Shown in pieces: positions 1-64,000 of a stretch of DNA of 64,000 bases. The first letter of the stretch is position 1. Every line of letters begins with the position of its first letter. A program made the position numbers and the translations under genes. The notes below the pieces were generated by a model. That model had not been told where the DNA came from. It saw only the letters and a list, made by a program, of their open reading frames with translations, and did no database searches. The stretch comes from Sphingomonas caeni (GTDB lineage Bacteria; Pseudomonadota; Alphaproteobacteria; Sphingomonadales; Sphingomonadaceae), in the NCBI RefSeq assembly GCF_026013415.1, contig NZ_JAPDOK010000005.1:1-64000 (forward strand). The letters run 5' to 3'.

Positions 1-100
1 GTCAAAACAAGTCTGTCCATCCGCAGTTTGAATCAGAATTTACACTCTTAGGGAATCCTGAATCTCAACAGACCCTAGGCTGAGGGCTCGAATTATTTCC

Positions 101-194
101 TCGTCGCCCCGGCCTTGAGCCGGGGTCCCGCTACCTCGTTCCAAGCTTGTTCCAAGAAGGAGAAGCGGGATCCCGGCTCAAGGCCGGGATGACG
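101..194. repeat. Imperfect inverted repeat
   Basis: Two arms of about 32 bases, 101-132 and 163-194, are near-perfect reverse complements built on CCCGGC-TTGAG-GCCGGG. They could fold into a long hairpin upstream of the first gene. Sequences of the same style recur in other intergenic gaps of this window (about 26.9 and 47.2 kb). The role is unknown; a transcript end or a dispersed REP-like element is possible. Confidence 0.6.
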
Positions 195-263
195 ATGGAT
201 TTCCGGACTCTTGCCGCCTCTCGTTTATGTGATAGTATATCATCACAGAATAGGAGGGGAACG

Positions 264-1277
264 ATGCGGTTATTCAAGCGGCCCAGGCTCATCCCCTTGA
301 TCGCGACCTTCGCGGTGATGACGGTCTTCATCCTGACCTTCCTGTTCGCGGGGCCCTTCCGCTCACCCGAAACCCGCGACGCGGTGATGCCGAATCTGGA
401 CGTCCGCGCGCCCGCGCCGCCCCCGCAACCGTCACAGAATCTGCCCGCGATGGCGGTGTCGGAACCGCCGCCTCCCCCCGAAGCCGCGTCGCCCGGCGAG
501 CCCGCCGCGGAGGCGGTCGACGAGATCAAGCCCGTCGAAGTCAGCCTGCCCAAGCTCGCCTACGCCTATGCGCTCGGCTTCCGCCTCGACGGCGGCAAGA
601 TCGCGGCGGCGCAGGACGCGCACCGGCAGATCTGCATCCGCATGGGCCCGGCGCGCTGCCAGCTGCTCGAGATGCGGCGCGGCGAGGCCGACGACGCCGA
701 GACCAGCGCCATGCTCAAGCTCCGCGTCGCAAGCAGCGAGGCCGATCGCTTCTCCGACGCGCTGGTCCGCAGCATCGCCAAGGCGGGCGGCCGCGCGATC
801 CGCACCGATATCGTGGCCGAGGATGTCTCGAAGCAGGTGGTCGATGCCGTCGCGCGGATCCGCCAGCGCGAGATGCTCGTCGCCCGGCTGACCGACATCC
901 TGCGCAGCCGCCGCGGCACCGTCGCCGAGCTGGTCGATGCCGAGCGCAGCGTCGCCAGCGCGCAGGAGGAGCTCGACCAGGCCCGCGCCTGGCTCGCCGA
1001 GCTGCGCGGCCGCGTCGCCATGTCGAATTTCGAGATCGCCTATCAGGCGGTGGCGCCCCAGGCCGCGCCCGCGGTGGCCAGGGATCAGTTGGGCGAATCG
1101 ATCAGCGGCTCGGGCGCCGCCTTCCTGATCGCGATGCGCTCGCTGCTCACCCTGCTCATCTATCTCGTCCCCTGGATGCTGCTCGTGGTCCCGCTGATCC
1201 TGGGCGTGCGCGCGCTGATCCGCCGCGCGACGCGCGACACCCCGCCGCCCTCCTTGGAGGAGGCCGAACCCGCATGA
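264..1277 (+). CDS. DUF4349 envelope protein (first of a tandem pair)
   Basis: A 337-residue protein. The ATG at 264 was chosen because AGGAGGGG (252-259) sits just upstream; the frame is open further 5' but that part reads like intergenic repeat. A hydrophobic N-terminal segment (about residues 10-30) is followed by a Pro/Ala-rich linker, a DUF4349-like central region with a predicted coiled coil (about 190-245, containing AERSVASAQEELDQARAWL), and a C-terminal membrane segment ending in basic residues. DUF4349 proteins are membrane-anchored and poorly characterised. The next gene is a paralogue that shares the central motifs and the GPARCQ element. Seen: topology and paralogy. Inferred: an envelope role. 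No enzymatic function is proposed. Confidence 0.75.
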   Translation: MRLFKRPRLIPLIATFAVMTVFILTFLFAGPFRSPETRDAVMPNLDVRAPAPPPQPSQNLPAMAVSEPPPPPEAASPGEPAAEAVDEIKPVEVSLPKLAYAYALGFRLDGGKIAAAQDAHRQICIRMGPARCQLLEMRRGEADDAETSAMLKLRVASSEADRFSDALVRSIAKAGGRAIRTDIVAEDVSKQVVDAVARIRQREMLVARLTDILRSRRGTVAELVDAERSVASAQEELDQARAWLAELRGRVAMSNFEIAYQAVAPQAAPAVARDQLGESISGSGAAFLIAMRSLLTLLIYLVPWMLLVVPLILGVRALIRRATRDTPPPSLEEAEPA

Positions 1278-1280
1278 CTT

Positions 1281-1322
1281 AAATATGGCATAAAAAAGGC
1301 ATGCCCATATTTTGCCATATTT
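1281..1322. promoter_or_regulatory. AT-rich 10-bp inverted repeat upstream of the lipoprotein gene
   Basis: AAATATGGCA (1281-1290) and TGCCATATTT (1313-1322) are exact reverse complements separated by 22 bases, in the gap between the two DUF4349 genes. The AT-rich composition stands out from the GC-rich surroundings. It could be a regulator-binding site or a hairpin at the end of the first transcript. Confidence 0.45.
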
Positions 1323-1375
1323 ACAAAACCCGACTCATGTGATCAGGTATCACCGTCCAGAGAGGAGACGGTGCC

Positions 1376-2266
1376 ATGCGGGTAATTCCAGTTCTTATTG
1401 TTGCCACAATGTTGGCCGGATGCGGGAGTGTTCAGCAGACGGGGGATTCACAATCGACCAGCGCAGCCGAGATCGCGTCCGCCGACGCCTCGGCGCCAGG
1501 CGAGGCCAAGACGGGCGCGCCCGGGGCCGCGGAGCCGGTCAAGGTCACCCTCCCCCAGCTCTCCTATTCGTACAAGCTCACCTATCTGCTTCCCGGCGAC
1601 AAGGTCGCCGAGGTGCAGGAGGCGCACCGCACCCTATGCGAACAGATGGGCCCGGCGCGCTGCCAGATCCTGTCGCTCCAGCGCGGCACCGGCGAAAACA
1701 CCCATGCCGAGGCCACGCTCCAGCTCCGCGTCGCCAGCAACGAGGCGCGCGCCTTCACCGATTCGATGGGCAAGTCAGTGACCAATGCCGGCGGCCGCAA
1801 CACCGAATCGACCATCGCCACCGAGGAGGTCTCCAAGGCGATCGTCGATACCCGCGCACGGATCGAGCAACGCGAGCTGCTCGTAAAGCGGCTGACCGAG
1901 GTGCTGCGTAATAAATCGGGCAGCGTGGAGGAGCTGGTCGAGGCCGAGCGCAGCGTCACCCAGGCGCAGGAGGAGCTCGACCAGGCCCGCGCCTGGCTCA
2001 CCGAGCTCCAGGGCCGCGTCGCCATGGCCAATGTCGATATCAGCTATGGCTCGATCGCCGCCAGCGCCGATGCCGGCAGCGTCACCGGCCAGCTCGGCGA
2101 CGCCACGCTGGGATCGGCGACCAGCTTCATGATCGGCGTCCGTGCGCTGCTGACGGTGTTCATCTATCTGGCGCCCTGGGGCCTGCTCGCCCTGCTCGGC
2201 TTTCTGGGTATCCGGCGCCTCTCGCGGCGGCGCGCCGCACCGCCGGCGCCCTTGGGCGATGGCTGA
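1376..2266 (+). CDS. DUF4349 lipoprotein (second of a tandem pair)
   Basis: A 296-residue paralogue of the preceding protein. The ATG at 1376 follows GAGAGGAG (1360-1367). The N terminus is a lipoprotein signal with lipobox LAGC, so Cys16 is the predicted lipidation site. A low-complexity Ala/Gly/Ser stretch leads into the DUF4349 region. The coiled-coil segment (AERSVTQAQEELDQARAWL) matches the upstream copy almost exactly, and a C-terminal membrane helix ends in Arg-rich residues. Having both a lipidated N terminus and a C-terminal membrane helix is typical of this family. The AT-rich inverted repeat at 1281-1322 may give this copy its own regulation. The biochemical role is unknown. Confidence 0.75.
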   Translation: MRVIPVLIVATMLAGCGSVQQTGDSQSTSAAEIASADASAPGEAKTGAPGAAEPVKVTLPQLSYSYKLTYLLPGDKVAEVQEAHRTLCEQMGPARCQILSLQRGTGENTHAEATLQLRVASNEARAFTDSMGKSVTNAGGRNTESTIATEEVSKAIVDTRARIEQRELLVKRLTEVLRNKSGSVEELVEAERSVTQAQEELDQARAWLTELQGRVAMANVDISYGSIAASADAGSVTGQLGDATLGSATSFMIGVRALLTVFIYLAPWGLLALLGFLGIRRLSRRRAAPPAPLGDG

Positions 2267-2372
2267 TTGCGCGAACTGGGTCGTTTCGATATAGGCCCAG
2301 CCTTTCCACGCCCCGGCGACCGCGCGCTCATCCGCGCCGCCGGGGCCGCGCTTTTCAGGGGTTTCCGCCGCC

Positions 2373-3152
2373 ATGGCACGCCGCCGCCAGATCTACGAAG
2401 GCAAGGCCAAGATTCTCTACGAGGGTCCCGAGCCGGGTACGCTGATCCAGTATTTCAAAGACGACGCCACTGCCTTCAATGCCCAGAAGAAGGGCACGAT
2501 CAACGGCAAGGGCGTGCTCAACAACCGGATCAGCGAGCATATCTTCACGCTGCTCGCCGGGATCGGCATCCCGACGCACTTCATTCGCCGTCTGAACATG
2601 CGCGAGCAACTCATTCGACAGGTTGAGATCGTTCCGGTCGAAGTCGTGGTGCGCAATGTCGCGGCCGGTTCGCTGTCGAAGCGGCTGGGGATCGAGGAGG
2701 GCACCCCCCTGCCCCGCACGATCATCGAATATTATTTCAAGGATGATGCGCTCGGCGATCCGATGATCACCGACGAACATATCCTCGCCTTTGGCTGGGC
2801 GTCGCAGGAAGAGCTTCACGACATGGCCGACATGGCGATTCGCGTGAACGACTTCATGTCGGGCCTGTTCGCAGGGATCGGCATCCGGCTGATCGACTTC
2901 AAGCTCGAATTCGGCCGCATCTGGGACAATGATTACAGCCGGATCATCCTGGCCGACGAGATCAGCCCGGACGGTTGCCGCCTGTGGGACATGTCGACCG
3001 GCGAAAAGCTCGACAAGGACCGGTTCCGCCGCGACCTGGGCGGCGAGGTCGAGGCCTATCAGGAGGTCGCGCGCCGCCTGGGCCTCTTCCCCGAGGGCGC
3101 CGATTCGGCCGTGCTCGATCTCGAAACGCACCGCAAGCGCCGGGGCAAGTAA
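2373..3152 (+). CDS. purC: Phosphoribosylaminoimidazole-succinocarboxamide synthase
   Basis: A 259-residue cytoplasmic SAICAR synthetase of de novo purine synthesis. It condenses CAIR with aspartate using ATP to give SAICAR. The family N terminus [20 protein letters not shown] and the later element [18 protein letters not shown] (about residues 89-106) are clearly recognisable, followed by the nucleotide/substrate segment with DFKLEFGR. Length matches typical bacterial PurC. It ends 6 bases before the acyltransferase gene, so the two may be co-transcribed although functionally unrelated. purS and purQ lie 6.6 kb downstream on the same strand. Confidence 0.95.
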
Positions 3153-3158
3153 GCCGCG

Positions 3159-4994
3159 ATGGACGCGGGGGCTAGCGCGACGCCGCACCGCATCGCCTAT
3201 CGCCCCGAAATCGACGGACTGCGCGGCATCGCCGTCGCTGTGGTGATCCTTGATCATGCGCGGATGGACTGGATCCCGGGCGGCTTCCTGGGCGTCGATA
3301 TCTTCTTCGTGATCAGCGGCTATCTGATCACCGGCATCTTGATGGGGGAGCTCGCCGGAGGCGATTTCTCGTTCCTGCGCTTCTACGAGCGCCGCGCGCG
3401 CCGCATCCTGCCGGCGCTGCTGGTCATGCTGCTGCTGACGGTGCCGGTGGCGATCCGGCTGCTGATCCCCGACGATCTGGACGCCTATGGCCGGTCGCTG
3501 GCGGCGACAGCGGCGTTCGCGAACAATATCCTGCTCACCGGCACCGCGAACTATTTCGCGACCTTTTCAGACTTCAAGCCGCTGATCCACAGCTGGAGCT
3601 TGGGCGTCGAGGAGCAATATTACCTGCTTGTGCCCGCGCTTATGCTTGCCGCGTGGCGGATCGGTCGCGCCCGGGCGATCTGGTGGGGCGCGGTGGCGGC
3701 GAGCGCGGCGAGCTTCCTGCTGTGCCTGTGGCTCGCGCACCGCTGGGGCCCCGCCAATTTCTTCCTGCTGCCGACCCGCGTCTGGGAGCTGGGCGCGGGT
3801 GCGCTGGCGGTGCTGGCCCAGCCTCGGCTGCGTGCGCTTGCGGGAAGCCGGGGCGGGCAGGCGCTGGCGATGCTTGGCCTCGTGATGGCGGTGGTGCCGC
3901 TATTCCTCTTCGTCCAGCAGATGAAGCTGCCCGACTGGGAGAGCACGGTGCCGGTCGCGGGCACCGCGCTGCTCCTCGTCTTCGCGCGTGCGGGCGAACC
4001 GGCGGCACGGCTGCTCGCGGTCCGGCCCTTGGTCTGGCTCGGGCTGATCAGCTACAGCGCCTATCTCTATCACCAGCCGATCTTCGCCTTCGTCGCCGCC
4101 TCCGCACTCGACGAACCCAGCCGGATGCTCAGCGCCGCGCTGATCCTCCCCGTGCTCGTCTGCGCCTGGCTGTCGTGGCGTTTCGTCGAGCAACCGTTCC
4201 GCGATCCCGCACAGGTGTCGGCGCGCACGCTCTGGATCGCCACCGGCGCCGGTACCGCGCTCGCGCTCGCGGCCGGGCTGGTACTGATAACGACCCATGG
4301 CTTCGCATCTTCGCGTCCCGACCTGCTCGATACGGAGGGTGGCTATGTTCGCCCGGCCAACGTGGCCTTCAACCGCGCGGCGCTGGAGTTCGCCAACAGA
4401 CCCCTGCCCGCGACGCGCGAGCGCCCGCGGCTGCTGGTGATCGGCGACAGCTTCGCGCGCGATTTCATCAGCATGGGCCAGGAAACGCACCGGTTCGACG
4501 GCTGGGCGGTCAGCTTCATTCCCTCGAAGCTCTGCAACAGGATCCCCGACCGCAAGATCGCCGAGGTCATGCGCGCCGATCTGATCGTCCTTTCGGATCG
4601 CCTGTTGCCGGAGACGCTGTCCTGCTTCGGCCAGCGGGTGAAGCGGCTCCATGGCGTCACCCGCGCGCCGATCATCATCCTCGGCACCAAGTCCTTCGGC
4701 TGGAGCAACAATGCGCCGCTGATGCTCCCGCCCGAGCGGCGCTTCGCCTGGCGCGCATTGCCGCTCGAGCGCGCGGTGGCGATCAATGCAGCGGCCAAGC
4801 ACGCGCTGGCGGGCGAGACCTATATCGATCTGCTCGGGAAGCTAACCGACGCGCAGGGCCGCGTTCCGCTCTTCACCCCGCAGGGCAAGCTGATCAGCTG
4901 GGACCGCCAGCACCTGACTAGGCCGGGCGCGGCCTATATCGGCGCGATCCTGTTCCGCGATCCCGCCTTCGCCATGCTGCGCCCCCGCCCGTGA
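3159..4994 (+). CDS. Acyltransferase 3 / SGNH-domain membrane protein
   Basis: A 611-residue OafA/YrhL-like protein. The N-terminal half (about residues 8-350) is an acyltransferase-3 domain with the hallmark YRPEIDGLRGIAV start and GFLGVDIFFVISGYLITG, and about ten hydrophobic helices. The C-terminal periplasmic part is an SGNH-hydrolase-like domain containing LLVIGDSFARDF. Such fusions transfer acyl (often acetyl) groups onto cell-surface sugars, for example lipopolysaccharide or exopolysaccharide. The start lies 6 bases after purC, and the end overlaps the next gene by 4 bases. The specific acceptor cannot be told from sequence. Confidence 0.88.
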   Translation: MDAGASATPHRIAYRPEIDGLRGIAVAVVILDHARMDWIPGGFLGVDIFFVISGYLITGILMGELAGGDFSFLRFYERRARRILPALLVMLLLTVPVAIRLLIPDDLDAYGRSLAATAAFANNILLTGTANYFATFSDFKPLIHSWSLGVEEQYYLLVPALMLAAWRIGRARAIWWGAVAASAASFLLCLWLAHRWGPANFFLLPTRVWELGAGALAVLAQPRLRALAGSRGGQALAMLGLVMAVVPLFLFVQQMKLPDWESTVPVAGTALLLVFARAGEPAARLLAVRPLVWLGLISYSAYLYHQPIFAFVAASALDEPSRMLSAALILPVLVCAWLSWRFVEQPFRDPAQVSARTLWIATGAGTALALAAGLVLITTHGFASSRPDLLDTEGGYVRPANVAFNRAALEFANRPLPATRERPRLLVIGDSFARDFISMGQETHRFDGWAVSFIPSKLCNRIPDRKIAEVMRADLIVLSDRLLPETLSCFGQRVKRLHGVTRAPIIILGTKSFGWSNNAPLMLPPERRFAWRALPLERAVAINAAAKHALAGETYIDLLGKLTDAQGRVPLFTPQGKLISWDRQHLTRPGAAYIGAILFRDPAFAMLRPRP

Positions 4995-6832
4995 CCGGCG
5001 CCGCCCGCTCCGGCCTCGCCTATCGGCCCGAGATCGACGGGCTTCGCGCGATCGCGGTCGTCGCGGTGATCCTCTGCCATGCCAAGATTCCGGGCTTCCG
5101 CACCGGCTTCCTCGGCGTCGATCTCTTTTTCGTGATCAGCGGCTATCTGATCACCGGCGTCCTGGCCGCGGATCTGGCGCAGGGCCGCTTCTCGATCCTG
5201 CGCTTCTACGAGCGCCGCATCCGCCGGATCATCCCCGCGCTGATGCTGGTGATGCTGCTGTGCATTCCCTTCGCGGTGTGGCTGATGCTGCCCGACGATC
5301 TGGAGAATTTCGGCCAGTCGCTCGTCGGCACCACGCTCTTCGCGAACAATATCCTGCTGTTCCTTACCTCGGGCTATTTCGAGATGGAGGTGCAGTTCAA
5401 GCCGCTGATGCACAGCTGGAGCCTCGGCGTCGAAGAGCAATACTATCTCGTCGTGCCCTTGCTGATGGGCTTGGCCTGGCGGCTGGGCAAGGCGCGCGGG
5501 CTGCTGATCGGCGTTGTCGCGGTGACCGCGCTGAGCTTCGCGGCGTGCCTGTTCCTCGCGCGCGCCGCGCCGGTGGCCGATTTCTTCCTGATCGTCTCAC
5601 GCGGCTGGGAACTGGGCGCGGGCGCGCTGGCGATGCTGCTCGAGCCGCGCATCCGGCCGCTGGCGGACAGACGCACCGCCGCCAGGCTCGCACTGGCCGG
5701 GCTGGCGCTCGCGGTCATCCCGCTCGTCCTTCCGGTCACCAACCTCTCCCCCGACGCGCGCACGCTGGTCCCGGTGCTGGGCGTATGTCTGATCCTGCTC
5801 TTCGGCGGCCAGGCCGGCCCGGCGGGCAAGCTGCTCTCGAGCCGACCCTTCGTCGCGGTCGGGCTGATGAGCTATAGCGCCTATCTGTTCCAGCAGCCGG
5901 TCTTCGCTTTCGTGCGAATCGTCAGCCTGGACGAACCGGCCCATGCACTAATGGCGGCGCTGATCGTCCCGATCTTCGTCTGCGCCTGGGCGTCATGGCG
6001 CTTCGTCGAGCAGCCGTGCCGCGACCGCAACCGCGTCTCGACCCGGGCGCTGCTGGCCGGCTCGGCTGCGGCGGCGCTGGTCGTGCTCGCGGCGGGGCTG
6101 ACCTTCCACTTCACCTCGGGCTTCTATCGCAACTGGCCCGAGCTGGCCGGCGGAGAGTCGGGGCGCAGCGCCAATATCGCCTATAATGAGAGCGCCAGAC
6201 GCTTCACCAAGGTCCAGCTCCCCGAAGCTGGGGGCAAGGTACGCCTGCTCGTGATCGGCGACAGCTTCGCCGCCGATTTCATCAACATGGCCAACGAGAC
6301 CGGCCGGGTGGGCGGCTATGTCATCAAGCTTGCCCCCATCGCGGTCTGTGCGCGGCTGAAGCCCGGCTTAGTCGAACAGGCGCACCGCGCCGACTTCATC
6401 GTCCTCGCGTACCGCTTCAAGCCCAAGGACGTGCGGTGCATCGTCCAGCGCGTTACCCGGCTGCAAGGCGAAACCTCAGCTAAAATCATCATAATTGGCC
6501 GTAAATCATTCGGATACAATAATAATGCAGTCATGCAACTGCCCGAGAGCCAGCGCTGGACCTGGCGGGTCGCGCCGCAGCCCGAGGCACTGGAGGCGAA
6601 TGAGGCCGCTCGCCGCGCCCTGCCCTCCACGCTCTACGTCGACGTGATCGGCATGCTCGCCGACGCGCAGGGGCGCGTGCCCGTCTTCACGCCCGACCGC
6701 AAATTCATCAGCCAGGACCGCGAGCACCTCACCCGGCCCGGCGCCATCTATGTCGGTGGCATCCTCTTCCGGCACCCCGCGCTCGCCGCGCTGCTCGCCG
6801 CCGGAAACCCCAAACCAGCCGATCCGCGCTGA
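4991..6832 (+). CDS. Acyltransferase 3 / SGNH-domain membrane protein (tandem paralogue)
   Basis: A 613-residue paralogue of the preceding protein with the same order of domains: YRPEIDGLRAIAVVAVILCH, the GVDLFFVISGYLITG hallmark, multiple membrane helices, then an SGNH domain with LLVIGDSFAADF. It starts with GTG at 4991 overlapping the previous stop codon (GTGA), which implies translational coupling. The two copies are similar throughout but clearly diverged, so this is not a very recent duplication. They may modify different positions of the same surface glycan or act on different glycans; the acceptor is unknown. Confidence 0.88.
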   Translation: MTGAARSGLAYRPEIDGLRAIAVVAVILCHAKIPGFRTGFLGVDLFFVISGYLITGVLAADLAQGRFSILRFYERRIRRIIPALMLVMLLCIPFAVWLMLPDDLENFGQSLVGTTLFANNILLFLTSGYFEMEVQFKPLMHSWSLGVEEQYYLVVPLLMGLAWRLGKARGLLIGVVAVTALSFAACLFLARAAPVADFFLIVSRGWELGAGALAMLLEPRIRPLADRRTAARLALAGLALAVIPLVLPVTNLSPDARTLVPVLGVCLILLFGGQAGPAGKLLSSRPFVAVGLMSYSAYLFQQPVFAFVRIVSLDEPAHALMAALIVPIFVCAWASWRFVEQPCRDRNRVSTRALLAGSAAAALVVLAAGLTFHFTSGFYRNWPELAGGESGRSANIAYNESARRFTKVQLPEAGGKVRLLVIGDSFAADFINMANETGRVGGYVIKLAPIAVCARLKPGLVEQAHRADFIVLAYRFKPKDVRCIVQRVTRLQGETSAKIIIIGRKSFGYNNNAVMQLPESQRWTWRVAPQPEALEANEAARRALPSTLYVDVIGMLADAQGRVPVFTPDRKFISQDREHLTRPGAIYVGGILFRHPALAALLAAGNPKPADPR

Positions 6833-6883
6833 ATTGCGTGAAAAAACCGCGATTCTAGCGGCTGCATAAAGGCCTTCTTAACC

Positions 6884-6919
6884 ACCCCCGGGTACCTCTG
6901 CTTCAGAATTCACGGGGGT
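6884..6919 (+). promoter_or_regulatory. Hairpin covering the Shine-Dalgarno region of the TbpB-like gene
   Basis: ACCCCCG (6884-6890) can pair with CGGGGGT (6913-6919), and TTTT follows (6919-6922). The 3' arm contains the only G-rich ribosome-binding sequence for the ATG at 6926. The structure could be a weak terminator of the acyltransferase transcript, or a translational block on the surface lipoprotein gene. Both readings are inference. Confidence 0.35.
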
Positions 6920-6925
6920 TTTCCG

Positions 6926-8185
6926 ATGCGATCGTTGGTCAAATTGCTGGCGCTTTCGAGTGCCTCCCTGCTGTCCGCCTGCGGCGGCGATACCGGGCTG
7001 CAGACAGTCGGCTCGGTCGCTCCGCCCAGCGGCGGCGGCGGCGGCACGCCCAGCGCTTCGCCCACCCCGACCTCGACGCACAGCTTCGTCGCGCCGACCG
7101 AGGTCAAGTCATACGAGGCGATCGGCGGGGTCCAGCATTTCGAATATGCCACCCGCTCGGACGGCGTCGGCCAGGGCGGCCAGCTCTATGCCGGCGACGC
7201 CAACACCGTGCGCGACAGCGGCATCACCGTCGCCTATAATCCGCGCGACGCCATTTTCGAGGTGACGATCAACCGCCCGCTCGGCAACGTCACCACCAAC
7301 GTGATGCGGTTCCAGGATCCCGCCCACCGCACCGATTTCGGCGGCGCGATCGAGCCTCAGGCAAGCGTTCCCGATCTGCCGGCCAGCCGCAACATCCAGT
7401 ATCTGGAATCGGGCACCAGCTCGGGCGCGACCACCAACCCGGGAGATCCCTATTACTCCGCGGGCCTGGGCGCCGGAAATTCGGACTATGCGGTGGGCGC
7501 CAAGGGCTTCACCTACAGCCACCAGACCTTCTTCTACCAGAAGCCCGGCACCACGACCTCGTACGTCACCTATGCCGGCTTCGTCCGCAACTCGGTCACC
7601 ACGACCGAGACCCAGGACAATGCGACCTCGCCGCTCTACCTCAAGCAGAGCTACAGCTTCGATCGCGGCGCCTTTGTGTTCGGCGAGCGTACCGCCAACA
7701 GCGCCGTCCCGAAGACCGGCACCGGCAGCTATTCGGGCGAGATGATCGCCACCATGGTGTTCAACCCGATGCTGGACACCGACCCGACCTATCCGACCTT
7801 CTTCCAGTGGATCCAGGGCACGCACACCACGTCGGTGAACTTCGCGAGCCTGGCGGTCACCAGCAACTTCACCGGCACGGTGCTCGCTCCTGCGCGCGAC
7901 GCCTATACCTCGGGCGCCTATTACCTGCCTGCCGGAACCGTCTTCACCGCGACCGCGGGCGCGAACATCGATCTGGTCAACAAGGGCGGCTTCACCGGCC
8001 AGTTCAGCGCGGCGAGCTTCCGCCTGCCGAACACCACGACCTTCACGGTCAACATCGCCGGATCGAGCATCGACGGCGCCTTTTTCGGCCCGAACGGCGA
8101 GGAAATCGGCGGCGGCTTCCGCATCGTCGGCGGCACGCCCAATGAGCGGATCGACATCCTCGGCGCGTTCACGGGCAAGAAATGA
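6926..8185 (+). CDS. Transferrin-binding-protein-B-like surface lipoprotein
   Basis: A 419-residue predicted lipoprotein. The signal peptide ends in LLSAC, with the Cys as lipidation site, followed by a Gly/Ser/Pro/Thr-rich tether (GGGGGTPSASPTPTS). The mature part is beta-rich. Near the C terminus it carries GAFFGPNGEEIGGGF, the characteristic closing strand motif of TbpB-like eight-stranded barrels. TbpB-family proteins are displayed on the outer face of the outer membrane and bind ligands; the ligand need not be transferrin. The overlap with a Slam-type gene immediately downstream supports surface export. Start ATG 6926 follows GGGGG. Confidence 0.8.
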   Translation: MRSLVKLLALSSASLLSACGGDTGLQTVGSVAPPSGGGGGTPSASPTPTSTHSFVAPTEVKSYEAIGGVQHFEYATRSDGVGQGGQLYAGDANTVRDSGITVAYNPRDAIFEVTINRPLGNVTTNVMRFQDPAHRTDFGGAIEPQASVPDLPASRNIQYLESGTSSGATTNPGDPYYSAGLGAGNSDYAVGAKGFTYSHQTFFYQKPGTTTSYVTYAGFVRNSVTTTETQDNATSPLYLKQSYSFDRGAFVFGERTANSAVPKTGTGSYSGEMIATMVFNPMLDTDPTYPTFFQWIQGTHTTSVNFASLAVTSNFTGTVLAPARDAYTSGAYYLPAGTVFTATAGANIDLVNKGGFTGQFSAASFRLPNTTTFTVNIAGSSIDGAFFGPNGEEIGGGFRIVGGTPNERIDILGAFTGKK

Positions 8186-9564
8186 GTTCGCTCCGCGCAG
8201 CGCTCGCCTTCGCGGCGGCGCTGCTGGCGCCCGCCGCGGCGGGGGCCCAGACTCAGCCTGCGTCACAGCCGACCTCGCTCGTCGATCGCTGCGCCGCCGA
8301 AGTCTGCAAGGCACGCCTGACCCCTGACCAGCTCGCCGGCGAGGCGATGCTGCTGATCGAGCAGAAGCGCTTCGACGAGGCGCGCCCGCTGATCACGGCG
8401 CTGATGACGCTGCCCGATCACAAGCTCGAAGGCCGCTTCCTCAGCGGCATGCTCGCCTCGGGGCTCGGCGATCACGCCGGGGCGGCCGAATTCTACAAGG
8501 CGATCCTGGTCGATGATCCCTCGCAGACCCGCGTCCGGCTCGAGCTGGGACGCGAGATGCTGGCGATGGGCCACACCGCCAGTGCCGACAAGCAGTTCCG
8601 CCTCGCCCAGCAGGACGACGATCTGCCGACCGACGTGGCGCGCACGATCCGGTCGATCCGCGACATCATCCGCTCGAACCGCGCCTGGCGTTTCGACGTG
8701 GATGTCGGCTTCGCGCCCGACACCAACATCAACAATGCGACCGCGGCCGATACGATCGCGATCAACTGGGGCGGCGCCACCCTGCCCCTGACGCTCGACC
8801 CCTCGGCCAAGGCGCGCTCGGGCGTCGGCCAGACCGCGTCGATCTCGGCGGGGGTGCGCGTCCCCGTGGCGGATCACACGTCCGCGATCGTCGATGTCGA
8901 CAGCGCCGGGAGCAATTATCAGGGCGTCAGCTATGACGACTACCAGGCCCAGCTCGCCGCGGGCCTCGAATATCGCATCGGCGACGTCGCCGGCATCTCG
9001 ATCCAGGCGGTGGGCGCCCAGCGCTGGTATGGCGGCAAGCTCGTCAGCCGCCAGGCGGGGGTGAAGACCGGCTTCCAGGTCCGCCTGAACGGCCGCGACC
9101 GGATCGGCGTCCAGGTCGACGCGCGGCGCACCGACGCGCGGTTCGACGCCAGCTATGACGGCACCCAGCTCGCCGGCTATGTCACCTATGAGCATGCGGT
9201 GACCTCGACCCTCGTCGTCTCGGGCGGCGGCTTCGTCCGGCGCGACTGGCTGCGCGCGGACGCCTATTCGAGCACCGAGCTGGGCGTGATCGCGGGGTTC
9301 GGCGGCGAACTGCCCCACGGCATCACCTTCGGCATCAGCGGCACCGCGAGCCGCGCGACCTTCGACGCCCCGATTCCCATCTTCTCGATCGATCCCCGCC
9401 ACGACTGGCGCCTCTCCGCCCGCGCGACGATCGGCAACCGCGGCTGGCGCATCCTCGGCTTCTCGCCGCAGATCACCGCCAGCTATTCGCGGACGGATAC
9501 CAACATCCCCTATTTCGCGAACGACCGGCTGCGCTTCCGGTTCGCGCTGGCGCGATATTTCTGA
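8182..9564 (+). CDS. Slam-type outer-membrane protein (TPR plus DUF560 barrel)
   Basis: A 460-residue protein with a Sec signal peptide (cleavage likely after AAAGA) and an N-terminal TPR-like helical region (about residues 45-165). A beta-barrel region follows, with alternating aromatic strands and a C-terminal Phe ([10 protein letters not shown]), typical of barrels inserted by BAM. This layout matches surface lipoprotein assembly modulators (Slam, DUF560), which move specific lipoproteins to the cell surface. The ATG overlaps the stop of the TbpB-like gene (ATGA, 8182-8185), so cargo and translocator are translationally coupled. A large inverted repeat follows the stop. Confidence 0.8.
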
Positions 9565-9573
9565 GCGAACCCA

Positions 9574-9696
9574 ATCCTCCCCCGCCAGGGGGAGGTGGCA
9601 GGCGCAGCCTGACGGAGGGGGAGGACGGCGACCACGTCTGTTTCGTGTCCTCCCCCTCCGACGCCTTCGGCGCCACCTCCCCTGACGGGGGAGGAT
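9574..9696. repeat. Large nested inverted repeat
   Basis: A roughly 123-bp near-palindrome. The outer arms (ATCCTCCCCC... and ...GGGGGAGGAT) and inner arms (GACGGAGGGGGAGGAC and GTCCTCCCCCTCCGAC) are reverse complements of each other, with small hairpins inside each arm. It fills the gap between the Slam-like gene and purS. It may end the upstream transcript; its size and nested form suggest a dispersed genomic element. Confidence 0.65.
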
Positions 9697-9747
9697 ATCG
9701 GAATTTCCGATTGCCCCGCACGCCGCTCCCCGCCATAGGGCGCGGGC

Positions 9748-9978
9748 ATGAAGCTTCGCATCATCGTCACGCTCAAGAACGGGGTTCTCGACCCCCAGGG
9801 CAAGGCCATCCAGCACGCGCTTGGCGGGCTCGGTTTCGAGGGCGTCGACGATGTCCGCGCCGGCAAGATCTTCGAGCTCGATGTCGCCGACAGCACCAGC
9901 GACGCCGCCATCGACGAGATGTGCCGCAAGCTGCTCGCCAACACGGTGATCGAGAACTACCGGATCGAAAAACAATGA
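9748..9978 (+). CDS. purS: Phosphoribosylformylglycinamidine synthase, PurS subunit
   Basis: A 76-residue protein with the full PurS pattern: beta-strand start [20 protein letters not shown], then [21 protein letters not shown], then a closing [10 protein letters not shown]. PurS is the small structural subunit of the three-part FGAM synthase, bridging PurL (synthetase) and PurQ (glutaminase). The stop overlaps the purQ start by four bases. purL is not in this window. Confidence 0.95.
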
Positions 9979-10640
9979 AGACCGCGGTCATCGTCTTCCC
10001 CGGCTCCAACTGCGACCGGGATATCGCGGTGGCCCTTCATGACGTCACCGGGATCAAGCCGGCGATGGTCTGGCATGGCGAGAGCGAGCTGCCCGCGGGC
10101 CTCGGCCTGATCGCGCTGCCCGGCGGCTTCTCGTACGGCGACTATCTGCGATGCGGCGCGATCGCGGCGCGGTCGCCGGTGGTGCGCGCGGTGGTCGAGG
10201 CGGCGGAGCGCGGCGTGCCGGTCCTCGGCATCTGCAACGGATTCCAGGTGCTCACCGAGACCGGGCTGCTCCCCGGCGCGCTGATGCGCAATTCGGGGCT
10301 CAATTTCGTGTGCCGCGACGTGAAGCTCAGTATCGACAACAGCCAGTCGATCTTCACCAGCGGCTATGGCCAGGGCGAGGAGATCCGCATCCCCGTCGCC
10401 CATCATGACGGCAATTATTTCGCCGATGCCGAGACGCTCGACCGGATCGAGGGCGAGGGCCGCGTCGCCTTTCGCTATGCCGAGGAGGTAAACGGCTCCG
10501 CGCGCAACATCGCCGGGCTGCTCAACAAGGCCGGCAATGTACTGGGCATGATGCCCCACCCCGAACGCCGCATCGAGGCCGCGCATGGCGGCGACGATGG
10601 GCGGCGGATGTTCGAGGGGCTGCTCGAAGCGGTCGCCTAA
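9975..10640 (+). CDS. purQ: Phosphoribosylformylglycinamidine synthase, PurQ glutaminase subunit
   Basis: A 221-residue class I glutamine amidotransferase supplying ammonia to FGAM synthase. The N terminus [16 protein letters not shown] and the [15 protein letters not shown] segment are diagnostic. The nucleophile Cys sits in [13 protein letters not shown], and the His/Glu pair lies in MMPHPERR near the C terminus. The ATG at 9975 overlaps the purS stop (ATGA). Its stop overlaps the tail of the convergent hydrolase gene by 4 bases. Confidence 0.96.
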
Positions 10641-11488
10641 CCCGGCAGATGCGCGTCGAGCCAGGCGAGGATGTCGGCCATCACCGTTTCCTTGCCGAGA
10701 TCGGCGAGCAAATCGTGGAAATGCCCCTCATACAGCTTGAGCGTCTTGTCCGCCGATCCCGCGGTATCGAAGAAGAACTGGCTGCCCTTGTAGACGGTGG
10801 CCTTGTCCTCGGTGCCGTGCAGGATCAGCAGCGGGATGGTGATCGCCGGGAATTCGTCGTGCAGCCGCTCGTCGGCGCGGACCAGGGCTGCGACCGTCGC
10901 CGCCGGCTGGGTCTCGCCCGCGATCAGCGGATCGGCCTCGAGCGCGGCGACCACTTCGGGATCGCGTGAAAAGGCGATGTTGGGCAGCGTCAGCACCCCC
11001 AGCCGCGGCGCGATATGGCTGAGCCCCTTGATCGCCGCCAGCGCGAAGCCCGGCGCCGGCACCTGAAAGGCGAAGCTCTCGCAGATGAAGCCGTCGATCT
11101 CGGCCTGATGGTCGAGCACGTAGGTGGCCGAGGTCACGCCGCCCGCGCTGTGCCCGAGCAGGAATACCGGCTGCCCCGGATCGCGGCCCTTGGCGAGCGC
11201 GATCATCCCCGCGACATCGCTCACATAGTCCGAGACATTCTCGACATAGAAACGCTCGCCCTCGGATTTGCCGCGGCCGCGCAGGTCGTGCGCATAGACG
11301 GCATAGCCTGCCTCGACGAGCCGCTCGGCGGTCCAACCATATTGCCCGCTATGCGCGTTGAACCCGTGACAAATCACCACCACGGCGCGGGGCCGCGCTT
11401 CGGGGTGCCAGGAGCGGAAGAAGATGTTGATGCCGCCCGTGCTCTCGAAGCTTTCCTCGGTCGTGCGCGCGTCTGCCAATGCGGTCAT
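10637..11488 (-). CDS. Alpha/beta hydrolase, monoacylglycerol-lipase-like
   Basis: A 283-residue serine hydrolase. The nucleophile elbow is GHSAGG, an oxyanion-type [10 protein letters not shown] motif precedes it, and Asp/His partners are visible in [11 protein letters not shown] and YEGHFHDLL. The pattern ([25 protein letters not shown]) is that of monoglyceride-lipase/lysophospholipase-like hydrolases (Hydrolase_4). The ATG at 11488 was chosen because GGAGGG lies about 8 bases upstream; a longer in-frame start at 11566 lacks this. The substrate is unknown but probably an acylglycerol or other ester. Its 3' end overlaps purQ convergently. Confidence 0.8.
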
Positions 11489-11566
11489 AGCCCTGCCCTC
11501 CAAAGTGTCTGCGGAAGGGCGAAGCTGCGCCTGATCCAGATCAATCCGCAAGTGCGCAGAGTGCAA

Positions 11567-11941
11567 TCAGGGGCGCGATGCGTGGAAGATGGTGGTGAAG
11601 CGCGCCATCAGCATGATCGCCAGCGGCCAGAACATCGTGTTCCAGATATCGTGGACGCTCCACGGGATGGCCTGGCCGAGCGGCACGCTGGTCATCATCC
11701 CGTCGCGCAGGTCCCAGGCCTCGCCGATCAGCGCGACCGCGAAGACCAGCGCCTGGGGCTTCCAGCTCCGCAAGGGCCAGCGGAACAGCCAGACGCTGCC
11801 GAAGAGCAAGGCCAGCGCCAGATAGATATGGAGCGCATCCTTCTCCAGCCCCGCCGCGCCGATCAGCCAATGCTTCGCCTGCTGGAGCCAGGTCGAGCCC
11901 GGCTCCACGATCGCCTTGGGATAGACGATGGTGTTGCTCAC
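11567..11941 (-). CDS. Small membrane protein, unknown
   Basis: A 124-residue protein read from a GTG at 11941 that overlaps the stop of the transporter gene upstream (GTGA). It has two or three hydrophobic segments (LALALLFGSVWLF, ALVFAVALIGEAW, MFWPLAIMLMARF) with conserved-looking W and D residues between them. I do not recognise a family. Coupling to the YhhQ-type transporter suggests co-expression only. A longer open frame runs upstream to 12268 but overlaps the transporter gene entirely and is not credible. Confidence 0.55.
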   Translation of the reverse strand: MSNTIVYPKAIVEPGSTWLQQAKHWLIGAAGLEKDALHIYLALALLFGSVWLFRWPLRSWKPQALVFAVALIGEAWDLRDGMMTSVPLGQAIPWSVHDIWNTMFWPLAIMLMARFTTIFHASRP

Positions 11942-12690
11942 ACCCGGGTGCGGAACGGCGTGAAGTCGGTGCCCTCGTCGAATATGTCGACGCCCTCGCG
12001 CCGTTTGAGGAAATTGACGACGAGATAGGTGAAGGGCGTCAGCAGCACCTCCCAGCTCACCTTCAAAAACCATTGTGTGAAGACGATCACGAGCACCTGG
12101 CTGACGGTCCAGCCCGGGGCGCCGAGAAAGGCGAGCGGATAGAAGATCAGGCTGTCGACGCCCTCGCCGAAGATCGTCGAGCCGATCGTACGCGTCCACA
12201 AATGCCTGCCCTGGGTCATCAGCTTCATGCGCGCGAGGACATAGGAATTGACGAACTCGCCCGCCCAAAAGGCGATGATCGAGGCGATGGCGATGCGCGG
12301 AATCGCGCCGAAACCAAAAATCTGTTCATAGGCCGCCTGCCCTGTCCAGCCCGTATCGGGCGGCAGCGCGACCACGACGATGCACATCAGGATCATGAAC
12401 AGCATCGCCACGAACCCCGCCCAGATCACGCGGCGGGCGCGGGCATAGCCATAGACCTCGGTCAGCACGTCGCCGATGACGTAGGAGATGGGGAAGAACA
12501 GGATGCCCGCCCCGAACGGCCAATGCCCAAGCAGCGGCAGATCGAGGAAGGAGCGTTTGCTCGCGCCGATGATGTTCGACAGCAGCAGGATGACGACGAA
12601 CGCCACCATCACATAATCGAAATAGCGGAACTGCCGGTTCTGCAATTCCCCTGCGGCGACATGCGCCGGCTTTGCGGTCCCCTCGCTCAT
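11938..12690 (-). CDS. Queuosine precursor transporter, YhhQ/DUF165 family
   Basis: A 250-residue membrane protein of the VUT-1/YhhQ family. These are proposed to import the 7-deazaguanine precursors of queuosine used in tRNA modification. Family marks include SNIIGASKR, FPISYVIGDVLTEVYGYARAR, FWAGEFVNSYVLARMK and IFGEGVDSLIFYPLAF, with about six helices. The ATG at 12690 was preferred to the upstream 12726 because the family begins shortly before FRYFDYVMV. The adjacent tRNA-Arg is coincidental, since queuosine modifies GUN anticodons. Confidence 0.85.
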   Translation of the reverse strand: MSEGTAKPAHVAAGELQNRQFRYFDYVMVAFVVILLLSNIIGASKRSFLDLPLLGHWPFGAGILFFPISYVIGDVLTEVYGYARARRVIWAGFVAMLFMILMCIVVVALPPDTGWTGQAAYEQIFGFGAIPRIAIASIIAFWAGEFVNSYVLARMKLMTQGRHLWTRTIGSTIFGEGVDSLIFYPLAFLGAPGWTVSQVLVIVFTQWFLKVSWEVLLTPFTYLVVNFLKRREGVDIFDEGTDFTPFRTRV

Positions 12691-12750
12691 GCGCGCGGTT
12701 ATGATGCCGGTTTGACGCCTGCGCAATCCGCGCTAACCGGGCGCAAGCGC

Positions 12751-12827
12751 GCGCCCGTAGCTCAGCTGGATAGAGCACATGCCTTCTAAGCCTGTGGTCG
12801 TTGGTTCGAATCCAACCGGGCGCGCCA
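12751..12827 (+). tRNA. tRNA-Arg (anticodon TCT)
   Basis: A 77-base cloverleaf with encoded CCA. The acceptor stem is GCGCCCG/CGGGCGC with discriminator G. The D-arm region is TAGCTCAGCTGGATAGAGCA, the anticodon loop CTTCTAA gives TCT (reads AGA), and the T arm is GTTGG-TTCGAAT-CCAAC. The anticodon stem CATGC/GCCTG has one apparent T-C mismatch at its middle pair. All other stems pair well, so it is most likely functional. Confidence 0.95.
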
Positions 12828-12939
12828 TTATTTGCTTTGCCTCAGGCGCCGGCGGGGGCATCCGCCCGCTTGGCTCTCCGCGCATAAGCGCGGGCGGCCG
12901 TTCGGCCTTGCGGAGCCTGCGGCTCCGATTTTCCTGACC

Positions 12940-13800
12940 CTATGCCTTGCTGTGCTTGTCCGCGCGGCGCTTGCCGAACAGCATGTTGCGTTCGAGGCGG
13001 AGGCAGAGCGCGGTATAATAGGCTTGGAGGAATTCGAGCTCGTCCCCGCCCCCGGTCCAGCCGATCCGCCGCCGAATCGCGCGCGAGACGACGAGCAGCG
13101 ACTCGTAATCCTCGCGCCGCAACACCTCCTCGAGGCGCTGCAGCTCATATTCGCCATACGCGTCGAGCTGGGCCTCGGTGAAGACGAAGTCCGCCGCGCC
13201 CTGCCGGCGCTGGCCGACGGTATGCCCCAGCTGGCGCCGCGGCTGGCGCACCACCCAGGTGCCCGCGAGCAGATCGCCGACGCGCAGATTGTCGCGGTTG
13301 AAGAGCGGGAAGAGCGCGAAAATGGCGACAGTCACGAACGCGGCGAGCACCGTCAGCAACGCGCCTCCGTCCGACTCGCCAACCGAGGAGAGGAGCGAGA
13401 AGAAGATCGTGAGCGGCACGAAGAATTCGAGTTCGCGCAGCGCGTTGCGCGCAACCACCGCCTCGCCGGTCAGCCGCCCGCCGTCGCGCGCGACGACGCG
13501 CAGCTTGGTCAGCCGCTTGCCCGGCGTTGCTCCGCGCATGCCGAGCTCGAAGGCGGTGAAATAGCCGATGCGCAGCAGGAAGCTGCCGATGAGCCAGATG
13601 ACATAGGTTGCCTCCTGCCCTGCGCCCTTGCTCGAAAGAAAGGCGAATTGGGCAAGCAGGGTGAAGATCAGCAGCACCCCATAGATGATCGCGCAATCGA
13701 TGATCAGCGCGACCGCACGCTCGCCGACGCGGCCGAGCCTCAGCCGGAGGTCGATCCCCTCCGACGTCACGAATTCGCGTTCGAGCCGATCGAAGGTCAT
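12940..13800 (-). CDS. RDD-family membrane protein
   Basis: A 286-residue protein with an RDD domain: RVGERAVALIIDCAIIYGVL begins the first helix, and GMRGATPGKRLTKLRVV is the typical loop before the last helices. The C-terminal third is charged and soluble. It is the last gene of a six-gene minus-strand operon with MoxR ATPase and DUF58 genes, and its start overlaps the upstream stop by 4 bases. RDD proteins in such clusters are of unknown role; some RDD proteins act as ion/compatible-solute transporters or membrane regulators. Confidence 0.8.
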   Translation of the reverse strand: MTFDRLEREFVTSEGIDLRLRLGRVGERAVALIIDCAIIYGVLLIFTLLAQFAFLSSKGAGQEATYVIWLIGSFLLRIGYFTAFELGMRGATPGKRLTKLRVVARDGGRLTGEAVVARNALRELEFFVPLTIFFSLLSSVGESDGGALLTVLAAFVTVAIFALFPLFNRDNLRVGDLLAGTWVVRQPRRQLGHTVGQRRQGAADFVFTEAQLDAYGEYELQRLEEVLRREDYESLLVVSRAIRRRIGWTGGGDELEFLQAYYTALCLRLERNMLFGKRRADKHSKA

Positions 13801-14828
13801 TCCAGCTTCCGCGCCTTTCGGGAATTGGCGGGCTTCAGGTAATAATAGACCAGCCAGAAGAGCAGGGCCGCGCCGCCGATCAGCGCGCGGCTGAGCGAGT
13901 TATCGACGAGCTGGCGGCCAAGGCCCTCGAGCAGGCCGGCGATCACGAGCATCCCCACCACGCCGAGCATCACGAACGCCGCGCTGCGCCCCGCCGACAC
14001 CGCCGATGCCAGCCGGGCCTGGCGCCCCGGAAAGGCGGTCGCAATCCCGATCCGCATCCCCGCCGCGCCCGCCAGGATGATCGCGAACATTTCGGTGGTG
14101 CCATGGATCGACAGCCAGGCGGCGAACTCCCAGCCCAGCCCCTTGGGAATGAACACCGCGAGCATCGCGCCGAGCATGCAGCCATTGTAGATGAGCAGCA
14201 GCACCGTCGGCACCGCGAAGGCGAAGCCCAGGGCGAAGGCGAACAGCGCCACGCTGGCATTGTTGACGAACAGTTCCGCCGCGAAGGCGCTCAGATGATC
14301 ATCCGCGGCGAGCTTGTGATGCAGCGCCTCGGTTAGCGTCGCCACGCTGGCGGAAGGATCGCGGCCGCCGATCATGTTGCTCGGCACAATTCCGAAGAAC
14401 CAGCTCGGGTCGCTCCGCACCAACATATAGGCCGCGACCGCGCCCGCCACGGTGATGGCCAGCGACACCAACGTCTCGCGCCACATCCCCCGCACTGCCG
14501 CGGGCAGCTCATCCGCCAGAAAGGCCAGCGCGCGGCGCCACAAGGGCGAATGAACGCCGTAGAGGAGGAAATAGGCGCGGGTCGAAAGCGATTCGAGATA
14601 GGCGACCAGATCGGCATCGAGCGACGTCTCGCGCGCGACCGAGAGCGACGAGAGCGTCGCGCGATAGAGCACCGGCAACTCGAAAAGGTCCTCGTCCGAG
14701 AGCGACCCGGCGCGCCCCGCCTCGACGCGGTCGAGCAGGGTCTCGAGCCGGTCCCAATCGGGCCCGCGCGCCTCGCGGAAGCGATGGCTGTTGACGTGGA
14801 GCCCCGGCGCGATGTCGATCCCGCTCAC
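13797..14828 (-). CDS. Stage II sporulation protein M-like (DUF95) membrane protein
   Basis: A 343-residue integral membrane protein. A helical N-terminal region (about 1-100) precedes five or more membrane helices. Typical SpoIIM/DUF95 features are FVNNASVALFAFALGF and AAWLSIHGTTEMFAIILAGAAGMRIG. Homologues outside spore formers are common next to MoxR/DUF58 genes, as here, and are not involved in sporulation. The start overlaps the DUF58 stop (ATGA) and the stop overlaps the RDD start, which implies tight stoichiometry. Confidence 0.82.
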   Translation of the reverse strand: MSGIDIAPGLHVNSHRFREARGPDWDRLETLLDRVEAGRAGSLSDEDLFELPVLYRATLSSLSVARETSLDADLVAYLESLSTRAYFLLYGVHSPLWRRALAFLADELPAAVRGMWRETLVSLAITVAGAVAAYMLVRSDPSWFFGIVPSNMIGGRDPSASVATLTEALHHKLAADDHLSAFAAELFVNNASVALFAFALGFAFAVPTVLLLIYNGCMLGAMLAVFIPKGLGWEFAAWLSIHGTTEMFAIILAGAAGMRIGIATAFPGRQARLASAVSAGRSAAFVMLGVVGMLVIAGLLEGLGRQLVDNSLSRALIGGAALLFWLVYYYLKPANSRKARKLE

Positions 14829-16123
14829 AGCAGGTTCCTCCGCTTGAAGTCGAGATATTGGCGAATCAGCGCGGGGCCCACGGCGTCATGCCGCGCCTCA
14901 ATCACATGGATGCCCAAATGCCGCATCCGCGAGATCACCAGCCGCCGCTCGCGCAGCAAGGCCGCCGCGGTCACCGCGCGCGAGACATCGTCGATCGTCT
15001 TCGGCTCGGCGGCGGCCAGCTCCTCGAGCTCCTCGTCGGCGAGCACGACGAACAGCAGCAAATGCCGCCCGAGCAGGTTCGCCGCGGCACGCAGCATCAG
15101 CTCGGCACCGGTCTGATCGGTGAATTCGGTGAAGACGATCACCAGCGAGCGCCGGTTGAGGCTCCCCGCAAGCGTCGCCAGCGCGAGGGTGAAATTGGTC
15201 TCGACAGCCGAGTAATCGAGCTTGGCGGCGAAGCGCTGGATCAGCGGAAAGGCGCGCACCCCCGACACCGAGCCCGACGAGATGCGCGGGCGCGAATCGA
15301 AGCCGAAGAAGGAGACGCGGTCACCCAGCTTGAGCGCGGCATAGGCCGAGAGCAATGCCGCCGAGATCGCCCGGTCGACGCGCGGCAACCCCGCGACCGG
15401 CTCGCACATCACCCGGCCCGAATCGATCGCGAACACTATCTGGTTGTTGCGCTCGATCCGATATTCGCGCGCGAACAATTTGAGGTGGCGCGCGCTCTGG
15501 CGCCAGTCGATGTCGCGGCGCTCCATCCCGCTCTGCCATTCGGTCAGCGCCTCGAACTCGCTGCCCTCGCCGCGATCGATCCGCGAGCGTTCGCCCATCT
15601 GGGCGTCGCGGAGCAGCAGCTGGGCATCGTCGCGCACCTGGCGGATATTGGGGGCGATCAGCACCTCCTGATCGACGGCATAGTTGCGCATCCGCCAGAT
15701 CAGTCCCATCGGCCCCGGCCAGCGCGCCCAGAGCCGCTCGACCGCATCCACGCCGCGCCGCACCGCGGTAAAGGCCAGAGCGGGCCGGAACTCCTCGCGC
15801 CCCACCACCATGCGGTTGTCGGCCACCGGCCGCAGCTTGGGTCCGGTCGAGAGCGCGAGTTCGAGCCCGGGCGGGACATGGCGTTTCACAGTCACCTCGA
15901 CCGCGACGATCACCGGCGCGCCGACCTCGACCGCGCCCGGCGCCGCCACCGCGAACCTGGGCGCGCGCGGCGCGAACAGCCAGTCGAGCAGCAGCAGCGT
16001 CAGGACCGCAGGGATCCACACCAGTCCCGCAAACCAGATCGCGGGCGCGAACACGCCGACGAGCAGCGCCACCGGCGCCCCCGCGGCCATCAGCAGCACG
16101 CCTCTGGGAGTCGGAAAGATCAA
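14825..16123 (-). CDS. DUF58 domain protein
   Basis: A 432-residue protein with two N-terminal hydrophobic helices ([20 protein letters not shown] region) followed by a soluble region. The DUF58 hallmark is present: [20 protein letters not shown], then a von Willebrand A-like FAIDSGRVM segment. The TTG at 16123 was chosen because it overlaps the MoxR stop as TTGA and the frame upstream is only an antisense-like extension. DUF58 proteins partner with MoxR ATPases, probably as clients or adaptors in envelope stress or enzyme maturation. Confidence 0.82.
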
Positions 16124-17076
16124 CGCGGCGCCTCGGTCTGTTCGATCAGCGCGGCGATGATCGAGTCGACCGGCTTGCCGTCGATCTCGGCCGCGGGCGA
16201 GAGCACGACGCGGTGGCGCAGTGCTGCAGGCGCAAGCGCCTTCACATCGTCGGGCAGCACGAAATCGCGCCCGTCGAGCGCCGCGCGTGCGCGCGCCGCC
16301 GCCGCGAGCGTCGCGCCCGCACGCGGGGAAGCGCCGGTCTGCAGGTCCCCGGTGCTCCGCGTCGCGCGGACGAGGCGGACGACATAGTCGATCACCTCCT
16401 CGGCGAGCCGGTTCTGCGCCACGGCATCCGCGGCGGCGCGGATCTGCGCGGCATCGGCGACGCGCGCGACGCCCCATTGCTCGGGGGTCGGCATGCCGAA
16501 GCGGTTGCCATGGCCGGAGACGATCTGCTTCTCCTGATCGAGGCTCGGATAGGCGAACTCATATTTGAACAGGAAGCGATCGAGCTGCGCCTCGGGCAGC
16601 GGATAGACGCCCTGATTCTCGATCGGGTTCTGGGTGGCGACGACCATGAAGCGGTCGCTGAGCTTGTGGTCGACGCCGTCGATCGTGACGGTGCGTTCCT
16701 GCATCGCCTCCAGCAAAGCCGCCTGCGTTTTCGGCGGCGTGCGGTTGATTTCGTCGGCGAGCAGCAGCTCGGTGAAGATCGGCCCGCGGGTCAGGGTGAA
16801 CTGGCTCGTCTGGAAGTTGAACAGGTTCGAGCCGAGGATATCGCCCGGCAGCAGATCGGGCGTGAACTGGATGCGCCCATAATCGAGCCCCGCCGCGCGC
16901 GCGAAGCATTGCGCGAGGAAGGTCTTGGCCGTTCCCGGCGGGCCTTCGAGCAGGATATGTCCCGACGCGAACAGCGCGACGAGCATCAGATCGACCGCGT
17001 CCTGCTGGCCGACCACGCCCTTGGCGACCTCTGCGCGGATCGCCTGGCCCAGCGCCTTCACCTCATCGATGTTCAC
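16120..17076 (-). CDS. MoxR-family AAA+ ATPase
   Basis: A 318-residue AAA+ chaperone-like ATPase. Walker A is GPPGTAKT (about residues 40-47), Walker B is LLADEINR, sensor 1 is [11 protein letters not shown], and the C-terminal helical lid contains [20 protein letters not shown]. MoxR proteins remodel or activate partner proteins, usually with VWA- or DUF58-type partners, which here follow directly. It overlaps the upstream DUF4350 gene by 14 bases and the downstream DUF58 gene by 4. Confidence 0.92.
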
Positions 17077-18214
17077 GAGTCACGGTCCTTCTCCAGTGAT
17101 AAAGGTCGCGCGCGGCCGCGAGCAGCCGGCGCGTGTCCGGCGCGTCCTGAGCGCGCGCCGCGATTTGCGAATAGGGTTCGCCCTCTTTCGAGAGCCGATC
17201 GAGATAGCGGTCGAGCGCCTCGCCGGTAAGCGAGGGCGGCGCGCCCGATGCCGCCGCGACCGCGTCACGCGTCAGCACCGCATAGCGCCCACCCGTCCGG
17301 TGCCGCCGCCGCGCGAGCCGCAGCAGCGCGGCGCCATTCTCCGCGAGCGCGCGCTTGCCGAAGGCGACCGCACGTTCCTCGCGTGCCGCGGGGCCGAATC
17401 GCCGGATCGCGTGCAGGCCCGCGAGCAATGCGGCGGCGAGGAGGATCAGGGTCAAGGGGAGGAAGGGCGGTTCGAAGGCGAGCTTGAGGAGGTTCGGGTT
17501 CTTGCCGAAGCCCATCAAAGTGAGGTCGAAGGCGATCGATTCGTCGGGCAGCGCGATCTCGTCGAGTATTTTCATCGCCCGCTCAGCGCCCGATCGCGTC
17601 GCGAGCCCCTGATTGTTGAGGACGTCGGGGTCGGCGAGGATATAGATCTCGGTATCGGGGACCCCGACGAGCAGGGGCTGGCCCTCGGGCGTGCTGTCTA
17701 TCACCCGCAGATCGGTGCCATGGATACTGCGCAGCTCGCGGCCCTGGGGATCGGAGAACTGGACCTTGGCGATATCGTCCAGCATCTGCTGGAGATAAAA
17801 GCCCGGGATCGCGCCGTATTCGCGCACCCAGGCCGGATTGTTCCGCAGCCGCGTCACGATCCATTTGGGCATGACGATCAGCGTCGGTATGTCCTTGCGG
17901 CGATCGAGGATCGACTTGATCTCGACCGGATCGGTCTGCGGCCCGGGGGTGAGCACCACCAGTCCGGCCTTCGACAAATCGGTGTCGCGCCGGATCACCC
18001 CCGCGCCGCCATGCGTCTGCCTGACGAGCTCGGCCGCGCCGACGAATCCGACAGCCGAGGTCGAATAGGCATGGCCCCCACCATTCTTCACGGGCTGATA
18101 ATCGGGCGCATAGGCGCTGAGCACCAGGAAGGCGGCGAACCCGATCGCGCCAACGATCACCACCGCGGCAATCGCGATCGCGCTGAACGGGGCGGCGCGG
18201 CCGGCCGCGCTCAT
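17063..18214 (-). CDS. DUF4350 domain membrane protein
   Basis: A 383-residue protein with an N-terminal membrane helix (about residues 10-32), a periplasmic DUF4350-like domain and a second helix region ([20 protein letters not shown], about 245-265), then a cytoplasmic Arg-rich tail. The domain includes [14 protein letters not shown] and [11 protein letters not shown], a GATase-like fold in related proteins. ATG 18214 overlaps the stop of the DUF4129 gene (ATGA). DUF4350 proteins are regular companions of MoxR/DUF58/DUF4129 genes. The function is unknown. Confidence 0.75.
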
Positions 18215-18798
18215 GCCCAGGCTTTCGGAAGCGCGAAGTCGCCATAGGCGGCGCGCGCGTCTTCCCACGCTGCCCGGTCGAGCGACCGCCCGCCGAACAG
18301 GCTGCGCTCGACCGGCGCGGCCATCGCCTGGAAGGCGGCGCGGACGGCATCGGGGAGCATCGGCGCGCGCGCGATCTCGCGGCTGGTGAGCGCGGGGCGG
18401 AGCAGCTTGGGCTTGCGGCTGGCGATATCCTCGAGGCTGCGGTGGAGCAGCAGCCGTGCGGCCTCCTCGTAACGCCCCGCCGCGGCCATCGCATCGGCCT
18501 CGGCGAGCAAAGCGCGCGCCACCTTCTCCTCGGGCCGCCACTGCGCGATCTCATGCTCGCTCGACACGCGCTGGCCGCGGGGCTCCCGCTCGACGATCGA
18601 CTTGACGATCAGGTACAGCAGCATCGCCACGCCGAGCACCACCAGCAGCCAGAACAGGGCGCCGAGGGCGGGCATCGGCATCGGCTCGGTGCGCTGGGGC
18701 GGCGGCGTATGCGGCAGTTCGAACTGGATATCATCGCGGGCGCGGAGGGCAGCATGCGCCTCAGCCACGGTCTCATTCCCTGAAGCCGCGTTGTTCAC
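18211..18798 (-). CDS. DUF4129 domain membrane protein
   Basis: A 195-residue protein, first gene of the MoxR operon. One hydrophobic helix (GALFWLLVVLGVAMLLYLIV, about 47-66) separates a short N-terminal part from a C-terminal helical domain with the DUF4129-like pattern AAAGRYEEAARLLLHRSLEDI. DUF4129 domains are found fused to or next to transglutaminase-like and MoxR proteins. The promoter should lie in the 127 bases between this start and the divergent gene at 18926; no clear motif was found. Confidence 0.72.
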   Translation of the reverse strand: MNNAASGNETVAEAHAALRARDDIQFELPHTPPPQRTEPMPMPALGALFWLLVVLGVAMLLYLIVKSIVEREPRGQRVSSEHEIAQWRPEEKVARALLAEADAMAAAGRYEEAARLLLHRSLEDIASRKPKLLRPALTSREIARAPMLPDAVRAAFQAMAAPVERSLFGGRSLDRAAWEDARAAYGDFALPKAWA

Positions 18799-18925
18799 GC
18801 CCCAACCCCCATACGCGACACCTATACAGGCAAGCGCGCGCCAAAAGCGAGAGGTGGACAGGCTATTTCTGGTGTTTCAAGCTGTTACACAAAGCGGAAT
18901 CATCGGGGCCTGGGGGGAAATTGTG

Positions 18926-19699
18926 GTGAACGACAGGGCAATTGCGGAAACGTTCGAGATATCGCGAGTGCTGTCGCGTTCGTTCGATACGATCGGCAAG
19001 AATCCGGGGCTTTTCTTCGGCCTGTCGCTAGTGCTGGCGGGGGCGCCTTCGTTCCTGATGAGCTGGTGGTCGGCGCAACTCGGGGTCGGCCGGGATCCCA
19101 ACGCAATCTTCGCCATGTTCCAATCGAGCGAATTCTGGTTGCCGATGGTGGGCATCTGGTTTGTCTATGTGCTGACCGACGCGGTGTTGCAGGGCGCGCT
19201 GACCCGCGCGACCGTGCAGAGCCTGACCGGCGAAACCCCGGGCTTCGCCGAATGCCTGGAGATCGGGCTTATCCGGTTGCTGCCCATCGTCGTGATCGAT
19301 CTGCTCGTAACGATCGGCACTTCACTGGGCATGATGCTGCTGATCGTGCCGGGGGTGATCCTGGCTTTGTGCTGGGCGGTCGCGGTCCCCGCCTATGTCG
19401 AGGAACGGATCGGCATCGCCGAGTCGTTCAACCGCAGCCTGGAGCTGACCCGCGGCGAGCGGGGCAATATCTTCCTGGTGATGCTGGTGGTCGTCGTCAT
19501 CCTGTGGATCATCGGAATGATCACGAGCGCGATCAACATGGCCGGCGGGGGCAACCCGCTGGTCGCGGCGGTGGCCGGCGGCCTTGATGGCACGATTTCG
19601 AGGATGGTCTGGGTGGCGGTGATCGCCGTGATCTATGTCGATCTGCGCGCCGCCAAGGAGGGGCCCAGGACCAACGAGCTCGAAACGGTGTTCAGCTAG
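18926..19699 (+). CDS. Membrane protein of the glycerophosphodiester-phosphodiesterase-membrane-domain type
   Basis: A 257-residue multi-helix membrane protein. It resembles the YciC/GDPD membrane-domain family: LSRSFDTIGKNPGLFFGLSLVL at the start, a conserved IVPGVILALCWAVAVPAYVEE segment, and FNRSLELTRGERGNIFLVML. It lacks a catalytic phosphodiesterase domain. Start is a GTG: 18926 was chosen, with 18923 equally in frame, both preceded by GGGGGG (18912-18917). It is divergent from the MoxR operon. Function is unknown. Confidence 0.72.
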   Translation: MNDRAIAETFEISRVLSRSFDTIGKNPGLFFGLSLVLAGAPSFLMSWWSAQLGVGRDPNAIFAMFQSSEFWLPMVGIWFVYVLTDAVLQGALTRATVQSLTGETPGFAECLEIGLIRLLPIVVIDLLVTIGTSLGMMLLIVPGVILALCWAVAVPAYVEERIGIAESFNRSLELTRGERGNIFLVMLVVVVILWIIGMITSAINMAGGGNPLVAAVAGGLDGTISRMVWVAVIAVIYVDLRAAKEGPRTNELETVFS

Positions 19700-21251
19700 C
19701 CACGGGCACCTTCAGCACGAACGCCGCCCCTTTCGCGCGCTCCTCCAGCGCGATCGTGCCGCCGGTCGCGGCGAGCAGCGAGCGGGCGATGGGGAGGCCC
19801 AGCCCGGTGCCGCCGCGCTCGCGATTGGCGGTGAAGAAGGGTTCGAAAACGCGCTCGCGGTCGCCTGCGCTGATCCCCTTGCCATTGTCGGCGACATGGA
19901 TGGCGATCTGCCCGTCCCGCTCCTCGAGCCGGATCGACACGCGCTTCGCCCTGGCCTGGCGGCTATTGTCGACGAGGGTCACCAGCACCGTTTCGAGCGC
20001 GTCGGCGGAGATTCGCGCGGGCGGCAGGCCGGGCACGGCTTTCACCTCCACCGCCATCTTCGCATCGCCCCGCCCCTCCGCGACCGCGCGCGCCACCGCT
20101 GCGGCATCGGCGCGTTCGTCCTCGCCCGCGCTGGTCATGTCGGCCCGCGCCATGTCGAGCAACCGCTGGACGAGCCGCGACAAGCGGTCGGCATCGGCAT
20201 GCGCATTGGCGAGGAAGCGCGCGCGGTCGGCGGGGCTCATCTCCGCGCCATGCTCGTCGAGCAGCTCGATCGCGCCGCGGATGCCGGTGAGCGGGGTCTT
20301 GAACTCGTGGCTCACGGCGGCGGCGAAATCGCGCAGATAGCGCGCGCGCGCCTCGATCCGCTCGGCCATCTGGCGGAAATTGACGTAGAGTTCGCGGATC
20401 TCGACCGCCGCGGTAACCGGCGGCTCGGGAATATCGATCGTGCCGCGCGCGACATTCTGGCTCGCCGCCGCCAGCGCCCGGATCGGGCGGGCAATGCCGC
20501 GCGAGAGCAGGCCCGCAAGCACCAGCAGGGTCATGAAGATCAGCACCACCCCCAGCGCGATATTGGCGCGATCCTGCCAGACGCCGAGGAAGATGCCGCG
20601 CGGGCTCCGCGCGAGCATCACCATCCCCACCACGCGCCCCTGCACCACCACCGGGCGGACATGATGAACGCGGATCGCCGCCGCCGTGCTCACCATCTCG
20701 GTGAAGCTCGGCATATAGCCGTCGCGGTCGCGGCGGCGGCGCAGCACGGTGGCGCTGTGTCCCTTCTGCGCTTCCTGGACTTCGGGCAGGGTTTCGTAGC
20801 TGAGGCCGACATCGCCGTGCCCGCCGATGATCACGCCGCGCCCGTCGAGCAGCCTGGTGTCGGAGAGCGTCACCGCCGCGGCATCGTCGACGATCGGCGC
20901 GATCTTGCGCGCGGCATCGACCGAGCGCCTGTCGGGCACGCCCGCGGGCTCGGGGATCGGCAGCGGCGGGAGCAGGGCATTTGCAGAGAGGTTGATCCCC
21001 GGCGGCTCGGGCGCGGCGGCGCGCGATTCGGCCGGCGCGCCCCAGGCGATGCGATAGGCCGAGGCGAGCACCGCGCTCTGGGCGATCAGCTCGGCCTCGG
21101 TCTGCTGGACGAGCGTATTCTCATAGACCCGGAGGAACACCGCCCCCACGCCGGGCAAGGCCGCGACGAACAGCAGGGTGCCGAACAGGATGGTGCGCAG
21201 GCTGAGCGACGGCCAATAGCGCTTGAGGAACGATTTGAGCCGGGCGATCAA
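19692..21251 (-). CDS. Sensor histidine kinase of a two-component system
   Basis: A 519-residue membrane kinase. An N-terminal helix (TILFGTLLFVAALPGVGAVF), a long periplasmic region (about 40-255) and a second helix (IALGVVLIFMTLLVLAGLL) precede a HAMP-like linker. The H-box is AAAVSHEFKTPLTGIRGAIE, the N-box LVTLVDNSRQA, G1 VADNGKGI and G2 GGTGLGLPIARS. The TTG at 21251 overlaps the regulator stop as TTGA; a longer frame exists upstream but lies over the regulator. The stimulus is unknown; the large periplasmic part suggests an extracytoplasmic signal. Confidence 0.85.
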   Translation of the reverse strand: MIARLKSFLKRYWPSLSLRTILFGTLLFVAALPGVGAVFLRVYENTLVQQTEAELIAQSAVLASAYRIAWGAPAESRAAAPEPPGINLSANALLPPLPIPEPAGVPDRRSVDAARKIAPIVDDAAAVTLSDTRLLDGRGVIIGGHGDVGLSYETLPEVQEAQKGHSATVLRRRRDRDGYMPSFTEMVSTAAAIRVHHVRPVVVQGRVVGMVMLARSPRGIFLGVWQDRANIALGVVLIFMTLLVLAGLLSRGIARPIRALAAASQNVARGTIDIPEPPVTAAVEIRELYVNFRQMAERIEARARYLRDFAAAVSHEFKTPLTGIRGAIELLDEHGAEMSPADRARFLANAHADADRLSRLVQRLLDMARADMTSAGEDERADAAAVARAVAEGRGDAKMAVEVKAVPGLPPARISADALETVLVTLVDNSRQARAKRVSIRLEERDGQIAIHVADNGKGISAGDRERVFEPFFTANRERGGTGLGLPIARSLLAATGGTIALEERAKGAAFVLKVPVAS

Positions 21252-21949
21252 TCGCAGCTGCCGATGCGATAGCCGACCCCCGCGCGCGTCTCGATCAGCT
21301 CGCCGCAGCCCGCCGCGGCGAATTTGGCGCGCAGGTTGCGGACATGACTGTCGATCGTCCGGTCGGTCACCGCGAAGCCCGGGCCGCGCAGCCGATCGAT
21401 GATCGCGTCGCGGGTGAAGACCTTGGACGGGACCGAGGCGAGCAGGCGGAGCAGCTGGAATTCGGTCGCGGTGGTGGGGACCACGTTGCCGTCGAGCCGC
21501 GCCTCCCAGCCATCGGCGTCGAGGGTCAGCCGGCCATGACTGAGCGCGGCGCCCGCCACCGGCTCGGCCGCCCCTGCCCCGCGCTTGAGGATCGCGCCGA
21601 CGCGCGCCGCGACCTCGCGGGGGCTGAACGGCTTGGTGACATAATCGTCCGCGCCGATCTCGATCCCGACGATCCGGTCGATCTCGTCGTCGCGCGAGGA
21701 GAGGAAGAGGATCGGCAGATTGGCGTTGGCCCCGCCGCCGCTGCGCAGCCTGCGGCACAGATCGAGCCCGTCGAGCTTGGGCATGTTGATATCGAGCACC
21801 ATCAGATCGGGCGCGCGGATCGCGATCGCGGCGAGCGCTTCCTCGCCGTCCGAGGCCTGCTCGACCTCCATCCCCGCCTTGCCCAAGGCAAAGGCGAGCA
21901 ATTCGCGGATATGCGGATCGTCGTCGACGACAAGGATGCGGCGGCTCAT
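21248..21949 (-). CDS. OmpR/PhoB-type response regulator
   Basis: A 233-residue two-component regulator. The receiver domain has the acidic pair in ILVVDDDPHIRELL, the phospho-acceptor Asp in LMVLDINMP and the conserved Lys in DYVTKPFS. The C-terminal winged helix has TATEFQLLRLLASVPSKVFTRDAI and the recognition segment TDRTIDSHVRNLRAKF. ATG 21949 was chosen since the domain starts right after it; upstream in-frame ATGs at 22036 and 22024 would add an unstructured extension. It is coupled to the sensor kinase through a TTGA overlap. Confidence 0.9.
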   Translation of the reverse strand: MSRRILVVDDDPHIRELLAFALGKAGMEVEQASDGEEALAAIAIRAPDLMVLDINMPKLDGLDLCRRLRSGGGANANLPILFLSSRDDEIDRIVGIEIGADDYVTKPFSPREVAARVGAILKRGAGAAEPVAGAALSHGRLTLDADGWEARLDGNVVPTTATEFQLLRLLASVPSKVFTRDAIIDRLRGPGFAVTDRTIDSHVRNLRAKFAAAGCGELIETRAGVGYRIGSCD

Positions 21950-22105
21950 CGCATCGCTGGGTGTCACCGAACGCCTGCCCCGGTCAATGGCCGGGGGCGG
22001 TTTCGGGATCGAAAGGTAACGCATCGCATACTCCACAGCTGGTGGAGCGGCTATGCATCCCTCGGGTCCAGCCTTGATCCGGACCCGGTGGAGATTCGGT
22101 GCAGC

Positions 22106-22318
22106 TTATTTGCGGTTGCCGCGCCAATAGAGGAGCGCCGCGACCACCGCCGCCGACCCCACTCCGATCGCCGCGCCCATGCCGATCTGCTTGCGCGTCG
22201 GGCTCCAGCGCGTCTTCGCCGCTGCGAGTTGCTTGACCATCTGCATCGTCTCCCCTTCCTTCGAGGGCGCCTCCGCCGGCTCGGCTTCTTCCTTGTCGAC
22301 GACAGGCTTGTTGCTCAT
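22106..22318 (-). CDS. Small single-pass membrane protein, unknown
   Basis: A 70-residue protein with an acidic N-terminal half (EEAEPAEAPSKEGE) and one C-terminal helix (IGMGAAIGVGSAAVVAALLYW) ending in a basic tail. A GAAGG-like ribosome site lies 7 bases before ATG 22318; ATG 22324 in the same frame is an alternative. No family is recognised. The layout suggests an inner-membrane protein with its N terminus in the cytoplasm. Confidence 0.55.
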   Translation of the reverse strand: MSNKPVVDKEEAEPAEAPSKEGETMQMVKQLAAAKTRWSPTRKQIGMGAAIGVGSAAVVAALLYWRGNRK

Positions 22319-22462
22319 GGTCATCCTTCTTGGCCCAACATGGTAAACGCGGCCTTAACGCGCACCGTTTCCGTGGGGATTGAACGAAGCCGCTAACGCC
22401 CGGGTTGCACGGGGGCAAGATTGACGTGCACAAGGCGCCACTTTCCGCTGTGAGCACTCCCG

Positions 22463-23065
22463 ATGCATTGGCCGCCCTATTTCGTACTGGATCTCGCGGC
22501 GCAGGAACTGCTGCCCGCGGATTGGGCGGAGCAGGTCCGCGCAGGAGCGGCGGGACCGGAGCGCATCATGGTCGTCAATCCGCTCACGCCCTCGCCGGAG
22601 GACGGGCGATTCTCGATCCTCGACGGCACGGCCGTTCGGGCGCGTTTCGGCTGGCTGTGGGACCTGTACCATGGGCCGATCCGCAAATTCGTCGCGCAAA
22701 GCGCCGGACGGCCCGTCTTTCCGGCCAATCGCATCAGCTCCGCGATGACGCTCAACATCCTCACCGGCGCGGGCGCCGAGCAAGACTGGCACACCGATGC
22801 GACGGCAATGACCGGCGTGTTCTTCGCGACAACGATGGCGGAGGGCGAAGGCGGCGAGCTGGAGTTTCGGAGCGCCGACGGCGAGATCGCGCAGCTGCGG
22901 CCGCGCGCGGGGGTGTTCGCCTGTTTCTCCGGCCGCATCGAACACCGCGTCACACCCCTGACGACTTCCATCCAACGCCTCTCCTTTCCGCTGCTCTTCT
23001 ACGCCAGTGCCGAAGACCAGCCGTTCGCGAGTGCGCATGACCGCTATGAATTGAGCGCCGCATGA
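22463..23065 (+). CDS. 2-oxoglutarate/Fe(II)-dependent oxygenase-like protein
   Basis: A 200-residue double-stranded-beta-helix oxygenase. Iron ligands are visible as HTD in QDWHTDATAMTGVFF and the distal His in FSGRIEHRVTPL; an Arg in IQRLSF would hold 2-oxoglutarate. The central GGELEFRSADGEIAQLRPRAG is the usual strand pattern of the P4H-like group. Its last four bases overlap the aminotransferase start (ATGA), so the two are coupled. The substrate is unknown; a free amino acid, 2-oxo acid or protein side chain are all possible. Confidence 0.75.
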   Translation: MHWPPYFVLDLAAQELLPADWAEQVRAGAAGPERIMVVNPLTPSPEDGRFSILDGTAVRARFGWLWDLYHGPIRKFVAQSAGRPVFPANRISSAMTLNILTGAGAEQDWHTDATAMTGVFFATTMAEGEGGELEFRSADGEIAQLRPRAGVFACFSGRIEHRVTPLTTSIQRLSFPLLFYASAEDQPFASAHDRYELSAA

Positions 23066-24219
23066 ACCCCGTCTACACCGCCATGGGCACCACCATTTTC
23101 GAGGCGATGTCCGCCCGCGCCCGCGAGACCGGGGCGATCAATCTGGGGCAAGGCTTTGCCGACGGGCGCGGGCCCGAGCCGGTGCTGCAGGCGGCGGCGA
23201 ACGCGATCCTGGAGAAATCGAACCAATATCCGCCGATGCCGGGGCTGACCGAGCTGCGCCAGGCGGTGGCCGATCATTATGCGCGGCACCAGGGGCTCAA
23301 CCTGGCGGCGGAAGAGGTGATCATCACCTCGGGCGCGACCGAGGCGCTGGCGGCGGCGATCCTCGCTCTGGTCGAGCCGGGCGACGAGGTGATCTGCTTC
23401 CAGCCGCTCTACGACGCCTATGTTCCGCTGATCGAGCGCGCCGGGGGCGTGGCCAAGCTGGTGCGGCTCGAGCCGCCGCATTGGCGGATCGATCCGGCGA
23501 TGCTCGAAGCGGCGGTAACGTCGCGGACGCGCCACCTGATCCTGTGCAACCCGCTCAACCCCACCGCGACCATGTCGAGCGCCGGGGAGCTGGCGGCGAT
23601 CGCCGATTTCTGCGTCGCGCATAATCTCACCGCGATATGCGACGAGGTGTGGGAGCATGTGACCTTCGACGGCGCCCGCCATTTGCCGCTGATCGGCTTT
23701 CCGGGGATGCGCGAGCGTACCGTCAAGATCGGCAGCGCGGGCAAGATCTTCGCGCTGACGGGCTGGAAGGTCGGCTGGATGTGCGCCGCGCCGCCGATCG
23801 CCCGCGTGCTCGCCAAGGCGCACCAGTTCCTGACCTTCACCACACCGCCCAACCTGCAATGGGCGGTGGCCGAGGGACTGGCGACGCAGGACGCATGGGT
23901 GCAGGAGGCGCGGCACCGCTTCCAGGCGGGGCGCGACCGGCTCAAGGCGGGGCTCGAGGCGGCGGGGCTGGTGACGCTGCCGAGCGCGGCGACCTATTTC
24001 ATGTCGATCGACCTGGCGGCGTCGGGCATCGCGATGGACGATGTGAGTTTCTGCAACCGGCTGATCGAGGAAGCCGGCGTGGTGACGATTCCCGTATCGG
24101 CCTTCTACGCGCGGGATGCGGTGACCAATGTGGTCCGCTTCGCCTTCTGCAAGCAGGATGCCGTGCTCGACGCCGCAATTGGCAAGATCGCGGATTGGCG
24201 GCGTGGGCTGAACGGCTGA
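23062..24219 (+). CDS. PLP-dependent aminotransferase, class I/II
   Basis: A 385-residue fold-type I aminotransferase. The PLP-binding Lys is about residue 228 in SAGKIFALTGWKVGW. Other marks are INLGQGFADG, SNQYPPMPGLTELRQAVADH, ITSGATEALAAAI and CNPLNPTATM. The pattern resembles the methionine/kynurenine aminotransferase group (YbdL, KAT). If it acts on 2-keto-4-methylthiobutyrate it could supply the last step of the methionine salvage pathway encoded 1 kb downstream on the other strand; that is inference. It is coupled to the upstream oxygenase gene by an ATGA overlap. Confidence 0.85.
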   Translation: MNPVYTAMGTTIFEAMSARARETGAINLGQGFADGRGPEPVLQAAANAILEKSNQYPPMPGLTELRQAVADHYARHQGLNLAAEEVIITSGATEALAAAILALVEPGDEVICFQPLYDAYVPLIERAGGVAKLVRLEPPHWRIDPAMLEAAVTSRTRHLILCNPLNPTATMSSAGELAAIADFCVAHNLTAICDEVWEHVTFDGARHLPLIGFPGMRERTVKIGSAGKIFALTGWKVGWMCAAPPIARVLAKAHQFLTFTTPPNLQWAVAEGLATQDAWVQEARHRFQAGRDRLKAGLEAAGLVTLPSAATYFMSIDLAASGIAMDDVSFCNRLIEEAGVVTIPVSAFYARDAVTNVVRFAFCKQDAVLDAAIGKIADWRRGLNG

Positions 24220-24330
24220 GACGCCGCCGCTCGCTTGAACGCCGATTTGCCCCGCCCGGTCCGACGCGAGGAAACCCCCGTTCATCGCGACCCGTTAGCG
24301 CGGCACCGGTGGGGAACCGGGAGTGATTCC

Positions 24331-25008
24331 ATGAACTATTCGAAACTTCTCTTCCGCAGCGCCGGTATCGCCGCGCTGCTCGTTTCAACCCCTGCGCTCG
24401 CGCAGAGCCAGACCGACCGCGCCCGCTCGGCGATCGTCGAGGCGCAGGCAAAGATCGACGCCGCGATCAAGGTCGGCGCCACCACCGAGGCGCCCGAGGC
24501 GCTGGCGCGGGCCCAGGCCTCGTTGCGCACCGCGCAAGAGGATCTGGCGCGCAGCCGTGAGCTGGCCTCGATCGACGACGCCAACCAGGCCTCCGCATTT
24601 GCCGACCAGGCGCTCGGCATTACCGAGCGGCGCAAGTCGCAGGCTGCGTCCGTCAATCAGGCGGTCCGCAGCGACGCCGAGGCGACCGCGGCAGCGGCGC
24701 AGACGGATGCGGCGGCCGCCAATGCGCGCGCCGATGCGGCGCAGGCCGATGCGGCGAACGCCAATGCGCGCGCCGAAGCCGCGGCGGCCGATGCCGCGGT
24801 CGCGCGCAGCCAGCCGCCGATCGTGATCGCCCCGCCCGCGCCGCCGACCACCACGGTGACGACCACCGAGACGGTCAGAAGCACGCCTGCGGTGCGGCCC
24901 GCGGCCAAACGCCGCGTGGTGACCCGCCGGACGCGCACCCCCGCGGCCTCGGTCCGCCGCCCGAGCACGACCACGCGCACGACGACCACGACGGTCAAGA
25001 CGGAGTAG
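24331..25008 (+). CDS. Secreted Ala-rich coiled-coil protein (DUF4398-like)
   Basis: A 225-residue exported protein with a Sec signal ending TPALAQ. A DUF4398-like helical section (about 27-110) with TEAPEALARAQASLRTAQED is followed by an Ala/Asp/Asn repeat stretch (about 120-165, units like ADAAQADAANANARAEAA), a Pro segment, and a Thr/Arg-rich tail. Low complexity makes homology weak. It is likely periplasmic, possibly associated with the wall or outer membrane through its helical rod. The role is unknown. Confidence 0.65.
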   Translation: MNYSKLLFRSAGIAALLVSTPALAQSQTDRARSAIVEAQAKIDAAIKVGATTEAPEALARAQASLRTAQEDLARSRELASIDDANQASAFADQALGITERRKSQAASVNQAVRSDAEATAAAAQTDAAAANARADAAQADAANANARAEAAAADAAVARSQPPIVIAPPAPPTTTVTTTETVRSTPAVRPAAKRRVVTRRTRTPAASVRRPSTTTRTTTTTVKTE

Positions 25009-25032
25009 CGCAGCGTGCCTTGAATCCGAGCC

Positions 25033-25146
25033 GTTCGCCCTGAGTAGGGGCTGAGCTTGCCGAAGACCCGTATCGAAGGGTCAGCGGCGCTACCTCGGTC
25101 CTTCGATACGCCACTTCGACAAGCTCAGTGGCTACTCAGGACGAAT
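25033..25146. repeat. Long imperfect inverted repeat between convergent genes
   Basis: Arms of about 47 bases (25033-25079 and 25100-25146) carry the reverse-complementary elements CCTGAGTAG, CTGAGCTTG and CGTATCGAAGG. It sits between the stop of the plus-strand DUF4398-like gene and the stop of mtnA on the minus strand. It is a plausible bidirectional transcription end and resembles widespread alphaproteobacterial intergenic palindromes. Confidence 0.65.
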
Positions 25147-25175
25147 GGGGTGGTTCTGATTTAAGGTAGTTCACC

Positions 25176-26207
25176 CTAAATCCGGTCGAGCACCCCGCGT
25201 TCGGTGATGTAGGCGGTGACGAGCCGCGCCGGCGTCACGTCGAACGCGGGATTGGCGGCGGGGCTCTGGGTGACCTGGACGGTGTTCTGGCCATCCGAGA
25301 GCTGCGTCAGCTCCTCGGCCGAACGCTCTTCGATCGGTATGTCCGCGCCAGTCGCGGTGTTCGGATCGAAAGTGGTGTAGGGAAGCGCCACGTAGAAGGG
25401 CACGCCGTTATCGTGCGCGGCGAGCGCCTTCAGATAGGTGCCGATCTTGTTGCAGACATCGCCGTTGGCGGTGACGCGGTCGGTGCCGACCACCACGGCA
25501 TCGACCTGCCCCTTCATCATCAGCAGCCCGCCGGCATTGTCGGCGATCACGGTGTGCGGGACGCCGTGATTCTTGAGCTCGAACGCCGTCAGCAGTGCGC
25601 CCTGGTTGCGCGGGCGGGTTTCGTCGACCCAGACATGGACCGGGATGCCCGCATCGTGCGCGAGGTAGATGGGCGCGGTGGCCGTGCCGTAATCGACAGT
25701 GGCGAGCCAGCCGGCGTTGCAATGGGTGAGGATGTTGAGCGGGCGATCGGGATGCTTGGCGTGGAGGGTGCGGAACAGCGCCAGGCCGTGCTCGCCGATC
25801 GAGCGGCACATGGCGGCGTCCTCGTCGGCGATGGCATCGGCCTTGGCGAAGGCGGCCGCGGCGCGCGCTTCGGGCGGCAGGCCAGCCACTTCGGCGCGGA
25901 CCGTATCGAGGGCCCAGCGCAGGTTGATCGCGGTCGGGCGCGTCTCGAGCAGCAGGCCGTAACCCTTGGCCAGCCCTTCGTCGCTCGGGTCCTCGGCCAG
26001 CGCCAGGGCAAGGCCATAGGCGGCGGTCGCCCCAATCATCGGCGCGCCGCGGGTCCACATGTCGCGGATCGCCACCGCTGCCTGACCGGCGGTGCGCAGC
26101 TCGACCCATTTCACCTCCCAAGGGAGCTTGCGCTGGTCGAGGATGCACGCGCCCTTGCCGTCCTCGGTGCGGCGGATCGAGCGGCGATGTTCGCCTTCGA
26201 GGATCAT
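25176..26207 (-). CDS. mtnA: S-methyl-5-thioribose-1-phosphate isomerase
   Basis: A 343-residue isomerase converting methylthioribose-1-phosphate to methylthioribulose-1-phosphate in methionine salvage. Diagnostic pieces are [50 protein letters not shown] (catalytic Cys) and [21 protein letters not shown] (catalytic Asp). It belongs to the eIF2B-alpha-like fold. The start overlaps the mtnC stop by 4 bases. No mtnK or mtnP gene is present in this window. Confidence 0.95.
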
Positions 26208-26839
26208 GGCAGCACCTCGGCCAGGCTGGAGATTTCGCCATTGTCGCCGTCGCGGTCGATCAGCAGCGCCTGCATCCCGGCCTCGCGCGCCGCATCGGCT
26301 TCAGCCTGAACGTCGGTGAGGAACAAGATGTCGCCGGGCGGCAGATCGAGCGCTTCGGCGATCTTCGTGTAGGAAGCGGCCTCGCGCTTGGGGCCGGTGG
26401 TGGTATCGAAATAGCCGCTGAGTAGCGGGGTCAGGTCACCCGCCAGGCTGTTGCCGAAGATCAGCTTCTGCGCCGCGATCGAGCCTGAGGAATAGATATG
26501 GATGTCGATGCCCGCCGCCTTCCAGCGGCGCATCGCCTCGGGCGTATCGGGATAGACATGGCCGTCGAGATCGCCGGTCGAATAACCCACCGCCCAGATC
26601 AGCCCCTGGAGCGTCTTGAGCGGGGTCGCCTTGCGGTCCTCGTCGATCCACTGGATCAGCGTCGCGACCTTGTCGTCGCCCGGCACCTCGGCAAGGATCG
26701 GCGCGACCTCTTCCGGATGCGCGGCGACATAGGTGGCGAGATGCTTGCGCGCATAGGGGAACAGCGTGTCGGCCACGAAGGCGATGCTGCTCGTCGTCCC
26801 CTCGATATCGAGGAGGATGGCTTTGGGAGGGTGGGTCAT
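26204..26839 (-). CDS. mtnC: Enolase-phosphatase E1 (acireductone synthase)
   Basis: A 211-residue HAD-superfamily enzyme that enolises and dephosphorylates 2,3-diketo-5-methylthiopentyl-1-phosphate to acireductone. HAD motif I is [14 protein letters not shown], motif II lies in [10 protein letters not shown], the Lys/Arg region around [11 protein letters not shown] follows, and motif III is [18 protein letters not shown]. It is overlapped by mtnA at its 3' end; a palindromic repeat separates it from mtnD upstream. Confidence 0.94.
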
Positions 26840-26852
26840 CCGTCTCCTTCTT

Positions 26853-26935
26853 CGTCATCCCGGCGAAAGCCGGGACCCAGGAGTCGCAGGCGATGCCCTG
26901 TGAGGCTCTGGGTCCCGGCTTTCGCCGGGATGACG
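26853..26935. repeat. Inverted repeat inside the mtn operon
   Basis: CGTCATCCCGGCGAAAGCCGGG (start 26853) and its reverse complement (ending 26935) flank a short centre, with further pairing of GGGACCCAG and CTGGGTCCC. It sits between mtnD and mtnC in the same transcription direction. It may form an intra-operon hairpin that lowers downstream expression, or be an inserted dispersed repeat. Confidence 0.7.
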
Positions 26936-26942
26936 GCAATTA

Positions 26943-27494
26943 TTACGCCGCTTCCCTCTCATGCCGCGGGAAACGGTCGGCGATGGTGTCGCCGGTATAG
27001 TTGGCGACCCAGCCGGCCGGATCGATATAGAGGCGGATCACCGTGAAGCTGGGCGCGGCGCCCATGTCGAACCAGTGGCGCATCCCGGCGGGGACCGAGA
27101 TCAGATCGCCCGCGGTGCACAGCACCGCATAGACCCGATCGTCCTCCCGCAAGGTGAACAGCCCCTCCCCTTCGACGAAGAAGCGGACCTCGTCCTCACT
27201 GTGGCGATGCTCGGACAGGAATTTGGTGCGCAGCGCCTCGCGGTCCGGGTGATCGGGCTGGACGCGCATCACATCGACCGCCTGATAGCCATTCTCGGTC
27301 TTGAGCCGCTCGACCTCGGGCGCGAAGGCCTGGAGCACCGCTTCCGGACCGGCATCGGCGGGCAGCGGGCGCGCAGGCCATTGCTCGAAACGCACCCCGA
27401 TCGTCGCCAGCGTGCTGGCGATCATGCCGGGATCGCTCACCTCCACCATGGGCATGGCGGCATCGTCCAACCAATAGGCCTGCAATCTGCTCAT
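26943..27494 (-). CDS. mtnD: Acireductone dioxygenase
   Basis: A 183-residue cupin metalloenzyme that oxidises acireductone to 2-keto-4-methylthiobutyrate and formate (Fe form). The metal ligands are in EHRHSEDEVRFFVEG, and the cupin second motif is DLISVPAGMRHWFDMG. The ATG at 27494 was chosen since it overlaps the mtnB stop (ATGA). Length and ligand spacing agree with bacterial ARD. Confidence 0.94.
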   Translation of the reverse strand: MSRLQAYWLDDAAMPMVEVSDPGMIASTLATIGVRFEQWPARPLPADAGPEAVLQAFAPEVERLKTENGYQAVDVMRVQPDHPDREALRTKFLSEHRHSEDEVRFFVEGEGLFTLREDDRVYAVLCTAGDLISVPAGMRHWFDMGAAPSFTVIRLYIDPAGWVANYTGDTIADRFPRHEREAA

Positions 27495-28120
27495 CGCGCG
27501 CTCCCGTTTCTGAAGCTCCTCTCGGCCAGCTCGGCCGCGATCATCCATTCGGTGGCCTCGAGGATATATTCGGCCTCGGCCACGGTCCGGCCCCAGCTAT
27601 AGAGTCCGTGGCTGCGGATAAGATAGGCGGGCGCGGCGTGCGGCGCCCGCAGTTGCGGCGTCACCGCGGCCTCGATCACCGCCATGTCCTGGCTATTGTC
27701 GACGATCGGCAGGCGCGCCTCGGTCTCGTGGGTGTCGATGCCGGGATAGATTTTGAGCATCTCGTGCCCGCGCAGCACATATTCGGTCGCGTCCGATAGC
27801 GCCCGGCTCATGCCCACCGCCTCCGGAGAATGGCCGTGGAGCACGGCGTTCACATGCGGGAAGAGGCGGTAGAGCGCGAGGTGGAGCCCGGTCTCGGCCG
27901 AGGGCTTGCCTGGGGTCAGCGGGGTGCCGTCGAGCGCGACGCGCATGATGTCGCCCGCGACGAGGCGGCCCTTGTGCTTGCCCGAGGTGGTGAGCGCGAT
28001 ACTGCCGTCGTCGAGCCGCGCAGAATAATTTCCCCCGGTCGCCGGCGCCCAGCCGCGCGCGTCGAGCCTTCGCCCGACTTCCACCAGCGCGAACGCCGCA
28101 TCCTCGAAGCTCATCGTCAT
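27491..28120 (-). CDS. mtnB: Methylthioribulose-1-phosphate dehydratase
   Basis: A 209-residue class II aldolase-like zinc enzyme that dehydrates methylthioribulose-1-phosphate. Key pieces are GWAPATGGNYSARL, LTTSGKHKGRL, the metal ligands in VNAVLHGHSPEAV, and IRSHGLYSWGRT with the third His. It is the first gene of mtnB-mtnD-mtnC-mtnA. The start at 28120 (MTMSFED) is used; 28114 is equally possible. Confidence 0.94.
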   Translation of the reverse strand: MTMSFEDAAFALVEVGRRLDARGWAPATGGNYSARLDDGSIALTTSGKHKGRLVAGDIMRVALDGTPLTPGKPSAETGLHLALYRLFPHVNAVLHGHSPEAVGMSRALSDATEYVLRGHEMLKIYPGIDTHETEARLPIVDNSQDMAVIEAAVTPQLRAPHAAPAYLIRSHGLYSWGRTVAEAEYILEATEWMIAAELAERSFRNGSAR

Positions 28121-28151
28121 GGCCCGGCCTTTAGCGCTTCGGGCAGCAGGC

Positions 28152-28931
28152 TCAATGCTTTCCGGGCGGAATCGGCTGGACGACCTCAGCGGCGGGGCCG
28201 GTGACCCATGAAACCGGCGGCCGCGTGCCGTCGTCCCTGACCGGCACGAGCGGCGGCGGCGGGCGGATGCCCGAACGCATCGTCACCCCGTTGAACGCCT
28301 CGCCGCCCAGATTGCTGGTGTCGGCGATCAGCGTGGGCGGGCCGAACGCATTGAGGCGCGGATCGTAAACCTCCTCGTCGATCACCGATACCTGGGCGCC
28401 CAGCTCGGTCAGATCGTAGAGCTGGCGCGCAAAGGCGGCGGGCAGGCGGATGCAGCCATGCGAGGCGGGATAGCCCGGCAGATGCCCGGCATGGAGCGCC
28501 ACCCCGTCCCAGGTCAGCCGCTGCATCCAGGGCATGGGCGCGTTGCTGTAAAGGTTCGAGCGGTGGAACTTCTGCTTCTGCAGGATGGTGAACTCGCCGG
28601 TCGGCGTCTCATGCCCGTCGCGGCCCGTCGAGACGGTGCTTACCGCGATGAGGTTGCCCCCGCGATAGACATAGGCGAGCTGCTGCGGGATGCTGACGAC
28701 GATCGAGATCGGGCCATAGATCGCGGTCTCGCTGCCGTAACCCACGGGTATGGGGTCCGCCTCGTCGAACCAGACATAGTCGCCGGGCTTGAGGCTGGTC
28801 ACATCGAACGCCGCGACCGATTCGATCACCTGCGCCGCAGCCGGAATCGCGGTCCCCAGCGCGAGCGCGCACAGAAAGATCAGCGCCTGCCGCAAGCCTT
28901 TAACGACGCTCAACAAGGCCTCCGCAAACAT
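28152..28931 (-). CDS. L,D-transpeptidase, YkuD family
   Basis: A 259-residue secreted enzyme of peptidoglycan cross-linking or lipoprotein attachment. A Sec signal peptide (LIFLCALALGTAIPAAAQ) is followed by a YkuD domain with ISIVVSIPQQLAYVYRGG, DGHETPTGEFTILQK, and the catalytic HAGHLPGYPASHGCIRLP (Cys nucleophile). A Pro-rich C-terminal tail (PPPPLVPV) extends beyond the domain. It lies just upstream of the mtn operon on the same strand (31-base gap) but is unlikely to be functionally linked. Confidence 0.88.
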   Translation of the reverse strand: MFAEALLSVVKGLRQALIFLCALALGTAIPAAAQVIESVAAFDVTSLKPGDYVWFDEADPIPVGYGSETAIYGPISIVVSIPQQLAYVYRGGNLIAVSTVSTGRDGHETPTGEFTILQKQKFHRSNLYSNAPMPWMQRLTWDGVALHAGHLPGYPASHGCIRLPAAFARQLYDLTELGAQVSVIDEEVYDPRLNAFGPPTLIADTSNLGGEAFNGVTMRSGIRPPPPLVPVRDDGTRPPVSWVTGPAAEVVQPIPPGKH

Positions 28932-29174
28932 CCCCGCCGGACATTCCCGGCGTTGTTTCGTTAACGCGATTAACCCATTTTGGTGGCGTCGGCGAATCGC
29001 TTGACGGCCGATTCACCGGCGACTGTCCTGCCTCGGGAAAATCGCCCTGTGTCGGCGAACCGGGCGAAGCTTGCGTCGAATTGTTCGGTTTGGGACACTT
29101 TGTTCAGCCAATATTCGGGCCGGACTCTGTTATAGATGCACCTACGGGGAAGTTTTTGTGGGCAAACTGAGCTG

Positions 29175-29900
29175 ATGGAAACACTGGATTCGCTGCAATC
29201 TCGCCGCGCGCTGATCAAGGGTGCGCTGGTGATGGCCGGGGGTATCGGACTGAGCGCATGTACGTCGCGCGTGGCGCATGTCGCCGCCGCGCCGGTGCCG
29301 GTGCCACAACAGCCCCTGGTGCCGTTCGCAAAACCGGTGGCGTTCCAGGAACCCGCCTTCTCGCGCAGCCCGATCCTGACGCCGCAGGGCGTCCGCCCGC
29401 AGCTGTTCCGCCGCGCCATCGCCGCGCTCGACAAGCATTCGATGCGCATCCAGGCGCATGACCGGATCGCGATCGCCGATTTCTCGATCCCCTCGGCGCT
29501 GCCGCGCTTCCACATCATCAATCTGGGAACTGGCGCGTGCGAGACCCTGCTCGTCGCGCACGGCATCGGCTCCGATCCCGATCATACCGGGCTGCTCCAG
29601 CGCTTCTCGAACGATCCGGGCTCGAACGCGACCTGCGAGGGCGCCTTCGTCACCTCGGACTATTATACCGGCAAGCATGGCGCCTCGCAGCGGCTGGAAG
29701 GGCTGGACGAGAGCAACAGCAACGCGCTCGACCGCGCGATCGTCATCCATGGCGCCTGGTATTCGAACCCCGACATGATCGCCAAATGGGGCAAGCTGGG
29801 CCGCAGCCAGGGCTGCTTCGCGGTGGGCGAGGCCGATCTGGAGAAGGTCTTCCTGACGCTTGGCGCCGGACGGATGATCTATTCGACCAACAAGGTCTGA
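29175..29900 (+). CDS. Murein L,D-transpeptidase-like protein (YkuD_2 type)
   Basis: A 241-residue exported protein. The N terminus has an Arg pair and hydrophobic stretch (SRRALIKGALVMAGGIGLSAC) that reads as a lipoprotein signal, with the Cys as possible lipidation site. The catalytic region matches the YkuD_2 family: HIINLGTGACETLLVAHGIG, GAFVTSDYYTGKHG, IVIHGAWYSN, and a probable nucleophile in GRSQGCFAV. The two L,D-transpeptidase-like genes are divergent, with 243 bases between their starts. ATG 29175 was chosen over 29136. Confidence 0.8.
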   Translation: METLDSLQSRRALIKGALVMAGGIGLSACTSRVAHVAAAPVPVPQQPLVPFAKPVAFQEPAFSRSPILTPQGVRPQLFRRAIAALDKHSMRIQAHDRIAIADFSIPSALPRFHIINLGTGACETLLVAHGIGSDPDHTGLLQRFSNDPGSNATCEGAFVTSDYYTGKHGASQRLEGLDESNSNALDRAIVIHGAWYSNPDMIAKWGKLGRSQGCFAVGEADLEKVFLTLGAGRMIYSTNKV

Positions 29901-29937
29901 CGCTAGCCAGTCCATCGCCAGCGCAGTAGGAGGCGGC

Positions 29938-31989
29938 ATGGCCACGCCGCATCCTTTCTATTCGCTCCACCGCCAGGGGATGATCCGCGCGGGCGTGTGC
30001 ACGCCGATCGCGACCGCGGGCGATCCCGCCGCCAATGCGGCCGCGACGATCGAACTGGCCAAGGCCGGCGACGCGGCAGGCGCGGACCTGCTCATCTTCC
30101 CCGAACTCAACGTCACCAGCTACGCGATCGACGACCTGCATCTCCAGGATGCGCTGCTCGGCGCGACCGAGGCGGGGATCGCGGCAATCGTCGCGGCAAG
30201 CGCAACGCTCAAGCCGGTGCTGCTGATCGGCGCGGCGTTGCGGCGCAACGGGCGCGTCTATAATTGCGCGCTGGCGATCGCGCGCGGGCGCATCCTCGGC
30301 GTGGTGCCCAAGAGCTTCCTGCCCAATTACCGCGAATATTATGAGAAGCGCTGGTTCGCGAGCGGACTGGGCCTTGCGGGGCTGAGCATCGACGTGGCGG
30401 GGCAGACCGCGCCCTTCGGGACCGATCTGATCTTCGCCGCGAGCGATCTCCCCGACTTCGTCTTCCATATCGAGATTTGCGAGGATTTCTGGGCCCCCAC
30501 CCCGCCCTCGACCGCGGGGGCGCTCGCCGGGGCGCTGGTGTTGTGCAACCTTTCCGCATCGAACATCGTCATCGGCAAGGCCCGCGAACGCGCGCTGCTG
30601 ACCGCGTCGCAATCGGTGCGGAGCGTGTCGGCCTATCTCTATTCGGCGTCGGGGCCGGGCGAGAGCACGACCGATCTGGCGTGGGACGGCCAGGGTGAAA
30701 TCTATGAGCTGGGCGAGTTGCTCGCGACGTCCGAGCGGTTCGAGCTGACCACCGAGTTGGTCACCGCCGATATCGACCTCGAGCGGATCCGCCTCGAGCG
30801 GATGCGGATGGGGACCTTCAACGACGCCGCCGCCGCCGCGGGGCATCCCGAGACGCGGTTCCGGCGCATCGCCTTCGATCATGGTTCGACATTCGAGGAT
30901 GTCGGGCTCAAGCGCAGCCTGCGCCGCTTCCCGTTCGTGCCCAACAATCCGGCCAAGCTCGCCGACGATTGCTATGAAGCGTTCAACATCCAGGTCGAGG
31001 GGCTGCGCAAGCGGATCGCCTCGACCGGGAGCGAGCATCTCGTCATCGGCGTGTCGGGCGGGCTCGATTCGACCCATGCGCTGATCGTCGCGTGCAAGGC
31101 GATGGACCGGCTCGGCCGCTCGCGCTCGGACATTCTCGGCTTCACCATGCCCGGCTTCGCGACCGGCGATGCGACCAAGGCCAACGCCTGGGCGCTGATG
31201 AAGGCGCTGGGGGTGACCGGCCAGGAAATCGACATCCGGCCCGCCGCGCAACAGATGCTCGCCGACATGGGCCACCCCTTCGCCAAGGGCGAACCCGTCT
31301 ATGACGTGACCTTCGAAAATGTGCAGGCCGGGCTGCGCACCGACTATCTGTTCCGACTGGCCAACCAGCGCCAGGGGTTCGTGATCGGCACCGGGGACCT
31401 GAGCGAACTCGCGCTCGGCTGGTGCACCTATGGCGTGGGCGACCATATGAGCCATTATGGCGTCAATGCCGGCGTGCCCAAGACGCTGATCCAGTATCTG
31501 ATCCGCTGGACGATCTCGACCGGCCAGTTTTCGGGGGAGGCGGCGGATGTGCTGGACGCGATCCTGAACACCGAAATCTCGCCCGAACTCGTCCCCGCCG
31601 ATGCCAGCGGCAAGATGCAGAGCACGCAGGACCGGATCGGGCCGTACGAGCTTCACGATTTCTTCCTCCATTATACGGTCCGCCACGGGATGCGGCCGTC
31701 GAAGATCGCCTTCCTCGCCTGGCATGCCTGGAAGGATGCCGAAGCCGGGCTGTGGCCGATCGATTTCCCGGTTTCGGAGCGGCACCAGTATGATCTGCCG
31801 GCGATCGCCAAGTGGCTCGAGACCTTCCTGTTCCGCTTCTTCCAGACCAGCCAGTTCAAGCGATCGGCGCTGCCCAATGGCCCCAAGGTCTCGTCGGGCG
31901 GGGCGCTCAGCCCGCGCGGGGACTGGCGCGCGCCATCGGACGGGGTGGCAGCGCCCTGGATCGAAGAACTTCGTAACGCTTTGCCCTGA
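29938..31989 (+). CDS. nadE: Glutamine-dependent NAD(+) synthase
   Basis: A 683-residue two-domain enzyme making NAD from deamido-NAD, ATP and glutamine. The N-terminal nitrilase-like amidase (about 15-300) has the triad Glu56 in IFPELNVTSY, Lys in GVVPKSFLPNY and Cys in FHIEICEDFW. The C-terminal synthetase carries the PP-loop VIGVSGGLDSTHALIV and GTGDLSELALGWCTYG. TAGGAGG precedes the ATG at 29938. Size matches the long, glutaminase-fused NadE. Confidence 0.95.
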   Translation: MATPHPFYSLHRQGMIRAGVCTPIATAGDPAANAAATIELAKAGDAAGADLLIFPELNVTSYAIDDLHLQDALLGATEAGIAAIVAASATLKPVLLIGAALRRNGRVYNCALAIARGRILGVVPKSFLPNYREYYEKRWFASGLGLAGLSIDVAGQTAPFGTDLIFAASDLPDFVFHIEICEDFWAPTPPSTAGALAGALVLCNLSASNIVIGKARERALLTASQSVRSVSAYLYSASGPGESTTDLAWDGQGEIYELGELLATSERFELTTELVTADIDLERIRLERMRMGTFNDAAAAAGHPETRFRRIAFDHGSTFEDVGLKRSLRRFPFVPNNPAKLADDCYEAFNIQVEGLRKRIASTGSEHLVIGVSGGLDSTHALIVACKAMDRLGRSRSDILGFTMPGFATGDATKANAWALMKALGVTGQEIDIRPAAQQMLADMGHPFAKGEPVYDVTFENVQAGLRTDYLFRLANQRQGFVIGTGDLSELALGWCTYGVGDHMSHYGVNAGVPKTLIQYLIRWTISTGQFSGEAADVLDAILNTEISPELVPADASGKMQSTQDRIGPYELHDFFLHYTVRHGMRPSKIAFLAWHAWKDAEAGLWPIDFPVSERHQYDLPAIAKWLETFLFRFFQTSQFKRSALPNGPKVSSGGALSPRGDWRAPSDGVAAPWIEELRNALP

Positions 31990-31999
31990 TAGGGGATTT

Positions 32000-32491
32000 A
32001 TGCGCCGCACTACCCTTTCCCTTGGCCTCGCTCTCGCCCTGATCCTGCTGCCCGCGGCACCTGCGCTCGCCGATTGGGGCAAGACGCATTGGGGCATGAG
32101 CCCCGAACAGGTGCTGGCCGCCGTACCCGGCGCCAAGCCGCTCAAGCGCGAGAATGGCGGCGATGTCTGGGGGCGCCAGCGGCTGATCTCGGCGCCGTAC
32201 AAGCTCGGCAAATTCGCGACCAATGCCGATTTCTTCTTCACCTCGCAGACCCGCACGCTCGATTTCGTCAAGATGGAGCCGGTCGATCCGAAGCAATGCC
32301 CCGCGCTCGAGGCGATGCTCGCGAAGCGGCACGGCAAGGGCGAGAGCGAAACGCGCGAGAATGCCGGCATCCAGATGCGGGTGATCCGCTGGACCGACCG
32401 GAAAACCCGGGAACAGCTGCTCTATTCGAGCCTCAACAAGGCCGGCCAGCCGATCGCCCGTTGCCACTTCATCCAGCAGGCCCCCGAGTAA
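32000..32491 (+). CDS. Secreted protein, unknown
   Basis: A 163-residue exported protein with a clear Sec signal (LSLGLALALILLPAAPALA) and mature start DWGKTHWGMSPEQVL, followed by a charged domain with two Cys residues (PKQCPAL, IARCHF) that could form a disulfide. The GMSPEQVLAAVPGA motif appears in several periplasmic proteins of unknown function. It starts 10 bases after nadE; its 3' end overlaps the convergent mobA gene by 23 bases. Confidence 0.65.
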   Translation: MRRTTLSLGLALALILLPAAPALADWGKTHWGMSPEQVLAAVPGAKPLKRENGGDVWGRQRLISAPYKLGKFATNADFFFTSQTRTLDFVKMEPVDPKQCPALEAMLAKRHGKGESETRENAGIQMRVIRWTDRKTREQLLYSSLNKAGQPIARCHFIQQAPE

Positions 32492-32987
32492 AGGCCGCGA
32501 GATCGTCGGGGGTGTTGAGGTTCGCCACCGGCGCGCCCAGCATCATCCGGCGCAGCCCCGCCGCATTCGCCCAGCCGCGCACCGAGCGGTCATTGTCATC
32601 CGCCAGCCAGCGATCGAGATGGTCGCCGAGCGTCGCGGGCCAGAGACCGATAACCGGCATTTCCGCGACATAGCCGCCCCCGGCGAGCAGCTCCGCCAAT
32701 CCGCGCGGCAGCGCGGGCACGTCGCAGCCGCAGGTCAGCACCGCGTCGAAACCCCGCGCGGCGGCTTCATGGATCGCCGCGTTGATCCCGCCGAGCGGGC
32801 CGAGGCCCGGCCCGGGGCGATCGGGAATGCCCCCTTCCCTGCCGACGACGATCACCGCCTCGGTCTGCGTGGCCAGCGCAGCGATGGCGTGTTCGATCAG
32901 CGGCTTGCCGTCGAGCAGTGCGAGCGCCTTGTCCGATCCGAAGCGCCGCGATTCCCCGCCCGCCAGCACCGCGCCCAGCAGCCTCAT
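32469..32987 (-). CDS. mobA: Molybdenum cofactor guanylyltransferase
   Basis: A 172-residue nucleotidyltransferase that attaches GMP to molybdopterin. The GTP-binding motif is LLGAVLAGGESRRFGSDKAL, then GKPLIEHAIAAL, GLGPLGGINAAIH and the metal-binding TCGCDVPALP. The protein is a little shorter than E. coli MobA, but the catalytic core is complete. ATG 32987 overlaps the fdhD stop (ATGA). The pair suggests a molybdenum formate dehydrogenase elsewhere in the genome. Confidence 0.9.
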   Translation of the reverse strand: MRLLGAVLAGGESRRFGSDKALALLDGKPLIEHAIAALATQTEAVIVVGREGGIPDRPGPGLGPLGGINAAIHEAAARGFDAVLTCGCDVPALPRGLAELLAGGGYVAEMPVIGLWPATLGDHLDRWLADDNDRSVRGWANAAGLRRMMLGAPVANLNTPDDLAAFTRGPAG

Positions 32988-33742
32988 GGCGCCATCCACA
33001 GCAAGGCATCCTCACGCGCGAGCACCGCCAGCGCGAGGCCCGCCTCCCGCGCCGCTTCCACCGCGAGCGCGGTCGGCGCGGAGACGGTGGCGAGCATCGG
33101 GCAACCCGCGAGCGCCGCCTTTTCGACCAGCTCGTAGGAGCAGCGCGACGACAGCAGCGCGAAGCCGCCATCCCAGCCGAGCCCCTGCCGCGCCATCGCG
33201 CCGATCAGCTTGTCGAAGGCGTTGTGCCGGCCGACATCCTCCCGCGCGAGGCGGATCGCGCCGTCCGCGGCGCAGAGCGCGGCGGCATGATGCGCGCCGG
33301 TGAGGGCATTGAGCGGCTGATGCGAACGCAACGCGCCGATCGCGCGGAAGACCGCCTCGGGCGCGGCGCGCTCGCCGCCAACCCTGGGCAAGGGCCGGAG
33401 CGCTGCTTCGAGGTTGTCGATCCCGCACAGCCCGCACGAGGAATCGGTGGTGCGGTGGCGGACGCGTTCGAGCACCATGTCGCTGGTCGACAGGGTGATG
33501 CGCAAGATCGCGCCCCGCGACGCCTCGTGCACCTCGGCCTCGATTACCTCGCCCAGCCGCTCCGACGCGACGAAGCCGAACGCGAAATCCTCCAGATCCC
33601 GCGGCGTCGCCATCATCACCGCATAGCCGATGCCATTCACCTCGACCGCCACCGGCACCTCGGCCGCGAGCGCGCGCATTACGCCCTCGCGCCCGCCATC
33701 GGGCGTCGCCCGCTCAAATGCTGCATCCCGGGTTGCATTCAT
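32984..33742 (-). CDS. fdhD: Formate dehydrogenase accessory sulfurtransferase
   Basis: A 252-residue FdhD, which passes sulfur to the molybdenum cofactor of formate dehydrogenase. The redox/sulfur Cys pair is in TTDSSCGLCGIDNL; other signatures are DLEDFAFGFVASERLG, LAREDVGRHNAFDKLIG and LSSRCSYELVEKAALAG. ATG 33742 is chosen because the upstream frame to 33805 is Arg-rich and lacks family resemblance. It is coupled to mobA by overlap. Confidence 0.93.
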   Translation of the reverse strand: MNATRDAAFERATPDGGREGVMRALAAEVPVAVEVNGIGYAVMMATPRDLEDFAFGFVASERLGEVIEAEVHEASRGAILRITLSTSDMVLERVRHRTTDSSCGLCGIDNLEAALRPLPRVGGERAAPEAVFRAIGALRSHQPLNALTGAHHAAALCAADGAIRLAREDVGRHNAFDKLIGAMARQGLGWDGGFALLSSRCSYELVEKAALAGCPMLATVSAPTALAVEAAREAGLALAVLAREDALLWMAP

Positions 33743-33822
33743 GGCATCTATCCTAGCCTGCCGTCCGGTTGACCGCACCCCCCCGAGCGCCCATCTGAGA
33801 ACCACAGGAAAGCGAGGACGAA

Positions 33823-34095
33823 ATGCCCGGCGGCCGCGCGGCAGCGCTCAAGGAATTCAAGCGGATGATCGGCTGGATCGCGGTCATCGGCGTGCTGATG
33901 GTGGCGGGCGCGCTCTGGTATCTCTCGCTATTCGGTCCCCTCAACGTGACGATGGTGGTTGCGACCACGCTCGGCGTGTTCTTCTCGACCCTGCTCGGCT
34001 GCGGGCTCTTTGCCGCGGCCTTCTTCAGCGACAAGAGCGGGCACGACCAAGCTTCGGCCGACGCGACGGTCCACGAGAACAAGCAGGCGGACTAG
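33823..34095 (+). CDS. Small two-helix membrane protein, unknown
   Basis: A 90-residue protein with two hydrophobic helices (IGWIAVIGVLMVAGALWYL and VVATTLGVFFSTLLGCGLFA), a basic N terminus and a charged C-terminal tail. A GCGAGG-type site lies just before ATG 33823. No family is recognised with certainty. It is divergent from fdhD and upstream of the methyltransferase-like gene. Confidence 0.6.
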   Translation: MPGGRAAALKEFKRMIGWIAVIGVLMVAGALWYLSLFGPLNVTMVVATTLGVFFSTLLGCGLFAAAFFSDKSGHDQASADATVHENKQAD

Positions 34096-34152
34096 GACTC
34101 TGACGGCGCTGACCCTCGCGCTCGCCGCGGATCGGCTCTATCGGAGCAGGCC

Positions 34153-34884
34153 ATGACCGGCCTTCAGACCTTCTCGACCGATCTGTTCATCCCCGAATAT
34201 CGCCCGCTGGCCAGCGGCGAGTGGGAGCTGCGGGTCAGCGGGCCGGTGGTGTCGCAGGGCTATTGGAGCCCGGCCACGCTGAGCGTGGGGCTCCCGTCGC
34301 TGGCGCGGCGCGGCGAGGTCTGGATGTCGCTCACCCCGATGGAAATCGAGAGCGCGCAGATCGGGATCGGGCTGTCCAAGGGCCATGTGCTGATCATGGG
34401 CCTCGGCATGGGCTGGGCGGCGGCGGCGACCGCGATGCGCGAGGAGGTGAGCACGGTCACCGTGGTCGAGCACGATCCCGACGTCCTTGCGCTCCACCGC
34501 GAACTCGACCTGTTTTCGCAGCTCCCCGAAGCGGCGCGCACCAAGATCCGGCCGATCGAGGGCGATGCCTTTACTTACGCGCCCGATGCGCCGGTCGATC
34601 TGCTGATGCCCGACATCTGGCTGCCATTGATCAACGACCGCCGCATCGACGAGGTGCGCGAGATGCAGGTCAATGTGGGGGCCGCCTCGGTCTATTTCTG
34701 GGGCCAGGAGCTCGAAATCGCGCGCCGCGCCCGCGCCGCCGGCCGCGCGATCGACGCCGAAGGGATCGCCGCCACCATCACCGGTTTCGGCCTGCCGCTG
34801 ATCGGCCCCGAATGGCCCGATTATCCCGCGCTCGTCGAAGCCGCGGCGGCGCGCTGGATGCGCGGCAAATGGCTCGGTCCATAA
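34153..34884 (+). CDS. SAM-dependent methyltransferase-like protein
   Basis: A 243-residue protein with a Rossmann-like SAM-binding region: VLIMGLGMGWAAAATAM (motif I) followed by VTVVEHDPDVLALHREL (motif II acidic residue), as in spermidine synthase or class I methyltransferases. The motif is degenerate for a catalytic family, so it may bind SAM or nucleotide without methyl transfer. No partner gene suggests a substrate. Confidence 0.6.
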   Translation: MTGLQTFSTDLFIPEYRPLASGEWELRVSGPVVSQGYWSPATLSVGLPSLARRGEVWMSLTPMEIESAQIGIGLSKGHVLIMGLGMGWAAAATAMREEVSTVTVVEHDPDVLALHRELDLFSQLPEAARTKIRPIEGDAFTYAPDAPVDLLMPDIWLPLINDRRIDEVREMQVNVGAASVYFWGQELEIARRARAAGRAIDAEGIAATITGFGLPLIGPEWPDYPALVEAAAARWMRGKWLGP

Positions 34885-34943
34885 CCCTCCTGAAACGGCC
34901 TCTGAAGGAGTTGTTTACGCTGTTGGGCTAGCGTCCCCGCTTA

Positions 34944-36581
34944 ATGCGCATCCCGAACCTCAGCACCCCCCTGCCGCGCTTCGCGCGCCTGCAAACGCGG
35001 CTGGCGCTGGTTTGCGGCGGGCTGGTCGCGGCGACGATGCTGAGCGCTTTTCTCACCGGTTCGGTGGCGGTCACCGCCTCGATCGGCCTTGCGGGCGCGA
35101 TGTTCGCGACGTGGCGGATGGTGCGGTCGATCACGCGCCCGCTCGAGACGCTCGCCGGCGCCGCCGAGGCGCTTGCGGCGGGCGATCAGCCCCGCGTCGA
35201 TATCGACGACAAGGACGAGCTCGGCCGCCTCGCCGAAAGCTTCAACCGCATGGCAGGGAACATCGCCGATCGCGAACGCCGCATCGCGCATCTCGCCTTC
35301 AACGACACGCTGACCGGACTGCCCAATCGCGCGCTGTTCCACGAGCATCTCAACCTCGAATTGCGCGCGCGGGAGCGGAGCGGCGGGCAGGTGGCGGTGC
35401 TCTGCGTCGATCTCGACGATTTCCGGTCGGTCAACGACAGGCTCGGCCATCACGGCGGCGACGAATTGCTGCGCCGGATCGGCGAGCGGCTGACCGCGGG
35501 GCTCGGCAAGAGCTTCGTCGCGCGGATTGGCGGGGACGAGTTCGCGATCGTCGCCGAGGGCGATCAGATCGAGCGGCTGGCGCAGACCGTGCTCGCGCTG
35601 ATCGAAGACCCGGTCACGATCGAGGGCAACCGGCTGATCCCCGGCGCGAGCATGGGCATCGCGCTGGCGCCCGCCGATGGCAAGGATTCGCTCAGCCTGC
35701 TCAACCATGCCGAACTCGCCCTCCATCGCGCCAAGGAACTCGGCCGGAAAGGCTTCTGCTTCTTCGAGGAGGCGCTCAACGCACGCGCGCAGGAGCGCCG
35801 CTGTCTCGAAAACGACCTGCGCGTCGCGCTGGCCGAGGGCCAGTTCGAGCTTCACTTCCAGCCCTTGTTCGATCTCGCCAGCAACCGCATCGGATCGTTC
35901 GAGGCGCTGCTGCGCTGGAAGCACCCGATCCGCGGGCCGGTTGCGCCGGCCGATTTCATCCCCGTCGCCGAGGAGACCGGGCTGATCGTCGAGATCGGCG
36001 CCTGGGCGCTGCGCGAAGCCTGTGCGCATGCTGCGAGCTGGCCCGATCATATCCGCGTCGGGGTCAATGTCTCATCGGTCCAGTTCCGCCGCCCGGGGCT
36101 GAAAGAGCTGGTGATGCAGGCGCTCGCCGCCAGCCGGCTCGCGCCCTCGCAGCTCGAGCTGGAGATCACCGAATCGATCTTCCTCGAGGGGTCGGAGGCG
36201 ACGCTCAAGATCCTGCATTCGCTGCGCGCGCTCGGCGTGCGGATCGCGCTCGACGATTTCGGCACGGGCTATTCGAGCCTCAGCTATCTGCTGCGCTTCC
36301 CGTTCGACAAGATCAAGATCGACCGCAGCTTCATCCAGAACCTGCTCACACGCCCGGGCGCGACCGCGATCGTCCATGCGATCACCGGCCTCGCCAACAC
36401 GCTCGGGATCGAGACGACCGCCGAGGGCGTCGAGGAAAGCGACCAGCTCGCCGAGCTGCGCCGCCACGGCTGCTCGTCGGTACAGGGCTTCCTGTTCAGC
36501 CGCGCGATCGAGGCCAGCCAGATCGCGGCGCTGCTGGCGGACGAGGATCCGAGCCTGGAGCGGCGGGCGGCAGCGGGCTAA
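34944..36581 (+). CDS. GGDEF-EAL cyclic-di-GMP protein with HAMP
   Basis: A 545-residue membrane signalling protein. Two N-terminal hydrophobic segments (about 15-55) lead into a HAMP-like linker, a GGDEF domain (about 110-275) with an intact GGDEF motif in RIGGDEFAIVAEG, and an EAL domain (about 290-535) with EALLRW, DDFGTGYSSLSYL and IKIDRSFI. Both catalytic motifs look intact, so diguanylate cyclase and phosphodiesterase activity are both possible; which dominates cannot be told. It is convergent with the GH97 gene, with 3 bases between the stops. Confidence 0.9.
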   Translation: MRIPNLSTPLPRFARLQTRLALVCGGLVAATMLSAFLTGSVAVTASIGLAGAMFATWRMVRSITRPLETLAGAAEALAAGDQPRVDIDDKDELGRLAESFNRMAGNIADRERRIAHLAFNDTLTGLPNRALFHEHLNLELRARERSGGQVAVLCVDLDDFRSVNDRLGHHGGDELLRRIGERLTAGLGKSFVARIGGDEFAIVAEGDQIERLAQTVLALIEDPVTIEGNRLIPGASMGIALAPADGKDSLSLLNHAELALHRAKELGRKGFCFFEEALNARAQERRCLENDLRVALAEGQFELHFQPLFDLASNRIGSFEALLRWKHPIRGPVAPADFIPVAEETGLIVEIGAWALREACAHAASWPDHIRVGVNVSSVQFRRPGLKELVMQALAASRLAPSQLELEITESIFLEGSEATLKILHSLRALGVRIALDDFGTGYSSLSYLLRFPFDKIKIDRSFIQNLLTRPGATAIVHAITGLANTLGIETTAEGVEESDQLAELRRHGCSSVQGFLFSRAIEASQIAALLADEDPSLERRAAAG

Positions 36582-36584
36582 ACC

Positions 36585-38536
36585 TCACTTCACCTTGAAC
36601 ACTGCCGCCGCCCCGCCCGTCGGCTTGAGCACCAGCTCGACCATATCGTCCGCGCCGACGCGGCGCTCGCTCTTCACCACTGCGCTCGCGGTATCGCCAT
36701 CGGACCAGAGCGTCATATCGTAGCGTCTGGGCCCCAGAAAGCGCAGCGGCACGCTGACCGTTCGCCCGCCATCGGCGATCGCGCCGAGATACCAGGTCGT
36801 GCCCTTGCGCCGTGCCACCACGATATACTCGCCGGTGGCGCCGGCGACGTAGCGCGTCTCGTCCCAGCTCGCCGGCACGCCGCGGACGAACTCGAAGCCC
36901 GCCGGACTTTCGGCATAGCTATCCGGGCTGTCCGCCACGCTCCCCAGCGCGCTTTCGAACACGACATAGAGCGCCAGGCCGTGCGCACGGGTGGTCTGCA
37001 CCATCGGCAGGTCGTTGCGGATCTTGAAATCGGCGGGCGAGGCGTTGTGGAAGCCGCCCGGCGTATAGTCCATCGGCCCGAGCAGCCCGCGGGTGAAGGC
37101 GAGCATCACATTGTGGCGTGCGGTCACCCGCCGGCTCCATTTATTGTACTCGGCCCCCATCACGCCCTCCTGCGTGACGAAGTTCGGATAGGTGCGTGTG
37201 AGCCCGCGCGGCGGATAGGCGCCGTGGAGATCGACCATCAGATGGTGCCGCGCCGCCGCGGCGAGCAGCTTCGAATACCAGTTGACCATCCACTGATCGT
37301 CGCGGTCCATGAAATCGACCTTGATGCCCGCAATGCCCAGCCGCTCGTAGAGCGTCAGCGCCTCCTCCATCTGGTCGTCGAGCGCCTGCCAGTGCGTCCA
37401 GAGCCACAGCCGCACGCCCTTCGATTTGGCGTATCCCGCCACCTCCTCGATGTTGATCGCATCGCTCCAGCGCGTGAGGTCGACGCCCGGGCGCCGCACC
37501 CCGCCGCCGCCCGCGCCGGCATACCAGCCTTCATCGACCATCGCGTAGGGAATGCCGTTCTCGGCAGAGAAATCGATCAGCGCTTTGGAGACCTCGGTGC
37601 TGGTCCGCTTGCCCGGGTAGCGCGCGATCACCGGGCCGTTCCACCAGTCCCAGGTCGTCAGGCCGGGCTTGATCCAACTCGTGTCGGCGATCCGGCTGGG
37701 GGTCGAGAGATTGGTGAGGATCGTCGATTCGACGAGCTGCCCGGTCGCGTCCGCCAGCATCACCACGCGCCACGGCGTGACGATCGGGCTGCCGACGCGG
37801 GTGTGCACCGCGATGCGCGGATCGTCGAGCGAGGGCGAGAGCTTCAATTGGAGCCCCAACCCGCCATCGCCGCGCCCGGTGAGGTACATGCCCGCGAAAT
37901 CGAGCAGGTCGGCCTCGGCGAGCGCGAACGCCGCCTTGCCGGTCTCGCAGACGAAGGGCAGGTCGAACAGATTATGGTCGCGCATCCGCGTCGTATCGAC
38001 GGGATCGAACTCGCCCTCATGGCTCGATCCGAACTTGCCCACATTGAAGCCCCAGCATTGGTAGGCGCGCGGGAAATAGAAACCGGTTCGCTCGTAGCGG
38101 ATGATCGCGGCGGCGGTGGTGGGCTGGATCGGCAGGACGATGCGGAAGGCGATGCCGTCGTCATAGGCGCGGACCACCACGTCCATCTTGCGCTTGTCGC
38201 CGCCCTGCTCCTCGAAATGGACGGTGAGCTGGCGGTAATGGTCGCGCCCCTCCAAGGCCTTGCCCGCGACCATCGGGTAGCGCGTGTCGGCGCTCGCCGC
38301 CTCGGTGCCCGTCACCGTCATGCCATAGCCGAGCGAGTTGTTCGCGAGATCGAGCACGATCGGCGAAGCGGCGATCACGCGTTCGCCCCTGCGCTCGACC
38401 GCATAGGTCACCGTGCCGCCCGCATCGGCGCCGATCACGACGGCGTTGACCCCATCGGGCGAGGCGAGCGTGTACCATTGCTCCTGCGCGGCCGCGGGCG
38501 ACACGGCGAACAGTGCGGCGGCAACCGCCAGCCACT

Positions 38537-38540
<4 letters not shown>
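36585..38540 (-). CDS. Glycoside hydrolase family 97 protein
   Basis: A 651-residue secreted enzyme with a Sec signal (WLAVAAALFAVSPAAAQ). An N-terminal beta-sandwich, a central (beta/alpha)8 barrel (about 290-560) and a C-terminal beta domain fit GH97. Barrel motifs include TTWDWWNGPV, AMVDEGWY, GIKVDFMDRDDQWM, MVDLHGAY and TQEGVMGAEYNKW. The Asp of KVDFMD occupies the nucleophile position described for retaining GH97 enzymes, so alpha-galactosidase-type rather than SusB-type inverting activity is inferred. It is the last gene of a four-gene minus-strand locus. Confidence 0.85.
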
Positions 38541-39264
<724 letters not shown>

Positions 39265-39268
<4 letters not shown>

Positions 39269-40719
39269 AATTCCTCCAGCATCGAACAAACGGGGTCGCG
39301 TAGCGCGGTCTGGGGCGTGACGCCGCGCGGATCGAACAAGACATGGCCGCGCCCGCGCGCGGTATAGGGCACCCAGCGCGGCAGGTTTCCGTTGGGATCG
39401 CCGGTCTTGGCGAAATTGGTCCAATAGGTCTGGAGCGACGCGCCATTGCCGAAGCTCCTGGCGTTCATCACCCAGCCGATCTCGGCCGAATGGCCGGTCC
39501 GGCTGCCGTCCTCGGTCATGTCCCACTCGTAGCGCCACACCGGCGCGCCGCGGCCCGAGAGCAGATCGGCGACGCGGCCCGCGGGGCAGCGGAAGACCCA
39601 GTCGGTCCAGAATTGCAGCTCGGGATGGCCCATGCGCGGATCGTCCTGCCGGTAGAATTCGCGCGCCTTCGCCGCATTGGGCCCGAAGATCGCGCCGAGC
39701 TGCCGGTCCCAATCGACCTCGCCCGGCCTGGGGCCGAACTCGGCGCGGTTGCTGCCGATGATCACCGGACGCGGCGGCGCCTCCGCCAGCAATTCGCGCG
39801 GCGGCTTGGGGATCACCGCGCCGTCGATCGCGGTGCGCAGCCAGCGAAAGTCGTTGGTGAGCAGCGAGGGATCGACCAGTTTCAAATCCACCGCCAGCAG
39901 CTCGGCCAGCGGCCGCTTGCGCATCTCGCCGATCGATCGCGCACCCAGCAGCTTCTGCGCCTGATCCCCCAGTTCGAGCGCGTTCGCCAGGGGCCGCGGG
40001 GGCATGCCGAAGCCGGGCGTTCCGCTTTCCATGATCGCCTTGGCGAACAGCCCGCGCGCGGGCGGAGCAGCGAGCAGCAGCGACACGTCCTGCGCCCCCG
40101 CCGACTCCCCGAAGATCGTCACATTCGCCGGATCGCCGCCGAACCTCGCGATATTGGCCTGGATCCAGCGCAGCGCTGCGATCTGGTCCATCAGCCCGTA
40201 ATTGCCGGCATGTCCCCCGGCCTCTGCCGCCGCGCCGCGATGCGCGAGAAAGCCGAGCAGCCCGAGCCGGTACTGGATCGCCACCAGCACCACGCCCGTA
40301 TCGGTGATCCGCGACTGGACGGTGCCGCGCCCCGATCCCGAGAAATTGCTGCCGCCATGGATCCATACCATCACCGGCCGCTTGCCCGTCAGGCCGGACG
40401 TGCGGATATCGAGCGTCAGGCAATCCTCGCTCGCATTGGCGAAGTCGGCGTGGTTCCAGCCCTGGTCGTTCTGCGGACAGGCGGGCGCTTGCGGGTTGTC
40501 GGGCCGCACGCCCTTCCACGCCACCACTGCGCGCGGCGGCCGCCAGCGGAAATTGCCGGTCGGGGGCGCGGCATAGGGGATGCCGCGAAAGATCAGCGCA
40601 CCGCCGCCCGGCGCGGCGCTGCCCTCGATCGTCCCGCCGGTCACCGCCACGCGCGGCGGCGCATCGGCCGTAGTCAGGGCCAAAGCCGCCGCCAGCACCG
40701 CGCCAAGCCCAAGGATCAT
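39265..40719 (-). CDS. Type-B carboxylesterase
   Basis: A 484-residue exported serine esterase. A signal peptide (MILGLGAVLAAALALTT) is followed by the family signature FRGIPYAAPPTG, SEDCLTLDI, the oxyanion HGGSNFSG, and the nucleophile elbow TIFGESAGAQDVSLLL. ATG 40719 was chosen over 40758 because the signal peptide starts there. It lies between the sugar transporter and the SGNH esterase in a carbohydrate locus. It could remove acyl or aryl groups from plant-type substrates. Confidence 0.88.
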
Positions 40720-40911
40720 CCGCTCACCCCGTCCCAATCTCGCACCGCGCCGCCACATGCCACCAGCCTAGCACATGCAGGTTTTCCCGCACCCGGTCGT
40801 TTAGCGGTTCGGGCCTGACGTTGCGCGCGGGCGCCGGGCCTCGGTTGCCGAGTATCACGCGCACCATTTCTCCCCCCGGTCCCCGGACCGGGGGGAACAT
40901 GGCCAGCTTCA

Positions 40912-42255
40912 TCAGTGGATCGACGCCATCTCGCCTTCGGCGCGCAGCACCTTCGCCTTGCCCGCGCCGATCGCGAACAGACACAGCGCGACATAGCAAA
41001 GCGCCGGCACGATCAGTGCGAACACATAACCGTTCGCTCCCGAGACCAGCCCGACCAGCAACGGCACCGCCGCGCCCCCGACGATGGCGGTGCACAACAG
41101 CCCCGAGGTCGCCGCCTCGCTTGCGGTCGAACGCTCGAGCGTCAGGGTGAAGATCACCGGGAACATGATCGAATTGAACAGGCCGATCGAGAGCGCGGCG
41201 TAGCCCGCAGTCACGCCGCCGATCGCGAAGACATAGAAGCACAGCCCCGCCGCGACCGCCGTGAAGGTCGTCAGCAGCTTCGCCGCGTTGATGCGCGCGA
41301 GCAGCACCGAACCGATCGCACGCCCGACCACCGCGCCCAGCCAATACAAAGCGGTGGCCTTGCCCGCCTGCTCGAGCGAGAGGCCGACGACGCCGTCCTG
41401 CGGCACCGCATATTCGATGAAGGGCAGTGCGAAGAGGGCATCGGACTTGCCCCACACCGCATCCGAATTGAGGAACAGCGCCATCTGGGTGCCGATCGCC
41501 ACTTCCGCGCCGACATAGAGGAAGATCGCGAGCCCGCCGAACAGCGCCCATTTGGACGAGAAAGCGTCCCCGATCAGCGCAAAGAAGTTGCCGCTTCCCA
41601 CGGAGGCGGGCGCCGCGGCGGAAACCACGCGGCGGCTGACCCAGAAGAACAGCAGCAGGGCGAGGATCAATCCGGCGAACCAGAAATACGCCATGTCGAT
41701 CCCGGCGAGCGCCTGCGCGCGCACGGCATCGGTCACGACCGTACCGTGCTTCACTTCCAGTCCTTTCAGGAACAGTTCCGAACCCAGGATCGGGCCGATC
41801 ACGGTGCCGATCGAGTTGAAGGTCTGGCTGAGCGTCAGGCGGAAATGGCTGTATTTCGGATCGCCCAGCGCCGCGGCGAGCGGGTTTGCCGCGACCTGAA
41901 GCACGGTAATGCCGCTCGCCAGGATGAACAGGCCGAGCAGCACCAGCGCGAACACCTGAACGTTCGCCGCGAGCAGCATGACGAGGCAGCCCACGATCAT
42001 CGTCGTCAACGCAAAGAGGATCGTCGGCACCGACTTGATTTTCGCGAGCAGCGCCGCGCCGAGAAAACTGGTCAGGCCGTAAGCCGTGAAGAAGGCGGCC
42101 GCCGCCATCTGAGCCTGCACGTCGGTCAGCGTGAAGATACCCTTCACCGACGCGACCAGCGGGTCGACCATCGAGGTGATGAACCCCCAGGCGAAGAACA
42201 GGACGGTCACCGCGGCAAATGCCGCCCCCGCCCCGGATTGCGATCTGCTAGCCAA
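40912..42255 (-). CDS. MFS sugar transporter, FucP/glucose-galactose type
   Basis: A 447-residue 12-helix permease. The N-terminal region GAAFAAVTVLFFAWGFITSMVDPLV and ILASGITVLQVAANPLAAALG are characteristic of FucP-like proton symporters for sugars. The start TTG 42255 was preferred because AGGGAGAG lies just upstream and the alternative ATG at 42336 would add a non-homologous extension. It is the first gene of the minus-strand set MFS - carboxylesterase - SGNH - GH97, divergent from a GH3 gene. Confidence 0.85.
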   Translation of the reverse strand: MASRSQSGAGAAFAAVTVLFFAWGFITSMVDPLVASVKGIFTLTDVQAQMAAAAFFTAYGLTSFLGAALLAKIKSVPTILFALTTMIVGCLVMLLAANVQVFALVLLGLFILASGITVLQVAANPLAAALGDPKYSHFRLTLSQTFNSIGTVIGPILGSELFLKGLEVKHGTVVTDAVRAQALAGIDMAYFWFAGLILALLLFFWVSRRVVSAAAPASVGSGNFFALIGDAFSSKWALFGGLAIFLYVGAEVAIGTQMALFLNSDAVWGKSDALFALPFIEYAVPQDGVVGLSLEQAGKATALYWLGAVVGRAIGSVLLARINAAKLLTTFTAVAAGLCFYVFAIGGVTAGYAALSIGLFNSIMFPVIFTLTLERSTASEAATSGLLCTAIVGGAAVPLLVGLVSGANGYVFALIVPALCYVALCLFAIGAGKAKVLRAEGEMASIH

Positions 42256-42464
42256 TGCGTCTCTCCCTGACTTATCGTTGTTTTCTCGTCGCCCGCCTTG
42301 GCTCGGCGGCGGGGCCGCGAAAGTCAAGGCGAGCAAGCCGCTAAGCCCCTACGACTATGCAGGGCTGGCGTCCGACGGTTAGCTTGCCCTATAAGTCGGT
42401 CGCCGACAACGCTGACAGATCAGAAAATGCCCAAGGGCCTGATCATCCGAGGAGAGGGAAGACC

Positions 42465-44720
42465 ATGAATCGCCGCAGCCGCCTGCTTGCCGCCCCGCTG
42501 ATCGGGGCCGCCATCGCCCTCACGGCTGCGGGATTCGCCCCCTTCGTTTCCGGCGCGGATGCGGCCCCGGCACGCGCCGCCGCCGCGCCCGCGCATCCCT
42601 GGATGAACCCCAAGCTCTCGCCCGACAAACGCGCCCAGCTCGCGGTCGCGGCGATGACGAACGACGAGAAGCTCGTCCTGGTCTTCGGCTATTTCGGCAC
42701 CGACTTCGGGACCCGCTTCAAGGCGCACGCCGAGGCGCGCGCGGGCAGCGCGGGCTACGTCCCCGGAATCCCCCGCCTCGGCATCCCCGCCCAGTGGGAA
42801 ACCGACGCGGGTGTCGGCGTCGCCACCCAGGGGGGTGCGGCACACAAGCGCGAGCGCACCGCCCTGCCCTCCGGCCTCGCCACCACCGCGACCTGGAACC
42901 CCGACACCGCCTTTGCCGGCGGCGCGATGATCGGGCGCGAAGCGCGCATGTCAGGCTTCAACGTGATGCTCGCGGGCGGGGTCGACCTGCTGCGCGAGCC
43001 GCGCAACGGCCGCAACTTCGAATATGGCGGCGAGGATCCCTGGCTCGCGGGGGTGATGGTCGGCAGCCAGGTCAAGGGCATCCAGTCGAACAACATCATC
43101 TCGACGATCAAGCATTATGCGGTGAACGACCAGGAGACCGATCGCGGCGAGGGCAATTCGATCATCGAGGAAAGCGCCGCGCGCCAGTCCGACCTGCTCG
43201 CCTTCCAGTTCGCGATCGAGGCGGGCAACCCCGGCTCGATCATGTGCTCGTACAACAAGGTCAACGGCACGCATGCCTGCGAGCATCCCTGGCTGCTCAC
43301 CCAGGTACTGCGCACCGATTGGGGCTTCAAAGGCTATGTGATGGCCGATTGGGGCGCGACGCATTCAACCGTCGCCGCGGCCAATGCGGGCCTCGAGCAG
43401 GATTCGGGATTCGGGCTCAGCTCGACCCCCTATTTCGGCGAGCCGCTCAAGGCGGCGGTGGCCAAGGGCGAGGTGAGCCAGGCGCGGCTCGACCAGATGG
43501 CGACGCGCATCCTGCGCGCGATGTTCGCCAATGGCCTGTTCGACCATCCGATCACCGAGGCGCCGCTCGATCTGCCCGCCGCCGATCTCGCCAAGCACGC
43601 CGATATCACGCGTGCCGATGCCGAGGAATCGATGGTACTGATGAAGAATGACGGCGCGATCCTGCCGCTGTCGCCCGACGTGAAGTCGATCGTCATCGTC
43701 GGCGGCCATGCCGACAAGGGCGTGCTCGCGGGCAGCGGATCGTCGCTCGTCTATCCGGTGGGCGGCAATGCCGCGCCGGGGATCGCGCCGACCGGCTGGC
43801 CGGGGCCGCGGATGTACTATCCCAACTCGCCGATGGCCGCGATCCAGCGCCAGGCGCCGAACGCGAAGATCACCTATGTCTCGGGTGACGATCCCGCCGC
43901 CGCCGCGCGCGCGGCCAGGAAGGCCGATGTCGCGCTCGTCTTCGCGACCCAGTGGGTCGGCGAGGCGTTCGACGTGTCGCTGACGCTCGCCGACAATCAG
44001 GACACCACCATCTGGGCGGTCGCCGCGGCGAACCCGAAGACGGTGGTGGTGCTCGAGACCGGCGGGCCGGTGCTCACCCCCTGGGCCGACGAGGTCGAGG
44101 GGCTGGTCGAGGCATGGCTGCCCGGCACTGCTGGCGGCGATGCGATCGCCAATGTGCTGTTCGGCAAGGTCAACCCCTCGGGCCACCTCCCCGCGACCTT
44201 CCCCAAGAGCCTCGATCAGTTGCCCAAGCCGAGCGAGCCCAACAAGGGCGACACGACCTATAGCGAGGGCGCGGCGGTCGGCTATAAATGGTATGACGCC
44301 AAGGGACTGGAGCCCGCCTTCCCGTTCGGCTGGGGGCTCAGCTATACCAGCTTCGATCTGGGCGGGCTCACCGCCAAGCCGGGCAACGGGACGATCATGG
44401 TCTCGTTCAGCATCACCAATACGGGCAAGGTCGCGGGCGCCGAGGTCGGGCAGGTCTATGTCTCGGGCACCGGCTGGGAAGCCCCCAAGCGGCTGGGCGG
44501 GTTCGAGAAATTCTATCTCAAGCCCGGCGAGACCAAGACCGCGAGGTTCGGCATCGACCCCCGCCTGCTCGCCACCTGGGACCTGGCGGGGCATTGCTGG
44601 CGGATCGCGGGCGGCACCTACACGGTGATCCTCGGCGCCTCGGCGCGCGAGACGTCGCAGACGGTCCAGGTCACGCTCAAGCCACGGACCCTGCCCGCGA
44701 CGTGGCGGCCGGGGCGGTAA
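42465..44720 (+). CDS. Glycoside hydrolase family 3, beta-glucosidase-like
   Basis: A 751-residue secreted enzyme: signal peptide (ALTAAGFAPFVSGADA), an N-terminal (beta/alpha)8 GH3 domain (about 45-365), an alpha/beta sandwich GH3-C domain (about 395-610) and a C-terminal fibronectin-type domain (about 665-735). The catalytic nucleophile is Asp295 in FKGYVMADWGATHS. Substrate-binding motifs STIKHYAVNDQE and MCSYNKVNGTHAC are intact. The ATG at 42465 follows GGAGAGGGA. With the divergent transporter operon it forms a glycan uptake locus, probably for beta-linked oligosaccharides. Confidence 0.9.
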   Translation: MNRRSRLLAAPLIGAAIALTAAGFAPFVSGADAAPARAAAAPAHPWMNPKLSPDKRAQLAVAAMTNDEKLVLVFGYFGTDFGTRFKAHAEARAGSAGYVPGIPRLGIPAQWETDAGVGVATQGGAAHKRERTALPSGLATTATWNPDTAFAGGAMIGREARMSGFNVMLAGGVDLLREPRNGRNFEYGGEDPWLAGVMVGSQVKGIQSNNIISTIKHYAVNDQETDRGEGNSIIEESAARQSDLLAFQFAIEAGNPGSIMCSYNKVNGTHACEHPWLLTQVLRTDWGFKGYVMADWGATHSTVAAANAGLEQDSGFGLSSTPYFGEPLKAAVAKGEVSQARLDQMATRILRAMFANGLFDHPITEAPLDLPAADLAKHADITRADAEESMVLMKNDGAILPLSPDVKSIVIVGGHADKGVLAGSGSSLVYPVGGNAAPGIAPTGWPGPRMYYPNSPMAAIQRQAPNAKITYVSGDDPAAAARAARKADVALVFATQWVGEAFDVSLTLADNQDTTIWAVAAANPKTVVVLETGGPVLTPWADEVEGLVEAWLPGTAGGDAIANVLFGKVNPSGHLPATFPKSLDQLPKPSEPNKGDTTYSEGAAVGYKWYDAKGLEPAFPFGWGLSYTSFDLGGLTAKPGNGTIMVSFSITNTGKVAGAEVGQVYVSGTGWEAPKRLGGFEKFYLKPGETKTARFGIDPRLLATWDLAGHCWRIAGGTYTVILGASARETSQTVQVTLKPRTLPATWRPGR

Positions 44721-44725
44721 TAAAT

Positions 44726-44864
44726 TCCCCTCCCTGCAAGGGAGGGGCTAGGGGTGGGTGAGAAAAGGCCGGACTCGATGCCCGGGCTTTTCTTCTGCCG
44801 AGACCGAGCGGATCGCTCGCTGCGCTCGCCACCCACCCCCTACCCCTCCCTTGCAGGGAGGGGA
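44726..44864. repeat. Inverted repeat between convergent genes
   Basis: Arms of about 34 bases (44727-44760 and 44830-44863), rich in CCCCTCCCTTGCAGGGAGGGG and CACCCACCCCCTACCCC, are near-perfect reverse complements separated by about 70 bases. Each arm also has its own small hairpin. It separates the convergent GH3 and oxidoreductase genes and may act as a bidirectional transcription end. Confidence 0.7.
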
Positions 44865-44866
44865 GT

Positions 44867-45889
44867 CTAGAGGACGATCCGCCGCCCCTCGGCCGAGCTC
44901 TGCCGAGCCAGCTCGATCAGCCGCAACCCGGCAACCGCATCCTCCGCAGTCACCGGCGGCTTGCCACCTTCCGCGATCGCCCGCCCAACCCCCGAATAGT
45001 AGCGCTTGTAATCCCCCCGCTCGGTCGGGACCGTCTCGCGGCTACCGTCGGGCAGATTCAACACCCCGTAACTGGCCGCATCCTCGACGCCATAGGCCGG
45101 ATCGTTTGCGCTCCCGCCCGCCTTCATCATCGGTTCCTGCGGATCGAGGCCGTACTTCACGAAGTTCGCCGCCGTCCCGCGCAACGCGAAGCGCGGGCTG
45201 GGCGAGACGATCAGCCGGGAGGCCGAGCAGACCACGCGCTTCCGGCCGTAGTGGAGCGTGACCACGAAGTAATCGTCGGTCCGCGCACCGTCGCGCTGGA
45301 CGGCGATATCGGCGTGGAGTGCCTCGGGCATGCCCCACAGCACCAGCGCCTGATCGATCAGGTGCGGCCCCAGATCGGCAAGCATCCCCGATCCCGCCTC
45401 GGGCAGGTCGCGCCACAAGGTCGTGACTTCAGGCCGGAACCGGTCCCAGCGAAATTCGGCCAGCCGCACATCGCCCAGCCGGCCGCTGTCGAGCAGCTTG
45501 CGCACCGTCAGGAAATCGCCGTCCCAGCGGCGATTGTGGAAGGCGCTGAGCACCAGTCCCTTCGCCTTCGCCAGCGCGATCAGCGTCTCGCCATCCGCCA
45601 CCGTGTTCGTGAACGGCTTGTCGATCACGACATGCTTGCCCGCGTTCAGCGCCGCCTCGGCGAGCGGGAAATGGCTGTCATTGGGGGTCGAGATGGCGAT
45701 CAGCTGGATCGCGGGATCGGCGATCATTGCCTCGGGCGTGGTTACCGCCATGGCGGGGTAGCGCCCATGCACCTGATCGGCGCGCGAGGTAGCGATGGCG
45801 GCCAGCTCGAGCTCGGGCACCGCGTCCACCAGGGGCGCGTGGAAGGCCATGCCGCCCAGGCCGTAACCGATCACTCCGGTGCGGATCAT
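44867..45889 (-). CDS. Gfo/Idh/MocA-family oxidoreductase
   Basis: A 340-residue NAD(P)-dependent dehydrogenase. The Rossmann motif is GVIGYGLGGMAFHAPLV; the catalytic-site signature VVIDKPFTNTVADGE follows (EKP variant DKP), with FRWDRFRPEV and the GSGMLADLGPHLIDQAL segment. It reads like a YdgJ/scyllo-inositol or glycoside-oxidising member. The ATG at 45889 follows GGGGAGAG. It is divergent from the class V aminotransferase-like gene; substrate unknown. Confidence 0.87.
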   Translation of the reverse strand: MIRTGVIGYGLGGMAFHAPLVDAVPELELAAIATSRADQVHGRYPAMAVTTPEAMIADPAIQLIAISTPNDSHFPLAEAALNAGKHVVIDKPFTNTVADGETLIALAKAKGLVLSAFHNRRWDGDFLTVRKLLDSGRLGDVRLAEFRWDRFRPEVTTLWRDLPEAGSGMLADLGPHLIDQALVLWGMPEALHADIAVQRDGARTDDYFVVTLHYGRKRVVCSASRLIVSPSPRFALRGTAANFVKYGLDPQEPMMKAGGSANDPAYGVEDAASYGVLNLPDGSRETVPTERGDYKRYYSGVGRAIAEGGKPPVTAEDAVAGLRLIELARQSSAEGRRIVL

Positions 45890-45923
45890 TGCCGACTCTC
45901 CCCGTCCCACTTATGCCGCGCGC

Positions 45924-47153
45924 ATGACCTTCCCTATCGAAGCCGTCCGCGCGCAATTCAAGGCGCTCTCGCAGCCCGGAGCCAATGAACTTGGGCGGGT
46001 TTATTTCGACGCGCCGGGAGGCACCCAGATCTGCGCCCCCGCCATCGCCGCGATGGTCGCCCATCTGGAGAGCGGCACCGCCAATTCGGGCGGCGCCTTC
46101 CGTACCTCGATCGAGACCGACGCGGTCAGCGACGCAGCGCACGCCGCGATGGCGGACCTGCTCGGTGGCACGCCCGAGCAGATCGCGTTCGGCCCGAACA
46201 TGACGTCGCTCACCCTGGCCGTCTCGCGCGCGCTGTCCGCGAAATGGGTGGAGGGCGACGAGATCGTCCTCACCCGGCTCGATCATGACGCCAATGTCGC
46301 CCCCTGGCTGCTCGCCGCACGTGACCGCGGCGTTACCGTGCGGTGGCTCGATTTCGATCCCACTACGGGCAAGTGGAAGCTCGACGAACTCGCCGGACTG
46401 CTGTCCGCACGCACCCGCCTCGCCGCGTTCGGCATCGCCAGTAACGCGCTCGGCACGATCAACCCGGTCGAAGAAGCGATCCGCATCGTCCGCGCCGGGT
46501 GCGGCACGCTGGTCTATGTCGACGCAGTCCAATCGGTGCCGCACATTCCCACCGACGTGGTGGCGCTCGGCGCCGATTTCCTCGCCTGCTCGCCGTACAA
46601 ATTCTTCGGGCCGCACCAAGGCGTGCTCTGGGCGCGCGACGCCGAGGCGGTCGAAGCCTATAAGGTCCGCCCGGCGGGCAATGACGGCGCGCACCGCTTC
46701 GAGAGCGGGACGCCGAGCTTCGAGGGACAAGCGGGCGTGCTCGGCACGATCGACTATCTCGAATGGCTGGGCCGCGAAGCCGATCCTGCCGCCAATAGCC
46801 GCCGGGCGCGGCTGGTCGCGGCGATGAAGGCGGCGACCGATTATGAGCGCGGGCTGGGCGAGCGGCTGCTGGCCGGGCTGGCGACCGTCCCGGGGCTCAA
46901 GCTGTACGGCGTGCCGACGATGGACGGGCGCGTGCCGACTTTCAGCTTCACCATCGAGGGGCACCATCCCGACGCGATCGCCGAGCACCTCGCCGCCTGC
47001 GAAATCTACGCCTGGTCGGGCCATTTCTACGCCGTCGAGGTGATCGCGCGGCTGGGGCTGGAGGAGGCCGGTGGTTTGGTCCGGGTGGGGCTGTGCCATT
47101 ACAGCACCGCCGATGAGGTGGATCGGCTGATCGAGGCGCTAAAGGCAATCTAA
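45924..47153 (+). CDS. Class V aminotransferase / cysteine desulfurase-like protein
   Basis: A 409-residue PLP enzyme of the NifS/SufS/CsdA-like group. The PLP Lys is in ACSPYKFFGPHQGVLWA, and an upstream VYVDAVQSVPH carries the cofactor-binding Asp. N-terminal YFDAPGGTQICAPAI matches the subgroup of cysteine-desulfurase-like proteins that lack a clear active Cys loop, so actual desulfurase activity is doubtful. The start ATG at 45924 was preferred to 45879, which reads as leader. It is not linked to Fe-S genes here. Confidence 0.82.
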   Translation: MTFPIEAVRAQFKALSQPGANELGRVYFDAPGGTQICAPAIAAMVAHLESGTANSGGAFRTSIETDAVSDAAHAAMADLLGGTPEQIAFGPNMTSLTLAVSRALSAKWVEGDEIVLTRLDHDANVAPWLLAARDRGVTVRWLDFDPTTGKWKLDELAGLLSARTRLAAFGIASNALGTINPVEEAIRIVRAGCGTLVYVDAVQSVPHIPTDVVALGADFLACSPYKFFGPHQGVLWARDAEAVEAYKVRPAGNDGAHRFESGTPSFEGQAGVLGTIDYLEWLGREADPAANSRRARLVAAMKAATDYERGLGERLLAGLATVPGLKLYGVPTMDGRVPTFSFTIEGHHPDAIAEHLAACEIYAWSGHFYAVEVIARLGLEEAGGLVRVGLCHYSTADEVDRLIEALKAI

Positions 47154-47160
47154 ACTTCCG

Positions 47161-47241
47161 TGCTCCGGCGAAGGCCGGAGCGTTGGCAATATTCCACTAC
47201 CGTCGATTTCCACCTCCAACGCTCCGGCCTTCGCCGGGGCA
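47161..47241. repeat. Inverted repeat between convergent genes
   Basis: TGCTCCGGCGAAGGCCGGAGCGTTGG-type arms (47161-47186 and 47216-47241) are near-perfect reverse complements with a 29-base centre. It is located between the ends of the class V aminotransferase-like gene and hutU. It is probably a shared transcription end. Confidence 0.72.
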
Positions 47242-47254
47242 CCGCGTAGGTCGA

Positions 47255-48903
<1,649 letters not shown>

Positions 48904-48907
<4 letters not shown>

Positions 48908-49680
48908 TGGCGTCCTTCGGCGAATTCGAGCGCGGCGGCGAGCACGTGGCGGAGGATGGTCTTGCAGGGTTCGGCACGCGCCTCGTCCCAGGCGGGTGCC
49001 GCCTCGTCGAGATAGGTGCGCATCGCCAGCTCCATCTGGATCGCGTGCACCCCCTTTTCGGGCTGGCCATAATGGCGCGTGGTCCAGCCGCCCTTGAAGC
49101 GGCCGTCGACGACCTGGCTCGCGCTGCATTGCCCCGCGACCGCCTCGGCCAGTTCGGGCGCGCAGGCGGCACCGCTATTGGTGCCGATGTTGAACTGCGG
49201 CAATTCGCCGTCGAACAGCATCGGCACATGGCTGCGGATCGAATGCGCCTCGTAGACCACGACCCTGGGGTGGATCGCGCAGAGGCGATTGATCTCGGCG
49301 TGGAGCGCCTTGTGGTAGGGCTCGAAATACAGTGCGCGCCGCCGCGCGATCTCGGCCTCGTCCGGCTCGCGCCCTTCGCGCCACAGCGGGTCGCCGCCGA
49401 AGGTCGTGAGCGGGCATAGTCCCGTGGTCGCCATGCCCGGATAGAGCGACGCGCCCGAAGGATCGCGGTTCATGTCGATCACGGTGCGCGAGATGGTGGT
49501 GCGAAAGATCGTCGCGCCCATGCCGCCGGCGAAGGCGTAGAGCTTGTCGATATAAAGATCGGCGTCGTGGCGGGCACGCTCCAACGAGATCAGGTCGGGC
49601 GCGATATCGTCCGGGATCTCGGTGCCCGCATGGGGAATGCTGACGATCAGCGGCGCCTGCCCGCGTTCGATGGCGATCAT
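48904..49680 (-). CDS. hutG: N-formylglutamate amidohydrolase
   Basis: A 258-residue metal-dependent amidohydrolase that splits N-formylglutamate into glutamate and formate, the last step of the five-step histidine route. Family marks are [51 protein letters not shown] and [11 protein letters not shown]. The ATG at 49680 overlaps the hutH stop by 4 bases. Its presence together with hutF indicates the formylglutamate branch rather than direct formiminoglutamase. Confidence 0.93.
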
Positions 49681-51167
49681 GGTTCCACTCCCGGCAGCTC
49701 GAAATCGAGATGGTGGAGCAATGCCGTCGCCGTCGCCATGTCGGGCGCGAAGTGCCGGTCTTCGCCGAGCATCGGCACCTTGGCGCGCAGGATCGCGCGG
49801 GCGCGTTCGAGTTCGGCGCTGGAGGTCAGGGACGCATGGAAGTCGCAACCCTGCGCGGCGGCGAGATATTCGATGCCGATGATATGGGCGAGGTTGGCGG
49901 TCATGCCGAGCAGGCGCCGCGCGCCATGGGCCGCCATCGAGACATGGTCCTCCTGATTGGCCGAGGTCGGGATCGAATCGACGCTCGCCGGATAGGCGCG
50001 CTGCTTGTTCTCGGAAACCAGCGCGGCGGCGGTCACCTGCGGGATCATGAAGCCCGAATTGAGCCCCGGATGCGGAGTGAGGAAGGCGGGCAATCCGGAG
50101 AGCGCGGGATCGACCAGCATCGCCACGCGGCGCTCCGAGAGGCTGCCGATCTCGCACACCGCCAGCGCGATCATGTCCGCCGCGAACGCCACAGGCTCGG
50201 CGTGGAAATTGCCGCCCGACAGCGCCTCGCCGGTCTCCGCAAAGATCAACGGATTGTCGGTCACACCATTGGCCTCGACCGCCAATGTTGCAGCCGCCTG
50301 CCGCAGCAGATCGAGGCAGGCGCCCATCACCTGGGGCTGGCAGCGCAGGCAATAGGGATCCTGCACGCGCTCGTCATCAACGGCATGGCTCGCGCGGATC
50401 GCCGAGCCCGCCATCAGCCGCCGCAGCGTGTCCGCGACCTCGATCTGCCCCTTGTGACCGCGCAGCACATGGATGCGATGGTCGAACGGCGTGTCCGATC
50501 CCTTCGCCGCCTCGGTCGAGAGCGCCCCGGTGATCAGCGCCGCACGGAACAGCCGCTCGGCCTCGAACAGACCGGCGAGCGCATGGGCGCAGGAGAATTG
50601 CGTCCCGTTGAGCAGTGCCAGCCCCTCCTTGGGTCCGAGCGTCAGCGGGGTCAGCACATCCTTCGCCACGTGGCGCTCGCCGCCGACGATCACATCGCCG
50701 ACGCCGATCATCGCGGCGGCCATGTGCGCCAGCGGGGCAAGGTCGCCGCTGGCCCCCACCGAACCCTGTCCGGGGATCACCGGCATCACGTCATGCTGCA
50801 GCATATGCTGCAGCATTTCGATCGTCGCGGGCCGCACGCCCGATGCGCCCTGGGCGAGGCTGGTCAGCTTGAGCGCAAGCATCAGCCGGACGATCGGCAC
50901 CGGCACCGGATCGCCCACACCCGCCGCATGGCTGAGCACGATGTTGCGCTGGAGCGTCTCGAGATCGGCATCCCCGATCTTCACCGAGGCGAGCTTCCCG
51001 AAGCCGGTGTTGATCCCGTAGACGGGCTCGTGCCGCGCGAGGATCGCCTCGACCGCGGCGGCGCTCGCCGCGATGCCGGCGTTGCAGCAGGGGTCGAGCG
51101 ACGGCCGCGCGCCTTCGTAGATCGCGCGCCATTCGGCCAGGGTCACATGGCCGGGCTTGAGTATCAT
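49677..51167 (-). CDS. hutH: Histidine ammonia-lyase
   Basis: A 496-residue enzyme removing ammonia from histidine to give urocanate. The self-made MIO cofactor comes from Ala139-Ser140-Gly141 in [17 protein letters not shown]. Other conserved pieces are [24 protein letters not shown] and [18 protein letters not shown] 51167 overlaps the hutI stop (ATGA). Length is typical. Confidence 0.96.
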
Positions 51168-52348
51168 ACGCCTCCCATCACGCGTGCATGGAGCGGGTTG
51201 AACCCGATCCGGTAAACCAGTTCGGCCGGGCTCTCGATATCCCAGATCGCGAGATCGCAGGCCTTGCCCATTTCGAGCGTGCCCAGATCGTCGAGCCCAA
51301 GCGCGCGCGCGGCGTTGCGCGTCACGCCGGCCAGGCATTCCTCGACCGTCAGGCGGAACAGCGTCGCCCCCATGTTCATCACCAGCAGCGGCGAGGTCAG
51401 CGGCGACGTGCCCGGATTGCAATCGGTCGCGAGCGCGATCGGCACCCCCGCCGCGCGCAGCATTTCGACCGGCGGGAGCTTCGTCTCGCGCATGAAATAG
51501 AACGCCCCGGGCAGCAGCACCGCGACCGTCCCCGCCGCCGCCATCGCGGCGACGCCGGCCTGGTCGAGATACTCCAGATGGTCCGCCGAAAGCGCAGCAT
51601 GGCGCGCAGCAATCGCCGCGCCCTGGCTGTTCGAAAGCTGTTCGGCATGGAGCTTGACCGGCAGGCCATGCGCACGCGCCGCCGCGAAAATCCGGTCGGT
51701 CTGCGCGGGCGAGAAACCGATCCCCTCGCAATAGGCATCGACCGCATCGGCGAGCCCGCCGAGCGCCGGGATCATCGTGCCGCAGATCAGATCGACATAG
51801 GCCTCGGGATCGTCGCGATATTCGGGCGGCACCGCATGCGCGCCGAGGAAAGTCGTGCGCACCCGCACCCCGCGCGCTTCGCCCAGCGCCCGCGCGGCGC
51901 GGAGCATCTTCAACTCGTCGTCAAGCGTCAGGCCATAGCCTGACTTGATCTCGACCGTCGTCACGCCCTCGGCCATCAGCGCATCGAGGCGGGGCAGGCT
52001 CTCCGTGACCAGCTCGGCCTCGCTCGCCGCGCGGGTGGCCTGCATCGTCGAGACGATCCCGCCCCCTGCCCGCGCAATCTCCTCATAGGTCGCGCCCTGC
52101 AGCCGCAATTCGAACTCGCGCGCGCGGTTGCCGGCATGGATGAGATGGGTGTGGCAATCGATCAGCCCCGGGGTGATCCATCGGCCATCGCAATCGACGA
52201 TCTCGGCGGCATCGGGCGCCCCCGCCTCAGGCCCGGCATAGGCGATCCGCCCATCCTTCGCCGCGACCGCGCCCCGTTCCACCACCCCCGCGCCGCTCAT
52301 CGTCGCCAGACGCGCATTCTTCCAGAGCCGGTCCGCGGGAGTCGCCAT
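51164..52348 (-). CDS. hutI: Imidazolonepropionase
   Basis: A 394-residue amidohydrolase-fold enzyme opening imidazolonepropionate to formiminoglutamate. Metal ligands lie in [13 protein letters not shown] and [10 protein letters not shown], with a conserved [12 protein letters not shown]. It is the first gene of the four-gene minus-strand hut operon; each junction is a 4-base ATGA overlap. The promoter must lie in the 47-base gap to hutF, over the palindrome at 52374-52393. Confidence 0.95.
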
Positions 52349-52373
52349 GCAGGCGGGTGTTGGACAATGTGCC

Positions 52374-52393
52374 GAATATGTCTAGACATATTC
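52374..52393. promoter_or_regulatory. Perfect 20-bp palindrome between hutI and hutF, candidate HutC operator
   Basis: GAATATGTCTAGACATATTC is identical to its own reverse complement. Its core GTCTAGAC fits the GTnTAnAC pattern of GntR/HutC-family operators. It sits 26 bases upstream of hutI and 3 bases upstream of the hutF ATG, so one site could control both divergent transcripts. HutC is encoded at the end of the plus-strand pair. Binding is inferred, not shown. Confidence 0.75.
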
Positions 52394-52395
52394 GC

Positions 52396-53685
52396 ATGAA
52401 CCTCTGGTTTGAAACCGCGTGGATCGCCGGGGAATGGGCCGATCGCGTCCGCGTGACCGCGAGCGGCGCTACCGCGGACAGCGACCCCCAGTCCGGCGAC
52501 GAGCGCCACGCCATCGGCATTCCCGGCCTGCCCAATGTCCACAGCCATGCCTTCCAGCGCGGCATGGCGGGGCTCGCCGAAGCGCGCGGACCCGGCAGCG
52601 ACGATTTCTGGTCGTGGCGCGAACTGATGTATCGCTTCGTCGACCGGCTCTCTCCCGACGATCTCGAGGCGATCGCCGCCCAGGCCTATGCCGAGATGCT
52701 CGAGAGCGGCTTCACCCGCGTCGGCGAATTCCACTATCTCCACCACGCACCCGACGGGCGTCCCTATGCCGATCCCGCGGAGATGGCCGCGCGCATCGCC
52801 GCCGCCGCCGAGGATACCGGCATCGGCCTCACACTCCTGCCGGTCTTCTACGCGCATGGCGGTTTTGGCGGCGCGCCCGCGGGCGAGGCGCAGCGGCGCT
52901 TCCTCAATACGCCCGACAGTTTCGCGAGGCTGATCGAATCCGCGTGCGGGCTGACCGATATCGTCGGCATCGCTCCGCACAGCCTGCGCGCGGTCATGCC
53001 CGATGAGCTCCGTGCGATCCTGCCGCTCGGCGGGCCGATCCATATCCATATCGCCGAGCAGGTGAAGGAAGTCGTTGACTGCGAGGCCTGGAGCGGCAGG
53101 CGCCCAGTCGAATGGCTGCTCGGCGAAATGCCCGTCGGACCGGACTGGACCCTCGTCCACGCCACCCATGTCACCGACGCCGAACGCACCGCGCTCGCGG
53201 CGAGCGGCGCGGTGGCGGGCCTCTGCCCGATCACCGAAGCCAATCTCGGCGACGGCATCTTCCCTGCAGCAGCGTATCTCGACGAAGGCGGGCTGATCGG
53301 CGTTGGCAGCGATTCCAATGTCCGCATCGACGCTGCCGAGGAACTCCGCCTGCTCGAATATGGCCAGCGCCTCACCTCCCGCGCCCGCAATGTCCTCGCC
53401 GCCGCCGGCCGTTCAACCGGCGCGCGGCTGTTCGACGCCGCGCTCACGGGTGGCCGCAAGAGCCTCGGCGCCACCGACGATAGCTGGGTCTCGCTCAACC
53501 CCGCCGACCCCGCCTTCGCCAACCGCAGCGGCGATGCGATCCTCGACAGCTGGATCTTTGCCGCCCACGCGCCGGTCGATTGCGTCTGGCTTAACGGCGA
53601 GAAGCTGGTCGCGAACGGCCGCCACATCCATGCCGACGCCATCGCCACCCGCTATCGCGCCACCCTCGCCCGCCTGCTCGCATGA
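52396..53685 (+). CDS. hutF: Formimidoylglutamate deiminase
   Basis: A 429-residue amidohydrolase-fold deiminase that turns formiminoglutamate into N-formylglutamate and ammonia. Signatures are LPNVHSHAFQRGMAGLAEAR, FWSWRELMYRFVDRL, IHIHIAEQVKEV and the late metal ligand in LIGVGSDSNVRID. The start used is ATG 52396, just after the operator palindrome; in-frame GTG 52357 or ATG 52378 would put the operator inside the coding region. No clear ribosome site precedes 52396, so leaderless translation is possible. Confidence 0.92.
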   Translation: MNLWFETAWIAGEWADRVRVTASGATADSDPQSGDERHAIGIPGLPNVHSHAFQRGMAGLAEARGPGSDDFWSWRELMYRFVDRLSPDDLEAIAAQAYAEMLESGFTRVGEFHYLHHAPDGRPYADPAEMAARIAAAAEDTGIGLTLLPVFYAHGGFGGAPAGEAQRRFLNTPDSFARLIESACGLTDIVGIAPHSLRAVMPDELRAILPLGGPIHIHIAEQVKEVVDCEAWSGRRPVEWLLGEMPVGPDWTLVHATHVTDAERTALAASGAVAGLCPITEANLGDGIFPAAAYLDEGGLIGVGSDSNVRIDAAEELRLLEYGQRLTSRARNVLAAAGRSTGARLFDAALTGGRKSLGATDDSWVSLNPADPAFANRSGDAILDSWIFAAHAPVDCVWLNGEKLVANGRHIHADAIATRYRATLARLLA

Positions 53686-54368
53686 CGATCGAGGCGCGCA
53701 TCCATGACCAGATCGAGGCGCGCATCCGCTCGGGCGAATGGGTGCCGGGCACGCGCATCCCGTTCGAGCATGAGCTGGTCGCCGAGCATGGCTGCGCGCG
53801 CGCGACGGTCAACAAGGCGCTCAGCCGCCTCGCACGCGAAGGGCTGATCGAGCGCCGCCGCCGCGCGGGCTCGTTCGTCGCGCGCCCGCATATCCGTTCG
53901 GCGGTGATCGGCGTGCCCGATATCGGCCTGCTGCTCCGCGCGCGCGGCGAGCCCTATGACTGGCAGCTCGCCGATCGCGGGATCGGCCCCGAGGCTCCCG
54001 AGCCCGGCATGCCGCGCGGCCGCTGGCTGAAGCTGGCGGGAACCCATCTCGCGGCCGCCAGCCCGTTCGGATGGGAACAGCGCTGGATCCATCTCGGCAC
54101 CGTGCCCGAGGCCGAGCGGATCGACTTCGCCGCGCAGGCCCCCGGCACCTGGCTGCTCGGCCATGTCCCGTGGAGCGACGCGCGCCACCGGATCAGCGCG
54201 GTCTCCGCCTCTCCCGCCACCGCGCGCCGGCTCGGCCTCGCCACCGGTACCGCCTGCCTGCAGGTCGAGCGCTGGACATGGCGCCAGGGCGCGCCCGTCA
54301 CCTTCGTCCGCCAGAGTTTCCCCGGCGACCGCTACGACTTGGTCGAGGATTTCGCGCCGGGCGGCTGA
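53682..54368 (+). CDS. hutC: Histidine utilisation repressor, GntR family
   Basis: A 228-residue regulator with an N-terminal winged helix (about 1-70: IRSGEWVPGTRIPFEHELVA, then the recognition helix ARATVNKALSRLAREGLIERR) and a C-terminal UTRA ligand domain. HutC represses hut genes until urocanate accumulates. It overlaps the hutF stop by 4 bases and is followed by a GC-rich hairpin. The likely target is the palindrome at 52374-52393. Confidence 0.92.
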   Translation: MTIEARIHDQIEARIRSGEWVPGTRIPFEHELVAEHGCARATVNKALSRLAREGLIERRRRAGSFVARPHIRSAVIGVPDIGLLLRARGEPYDWQLADRGIGPEAPEPGMPRGRWLKLAGTHLAAASPFGWEQRWIHLGTVPEAERIDFAAQAPGTWLLGHVPWSDARHRISAVSASPATARRLGLATGTACLQVERWTWRQGAPVTFVRQSFPGDRYDLVEDFAPGG

Positions 54369-54376
54369 AACGAAAA

Positions 54377-54402
54377 CGCCCGGACCGTTACCGGCCCGGG
54401 CG
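54377..54402. terminator. Hairpin terminator between convergent hutC and beta-helix gene
   Basis: CGCCCGG (54377-54383) pairs with CCGGGCG (54396-54402). On the minus strand the stem is followed by TTTTCGTTT, a good intrinsic terminator for the beta-helix gene; on the plus strand it lacks a U-run and may still slow hutC readthrough. Confidence 0.7.
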
Positions 54403-54426
54403 CAATCGATCCGACAGGCCGAGCGC

Positions 54427-55446
54427 TTACTGCTGCGCGACCGGGCCCGAGAAGGCGCCGTCGGCGGCGGCGGCGGCATTGTTGAAGTTGCCGTTGAGAA
54501 AGTTGTTGCCATAGCTTTGCACGGCGGCGCTGTTCGCCGCGGTGACGCCGGCGCTGACGCCGGCGGCGCTGGAGCCATTGTTGGTGATCGTGGTGGTGGC
54601 GAAGCGTGCCGACACGCCCGAGCCGTTGCCGAACACGCCGTTATTGCCGTTGTTCGCGACGATCGTGTTGGTGACGCTCATGTTGATCGTGCCGGTGCCC
54701 GCGGGCGCCTTGATCAGCATGCCGACCGCGCTGTTGCTGAACGTGCTGTTCGAAACCTGCGCGTTGATCTTGGTGCCGGTCGTGCCGGTCAGATCGAGGC
54801 GAAGGCCGGCATTGGCGTTGGCGGTCACGCGGCTGTTGGTGATGGTGACGGTCGCGGTGCCGCTGTTCCCCGGGGCGATCTTGATCGCGCCCGTGGTGGC
54901 GTTGCCGCTGGTGCCGCTATCCTGGACGACGACATTGTCGAGATTCAGGAACGAGGTCTTGCCGACGCCGGGCGTGAAGCTGATTCCCTGCGTGCCCTGG
55001 CCCTTGATCGTGGTGTTGCGGACATGAAGGCCAGCGCCATTGAGGAAGGTGATGCCGTTGGTGCCGGGGTTGCTCTGCAGCGCGAGAATGTCGAGGCCGC
55101 TCAGCGTCACCACGTCGGTGTCGGCAGCATTGATGATGACGCCGTTGAAGCCGGTGTTCAGGACGCCGCCTTCGGTGTAATCGCAGATGATCGACATCGA
55201 CTTGGTGATCGTCACCGCGCCGAACCCGCCGGGATCGAGGCAGTTGATCTCGCCGCCCGCTGCGGTCTTCGAGATGGCGCCGGCGAAGGTCTTGCAAGGC
55301 GCCGTGCGGCTGCACGGATTGGCGTCGTCGCCCACGCCCGAAACCCAGGTGCGCGTCGCTTGCGCATAGGCCGGCGCGGCATCCAGCACGCCCATTCCAA
55401 GCACTGCAGCGCCGATCATCAACGCACGCTTGTCGAACGAAATCAT
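54427..55446 (-). CDS. Secreted right-handed beta-helix protein (paralogue 1)
   Basis: A 339-residue exported protein: signal peptide ending AAPAYAQ, a short conserved domain ATRTWVSGVGDDANPCSRTA with a Cys pair, PCKTFAGAISKTAAGGEINC, then repeated Asn/Thr/Gly-rich strands (NTTIKGQG, TITNSRVTANANAGL, SNSTFSNSAVGM) typical of parallel beta-helices such as pectate-lyase-like folds. No catalytic residues are recognised. It lies 164 bases downstream of a paralogue with the same architecture. Function may be adhesion, or carbohydrate binding or cleavage; not determinable here. Confidence 0.72.
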   Translation of the reverse strand: MISFDKRALMIGAAVLGMGVLDAAPAYAQATRTWVSGVGDDANPCSRTAPCKTFAGAISKTAAGGEINCLDPGGFGAVTITKSMSIICDYTEGGVLNTGFNGVIINAADTDVVTLSGLDILALQSNPGTNGITFLNGAGLHVRNTTIKGQGTQGISFTPGVGKTSFLNLDNVVVQDSGTSGNATTGAIKIAPGNSGTATVTITNSRVTANANAGLRLDLTGTTGTKINAQVSNSTFSNSAVGMLIKAPAGTGTINMSVTNTIVANNGNNGVFGNGSGVSARFATTTITNNGSSAAGVSAGVTAANSAAVQSYGNNFLNGNFNNAAAAADGAFSGPVAQQ

Positions 55447-55559
55447 GGAAATCCCCTTCCGAAATAGCATTCTGCCTCCCAGCAGATGCTCTGGCCGGAT
55501 TCCCATAACTCAAACCGCGAAGAAATGCGCGATTTTTTAACCTTGATCGAAAGCAAGGC

Positions 55560-55583
55560 TCCCCGGGGATTTAACCCCGGGGA
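55560..55583. terminator. Hairpin downstream of the second beta-helix gene
   Basis: TCCCCGGGG (55560-55568) pairs with CCCCGGGGA (55575-55583) around a six-base ATTTAA loop. It follows the stop of the minus-strand gene at 55611 by 28 bases. The 8-bp GC stem is strong, although no clean U-run follows. Confidence 0.6.
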
Positions 55584-55610
55584 ACAATCACTTTGGTACT
55601 TCGCGAGCGA

Positions 55611-56621
55611 TCAGTGGAGGATGATCGTTCCCGAGAAGGCACCATTCGACAGCGTGTTGGTATTATTGAAATTGCCGTCGAGCACGTTCGTGCCATAGCT
55701 CGACAGCGTTGCGCCGCCGACCGCGTTCACGCCGGTGACCGCAGCCGCCGAGCCTGAGCCGTTGCCGGTGATCGTGCTGGTCCCGAAGCGCCCCGTGGCG
55801 CCGGTGCCGTTGCCGACCACGCCACTGTTGGCGTTGCCCGAGAACACCGATCCGGTGACGCTCGCATCGATGATGCCGGTACCCGCGGGCGCCTTCAGGA
55901 TGATGCCCACGCCGCTGTTGGTGAACTGGCTGTTGGTCACCTGGGCGTTGATCCGGGCGCCGGTGATGCCGGTGATGTCGAGACGCAACCCGACATTGAC
56001 GTTGCCCGACGCGCGAACATTGTTGAGCATGACGTTGGCAGTGACGTTGGCGGCCGGGGTGACGCGGATCGTGCCGGTGGTGGCATCGCCCACGGTGCCG
56101 TTGCCGATCAGGATCACATCGTCGAGATTCATCGTCGCGGCGGTCGTTTGCGGCTGGAAGGTGATGCCGTTCGTCGCAAAGCCCTTGATCGTCGTGTTAC
56201 GCACATTGAGCACGCCGCCGTTGAGGAAGTTGATGCCGTGCGTGCCCGGAACAGTGCTCGGCCCGAAGATGTCGAGTCCGCTGATCGTCACCACATCCGT
56301 GGAAGCCGCATTGACGACGATCCCGCTCGTGCTTGCAACCAGCACGCCCGCCTCGACATCGTCGCAGATGATCGAGATCGCCTTGGTGATCGTCACGCCG
56401 CCGAAGCCGCCCGGATCGATGCAGTTGATCTCGCCGCCTGCGGCGGTCTTCGAGATCGTGCCCTGGAGGGTCTTGCACGGCGCGGTGCGGCTGCACGGAT
56501 TGGCGTCGTCGCCCACACCCGACATCCAGGTGCGCGTCGCCTGCGCGCAAGCCGGCGAGGCGGCCAGCAATCCGCCCGCCAGCATCGCGGCGGCGGTGGT
56601 CATCAGCTTGATCTTGGTCAT
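55611..56621 (-). CDS. Secreted right-handed beta-helix protein (paralogue 2)
   Basis: A 336-residue paralogue of the protein at 54427-55446. It has a signal peptide (AMLAGGLLAASPACAQ), the same ATRTWMSGVGDDANPCSRTA block with matching Cys spacing, GGEINCIDPGGFGGVTITKA, and a long series of beta-helix turns. The two differ in many repeat positions, so the duplication is old. The gene has its own upstream region toward the RiPP genes; it is divergent from the PqqD-like gene at 56809. Function is unknown. Confidence 0.72.
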   Translation of the reverse strand: MTKIKLMTTAAAMLAGGLLAASPACAQATRTWMSGVGDDANPCSRTAPCKTLQGTISKTAAGGEINCIDPGGFGGVTITKAISIICDDVEAGVLVASTSGIVVNAASTDVVTISGLDIFGPSTVPGTHGINFLNGGVLNVRNTTIKGFATNGITFQPQTTAATMNLDDVILIGNGTVGDATTGTIRVTPAANVTANVMLNNVRASGNVNVGLRLDITGITGARINAQVTNSQFTNSGVGIILKAPAGTGIIDASVTGSVFSGNANSGVVGNGTGATGRFGTSTITGNGSGSAAAVTGVNAVGGATLSSYGTNVLDGNFNNTNTLSNGAFSGTIILH

Positions 56622-56808
56622 CGCGAACTCCGGCTTGGTTAATTTTTGCCGGCGGCAGGATAGTCGTTACGGGGGCGGCGAGCGAGCAAAGAGTTTTCCA
56701 TGTTTCTGGTATGTTACCGGAACGCCTCCCGCGCGCGCGGTTGTCGCGCGATTGTGGCGCCCGCCGGGCCTTGCTAGGCGTCCGGCACCTCGCACCGGAA
56801 CCGCCCCC

Positions 56809-57072
56809 TTGCTCAGCGTCGCGCCGTACATCAGTTGGAACAATGTCGAGGGCGAGCTTGCGCTCTTCGATACGCGCAGCGGCGCCTATCACGCGCTCAA
56901 TGCGAGCGGCGCGGCGATCTGGCGAGCGCTCGCTTCGGGCAAGGGCGAGGCGGAGACCGTCGATGCCCTCGCCGCCGCGCACGACGCGACGCGCGAGGCG
57001 ATCGCCGACGCGGTCCGCACCTTCATCGCCGATGCGCTCGCGCGCGGGCTGCTGGTGGAGCGCGCCGCTTGA
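56809..57072 (+). CDS. PqqD-like protein, candidate RiPP recognition element (B1)
   Basis: An 87-residue protein of the PqqD fold. The typical pattern is GELALFDTRSGAYHALNASG followed by AAIWRALASG and a three-helix tail (FIADALARGLLVE). In lasso and other RiPP systems such proteins bind the leader and deliver the precursor to the cyclase. The TTG at 56809 was chosen because the fold starts there; no ATG or GTG fits and the ribosome site is weak. It is directly coupled to the cyclase by a TTGA overlap. Confidence 0.8.
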   Translation: MLSVAPYISWNNVEGELALFDTRSGAYHALNASGAAIWRALASGKGEAETVDALAAAHDATREAIADAVRTFIADALARGLLVERAA

Positions 57073-58964
57073 GCGCGATCGCCGGCGCCGTGTTCGCGGA
57101 CGGGCGCGACATGACCCCGGCATTGCTCGCTTCGATGGCCGAGGCGATGCCGGTGCGCGGCTTCGACGGAATCAGCCACTGGCATGACGGCCCCGCGGGG
57201 ATGATCCGGTTCCATCATGCCGCGACGCCCGAGGCGGTGGGCGAGGTTCAGCCGCTCCGAGGCCCTTCCGGCGCGGTGATCGCGTTCGACGGGCGGCTCG
57301 ATAACCGGGTTGATCTGCTCGCTTTGCTCGGGCCGCGCGGAGCCGGACTGGCCGATGCGCCCGACGTCGCGATCGCGCTCGCCCTGTTCGAGGCGCGCGG
57401 CGAGGATTTCGTCCAGGCGCTGGTCGGCGACTGGGCGATGGCGATTTGGCAGCCGGAGCCGCGCCGCCTCTTCTGCGCGCGCTCGCCGGGCGGCTGGCGG
57501 CCGTTCCTGTGGACCTTCGACGGCAAGACCTTCGGCTTCGCCACCGAACCGCGCGCGCTGGTCGTCGGGCTCGGGCTCGAGCGGCGGCTCAACCAGGGCG
57601 CGATCGGCGAGATGATGGCGGCGCGCTTCGTCACCAATACCGAGACCTTCTGGGACGGCGTCCAGCGCCTCGGCCAGGGCGGCGCGCTCGCGTTCGAGAA
57701 GGGCGCGGTGCGGACCTGGCAATGGCACACGGGGCCGTTCGAGGACCTGTCGCACCTTTCCGAGACCGACCTGATCGACAAGTTCCGCGAGACGCTCGAC
57801 ACCGCGTTGATCTCAGCGATGCGGAGCAATACCGCGGTCAGCTCGCATCTCTCGGGCGGGCTCGATTCCTCGACCGTCGTCGCGCGGCTGACCGAGTTGC
57901 ACCGTGCCGGACGCGTCGCGAGCCAGGTCAACGCCGTCACCGCGCGCTTCCCCGGCGAGAGCCAGGACGAGACCGAATGGAGCCAAGCGGTCGAGAAGCA
58001 TCTGGGCATCGCCGCGCGGGTCACCGCCGCCGACCCCTATCCGCTGGACGACGCGCGGCGCTGGACCGCCGAGACGTTCCAGCTGCCGCTGCGCCCCAAT
58101 GTCCATGACACCACCACCGCCGCCTTCCGCATGCTCCAGCAGGGCGGCGAGCGCGTACTGCTCACCGGCGAGGGCGGCGACGACTGGATGGCGGGCAATT
58201 TCGGCTATCTGCCCGACATGCTGATGCGCGGGGACCTGGTCGGGCTGTTCCGCCAGGCGATGACGCAATTCCCCGCCGAGCCCGTCCATGTGCGCCTGCG
58301 CCGCACCGCCTTCCTCGCCGCGGCGCCGGTGTTCAGCCGCTCCTATCGCGCCAAGTTCCTGAAGCCGCATCTCGTTCTCGATCCGCCGATGCCCGATTTC
58401 ATCCGCGCCGATTGGGCCGCGCGGATCGGGCTCGCCGATCGCTGGGCGAACACCCCGCCCCCGGTCGATCCGCCGGGCTTCGCGCAGAAGCAGCGCTACG
58501 CGACCTTCACCCATGCGCGGCGCCACATCGCCCACGACACGATCCTCGCCGCCGCGGAGCGTCACGGCGTCGAAATGCGTCACCCGCTCCACGATCTGCG
58601 CCTCGCCAATTTCTTCATGGGGGTGCCGGGCTGGATGCTGCGGCGCAACGGCGAGAAGAAATACATATTGCGCGAGGCGATGCGCGGGACGCTGACCGAA
58701 AAGGTCCGCACGCGGCAGGACAAGGCGGTGTTCATCACCAGCCTGGTCGATGCGATCGAGGACCGCTTCGCCGAATGTCCGCCGCAGCAGCTGATCCCGG
58801 CGCGAATGGGCTGGATCGACGGCGACCGGGTCGAGGCGATGTTCGCGCCGGCGCGCGAATGGCGGCGCGCGGGATCGCCCGGGCCGCTCACCCGCACGCG
58901 GATCGGGCCGGTCTGGTTCATCGTCGCGATGGACCTGTGGCTCGAACACGCATTCGGGCTATAG
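57069..58964 (+). CDS. Asparagine-synthetase-like RiPP macrolactam cyclase
   Basis: A 631-residue asparagine-synthetase-fold protein. The N-terminal half (about 1-200) resembles the glutaminase domain but begins SAIAGAVF with Ser instead of the essential N-terminal Cys, so glutamine hydrolysis is not expected. The C-terminal synthetase half has the ATP PP-loop SSHLSGGLDSSTVVARL and, later, LLTGEGGDDWMAG. This combination, with neighbouring PqqD and precursor genes, is that of lasso-peptide cyclases, which adenylate an Asp/Glu side chain of the core. TTG 57069 overlaps the PqqD stop (TTGA); a longer frame upstream covers the PqqD gene and is rejected. Confidence 0.85.
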   Translation: MSAIAGAVFADGRDMTPALLASMAEAMPVRGFDGISHWHDGPAGMIRFHHAATPEAVGEVQPLRGPSGAVIAFDGRLDNRVDLLALLGPRGAGLADAPDVAIALALFEARGEDFVQALVGDWAMAIWQPEPRRLFCARSPGGWRPFLWTFDGKTFGFATEPRALVVGLGLERRLNQGAIGEMMAARFVTNTETFWDGVQRLGQGGALAFEKGAVRTWQWHTGPFEDLSHLSETDLIDKFRETLDTALISAMRSNTAVSSHLSGGLDSSTVVARLTELHRAGRVASQVNAVTARFPGESQDETEWSQAVEKHLGIAARVTAADPYPLDDARRWTAETFQLPLRPNVHDTTTAAFRMLQQGGERVLLTGEGGDDWMAGNFGYLPDMLMRGDLVGLFRQAMTQFPAEPVHVRLRRTAFLAAAPVFSRSYRAKFLKPHLVLDPPMPDFIRADWAARIGLADRWANTPPPVDPPGFAQKQRYATFTHARRHIAHDTILAAAERHGVEMRHPLHDLRLANFFMGVPGWMLRRNGEKKYILREAMRGTLTEKVRTRQDKAVFITSLVDAIEDRFAECPPQQLIPARMGWIDGDRVEAMFAPAREWRRAGSPGPLTRTRIGPVWFIVAMDLWLEHAFGL

Positions 58965-58990
58965 CCCCGCGCGAGCCACGAGAGAATCGC

Positions 58991-59272
58991 ATGTCCGCCC
59001 TCACCGACACCAGCATCGCCGCCCGCGCGGACAACAAGGTCGCCGCCGATCTGGGCGAGCAGACCGTGATCATGGACATTGAGAGCGGCTATTATTTCCA
59101 GCTCAACCAATCGGGCGCGGCGATCTGGGGGCAGCTGGAAACGCCCATGGCGCTGGCCGAGATCTGCGCCCGGCTGAAGGCGAGGTTCGAGGTGGACGCG
59201 CAGACCTGCCGCGCCGAGGTCGGCGAATTCCTCGAATTGATGCGCGACAAGGGCCTCGTGACGATCCGCTAG
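58991..59272 (+). CDS. Second PqqD-like protein
   Basis: A 93-residue PqqD-fold protein: TVIMDIESGYYFQLNQSGAA followed by IWGQLETPMALAEICARLK, with a C-terminal helix pair. It starts at ATG 58991, 26 bases after the cyclase, with GAGAG just upstream. It is distinct from the copy at 56809 (little identity beyond the YY/H-x-L-N-x-S-G-AAIW core). Two separate PqqD proteins in one cluster is unusual and could mean separate leader handling for cyclisation and for a tailoring step; inference. Confidence 0.8.
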   Translation: MSALTDTSIAARADNKVAADLGEQTVIMDIESGYYFQLNQSGAAIWGQLETPMALAEICARLKARFEVDAQTCRAEVGEFLELMRDKGLVTIR

Positions 59273-59494
59273 GGTCTTTACGCCATTCGCTTTGGCTTGG
59301 GCTTCGGGGGCCAAGCCTTGCAATGTAGGATTTCGCCTGCTTGGCTGGCGCAGCCGGGCGCTCCGGCCGCTCTTTGACCCTATCGATCCTCACCTTGCGA
59401 ACTACGCGTTTCCCTCCCGGGAACCGCGCGGCGCAAAACATGCGCGATAGTGTGAAGCTAGTGTCAACTTTCACATGCTGGGACCGCGCTCCGC

Positions 59495-60325
59495 TCACGC
59501 CCGCTCCGTCCGCTCGCGAAGATAGCGCAGCACCCAGGCCTCGTTGCCCGCATCCGCCTGGCGCCGCATCCGCATCGGCGGCACCGCGGCGGCGCTGCCG
59601 AAATGGCCGAGCACGGTGCGCACGCTGCCTTCGTAATCGGCGGCAAGCTGTTCATAAGTGAGCGCCAGCGGGGCCGTGCCGGTCGCGGCGAAATAGTTGC
59701 GCCAATGGCCGTGGCAGAAATCGGAATAGGCGACATAGCCGTCGATCCGGTCGAAATCATAGGCGGCCGTTCCGATGGCCGGCTGCTCGCCCATATCGGG
59801 GACGATGCGGAACTGGCCGGTCTGGGTCGCGGCGAGCCCCGAAACCGCCTGACGCACCCGATCGATGCGCTCGAGATGGACATGCTCGGGGTTCGGGAAG
59901 GCTTGGGCGAGCACGGCCGCGATGGCGCGATAGTCGTCGGGCGTCACCGCATCGGGCGCGCGCCCGCGCAGCTCGCCGAAGCGTGCCGGATCGAGTTCCG
60001 CCGCCAGATCCTCGACGTCGCGCCAGAAGATCTTGACCGAGAGCGTCCCCGACGGATCGGTGCGATGCCGGTGCACCGCCGCGATCTGTTCGCGCAGCCC
60101 GTGCGTGCCCCAGCGCCCGGCGAGGCCGGGCAGGAAGCCCCGGTGGAAATATTCGAGCGGGCAGCCGAGCCCGCCCGCGAAATAGAGCGCTTCGCCGAGC
60201 AAGCTGCTCCCGGAGCGCGGATGGGTGGCGATCAGCAGCGTGCGGCGCGGCGGCCCTTCGCGCTCGGGATAGTCGTGCGCCGCGCCGGTCAGGTCATAGG
60301 GTTTGCGGCCGTCCGCCATCGTCAC
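59495..60325 (-). CDS. Stf0-type sulfotransferase
   Basis: A 276-residue sulfotransferase-like enzyme. The PAPS 5'-phosphosulfate loop is LLIATHPRSGSSLLGEALYF, as in Stf0/trehalose sulfotransferase-like proteins. Later segments include GTLSVKIFWRDVEDL and HVHLERIDRVRQAVSG (3'-phosphate binding), and LALTYEQLAADYEG. GTG 60325 overlaps the kinase stop (GTGA). The product of the putative precursor core has Thr and Ser hydroxyls that could accept sulfate; the acceptor is otherwise unknown. Confidence 0.82.
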   Translation of the reverse strand: MTMADGRKPYDLTGAAHDYPEREGPPRRTLLIATHPRSGSSLLGEALYFAGGLGCPLEYFHRGFLPGLAGRWGTHGLREQIAAVHRHRTDPSGTLSVKIFWRDVEDLAAELDPARFGELRGRAPDAVTPDDYRAIAAVLAQAFPNPEHVHLERIDRVRQAVSGLAATQTGQFRIVPDMGEQPAIGTAAYDFDRIDGYVAYSDFCHGHWRNYFAATGTAPLALTYEQLAADYEGSVRTVLGHFGSAAAVPPMRMRRQADAGNEAWVLRYLRERTERA

Positions 60326-61173
60326 GCCCTGAGAATGCCCCGCAGCAGCTCCGCGACTTGCGGCAATGCTCCGTAATCGGCGGGATAGCGCAACCCGTAG
60401 CAGGGCGTCACCCGCGCGATCTCGCCGAGTCGCCCGAACGTGTCGACCGTTTCCCGGTTCGCGTCGGCGGGATTGAAGCGAATGCGCTGGCGCGAGGCGC
60501 GGATTAGCCCCTCGCCCGCCGGCAGCGGCCGCAGTTCGGGCATTTCGATATTGGGCAGACGCGCGAGGAAGATCAGCGCCTTGAGCGGTACCGCGCCGCC
60601 ATCCTGCTCGCCGCCGGGCGCGAAGCGGACCTTGCCCTCATAACCCGGCATGGGGACGCAGAGCGGGTCGGGCAGCTCGAGCCCGACACGCGAATCCTCC
60701 CACACGCACACGCCGGTGGTCGACGGGGTGACCACCGGTGCTCCAGGCTCCCAGATGATCGAGATATCGTCGCTCAATATATCCCAGCCGTTCGCCCCGA
60801 GCGATGCCGACAGCGTCGACTTGCCCGCGCCGGAACCGCCGAGCAACATCAGCGCGCCGCCATCGATCGCGGCGGTGGCGGCATGGACCGCGGTCGCGCC
60901 ATAAAGCATCGCGACGCGCGGCAGCACGCGGCGGACCAGCACGTCGAGCCAGGCAGGCTCGTTGGGCCGCTCGACGAAACAGCGCACGCGGTGCCGCCCC
61001 GGCTCGATCAGGAAGGCGCCGTCGAGCGCGGACGCCATCAGCCAATCGCTGCCGCAGCTGCCCAGCGTCAGGCCGTAGCGGCCGCCCCAGCCAAAGAGGA
61101 TATGATCGGCTCGGGGTGCCGGACCCGTTTCGACGGTGAGCGCCACATCGGCCTTGGCCGGCGGCAACCCCAC
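60322..61173 (-). CDS. HPr-kinase-like protein, candidate RiPP kinase
   Basis: A protein of 283 residues from GTG 61173 with Walker A LLGGSGAGKSTLSASL (about residue 110) and conserved acidic SDDISIIWEPG, the pattern of HPr-kinase/phosphorylase-C-like proteins near lasso clusters. Such kinases phosphorylate the C-terminal Ser of paeninodin-type peptides. Homology-like sequence (YSFGGLRLGSSAELDQLRP) continues in frame upstream to a CTG at 61248, so the real start may be a rare CTG; there is no in-frame stop between it and the precursor stop. It overlaps the sulfotransferase gene. Confidence 0.8.
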   Translation of the reverse strand: MGLPPAKADVALTVETGPAPRADHILFGWGGRYGLTLGSCGSDWLMASALDGAFLIEPGRHRVRCFVERPNEPAWLDVLVRRVLPRVAMLYGATAVHAATAAIDGGALMLLGGSGAGKSTLSASLGANGWDILSDDISIIWEPGAPVVTPSTTGVCVWEDSRVGLELPDPLCVPMPGYEGKVRFAPGGEQDGGAVPLKALIFLARLPNIEMPELRPLPAGEGLIRASRQRIRFNPADANRETVDTFGRLGEIARVTPCYGLRYPADYGALPQVAELLRGILRA

Positions 61174-61257
61174 ACGAAAAGGCCGCAGCTGGTCCAGCTC
61201 TGCGCTGGAACCGAGCCGCAGCCCCCCAAAACTATATTGAAAACTCAGACGGTCGAT

Positions 61258-61407
61258 TCAGCTGTTGCTGCTGAGCGCATCGCCCGGGTTGATAGTAGCG
61301 GCCTGGGTGGCCGAAACCGGCTCGAACGAAGCGATCTCCGGCTTCACCCAGATGTTGCGGGTCTCAACCACGGTTTCGGTCTCAAGAGTCTTTTCGACAG
61401 AAGTCAT
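61258..61407 (-). CDS. Candidate RiPP (lasso-type) precursor peptide
   Basis: A 49-residue peptide, too short for usual ORF calling. ATG 61407 is followed by an acidic leader, WVKPEIASF (residues 20-28, resembling the leader motif Y/W-x-x-P-x-L/I), then Thr34-Gln35 (Thr at -2). The predicted 14-residue core is AATINPGDALSSNS. Asp at core position 8 would form the ring with Ala1; the tail ends in Ser49, the expected kinase target. It is directly upstream of the kinase gene in the same direction and frame. Processing sites are inferred from family rules. Confidence 0.72.
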   Translation of the reverse strand: MTSVEKTLETETVVETRNIWVKPEIASFEPVSATQAATINPGDALSSNS

Positions 61408-61439
61408 GCTTTTCAGCCCCACGATTTATCTCAGGTGGG

Positions 61440-61468
61440 GAACTATCATGGCGGTTCGGCTAATTCAA
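61440..61468 (-). promoter_or_regulatory. Weak promoter upstream of the precursor gene
   Basis: On the minus strand, TTGAAT (61463-61468) and a TGn-extended TAGTTC (61440-61445) are separated by 17 bases. A hairpin CCCCAC (61417-61422)/GTGGGG (61435-61440) then overlaps the probable leader. It could direct the precursor-kinase-sulfotransferase transcript. The match is poor, so this is tentative. Confidence 0.28.
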
Positions 61469-61675
61469 TCGTTACCGTAAACCCAATCTTGCCGTTTGCG
61501 GCGCCCATATGCTGTTCGCGCCGCGATCCCGCAACTATGGTTAATGCAAGGCTTTCTGGTCAACACCCTGCGCCCGAACACGTCCGAGATCGGGACGGCC
61601 CCGGCCCCATTGGCAAAGCGCGCGCGACCGCGCAGTATCCGCTGGGGTCCGAATCAGCAGGAAAAGGCGAGGATT

Positions 61676-61999
61676 GTGGGGATTTTGAAGCGCGTGCGCC
61701 CGTTGGCGTGGGCCGGAGCAGCTTGGGCGACCATCGGATCGACCGCCGCACAGGCGTCGCTGGGCGATCCGGCGGGCTCGGGCGTGATCGTCTCGGCGGT
61801 GCGCTGGCTCGAGGGGACCTTGCTCGGCACGATCGCCACGGTGGTCGCGGTGATCGCGGTCGCCTCGGTGGGCCTTTTGATGCTCACGGGCCGGATCAAC
61901 TGGCGCTATGGCGCGACTGTGATCGTCGGGACCTTCATCCTGTTCGGCGCGGCCAGCATCGTTGCGGGGATCCAGTCCACCGCGCAGATGGCGCAGTGA
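61676..61999 (+). CDS. virB2: VirB2-type pilin of a type IV secretion system
   Basis: A 107-residue membrane protein: basic start, first helix with a signal-like cleavage after AAQA (about residue 28), then two helices separated by a short basic loop (LLMLTGRINWRYGATVIVG). This is the VirB2/TrbC pilin pattern. GTG 61676 is preceded by GGCGAGG; TTG 61685 is possible. It is followed by virB3 and virB4-like genes in order, which supports the call. Confidence 0.8.
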   Translation: MGILKRVRPLAWAGAAWATIGSTAAQASLGDPAGSGVIVSAVRWLEGTLLGTIATVVAVIAVASVGLLMLTGRINWRYGATVIVGTFILFGAASIVAGIQSTAQMAQ

Positions 62000-62003
62000 C
62001 GCC

Positions 62004-62288
62004 ATGAATGGGCTGGAACGCGATTCGCTGTTCGTGGCCCTCACGCGCCCGCAGATGTTCGCCGGCGTGACCTATAGCTATTTCATCATGAACATGGTCG
62101 TCGCGACCGAATTGTTCCTGCTGTTCAAATCGGCCTGGGTGCTGGCCGCGGCGCTGGTGATCCACCTGATCGGCGTGCTGCTATGCCTGCGCGAGCCGCG
62201 CTTCTTCGATCTCTGGATGACGCGCGCCAGCCGCACGCCCAGGATCAAGAATTACAAGATCTGGCGATGCAACTCGTACAGGCCATGA
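62004..62288 (+). CDS. virB3: VirB3-type T4SS membrane protein
   Basis: A 94-residue protein with two N-terminal hydrophobic helices (MFAGVTYSYFIMNMVVATELFLLF and WVLAAALVIHLIGVLLCL) and a charged C-terminal tail, ending RRT-like (WMTRASRTPRIKNYKIW). VirB3 family members share LFVALTRPQMFAGV-type starts. ATG 62004 is 4 bases after virB2; the end overlaps virB4 by 4 bases if virB4 begins at 62285. Confidence 0.85.
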   Translation: MNGLERDSLFVALTRPQMFAGVTYSYFIMNMVVATELFLLFKSAWVLAAALVIHLIGVLLCLREPRFFDLWMTRASRTPRIKNYKIWRCNSYRP

Positions 62289-64000
62289 TTGGGCCGCCCC
62301 TGACAGAGGACCCCAAGGTCATCGCGCGCGAGGCTCCTGCGGGGAAGCATCTCCCCTATGCGCGCCATGTCGACGACCATACGATCGAGACGCGCGACGG
62401 CTTGCTGATGCAGGTGATCCATCTGCGCGGGCTGCTGTTCGAAACCGCCGACACCGACGAGATCAATTACCGCAAGCGGCTGCGCGACGCGATGCTGCAG
62501 GCGGTGGGATCGTCGCGGTTCGCGGTCTACCACCATATCGTCCGCCGCAAGGTGGATGCCGAGATGGCAGCGGAGTTCCCCGACCGTTTCTCGAAGCAGC
62601 TCGATGATGCCTGGCGCGCGCGGCTGGCGACCAAGCAGCTCTATGTCAACGAGCTGTTCCTGACGCTGGTGCGCCGCCCGCTCCAGGGGCGGATCGGCAT
62701 GCTGGACCGGATGCGCGAATTGCTCGGGCGCCCCGCCAATGGTTCGGGCGCCGGGGAGGGCGAGAGCGCCTATGAGCGCCGCCAGCTCGACGTAGCGCGC
62801 GATGCGATCCTCGCCGCGCTCGCCAGCTACGGCCCGCGCGTTCTCGGCGTCTATCAGACCGAGCAGGGGCCCTGCTCCGAGCCGCTCGAATTCCTCTCGG
62901 CGCTGTACAATGGCGAGGTCCGCCCGGTGCTGCTGCCGATGCAGGATCTGGGCAACTACCTCCCCTATCGCCGCGTCAGCTTCGGGCAGGAGACGGTCGA
63001 GCTCGGCCAGGCGGGCGCGACGCCGCGCAGTTTTCTCGGGCTGGTCTCGATCAAGGATTATCCGGGCCAGACCGCGCCCGGCATGCTCGACGAATTGCTC
63101 CGCCTACCCTTCGAGCTGACCGTGTCCCAGAGCTTCGGCTTCGTCGAGCGCCAGGCGGCGCTGTCCAAGATGAACCTCGCGCTGAGGCGGATGAAATCGG
63201 CCGAAGACGAGGCGGTGTCGCTGCGCGCGGACCTGTCGAACGCGAAGGACGAAGTGGCGGCGGGCCGTGCGGGCTTCGGCGAGCATCACATGACGATCGC
63301 GGTCCGCGCCGATTCACCCCAGGGCGTCGATGAAGGCGTCGCCGAAGTCCAGGCCGCGCTCGCCGATCTCGGCATCATCGCGGTGCGCGAGGAGATCGGG
63401 CTCGAGCCCGCCTTCTGGGCGCAGTTCCCCGGAAATTTCAAATATATCGCGCGTCGAGGCCTCGTCTCGACGAGCAATTTCGCGAGCCTCGCCAGCGGCC
63501 ACAACTTCCCGATGGGCGAGGCTGCGGGCAATCATTGGGGCGAGGCGGTGACCCTGCTCGAGACCACTGCCGCGGGCCCCTATTATTTCAACTTTCACCA
63601 GGGCGATCTGGGCAACTTCACCGTCATCGGGCCCTCGGGCTCGGGCAAGACGGTGGTGCTCAACTTCCTGCTCGCCCAGGCGCGCAAATATCGCCCGCGC
63701 ATCATCTTCTTCGACAAGGATCGCGGCGCGGAACTCTTCATCCGCGCGATCGGCGGGCGCTACGACCAGCTGCGTCCGGGCATCGAGAGCGGGCTCAACC
63801 CGCTCCAGATGATCGACACGCCGATCAACCGCCAGTTCCTGATCGACTGGGTCGCCTTGCTCGCGGGCGGCGCGGACATCGACGAGATGGCGAAGATCAA
63901 GGACGCGGTCGACGCGAATTTCCAGCAGCCGATCGGGCACCGCCGCCTGCGCCACCTTGCCGAGCTGTTCCGCGGCGGCCACCGCCCCCACGCCGCCGAT
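62285..64000 (+). CDS. virB4: VirB4-type T4SS ATPase (partial, runs past the window end)
   Basis: At least 572 codons, cut off by the window. It begins MIGPPLTEDPKVIAREA and contains the VirB4 N-terminal CagE-like region, then Walker A GPSGSGKTVVLNFLLAQ (about residues 449-465) and FFDKDRGAELFIRAIGG. VirB4 powers assembly and substrate transfer of type IV secretion. Start 62285 gives a 4-base ATGA overlap with virB3; ATG 62267 in frame is an alternative. Substrate (DNA or protein) cannot be told from this fragment. Confidence 0.9.
   Translation, partial: MIGPPLTEDPKVIAREAPAGKHLPYARHVDDHTIETRDGLLMQVIHLRGLLFETADTDEINYRKRLRDAMLQAVGSSRFAVYHHIVRRKVDAEMAAEFPDRFSKQLDDAWRARLATKQLYVNELFLTLVRRPLQGRIGMLDRMRELLGRPANGSGAGEGESAYERRQLDVARDAILAALASYGPRVLGVYQTEQGPCSEPLEFLSALYNGEVRPVLLPMQDLGNYLPYRRVSFGQETVELGQAGATPRSFLGLVSIKDYPGQTAPGMLDELLRLPFELTVSQSFGFVERQAALSKMNLALRRMKSAEDEAVSLRADLSNAKDEVAAGRAGFGEHHMTIAVRADSPQGVDEGVAEVQAALADLGIIAVREEIGLEPAFWAQFPGNFKYIARRGLVSTSNFASLASGHNFPMGEAAGNHWGEAVTLLETTAAGPYYFNFHQGDLGNFTVIGPSGSGKTVVLNFLLAQARKYRPRIIFFDKDRGAELFIRAIGGRYDQLRPGIESGLNPLQMIDTPINRQFLIDWVALLAGGADIDEMAKIKDAVDANFQQPIGHRRLRHLAELFRGGHRPHAAD

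Follow-up and report, generated by a model that had tools for sequence, protein, structure and literature searches.

A window of Sphingomonas caeni DNA (the whole stretch of 64,000 nucleotides analysed here) contains genes of lasso peptide type beside genes for an HprK-like kinase and a sulfotransferase of the Stf0 family, a family known for sugar sulfation, which raises the question of whether all of these enzymes act on one peptide. The locus is likely to be a lasso peptide cluster belonging to a family of Sphingomonadales clusters with a kinase and an Stf0 enzyme, with the biosynthetic path proposed below; as far as sequence can tell, its product is probably a lasso peptide carrying both phosphate and sulfate.

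Gene content of the locus

The six genes named in a preliminary description of this DNA were all found at the positions given there, their families were confirmed by domain searches, and their layout is convergent as described, the genes of PqqD1, the cyclase and PqqD2 on the plus strand facing those of the precursor, the kinase and Stf0 on the minus strand (Table 1). The block common to relatives extends further, to position 54427, taking in two genes of beta-helix proteins. This gene has only two copies in its own genome, the pair (54427-56621) being located between PqqD1 and hut-type genes; a homolog, likewise divergent and at the matching place, occurs only in L029, L030 and L031, the three closest clusters, with none at this position in the other clusters compared. 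On the other flank, type IV secretion genes that are not common to relatives start at about 61.5 kb. An Rfam scan of the window gave one tRNA and nothing else.

Table 1. Features of the locus and the evidence for their assignment
Feature	Position	Strand	Evidence or remark
Second beta-helix gene	54427..55506	-	Paralog in tandem with the first, 58% identical to it
Predicted secreted right-handed beta-helix protein, candidate accessory	55611..56621	-	Divergent from PqqD1
PqqD1, RRE protein of PqqD1 lineage	56809..57072	+	TTG start; PF05402 7.5e-15
AsnB-like lasso cyclase	57069..58964	+	TTG start; Pfam Asn_synthase 2e-39
PqqD2, putative B1-type RRE protein	58991..59272	+	PF05402 3.6e-21; best NCBIfam match lasso_PqqD_Bac; tree
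Stf0-family sulfotransferase	59495..60325	-	PF09037 7.7e-27; PAPS-loop; fold match 1TEX
HprK-like kinase K	60322..61248 (CTG start assumed)	-	Catalytic residues as BsfK; PEPCK/HprK fold
Precursor A	61258..61407	-	Homologs in 21/22 Stf0-bearing loci
Core of precursor A (14 aa)	61261-61302	-	
Leader of precursor A (35 aa)	61303-61407	-	

The cyclase is Cys-less, as had been claimed: its N-terminus reads SAIAG, and the SGGLDSS loop is kept. Its best NCBIfam match is the lasso cyclase model NF033535 (4.6e-72), at 243.6 bits against a curated cut-off of 525; the AsnB-like macrolactam cyclase expected of a lasso cluster is therefore present, though below that cut-off. An ordinary glutamine-hydrolysing asparagine synthetase was rejected, the N-terminal Cys being missing and the lasso-cyclase model scoring better. 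The RRE (B1, PqqD-like) function is represented by two PqqD proteins of distinct lineages: PqqD1 exceeds the threshold of TIGR04353 (HPr-rel-A system PqqD), PqqD2 is nearest to lasso PqqD models, and in a tree built on few alignment columns a single branch (support 89/94) separates the rows of the two. From the tree split and the model matches, PqqD2 would be the B1 partner and PqqD1 probably serves a tailoring enzyme. A one-to-one link of PqqD1 with Stf0 was rejected, as three loci (L122, L032 and L124) carry Stf0 with no PqqD1 close by; in L093 and L130, PqqD1 is grouped with B2 and K.

The Pfam match of the kinase is weak (0.007), and its HprK-like identity follows instead from its catalytic residues and fold: H-G-G-G-K-S-D-D occur at the spacing published for BsfK (PMC10368454), the motif beginning at residue 125 of a 311-residue frame, and the predicted model (pLDDT 92) matches PEPCK and HprK folds. 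The protein is 37-54% identical to K of related clusters. No ATG, GTG or TTG is present at the homologous start, where CTG at 61248 fits the homologs, and the first canonical start is GTG at 61173, so that the kinase may be poorly expressed. The sulfotransferase has the domain, PAPS-binding loop (PRSGSSLL) and catalytic Glu of the Stf0 family, the Glu aligning with PQEFF of 1TEX, and its predicted model (pLDDT 74) matches 1TEX first and then tyrosylprotein sulfotransferases. It shares its fold, PAPS-loop and aligned Glu with the mycobacterial Stf0 trehalose 2-sulfotransferase but, unlike that enzyme, is linked to a peptide precursor, and at 73.9 bits it lies far below the NCBIfam cut-off of 400 for the trehalose 2-sulfotransferase equivalog.

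The precursor and its relatives in Sphingomonadales

The precursor reads MTSVEKTLETETVVETRNIWVKPEIASFEPVSATQ / AATINPGDALSSNS (leader and core, the slash marking the proposed cut). A lasso precursor is expected to have a YxxP or WxxP leader motif, Thr at -2, Gly, Ala, Ser or Cys at core position 1 and Asp or Glu at positions 7-9; this one has WVKPEI (WxxPxI), Thr at -2, Ala1 and Asp8, and the predicted ring of AATINPGDALSSNS joins Ala1 to Asp8. The boundary between leader and core was set by the motif, at a Trp-to-cut spacing of 16 residues, which holds in 29/29 precursors; all 29 then have Asp or Glu at core position 8 or 9, and every other core begins with Gly, Ala or Ser except that of L031 (Asn). 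Residue -2 is Ala in 22 of the 29. Homologs with 59% identity (E ~1e-14) occupy the same place in Sphingomonas mali (core AATLNPGDGLSSNS) and S. asaccharolytica (core AATLNPGDALSSNS), so the precursor is not a chance open reading frame. GISYRPxDG[IL]SNLT types, whose residue -2 is Ala, make up most of the remaining cores.

A scan with an Stf0 alignment, one genome per species, yielded 14 loci, all in Sphingomonadales; together with genome searches (Sphingomonas and relatives) it gave a comparison set of 22 Stf0 loci, with a precursor in 21 and an intact cyclase in 19. The exceptions are L037, in which the cyclase is disrupted and no precursor was found, L038, a contig of 3.6 kb, and L042. The proposed search for the gene order in other sphingomonads thus showed homologous sets recurring across Sphingomonadales, and the enzymes without a precursor, named beforehand as evidence against the cluster, were encountered in L037 alone, whose cyclase is broken as well. 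This conserved synteny backs both the 14-residue core and the association of an HprK-like kinase with a lasso-type cluster; it equally favours the lasso-type reading as a whole, although the six genes on which that reading was built include no leader peptidase B2. L042 consists of A and Stf0 without a further intact cluster gene in the vicinity, an arrangement that ties Stf0 to the precursor itself; the cyclases of that genome and a group of B2, K and PqqD1 were found on separate contigs. The cyclase (E <= 1e-80) occurs in 15 of 295 genomes of the genus, and the Stf0 subfamily (E <= 1e-40) was absent among the 384 other Alphaproteobacteria genomes drawn. On the strength of repeated synteny and this absence, the reading of Stf0 as an unrelated neighbour was rejected. 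Relatives on plasmids were discarded, with Stf0 matches of only about 30% and no cyclase match.

The related clusters carry extra tailoring genes, including a PRMT-like methyltransferase that tracks Arg in the core (15/15, versus 0/14 without Arg), although the loci are related by descent and such counts overstate the independent evidence. The core of L091, GISFKPNDGLSNLS, has Phe for Tyr and Lys for Arg, with neither Stf0 nor the PRMT-like gene at the locus; this pattern is consistent with Tyr4 and Arg5 being the residues modified in that branch, though the L091 genome has an Stf0 elsewhere. In S. caeni itself, contig C12 carries a paralogous cluster (L017) with a cyclase 53% identical to that of the window, a core of GISYRPTDGISNLTP and a richer gene content: N, K, PRMT-like methyltransferase, A, Stf0, 2OG oxygenase, PqqD2, cyclase, PqqD1 and a radical-SAM protein.

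A leader peptidase outside the locus

No B2 was found within the window, and the six genes alone therefore make up an incomplete lasso pathway. A solitary B2 is present on contig C12, at about 439 kb (NF033537, 81.9 bits against a cut-off of 33), with its Cys-His-Asp residues in place (Cys and His-Ala-Trp-Leu-Asp), and contig C19 encodes another Transglut_core3 protein, a more distantly related one. Each of the 18 relatives examined encodes one B2 or more. The gene lies inside the cluster in L025, L027, L039, L040 and L125 and elsewhere in other relatives; in draft genomes, separate contigs mean only that B2 sits outside the locus. In the closed genome G318 the cyclases map to 0.42 and 0.79 Mb and the sole B2 to 2.43 Mb; the distance to this B2 is about 2.0 Mb for the Stf0 cluster and 1.6 Mb for the second one. 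Because this only B2 lies so far from both cyclases, one B2 appears to be shared in trans by several clusters of a genome.

The arrangement could also reflect decay of the window cluster, with B2 lost and the start of the kinase degraded, the paralogous cluster on C12 being the working one. The kinase without a canonical start at the homologous site, the lack of B2 and N nearby and the richer paralog all speak for this, but every frame is open at full length with catalytic motifs intact, and the closest relatives (L029-L031) keep the same arrangement, also without a local B2; decay is the least probable of the readings considered. A cluster served by a distant B2 remains the preferred reading.

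Proposed modifications and relation to known systems

Ser or Thr occupies the last or next-to-last core position in 29/29 precursors, from Stf0-bearing and kinase-only clusters alike, which fits a kinase target of paeninodin type; in lasso systems, HprK homologs add phosphate to the C-terminal Ser of the precursor (PMC8498205), and the window core likewise ends in Ser (Ser14), beside a kinase with conserved catalytic residues. The ring contains a hydroxyl residue in the core of every Stf0-bearing cluster and in 0/4 kinase-only cores, which are few and related. No single position is conserved as an Stf0 target, since Tyr4, Thr3, Thr4, Thr6, Ser7 and others occur. From these two patterns, our best guess is that K would target Ser14 and Stf0 would target Thr3, both modifying the one window peptide. 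The roles could be exchanged, as the kinases BsfK and LppK act on residue 3 (PMC10368454, PMC13381572).

The proposed path takes its genes, motifs and synteny, and a B2 encoded elsewhere, from the sequences; the order of its steps, the residues modified and the threading of the tail are what such a set of parts would predict. An RRE protein (PqqD2 as B1, with PqqD1 probably acting for a tailoring enzyme) would bind the WVKPEI motif of the leader; K would phosphorylate the last residue of the core, Ser14, and Stf0 would sulfate a ring hydroxyl, putatively that of Thr3; B2 from the other contig, shared with the paralogous cluster, would cut after Thr-Gln; and the cyclase would join Ala1 to Asp8. 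Whether the cyclase forms a macrolactam only, giving a branched-cyclic or otherwise linked product in place of a threaded lasso, bears on the last step. The tail, ALSSNS, is short with no bulky plug residue, and the cyclase is divergent, but cyclase, RRE, B2 and leader motif are all of lasso-system type and a phosphate on Ser14 could itself add bulk; we consider an unthreaded product unlikely and retain the lasso.

It is similarly improbable that the cluster is of lasso type while Stf0 acts on another molecule, such as a lipid or a sugar added by a nucleotidyltransferase. The characterised Stf0 acts on trehalose (1TEX), and most sister clusters hold NTP_transf_5 genes, a relative of which adds hexose to the phosphate of pseudomycoidin (PMC8498205); yet Stf0 is kept beside the precursor in the window, L030 and L031, where no nucleotidyltransferase was found nearby, and is paired with A alone in L042. 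That the Stf0 enzyme is a lasso peptide sulfotransferase, that the product is both sulfated and phosphorylated, and that the pathway is split with a single B2 serving several clusters in trans is, taken together, given about an even chance.

The kinase-plus-lasso pairing is already known from paeninodin and Bsf. As in paeninodin-type clusters (Paenibacillus, with homologs in Sphingobium yanoikuyae), the locus has a precursor, a discrete RRE, an AsnB-like cyclase, an HprK-like kinase and a C-terminal Ser, but it differs in having neither B2 nor transporter, and in its two PqqD lineages and Stf0. With Bsf of Bradymonas sediminis (PMC10368454) it shares the H-G-G-G-K-S-D-D kinase and a predicted Gly1/Ala1-Asp8 ring, and most of its relatives share the non-Thr residue at -2, whereas in the window precursor this residue is the classical Thr; Bsf, unlike the window, has a local B2, a transporter and a nucleotidyltransferase, and its phosphorylation site is Ser3. 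An RRE and an HprK-like kinase also occur together in the LPP family of Bacillota (PMC13381572), in the description of which WxxP and YxxP leader motifs, the former present in the window leader, are treated as specificity determinants; this family differs in its signal-peptidase-like leader peptidase and in a core set with no macrolactam cyclase.

The earlier remark that an Stf0 sulfotransferase is not standard in such clusters is fair for characterised systems, but a passage of the review PMC8498205 citing Zhu et al. 2016 notes a putative sulfotransferase gene in some Firmicutes lasso clusters. A comparative-genomics table for Erythrobacteraceae (PMC10040529) lists B2, a nucleotidyltransferase, sulfotransferases, PqqD and an asparagine-synthase-like protein as adjacent in cluster numbering, so genes of this sort had been recorded before, though undiscussed. 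In the open literature searched, no sulfated lasso peptide and no description of phosphate and sulfate combined on one was found; the parts are of known kinds.

If the proposed path is correct, sulfation would join the known modifications of lasso peptides, and Stf0 would gain a role on peptides. Clusters such as these can be split across the genome, which matters for genome-mining tools that demand a local B2. The sister clusters offer natural pairings of substrate and enzyme, such as the PRMT-like methyltransferase with Arg-containing cores, in which the targets would be directly testable.

Neighbours and kinase start of the window cluster

The type IV secretion genes next to the precursor do not recur in related clusters. 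Of the related clusters, L029, L030 and L031, which are the closest, are the only ones flanked by homologs of the beta-helix genes. No ATG, GTG or TTG was found at the homologous start of the HprK-like kinase gene in the window (61173-61248). The kinase of L029 has a usable ATG that overlaps the end of the precursor gene, whereas in the window a stop codon interrupts the equivalent frame.

Features of the window and of related Sphingomonadales loci
Feature	Location	Remarks
TrbC/VirB2-like and VirB3-like type IV secretion genes	window 61496-62288	start directly beside precursor
Two tandem beta-helix proteins	window 54427-56621	adjoin PqqD1; signal-like N-termini
RiPP-type radical-SAM C-methyltransferase	L122:11740-13587	TIGR03975 score above model cut-off
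Methyltransferase	L017:6675-7739	PRMT-type double-E loop SEIVSNDxxxE

Additional modification genes in related loci

A radical-SAM C-methyltransferase (TIGR03975) adjoins Stf0 sulfotransferase lasso clusters in L122 and also in L017, L032, L034, L036, L091 and L124. Apart from the main clusters, L045 and L129 each group a Sulfotransfer_1 sulfotransferase, distinct from Stf0, with a PqqD2-like gene and the leader peptidase gene B2, possibly a second sulfation system.

PRMT-like methyltransferase and core arginine

Homologs of the PRMT-like methyltransferase of L017, the paralogous cluster of S. caeni, are present in L025, L027, L032-L038, L096, L122, L124 and L127. Among 29 precursors, this gene accompanies all 15 with arginine-bearing cores and none of the 14 with cores lacking arginine, which suggests that arginine in the lasso core is methylated.
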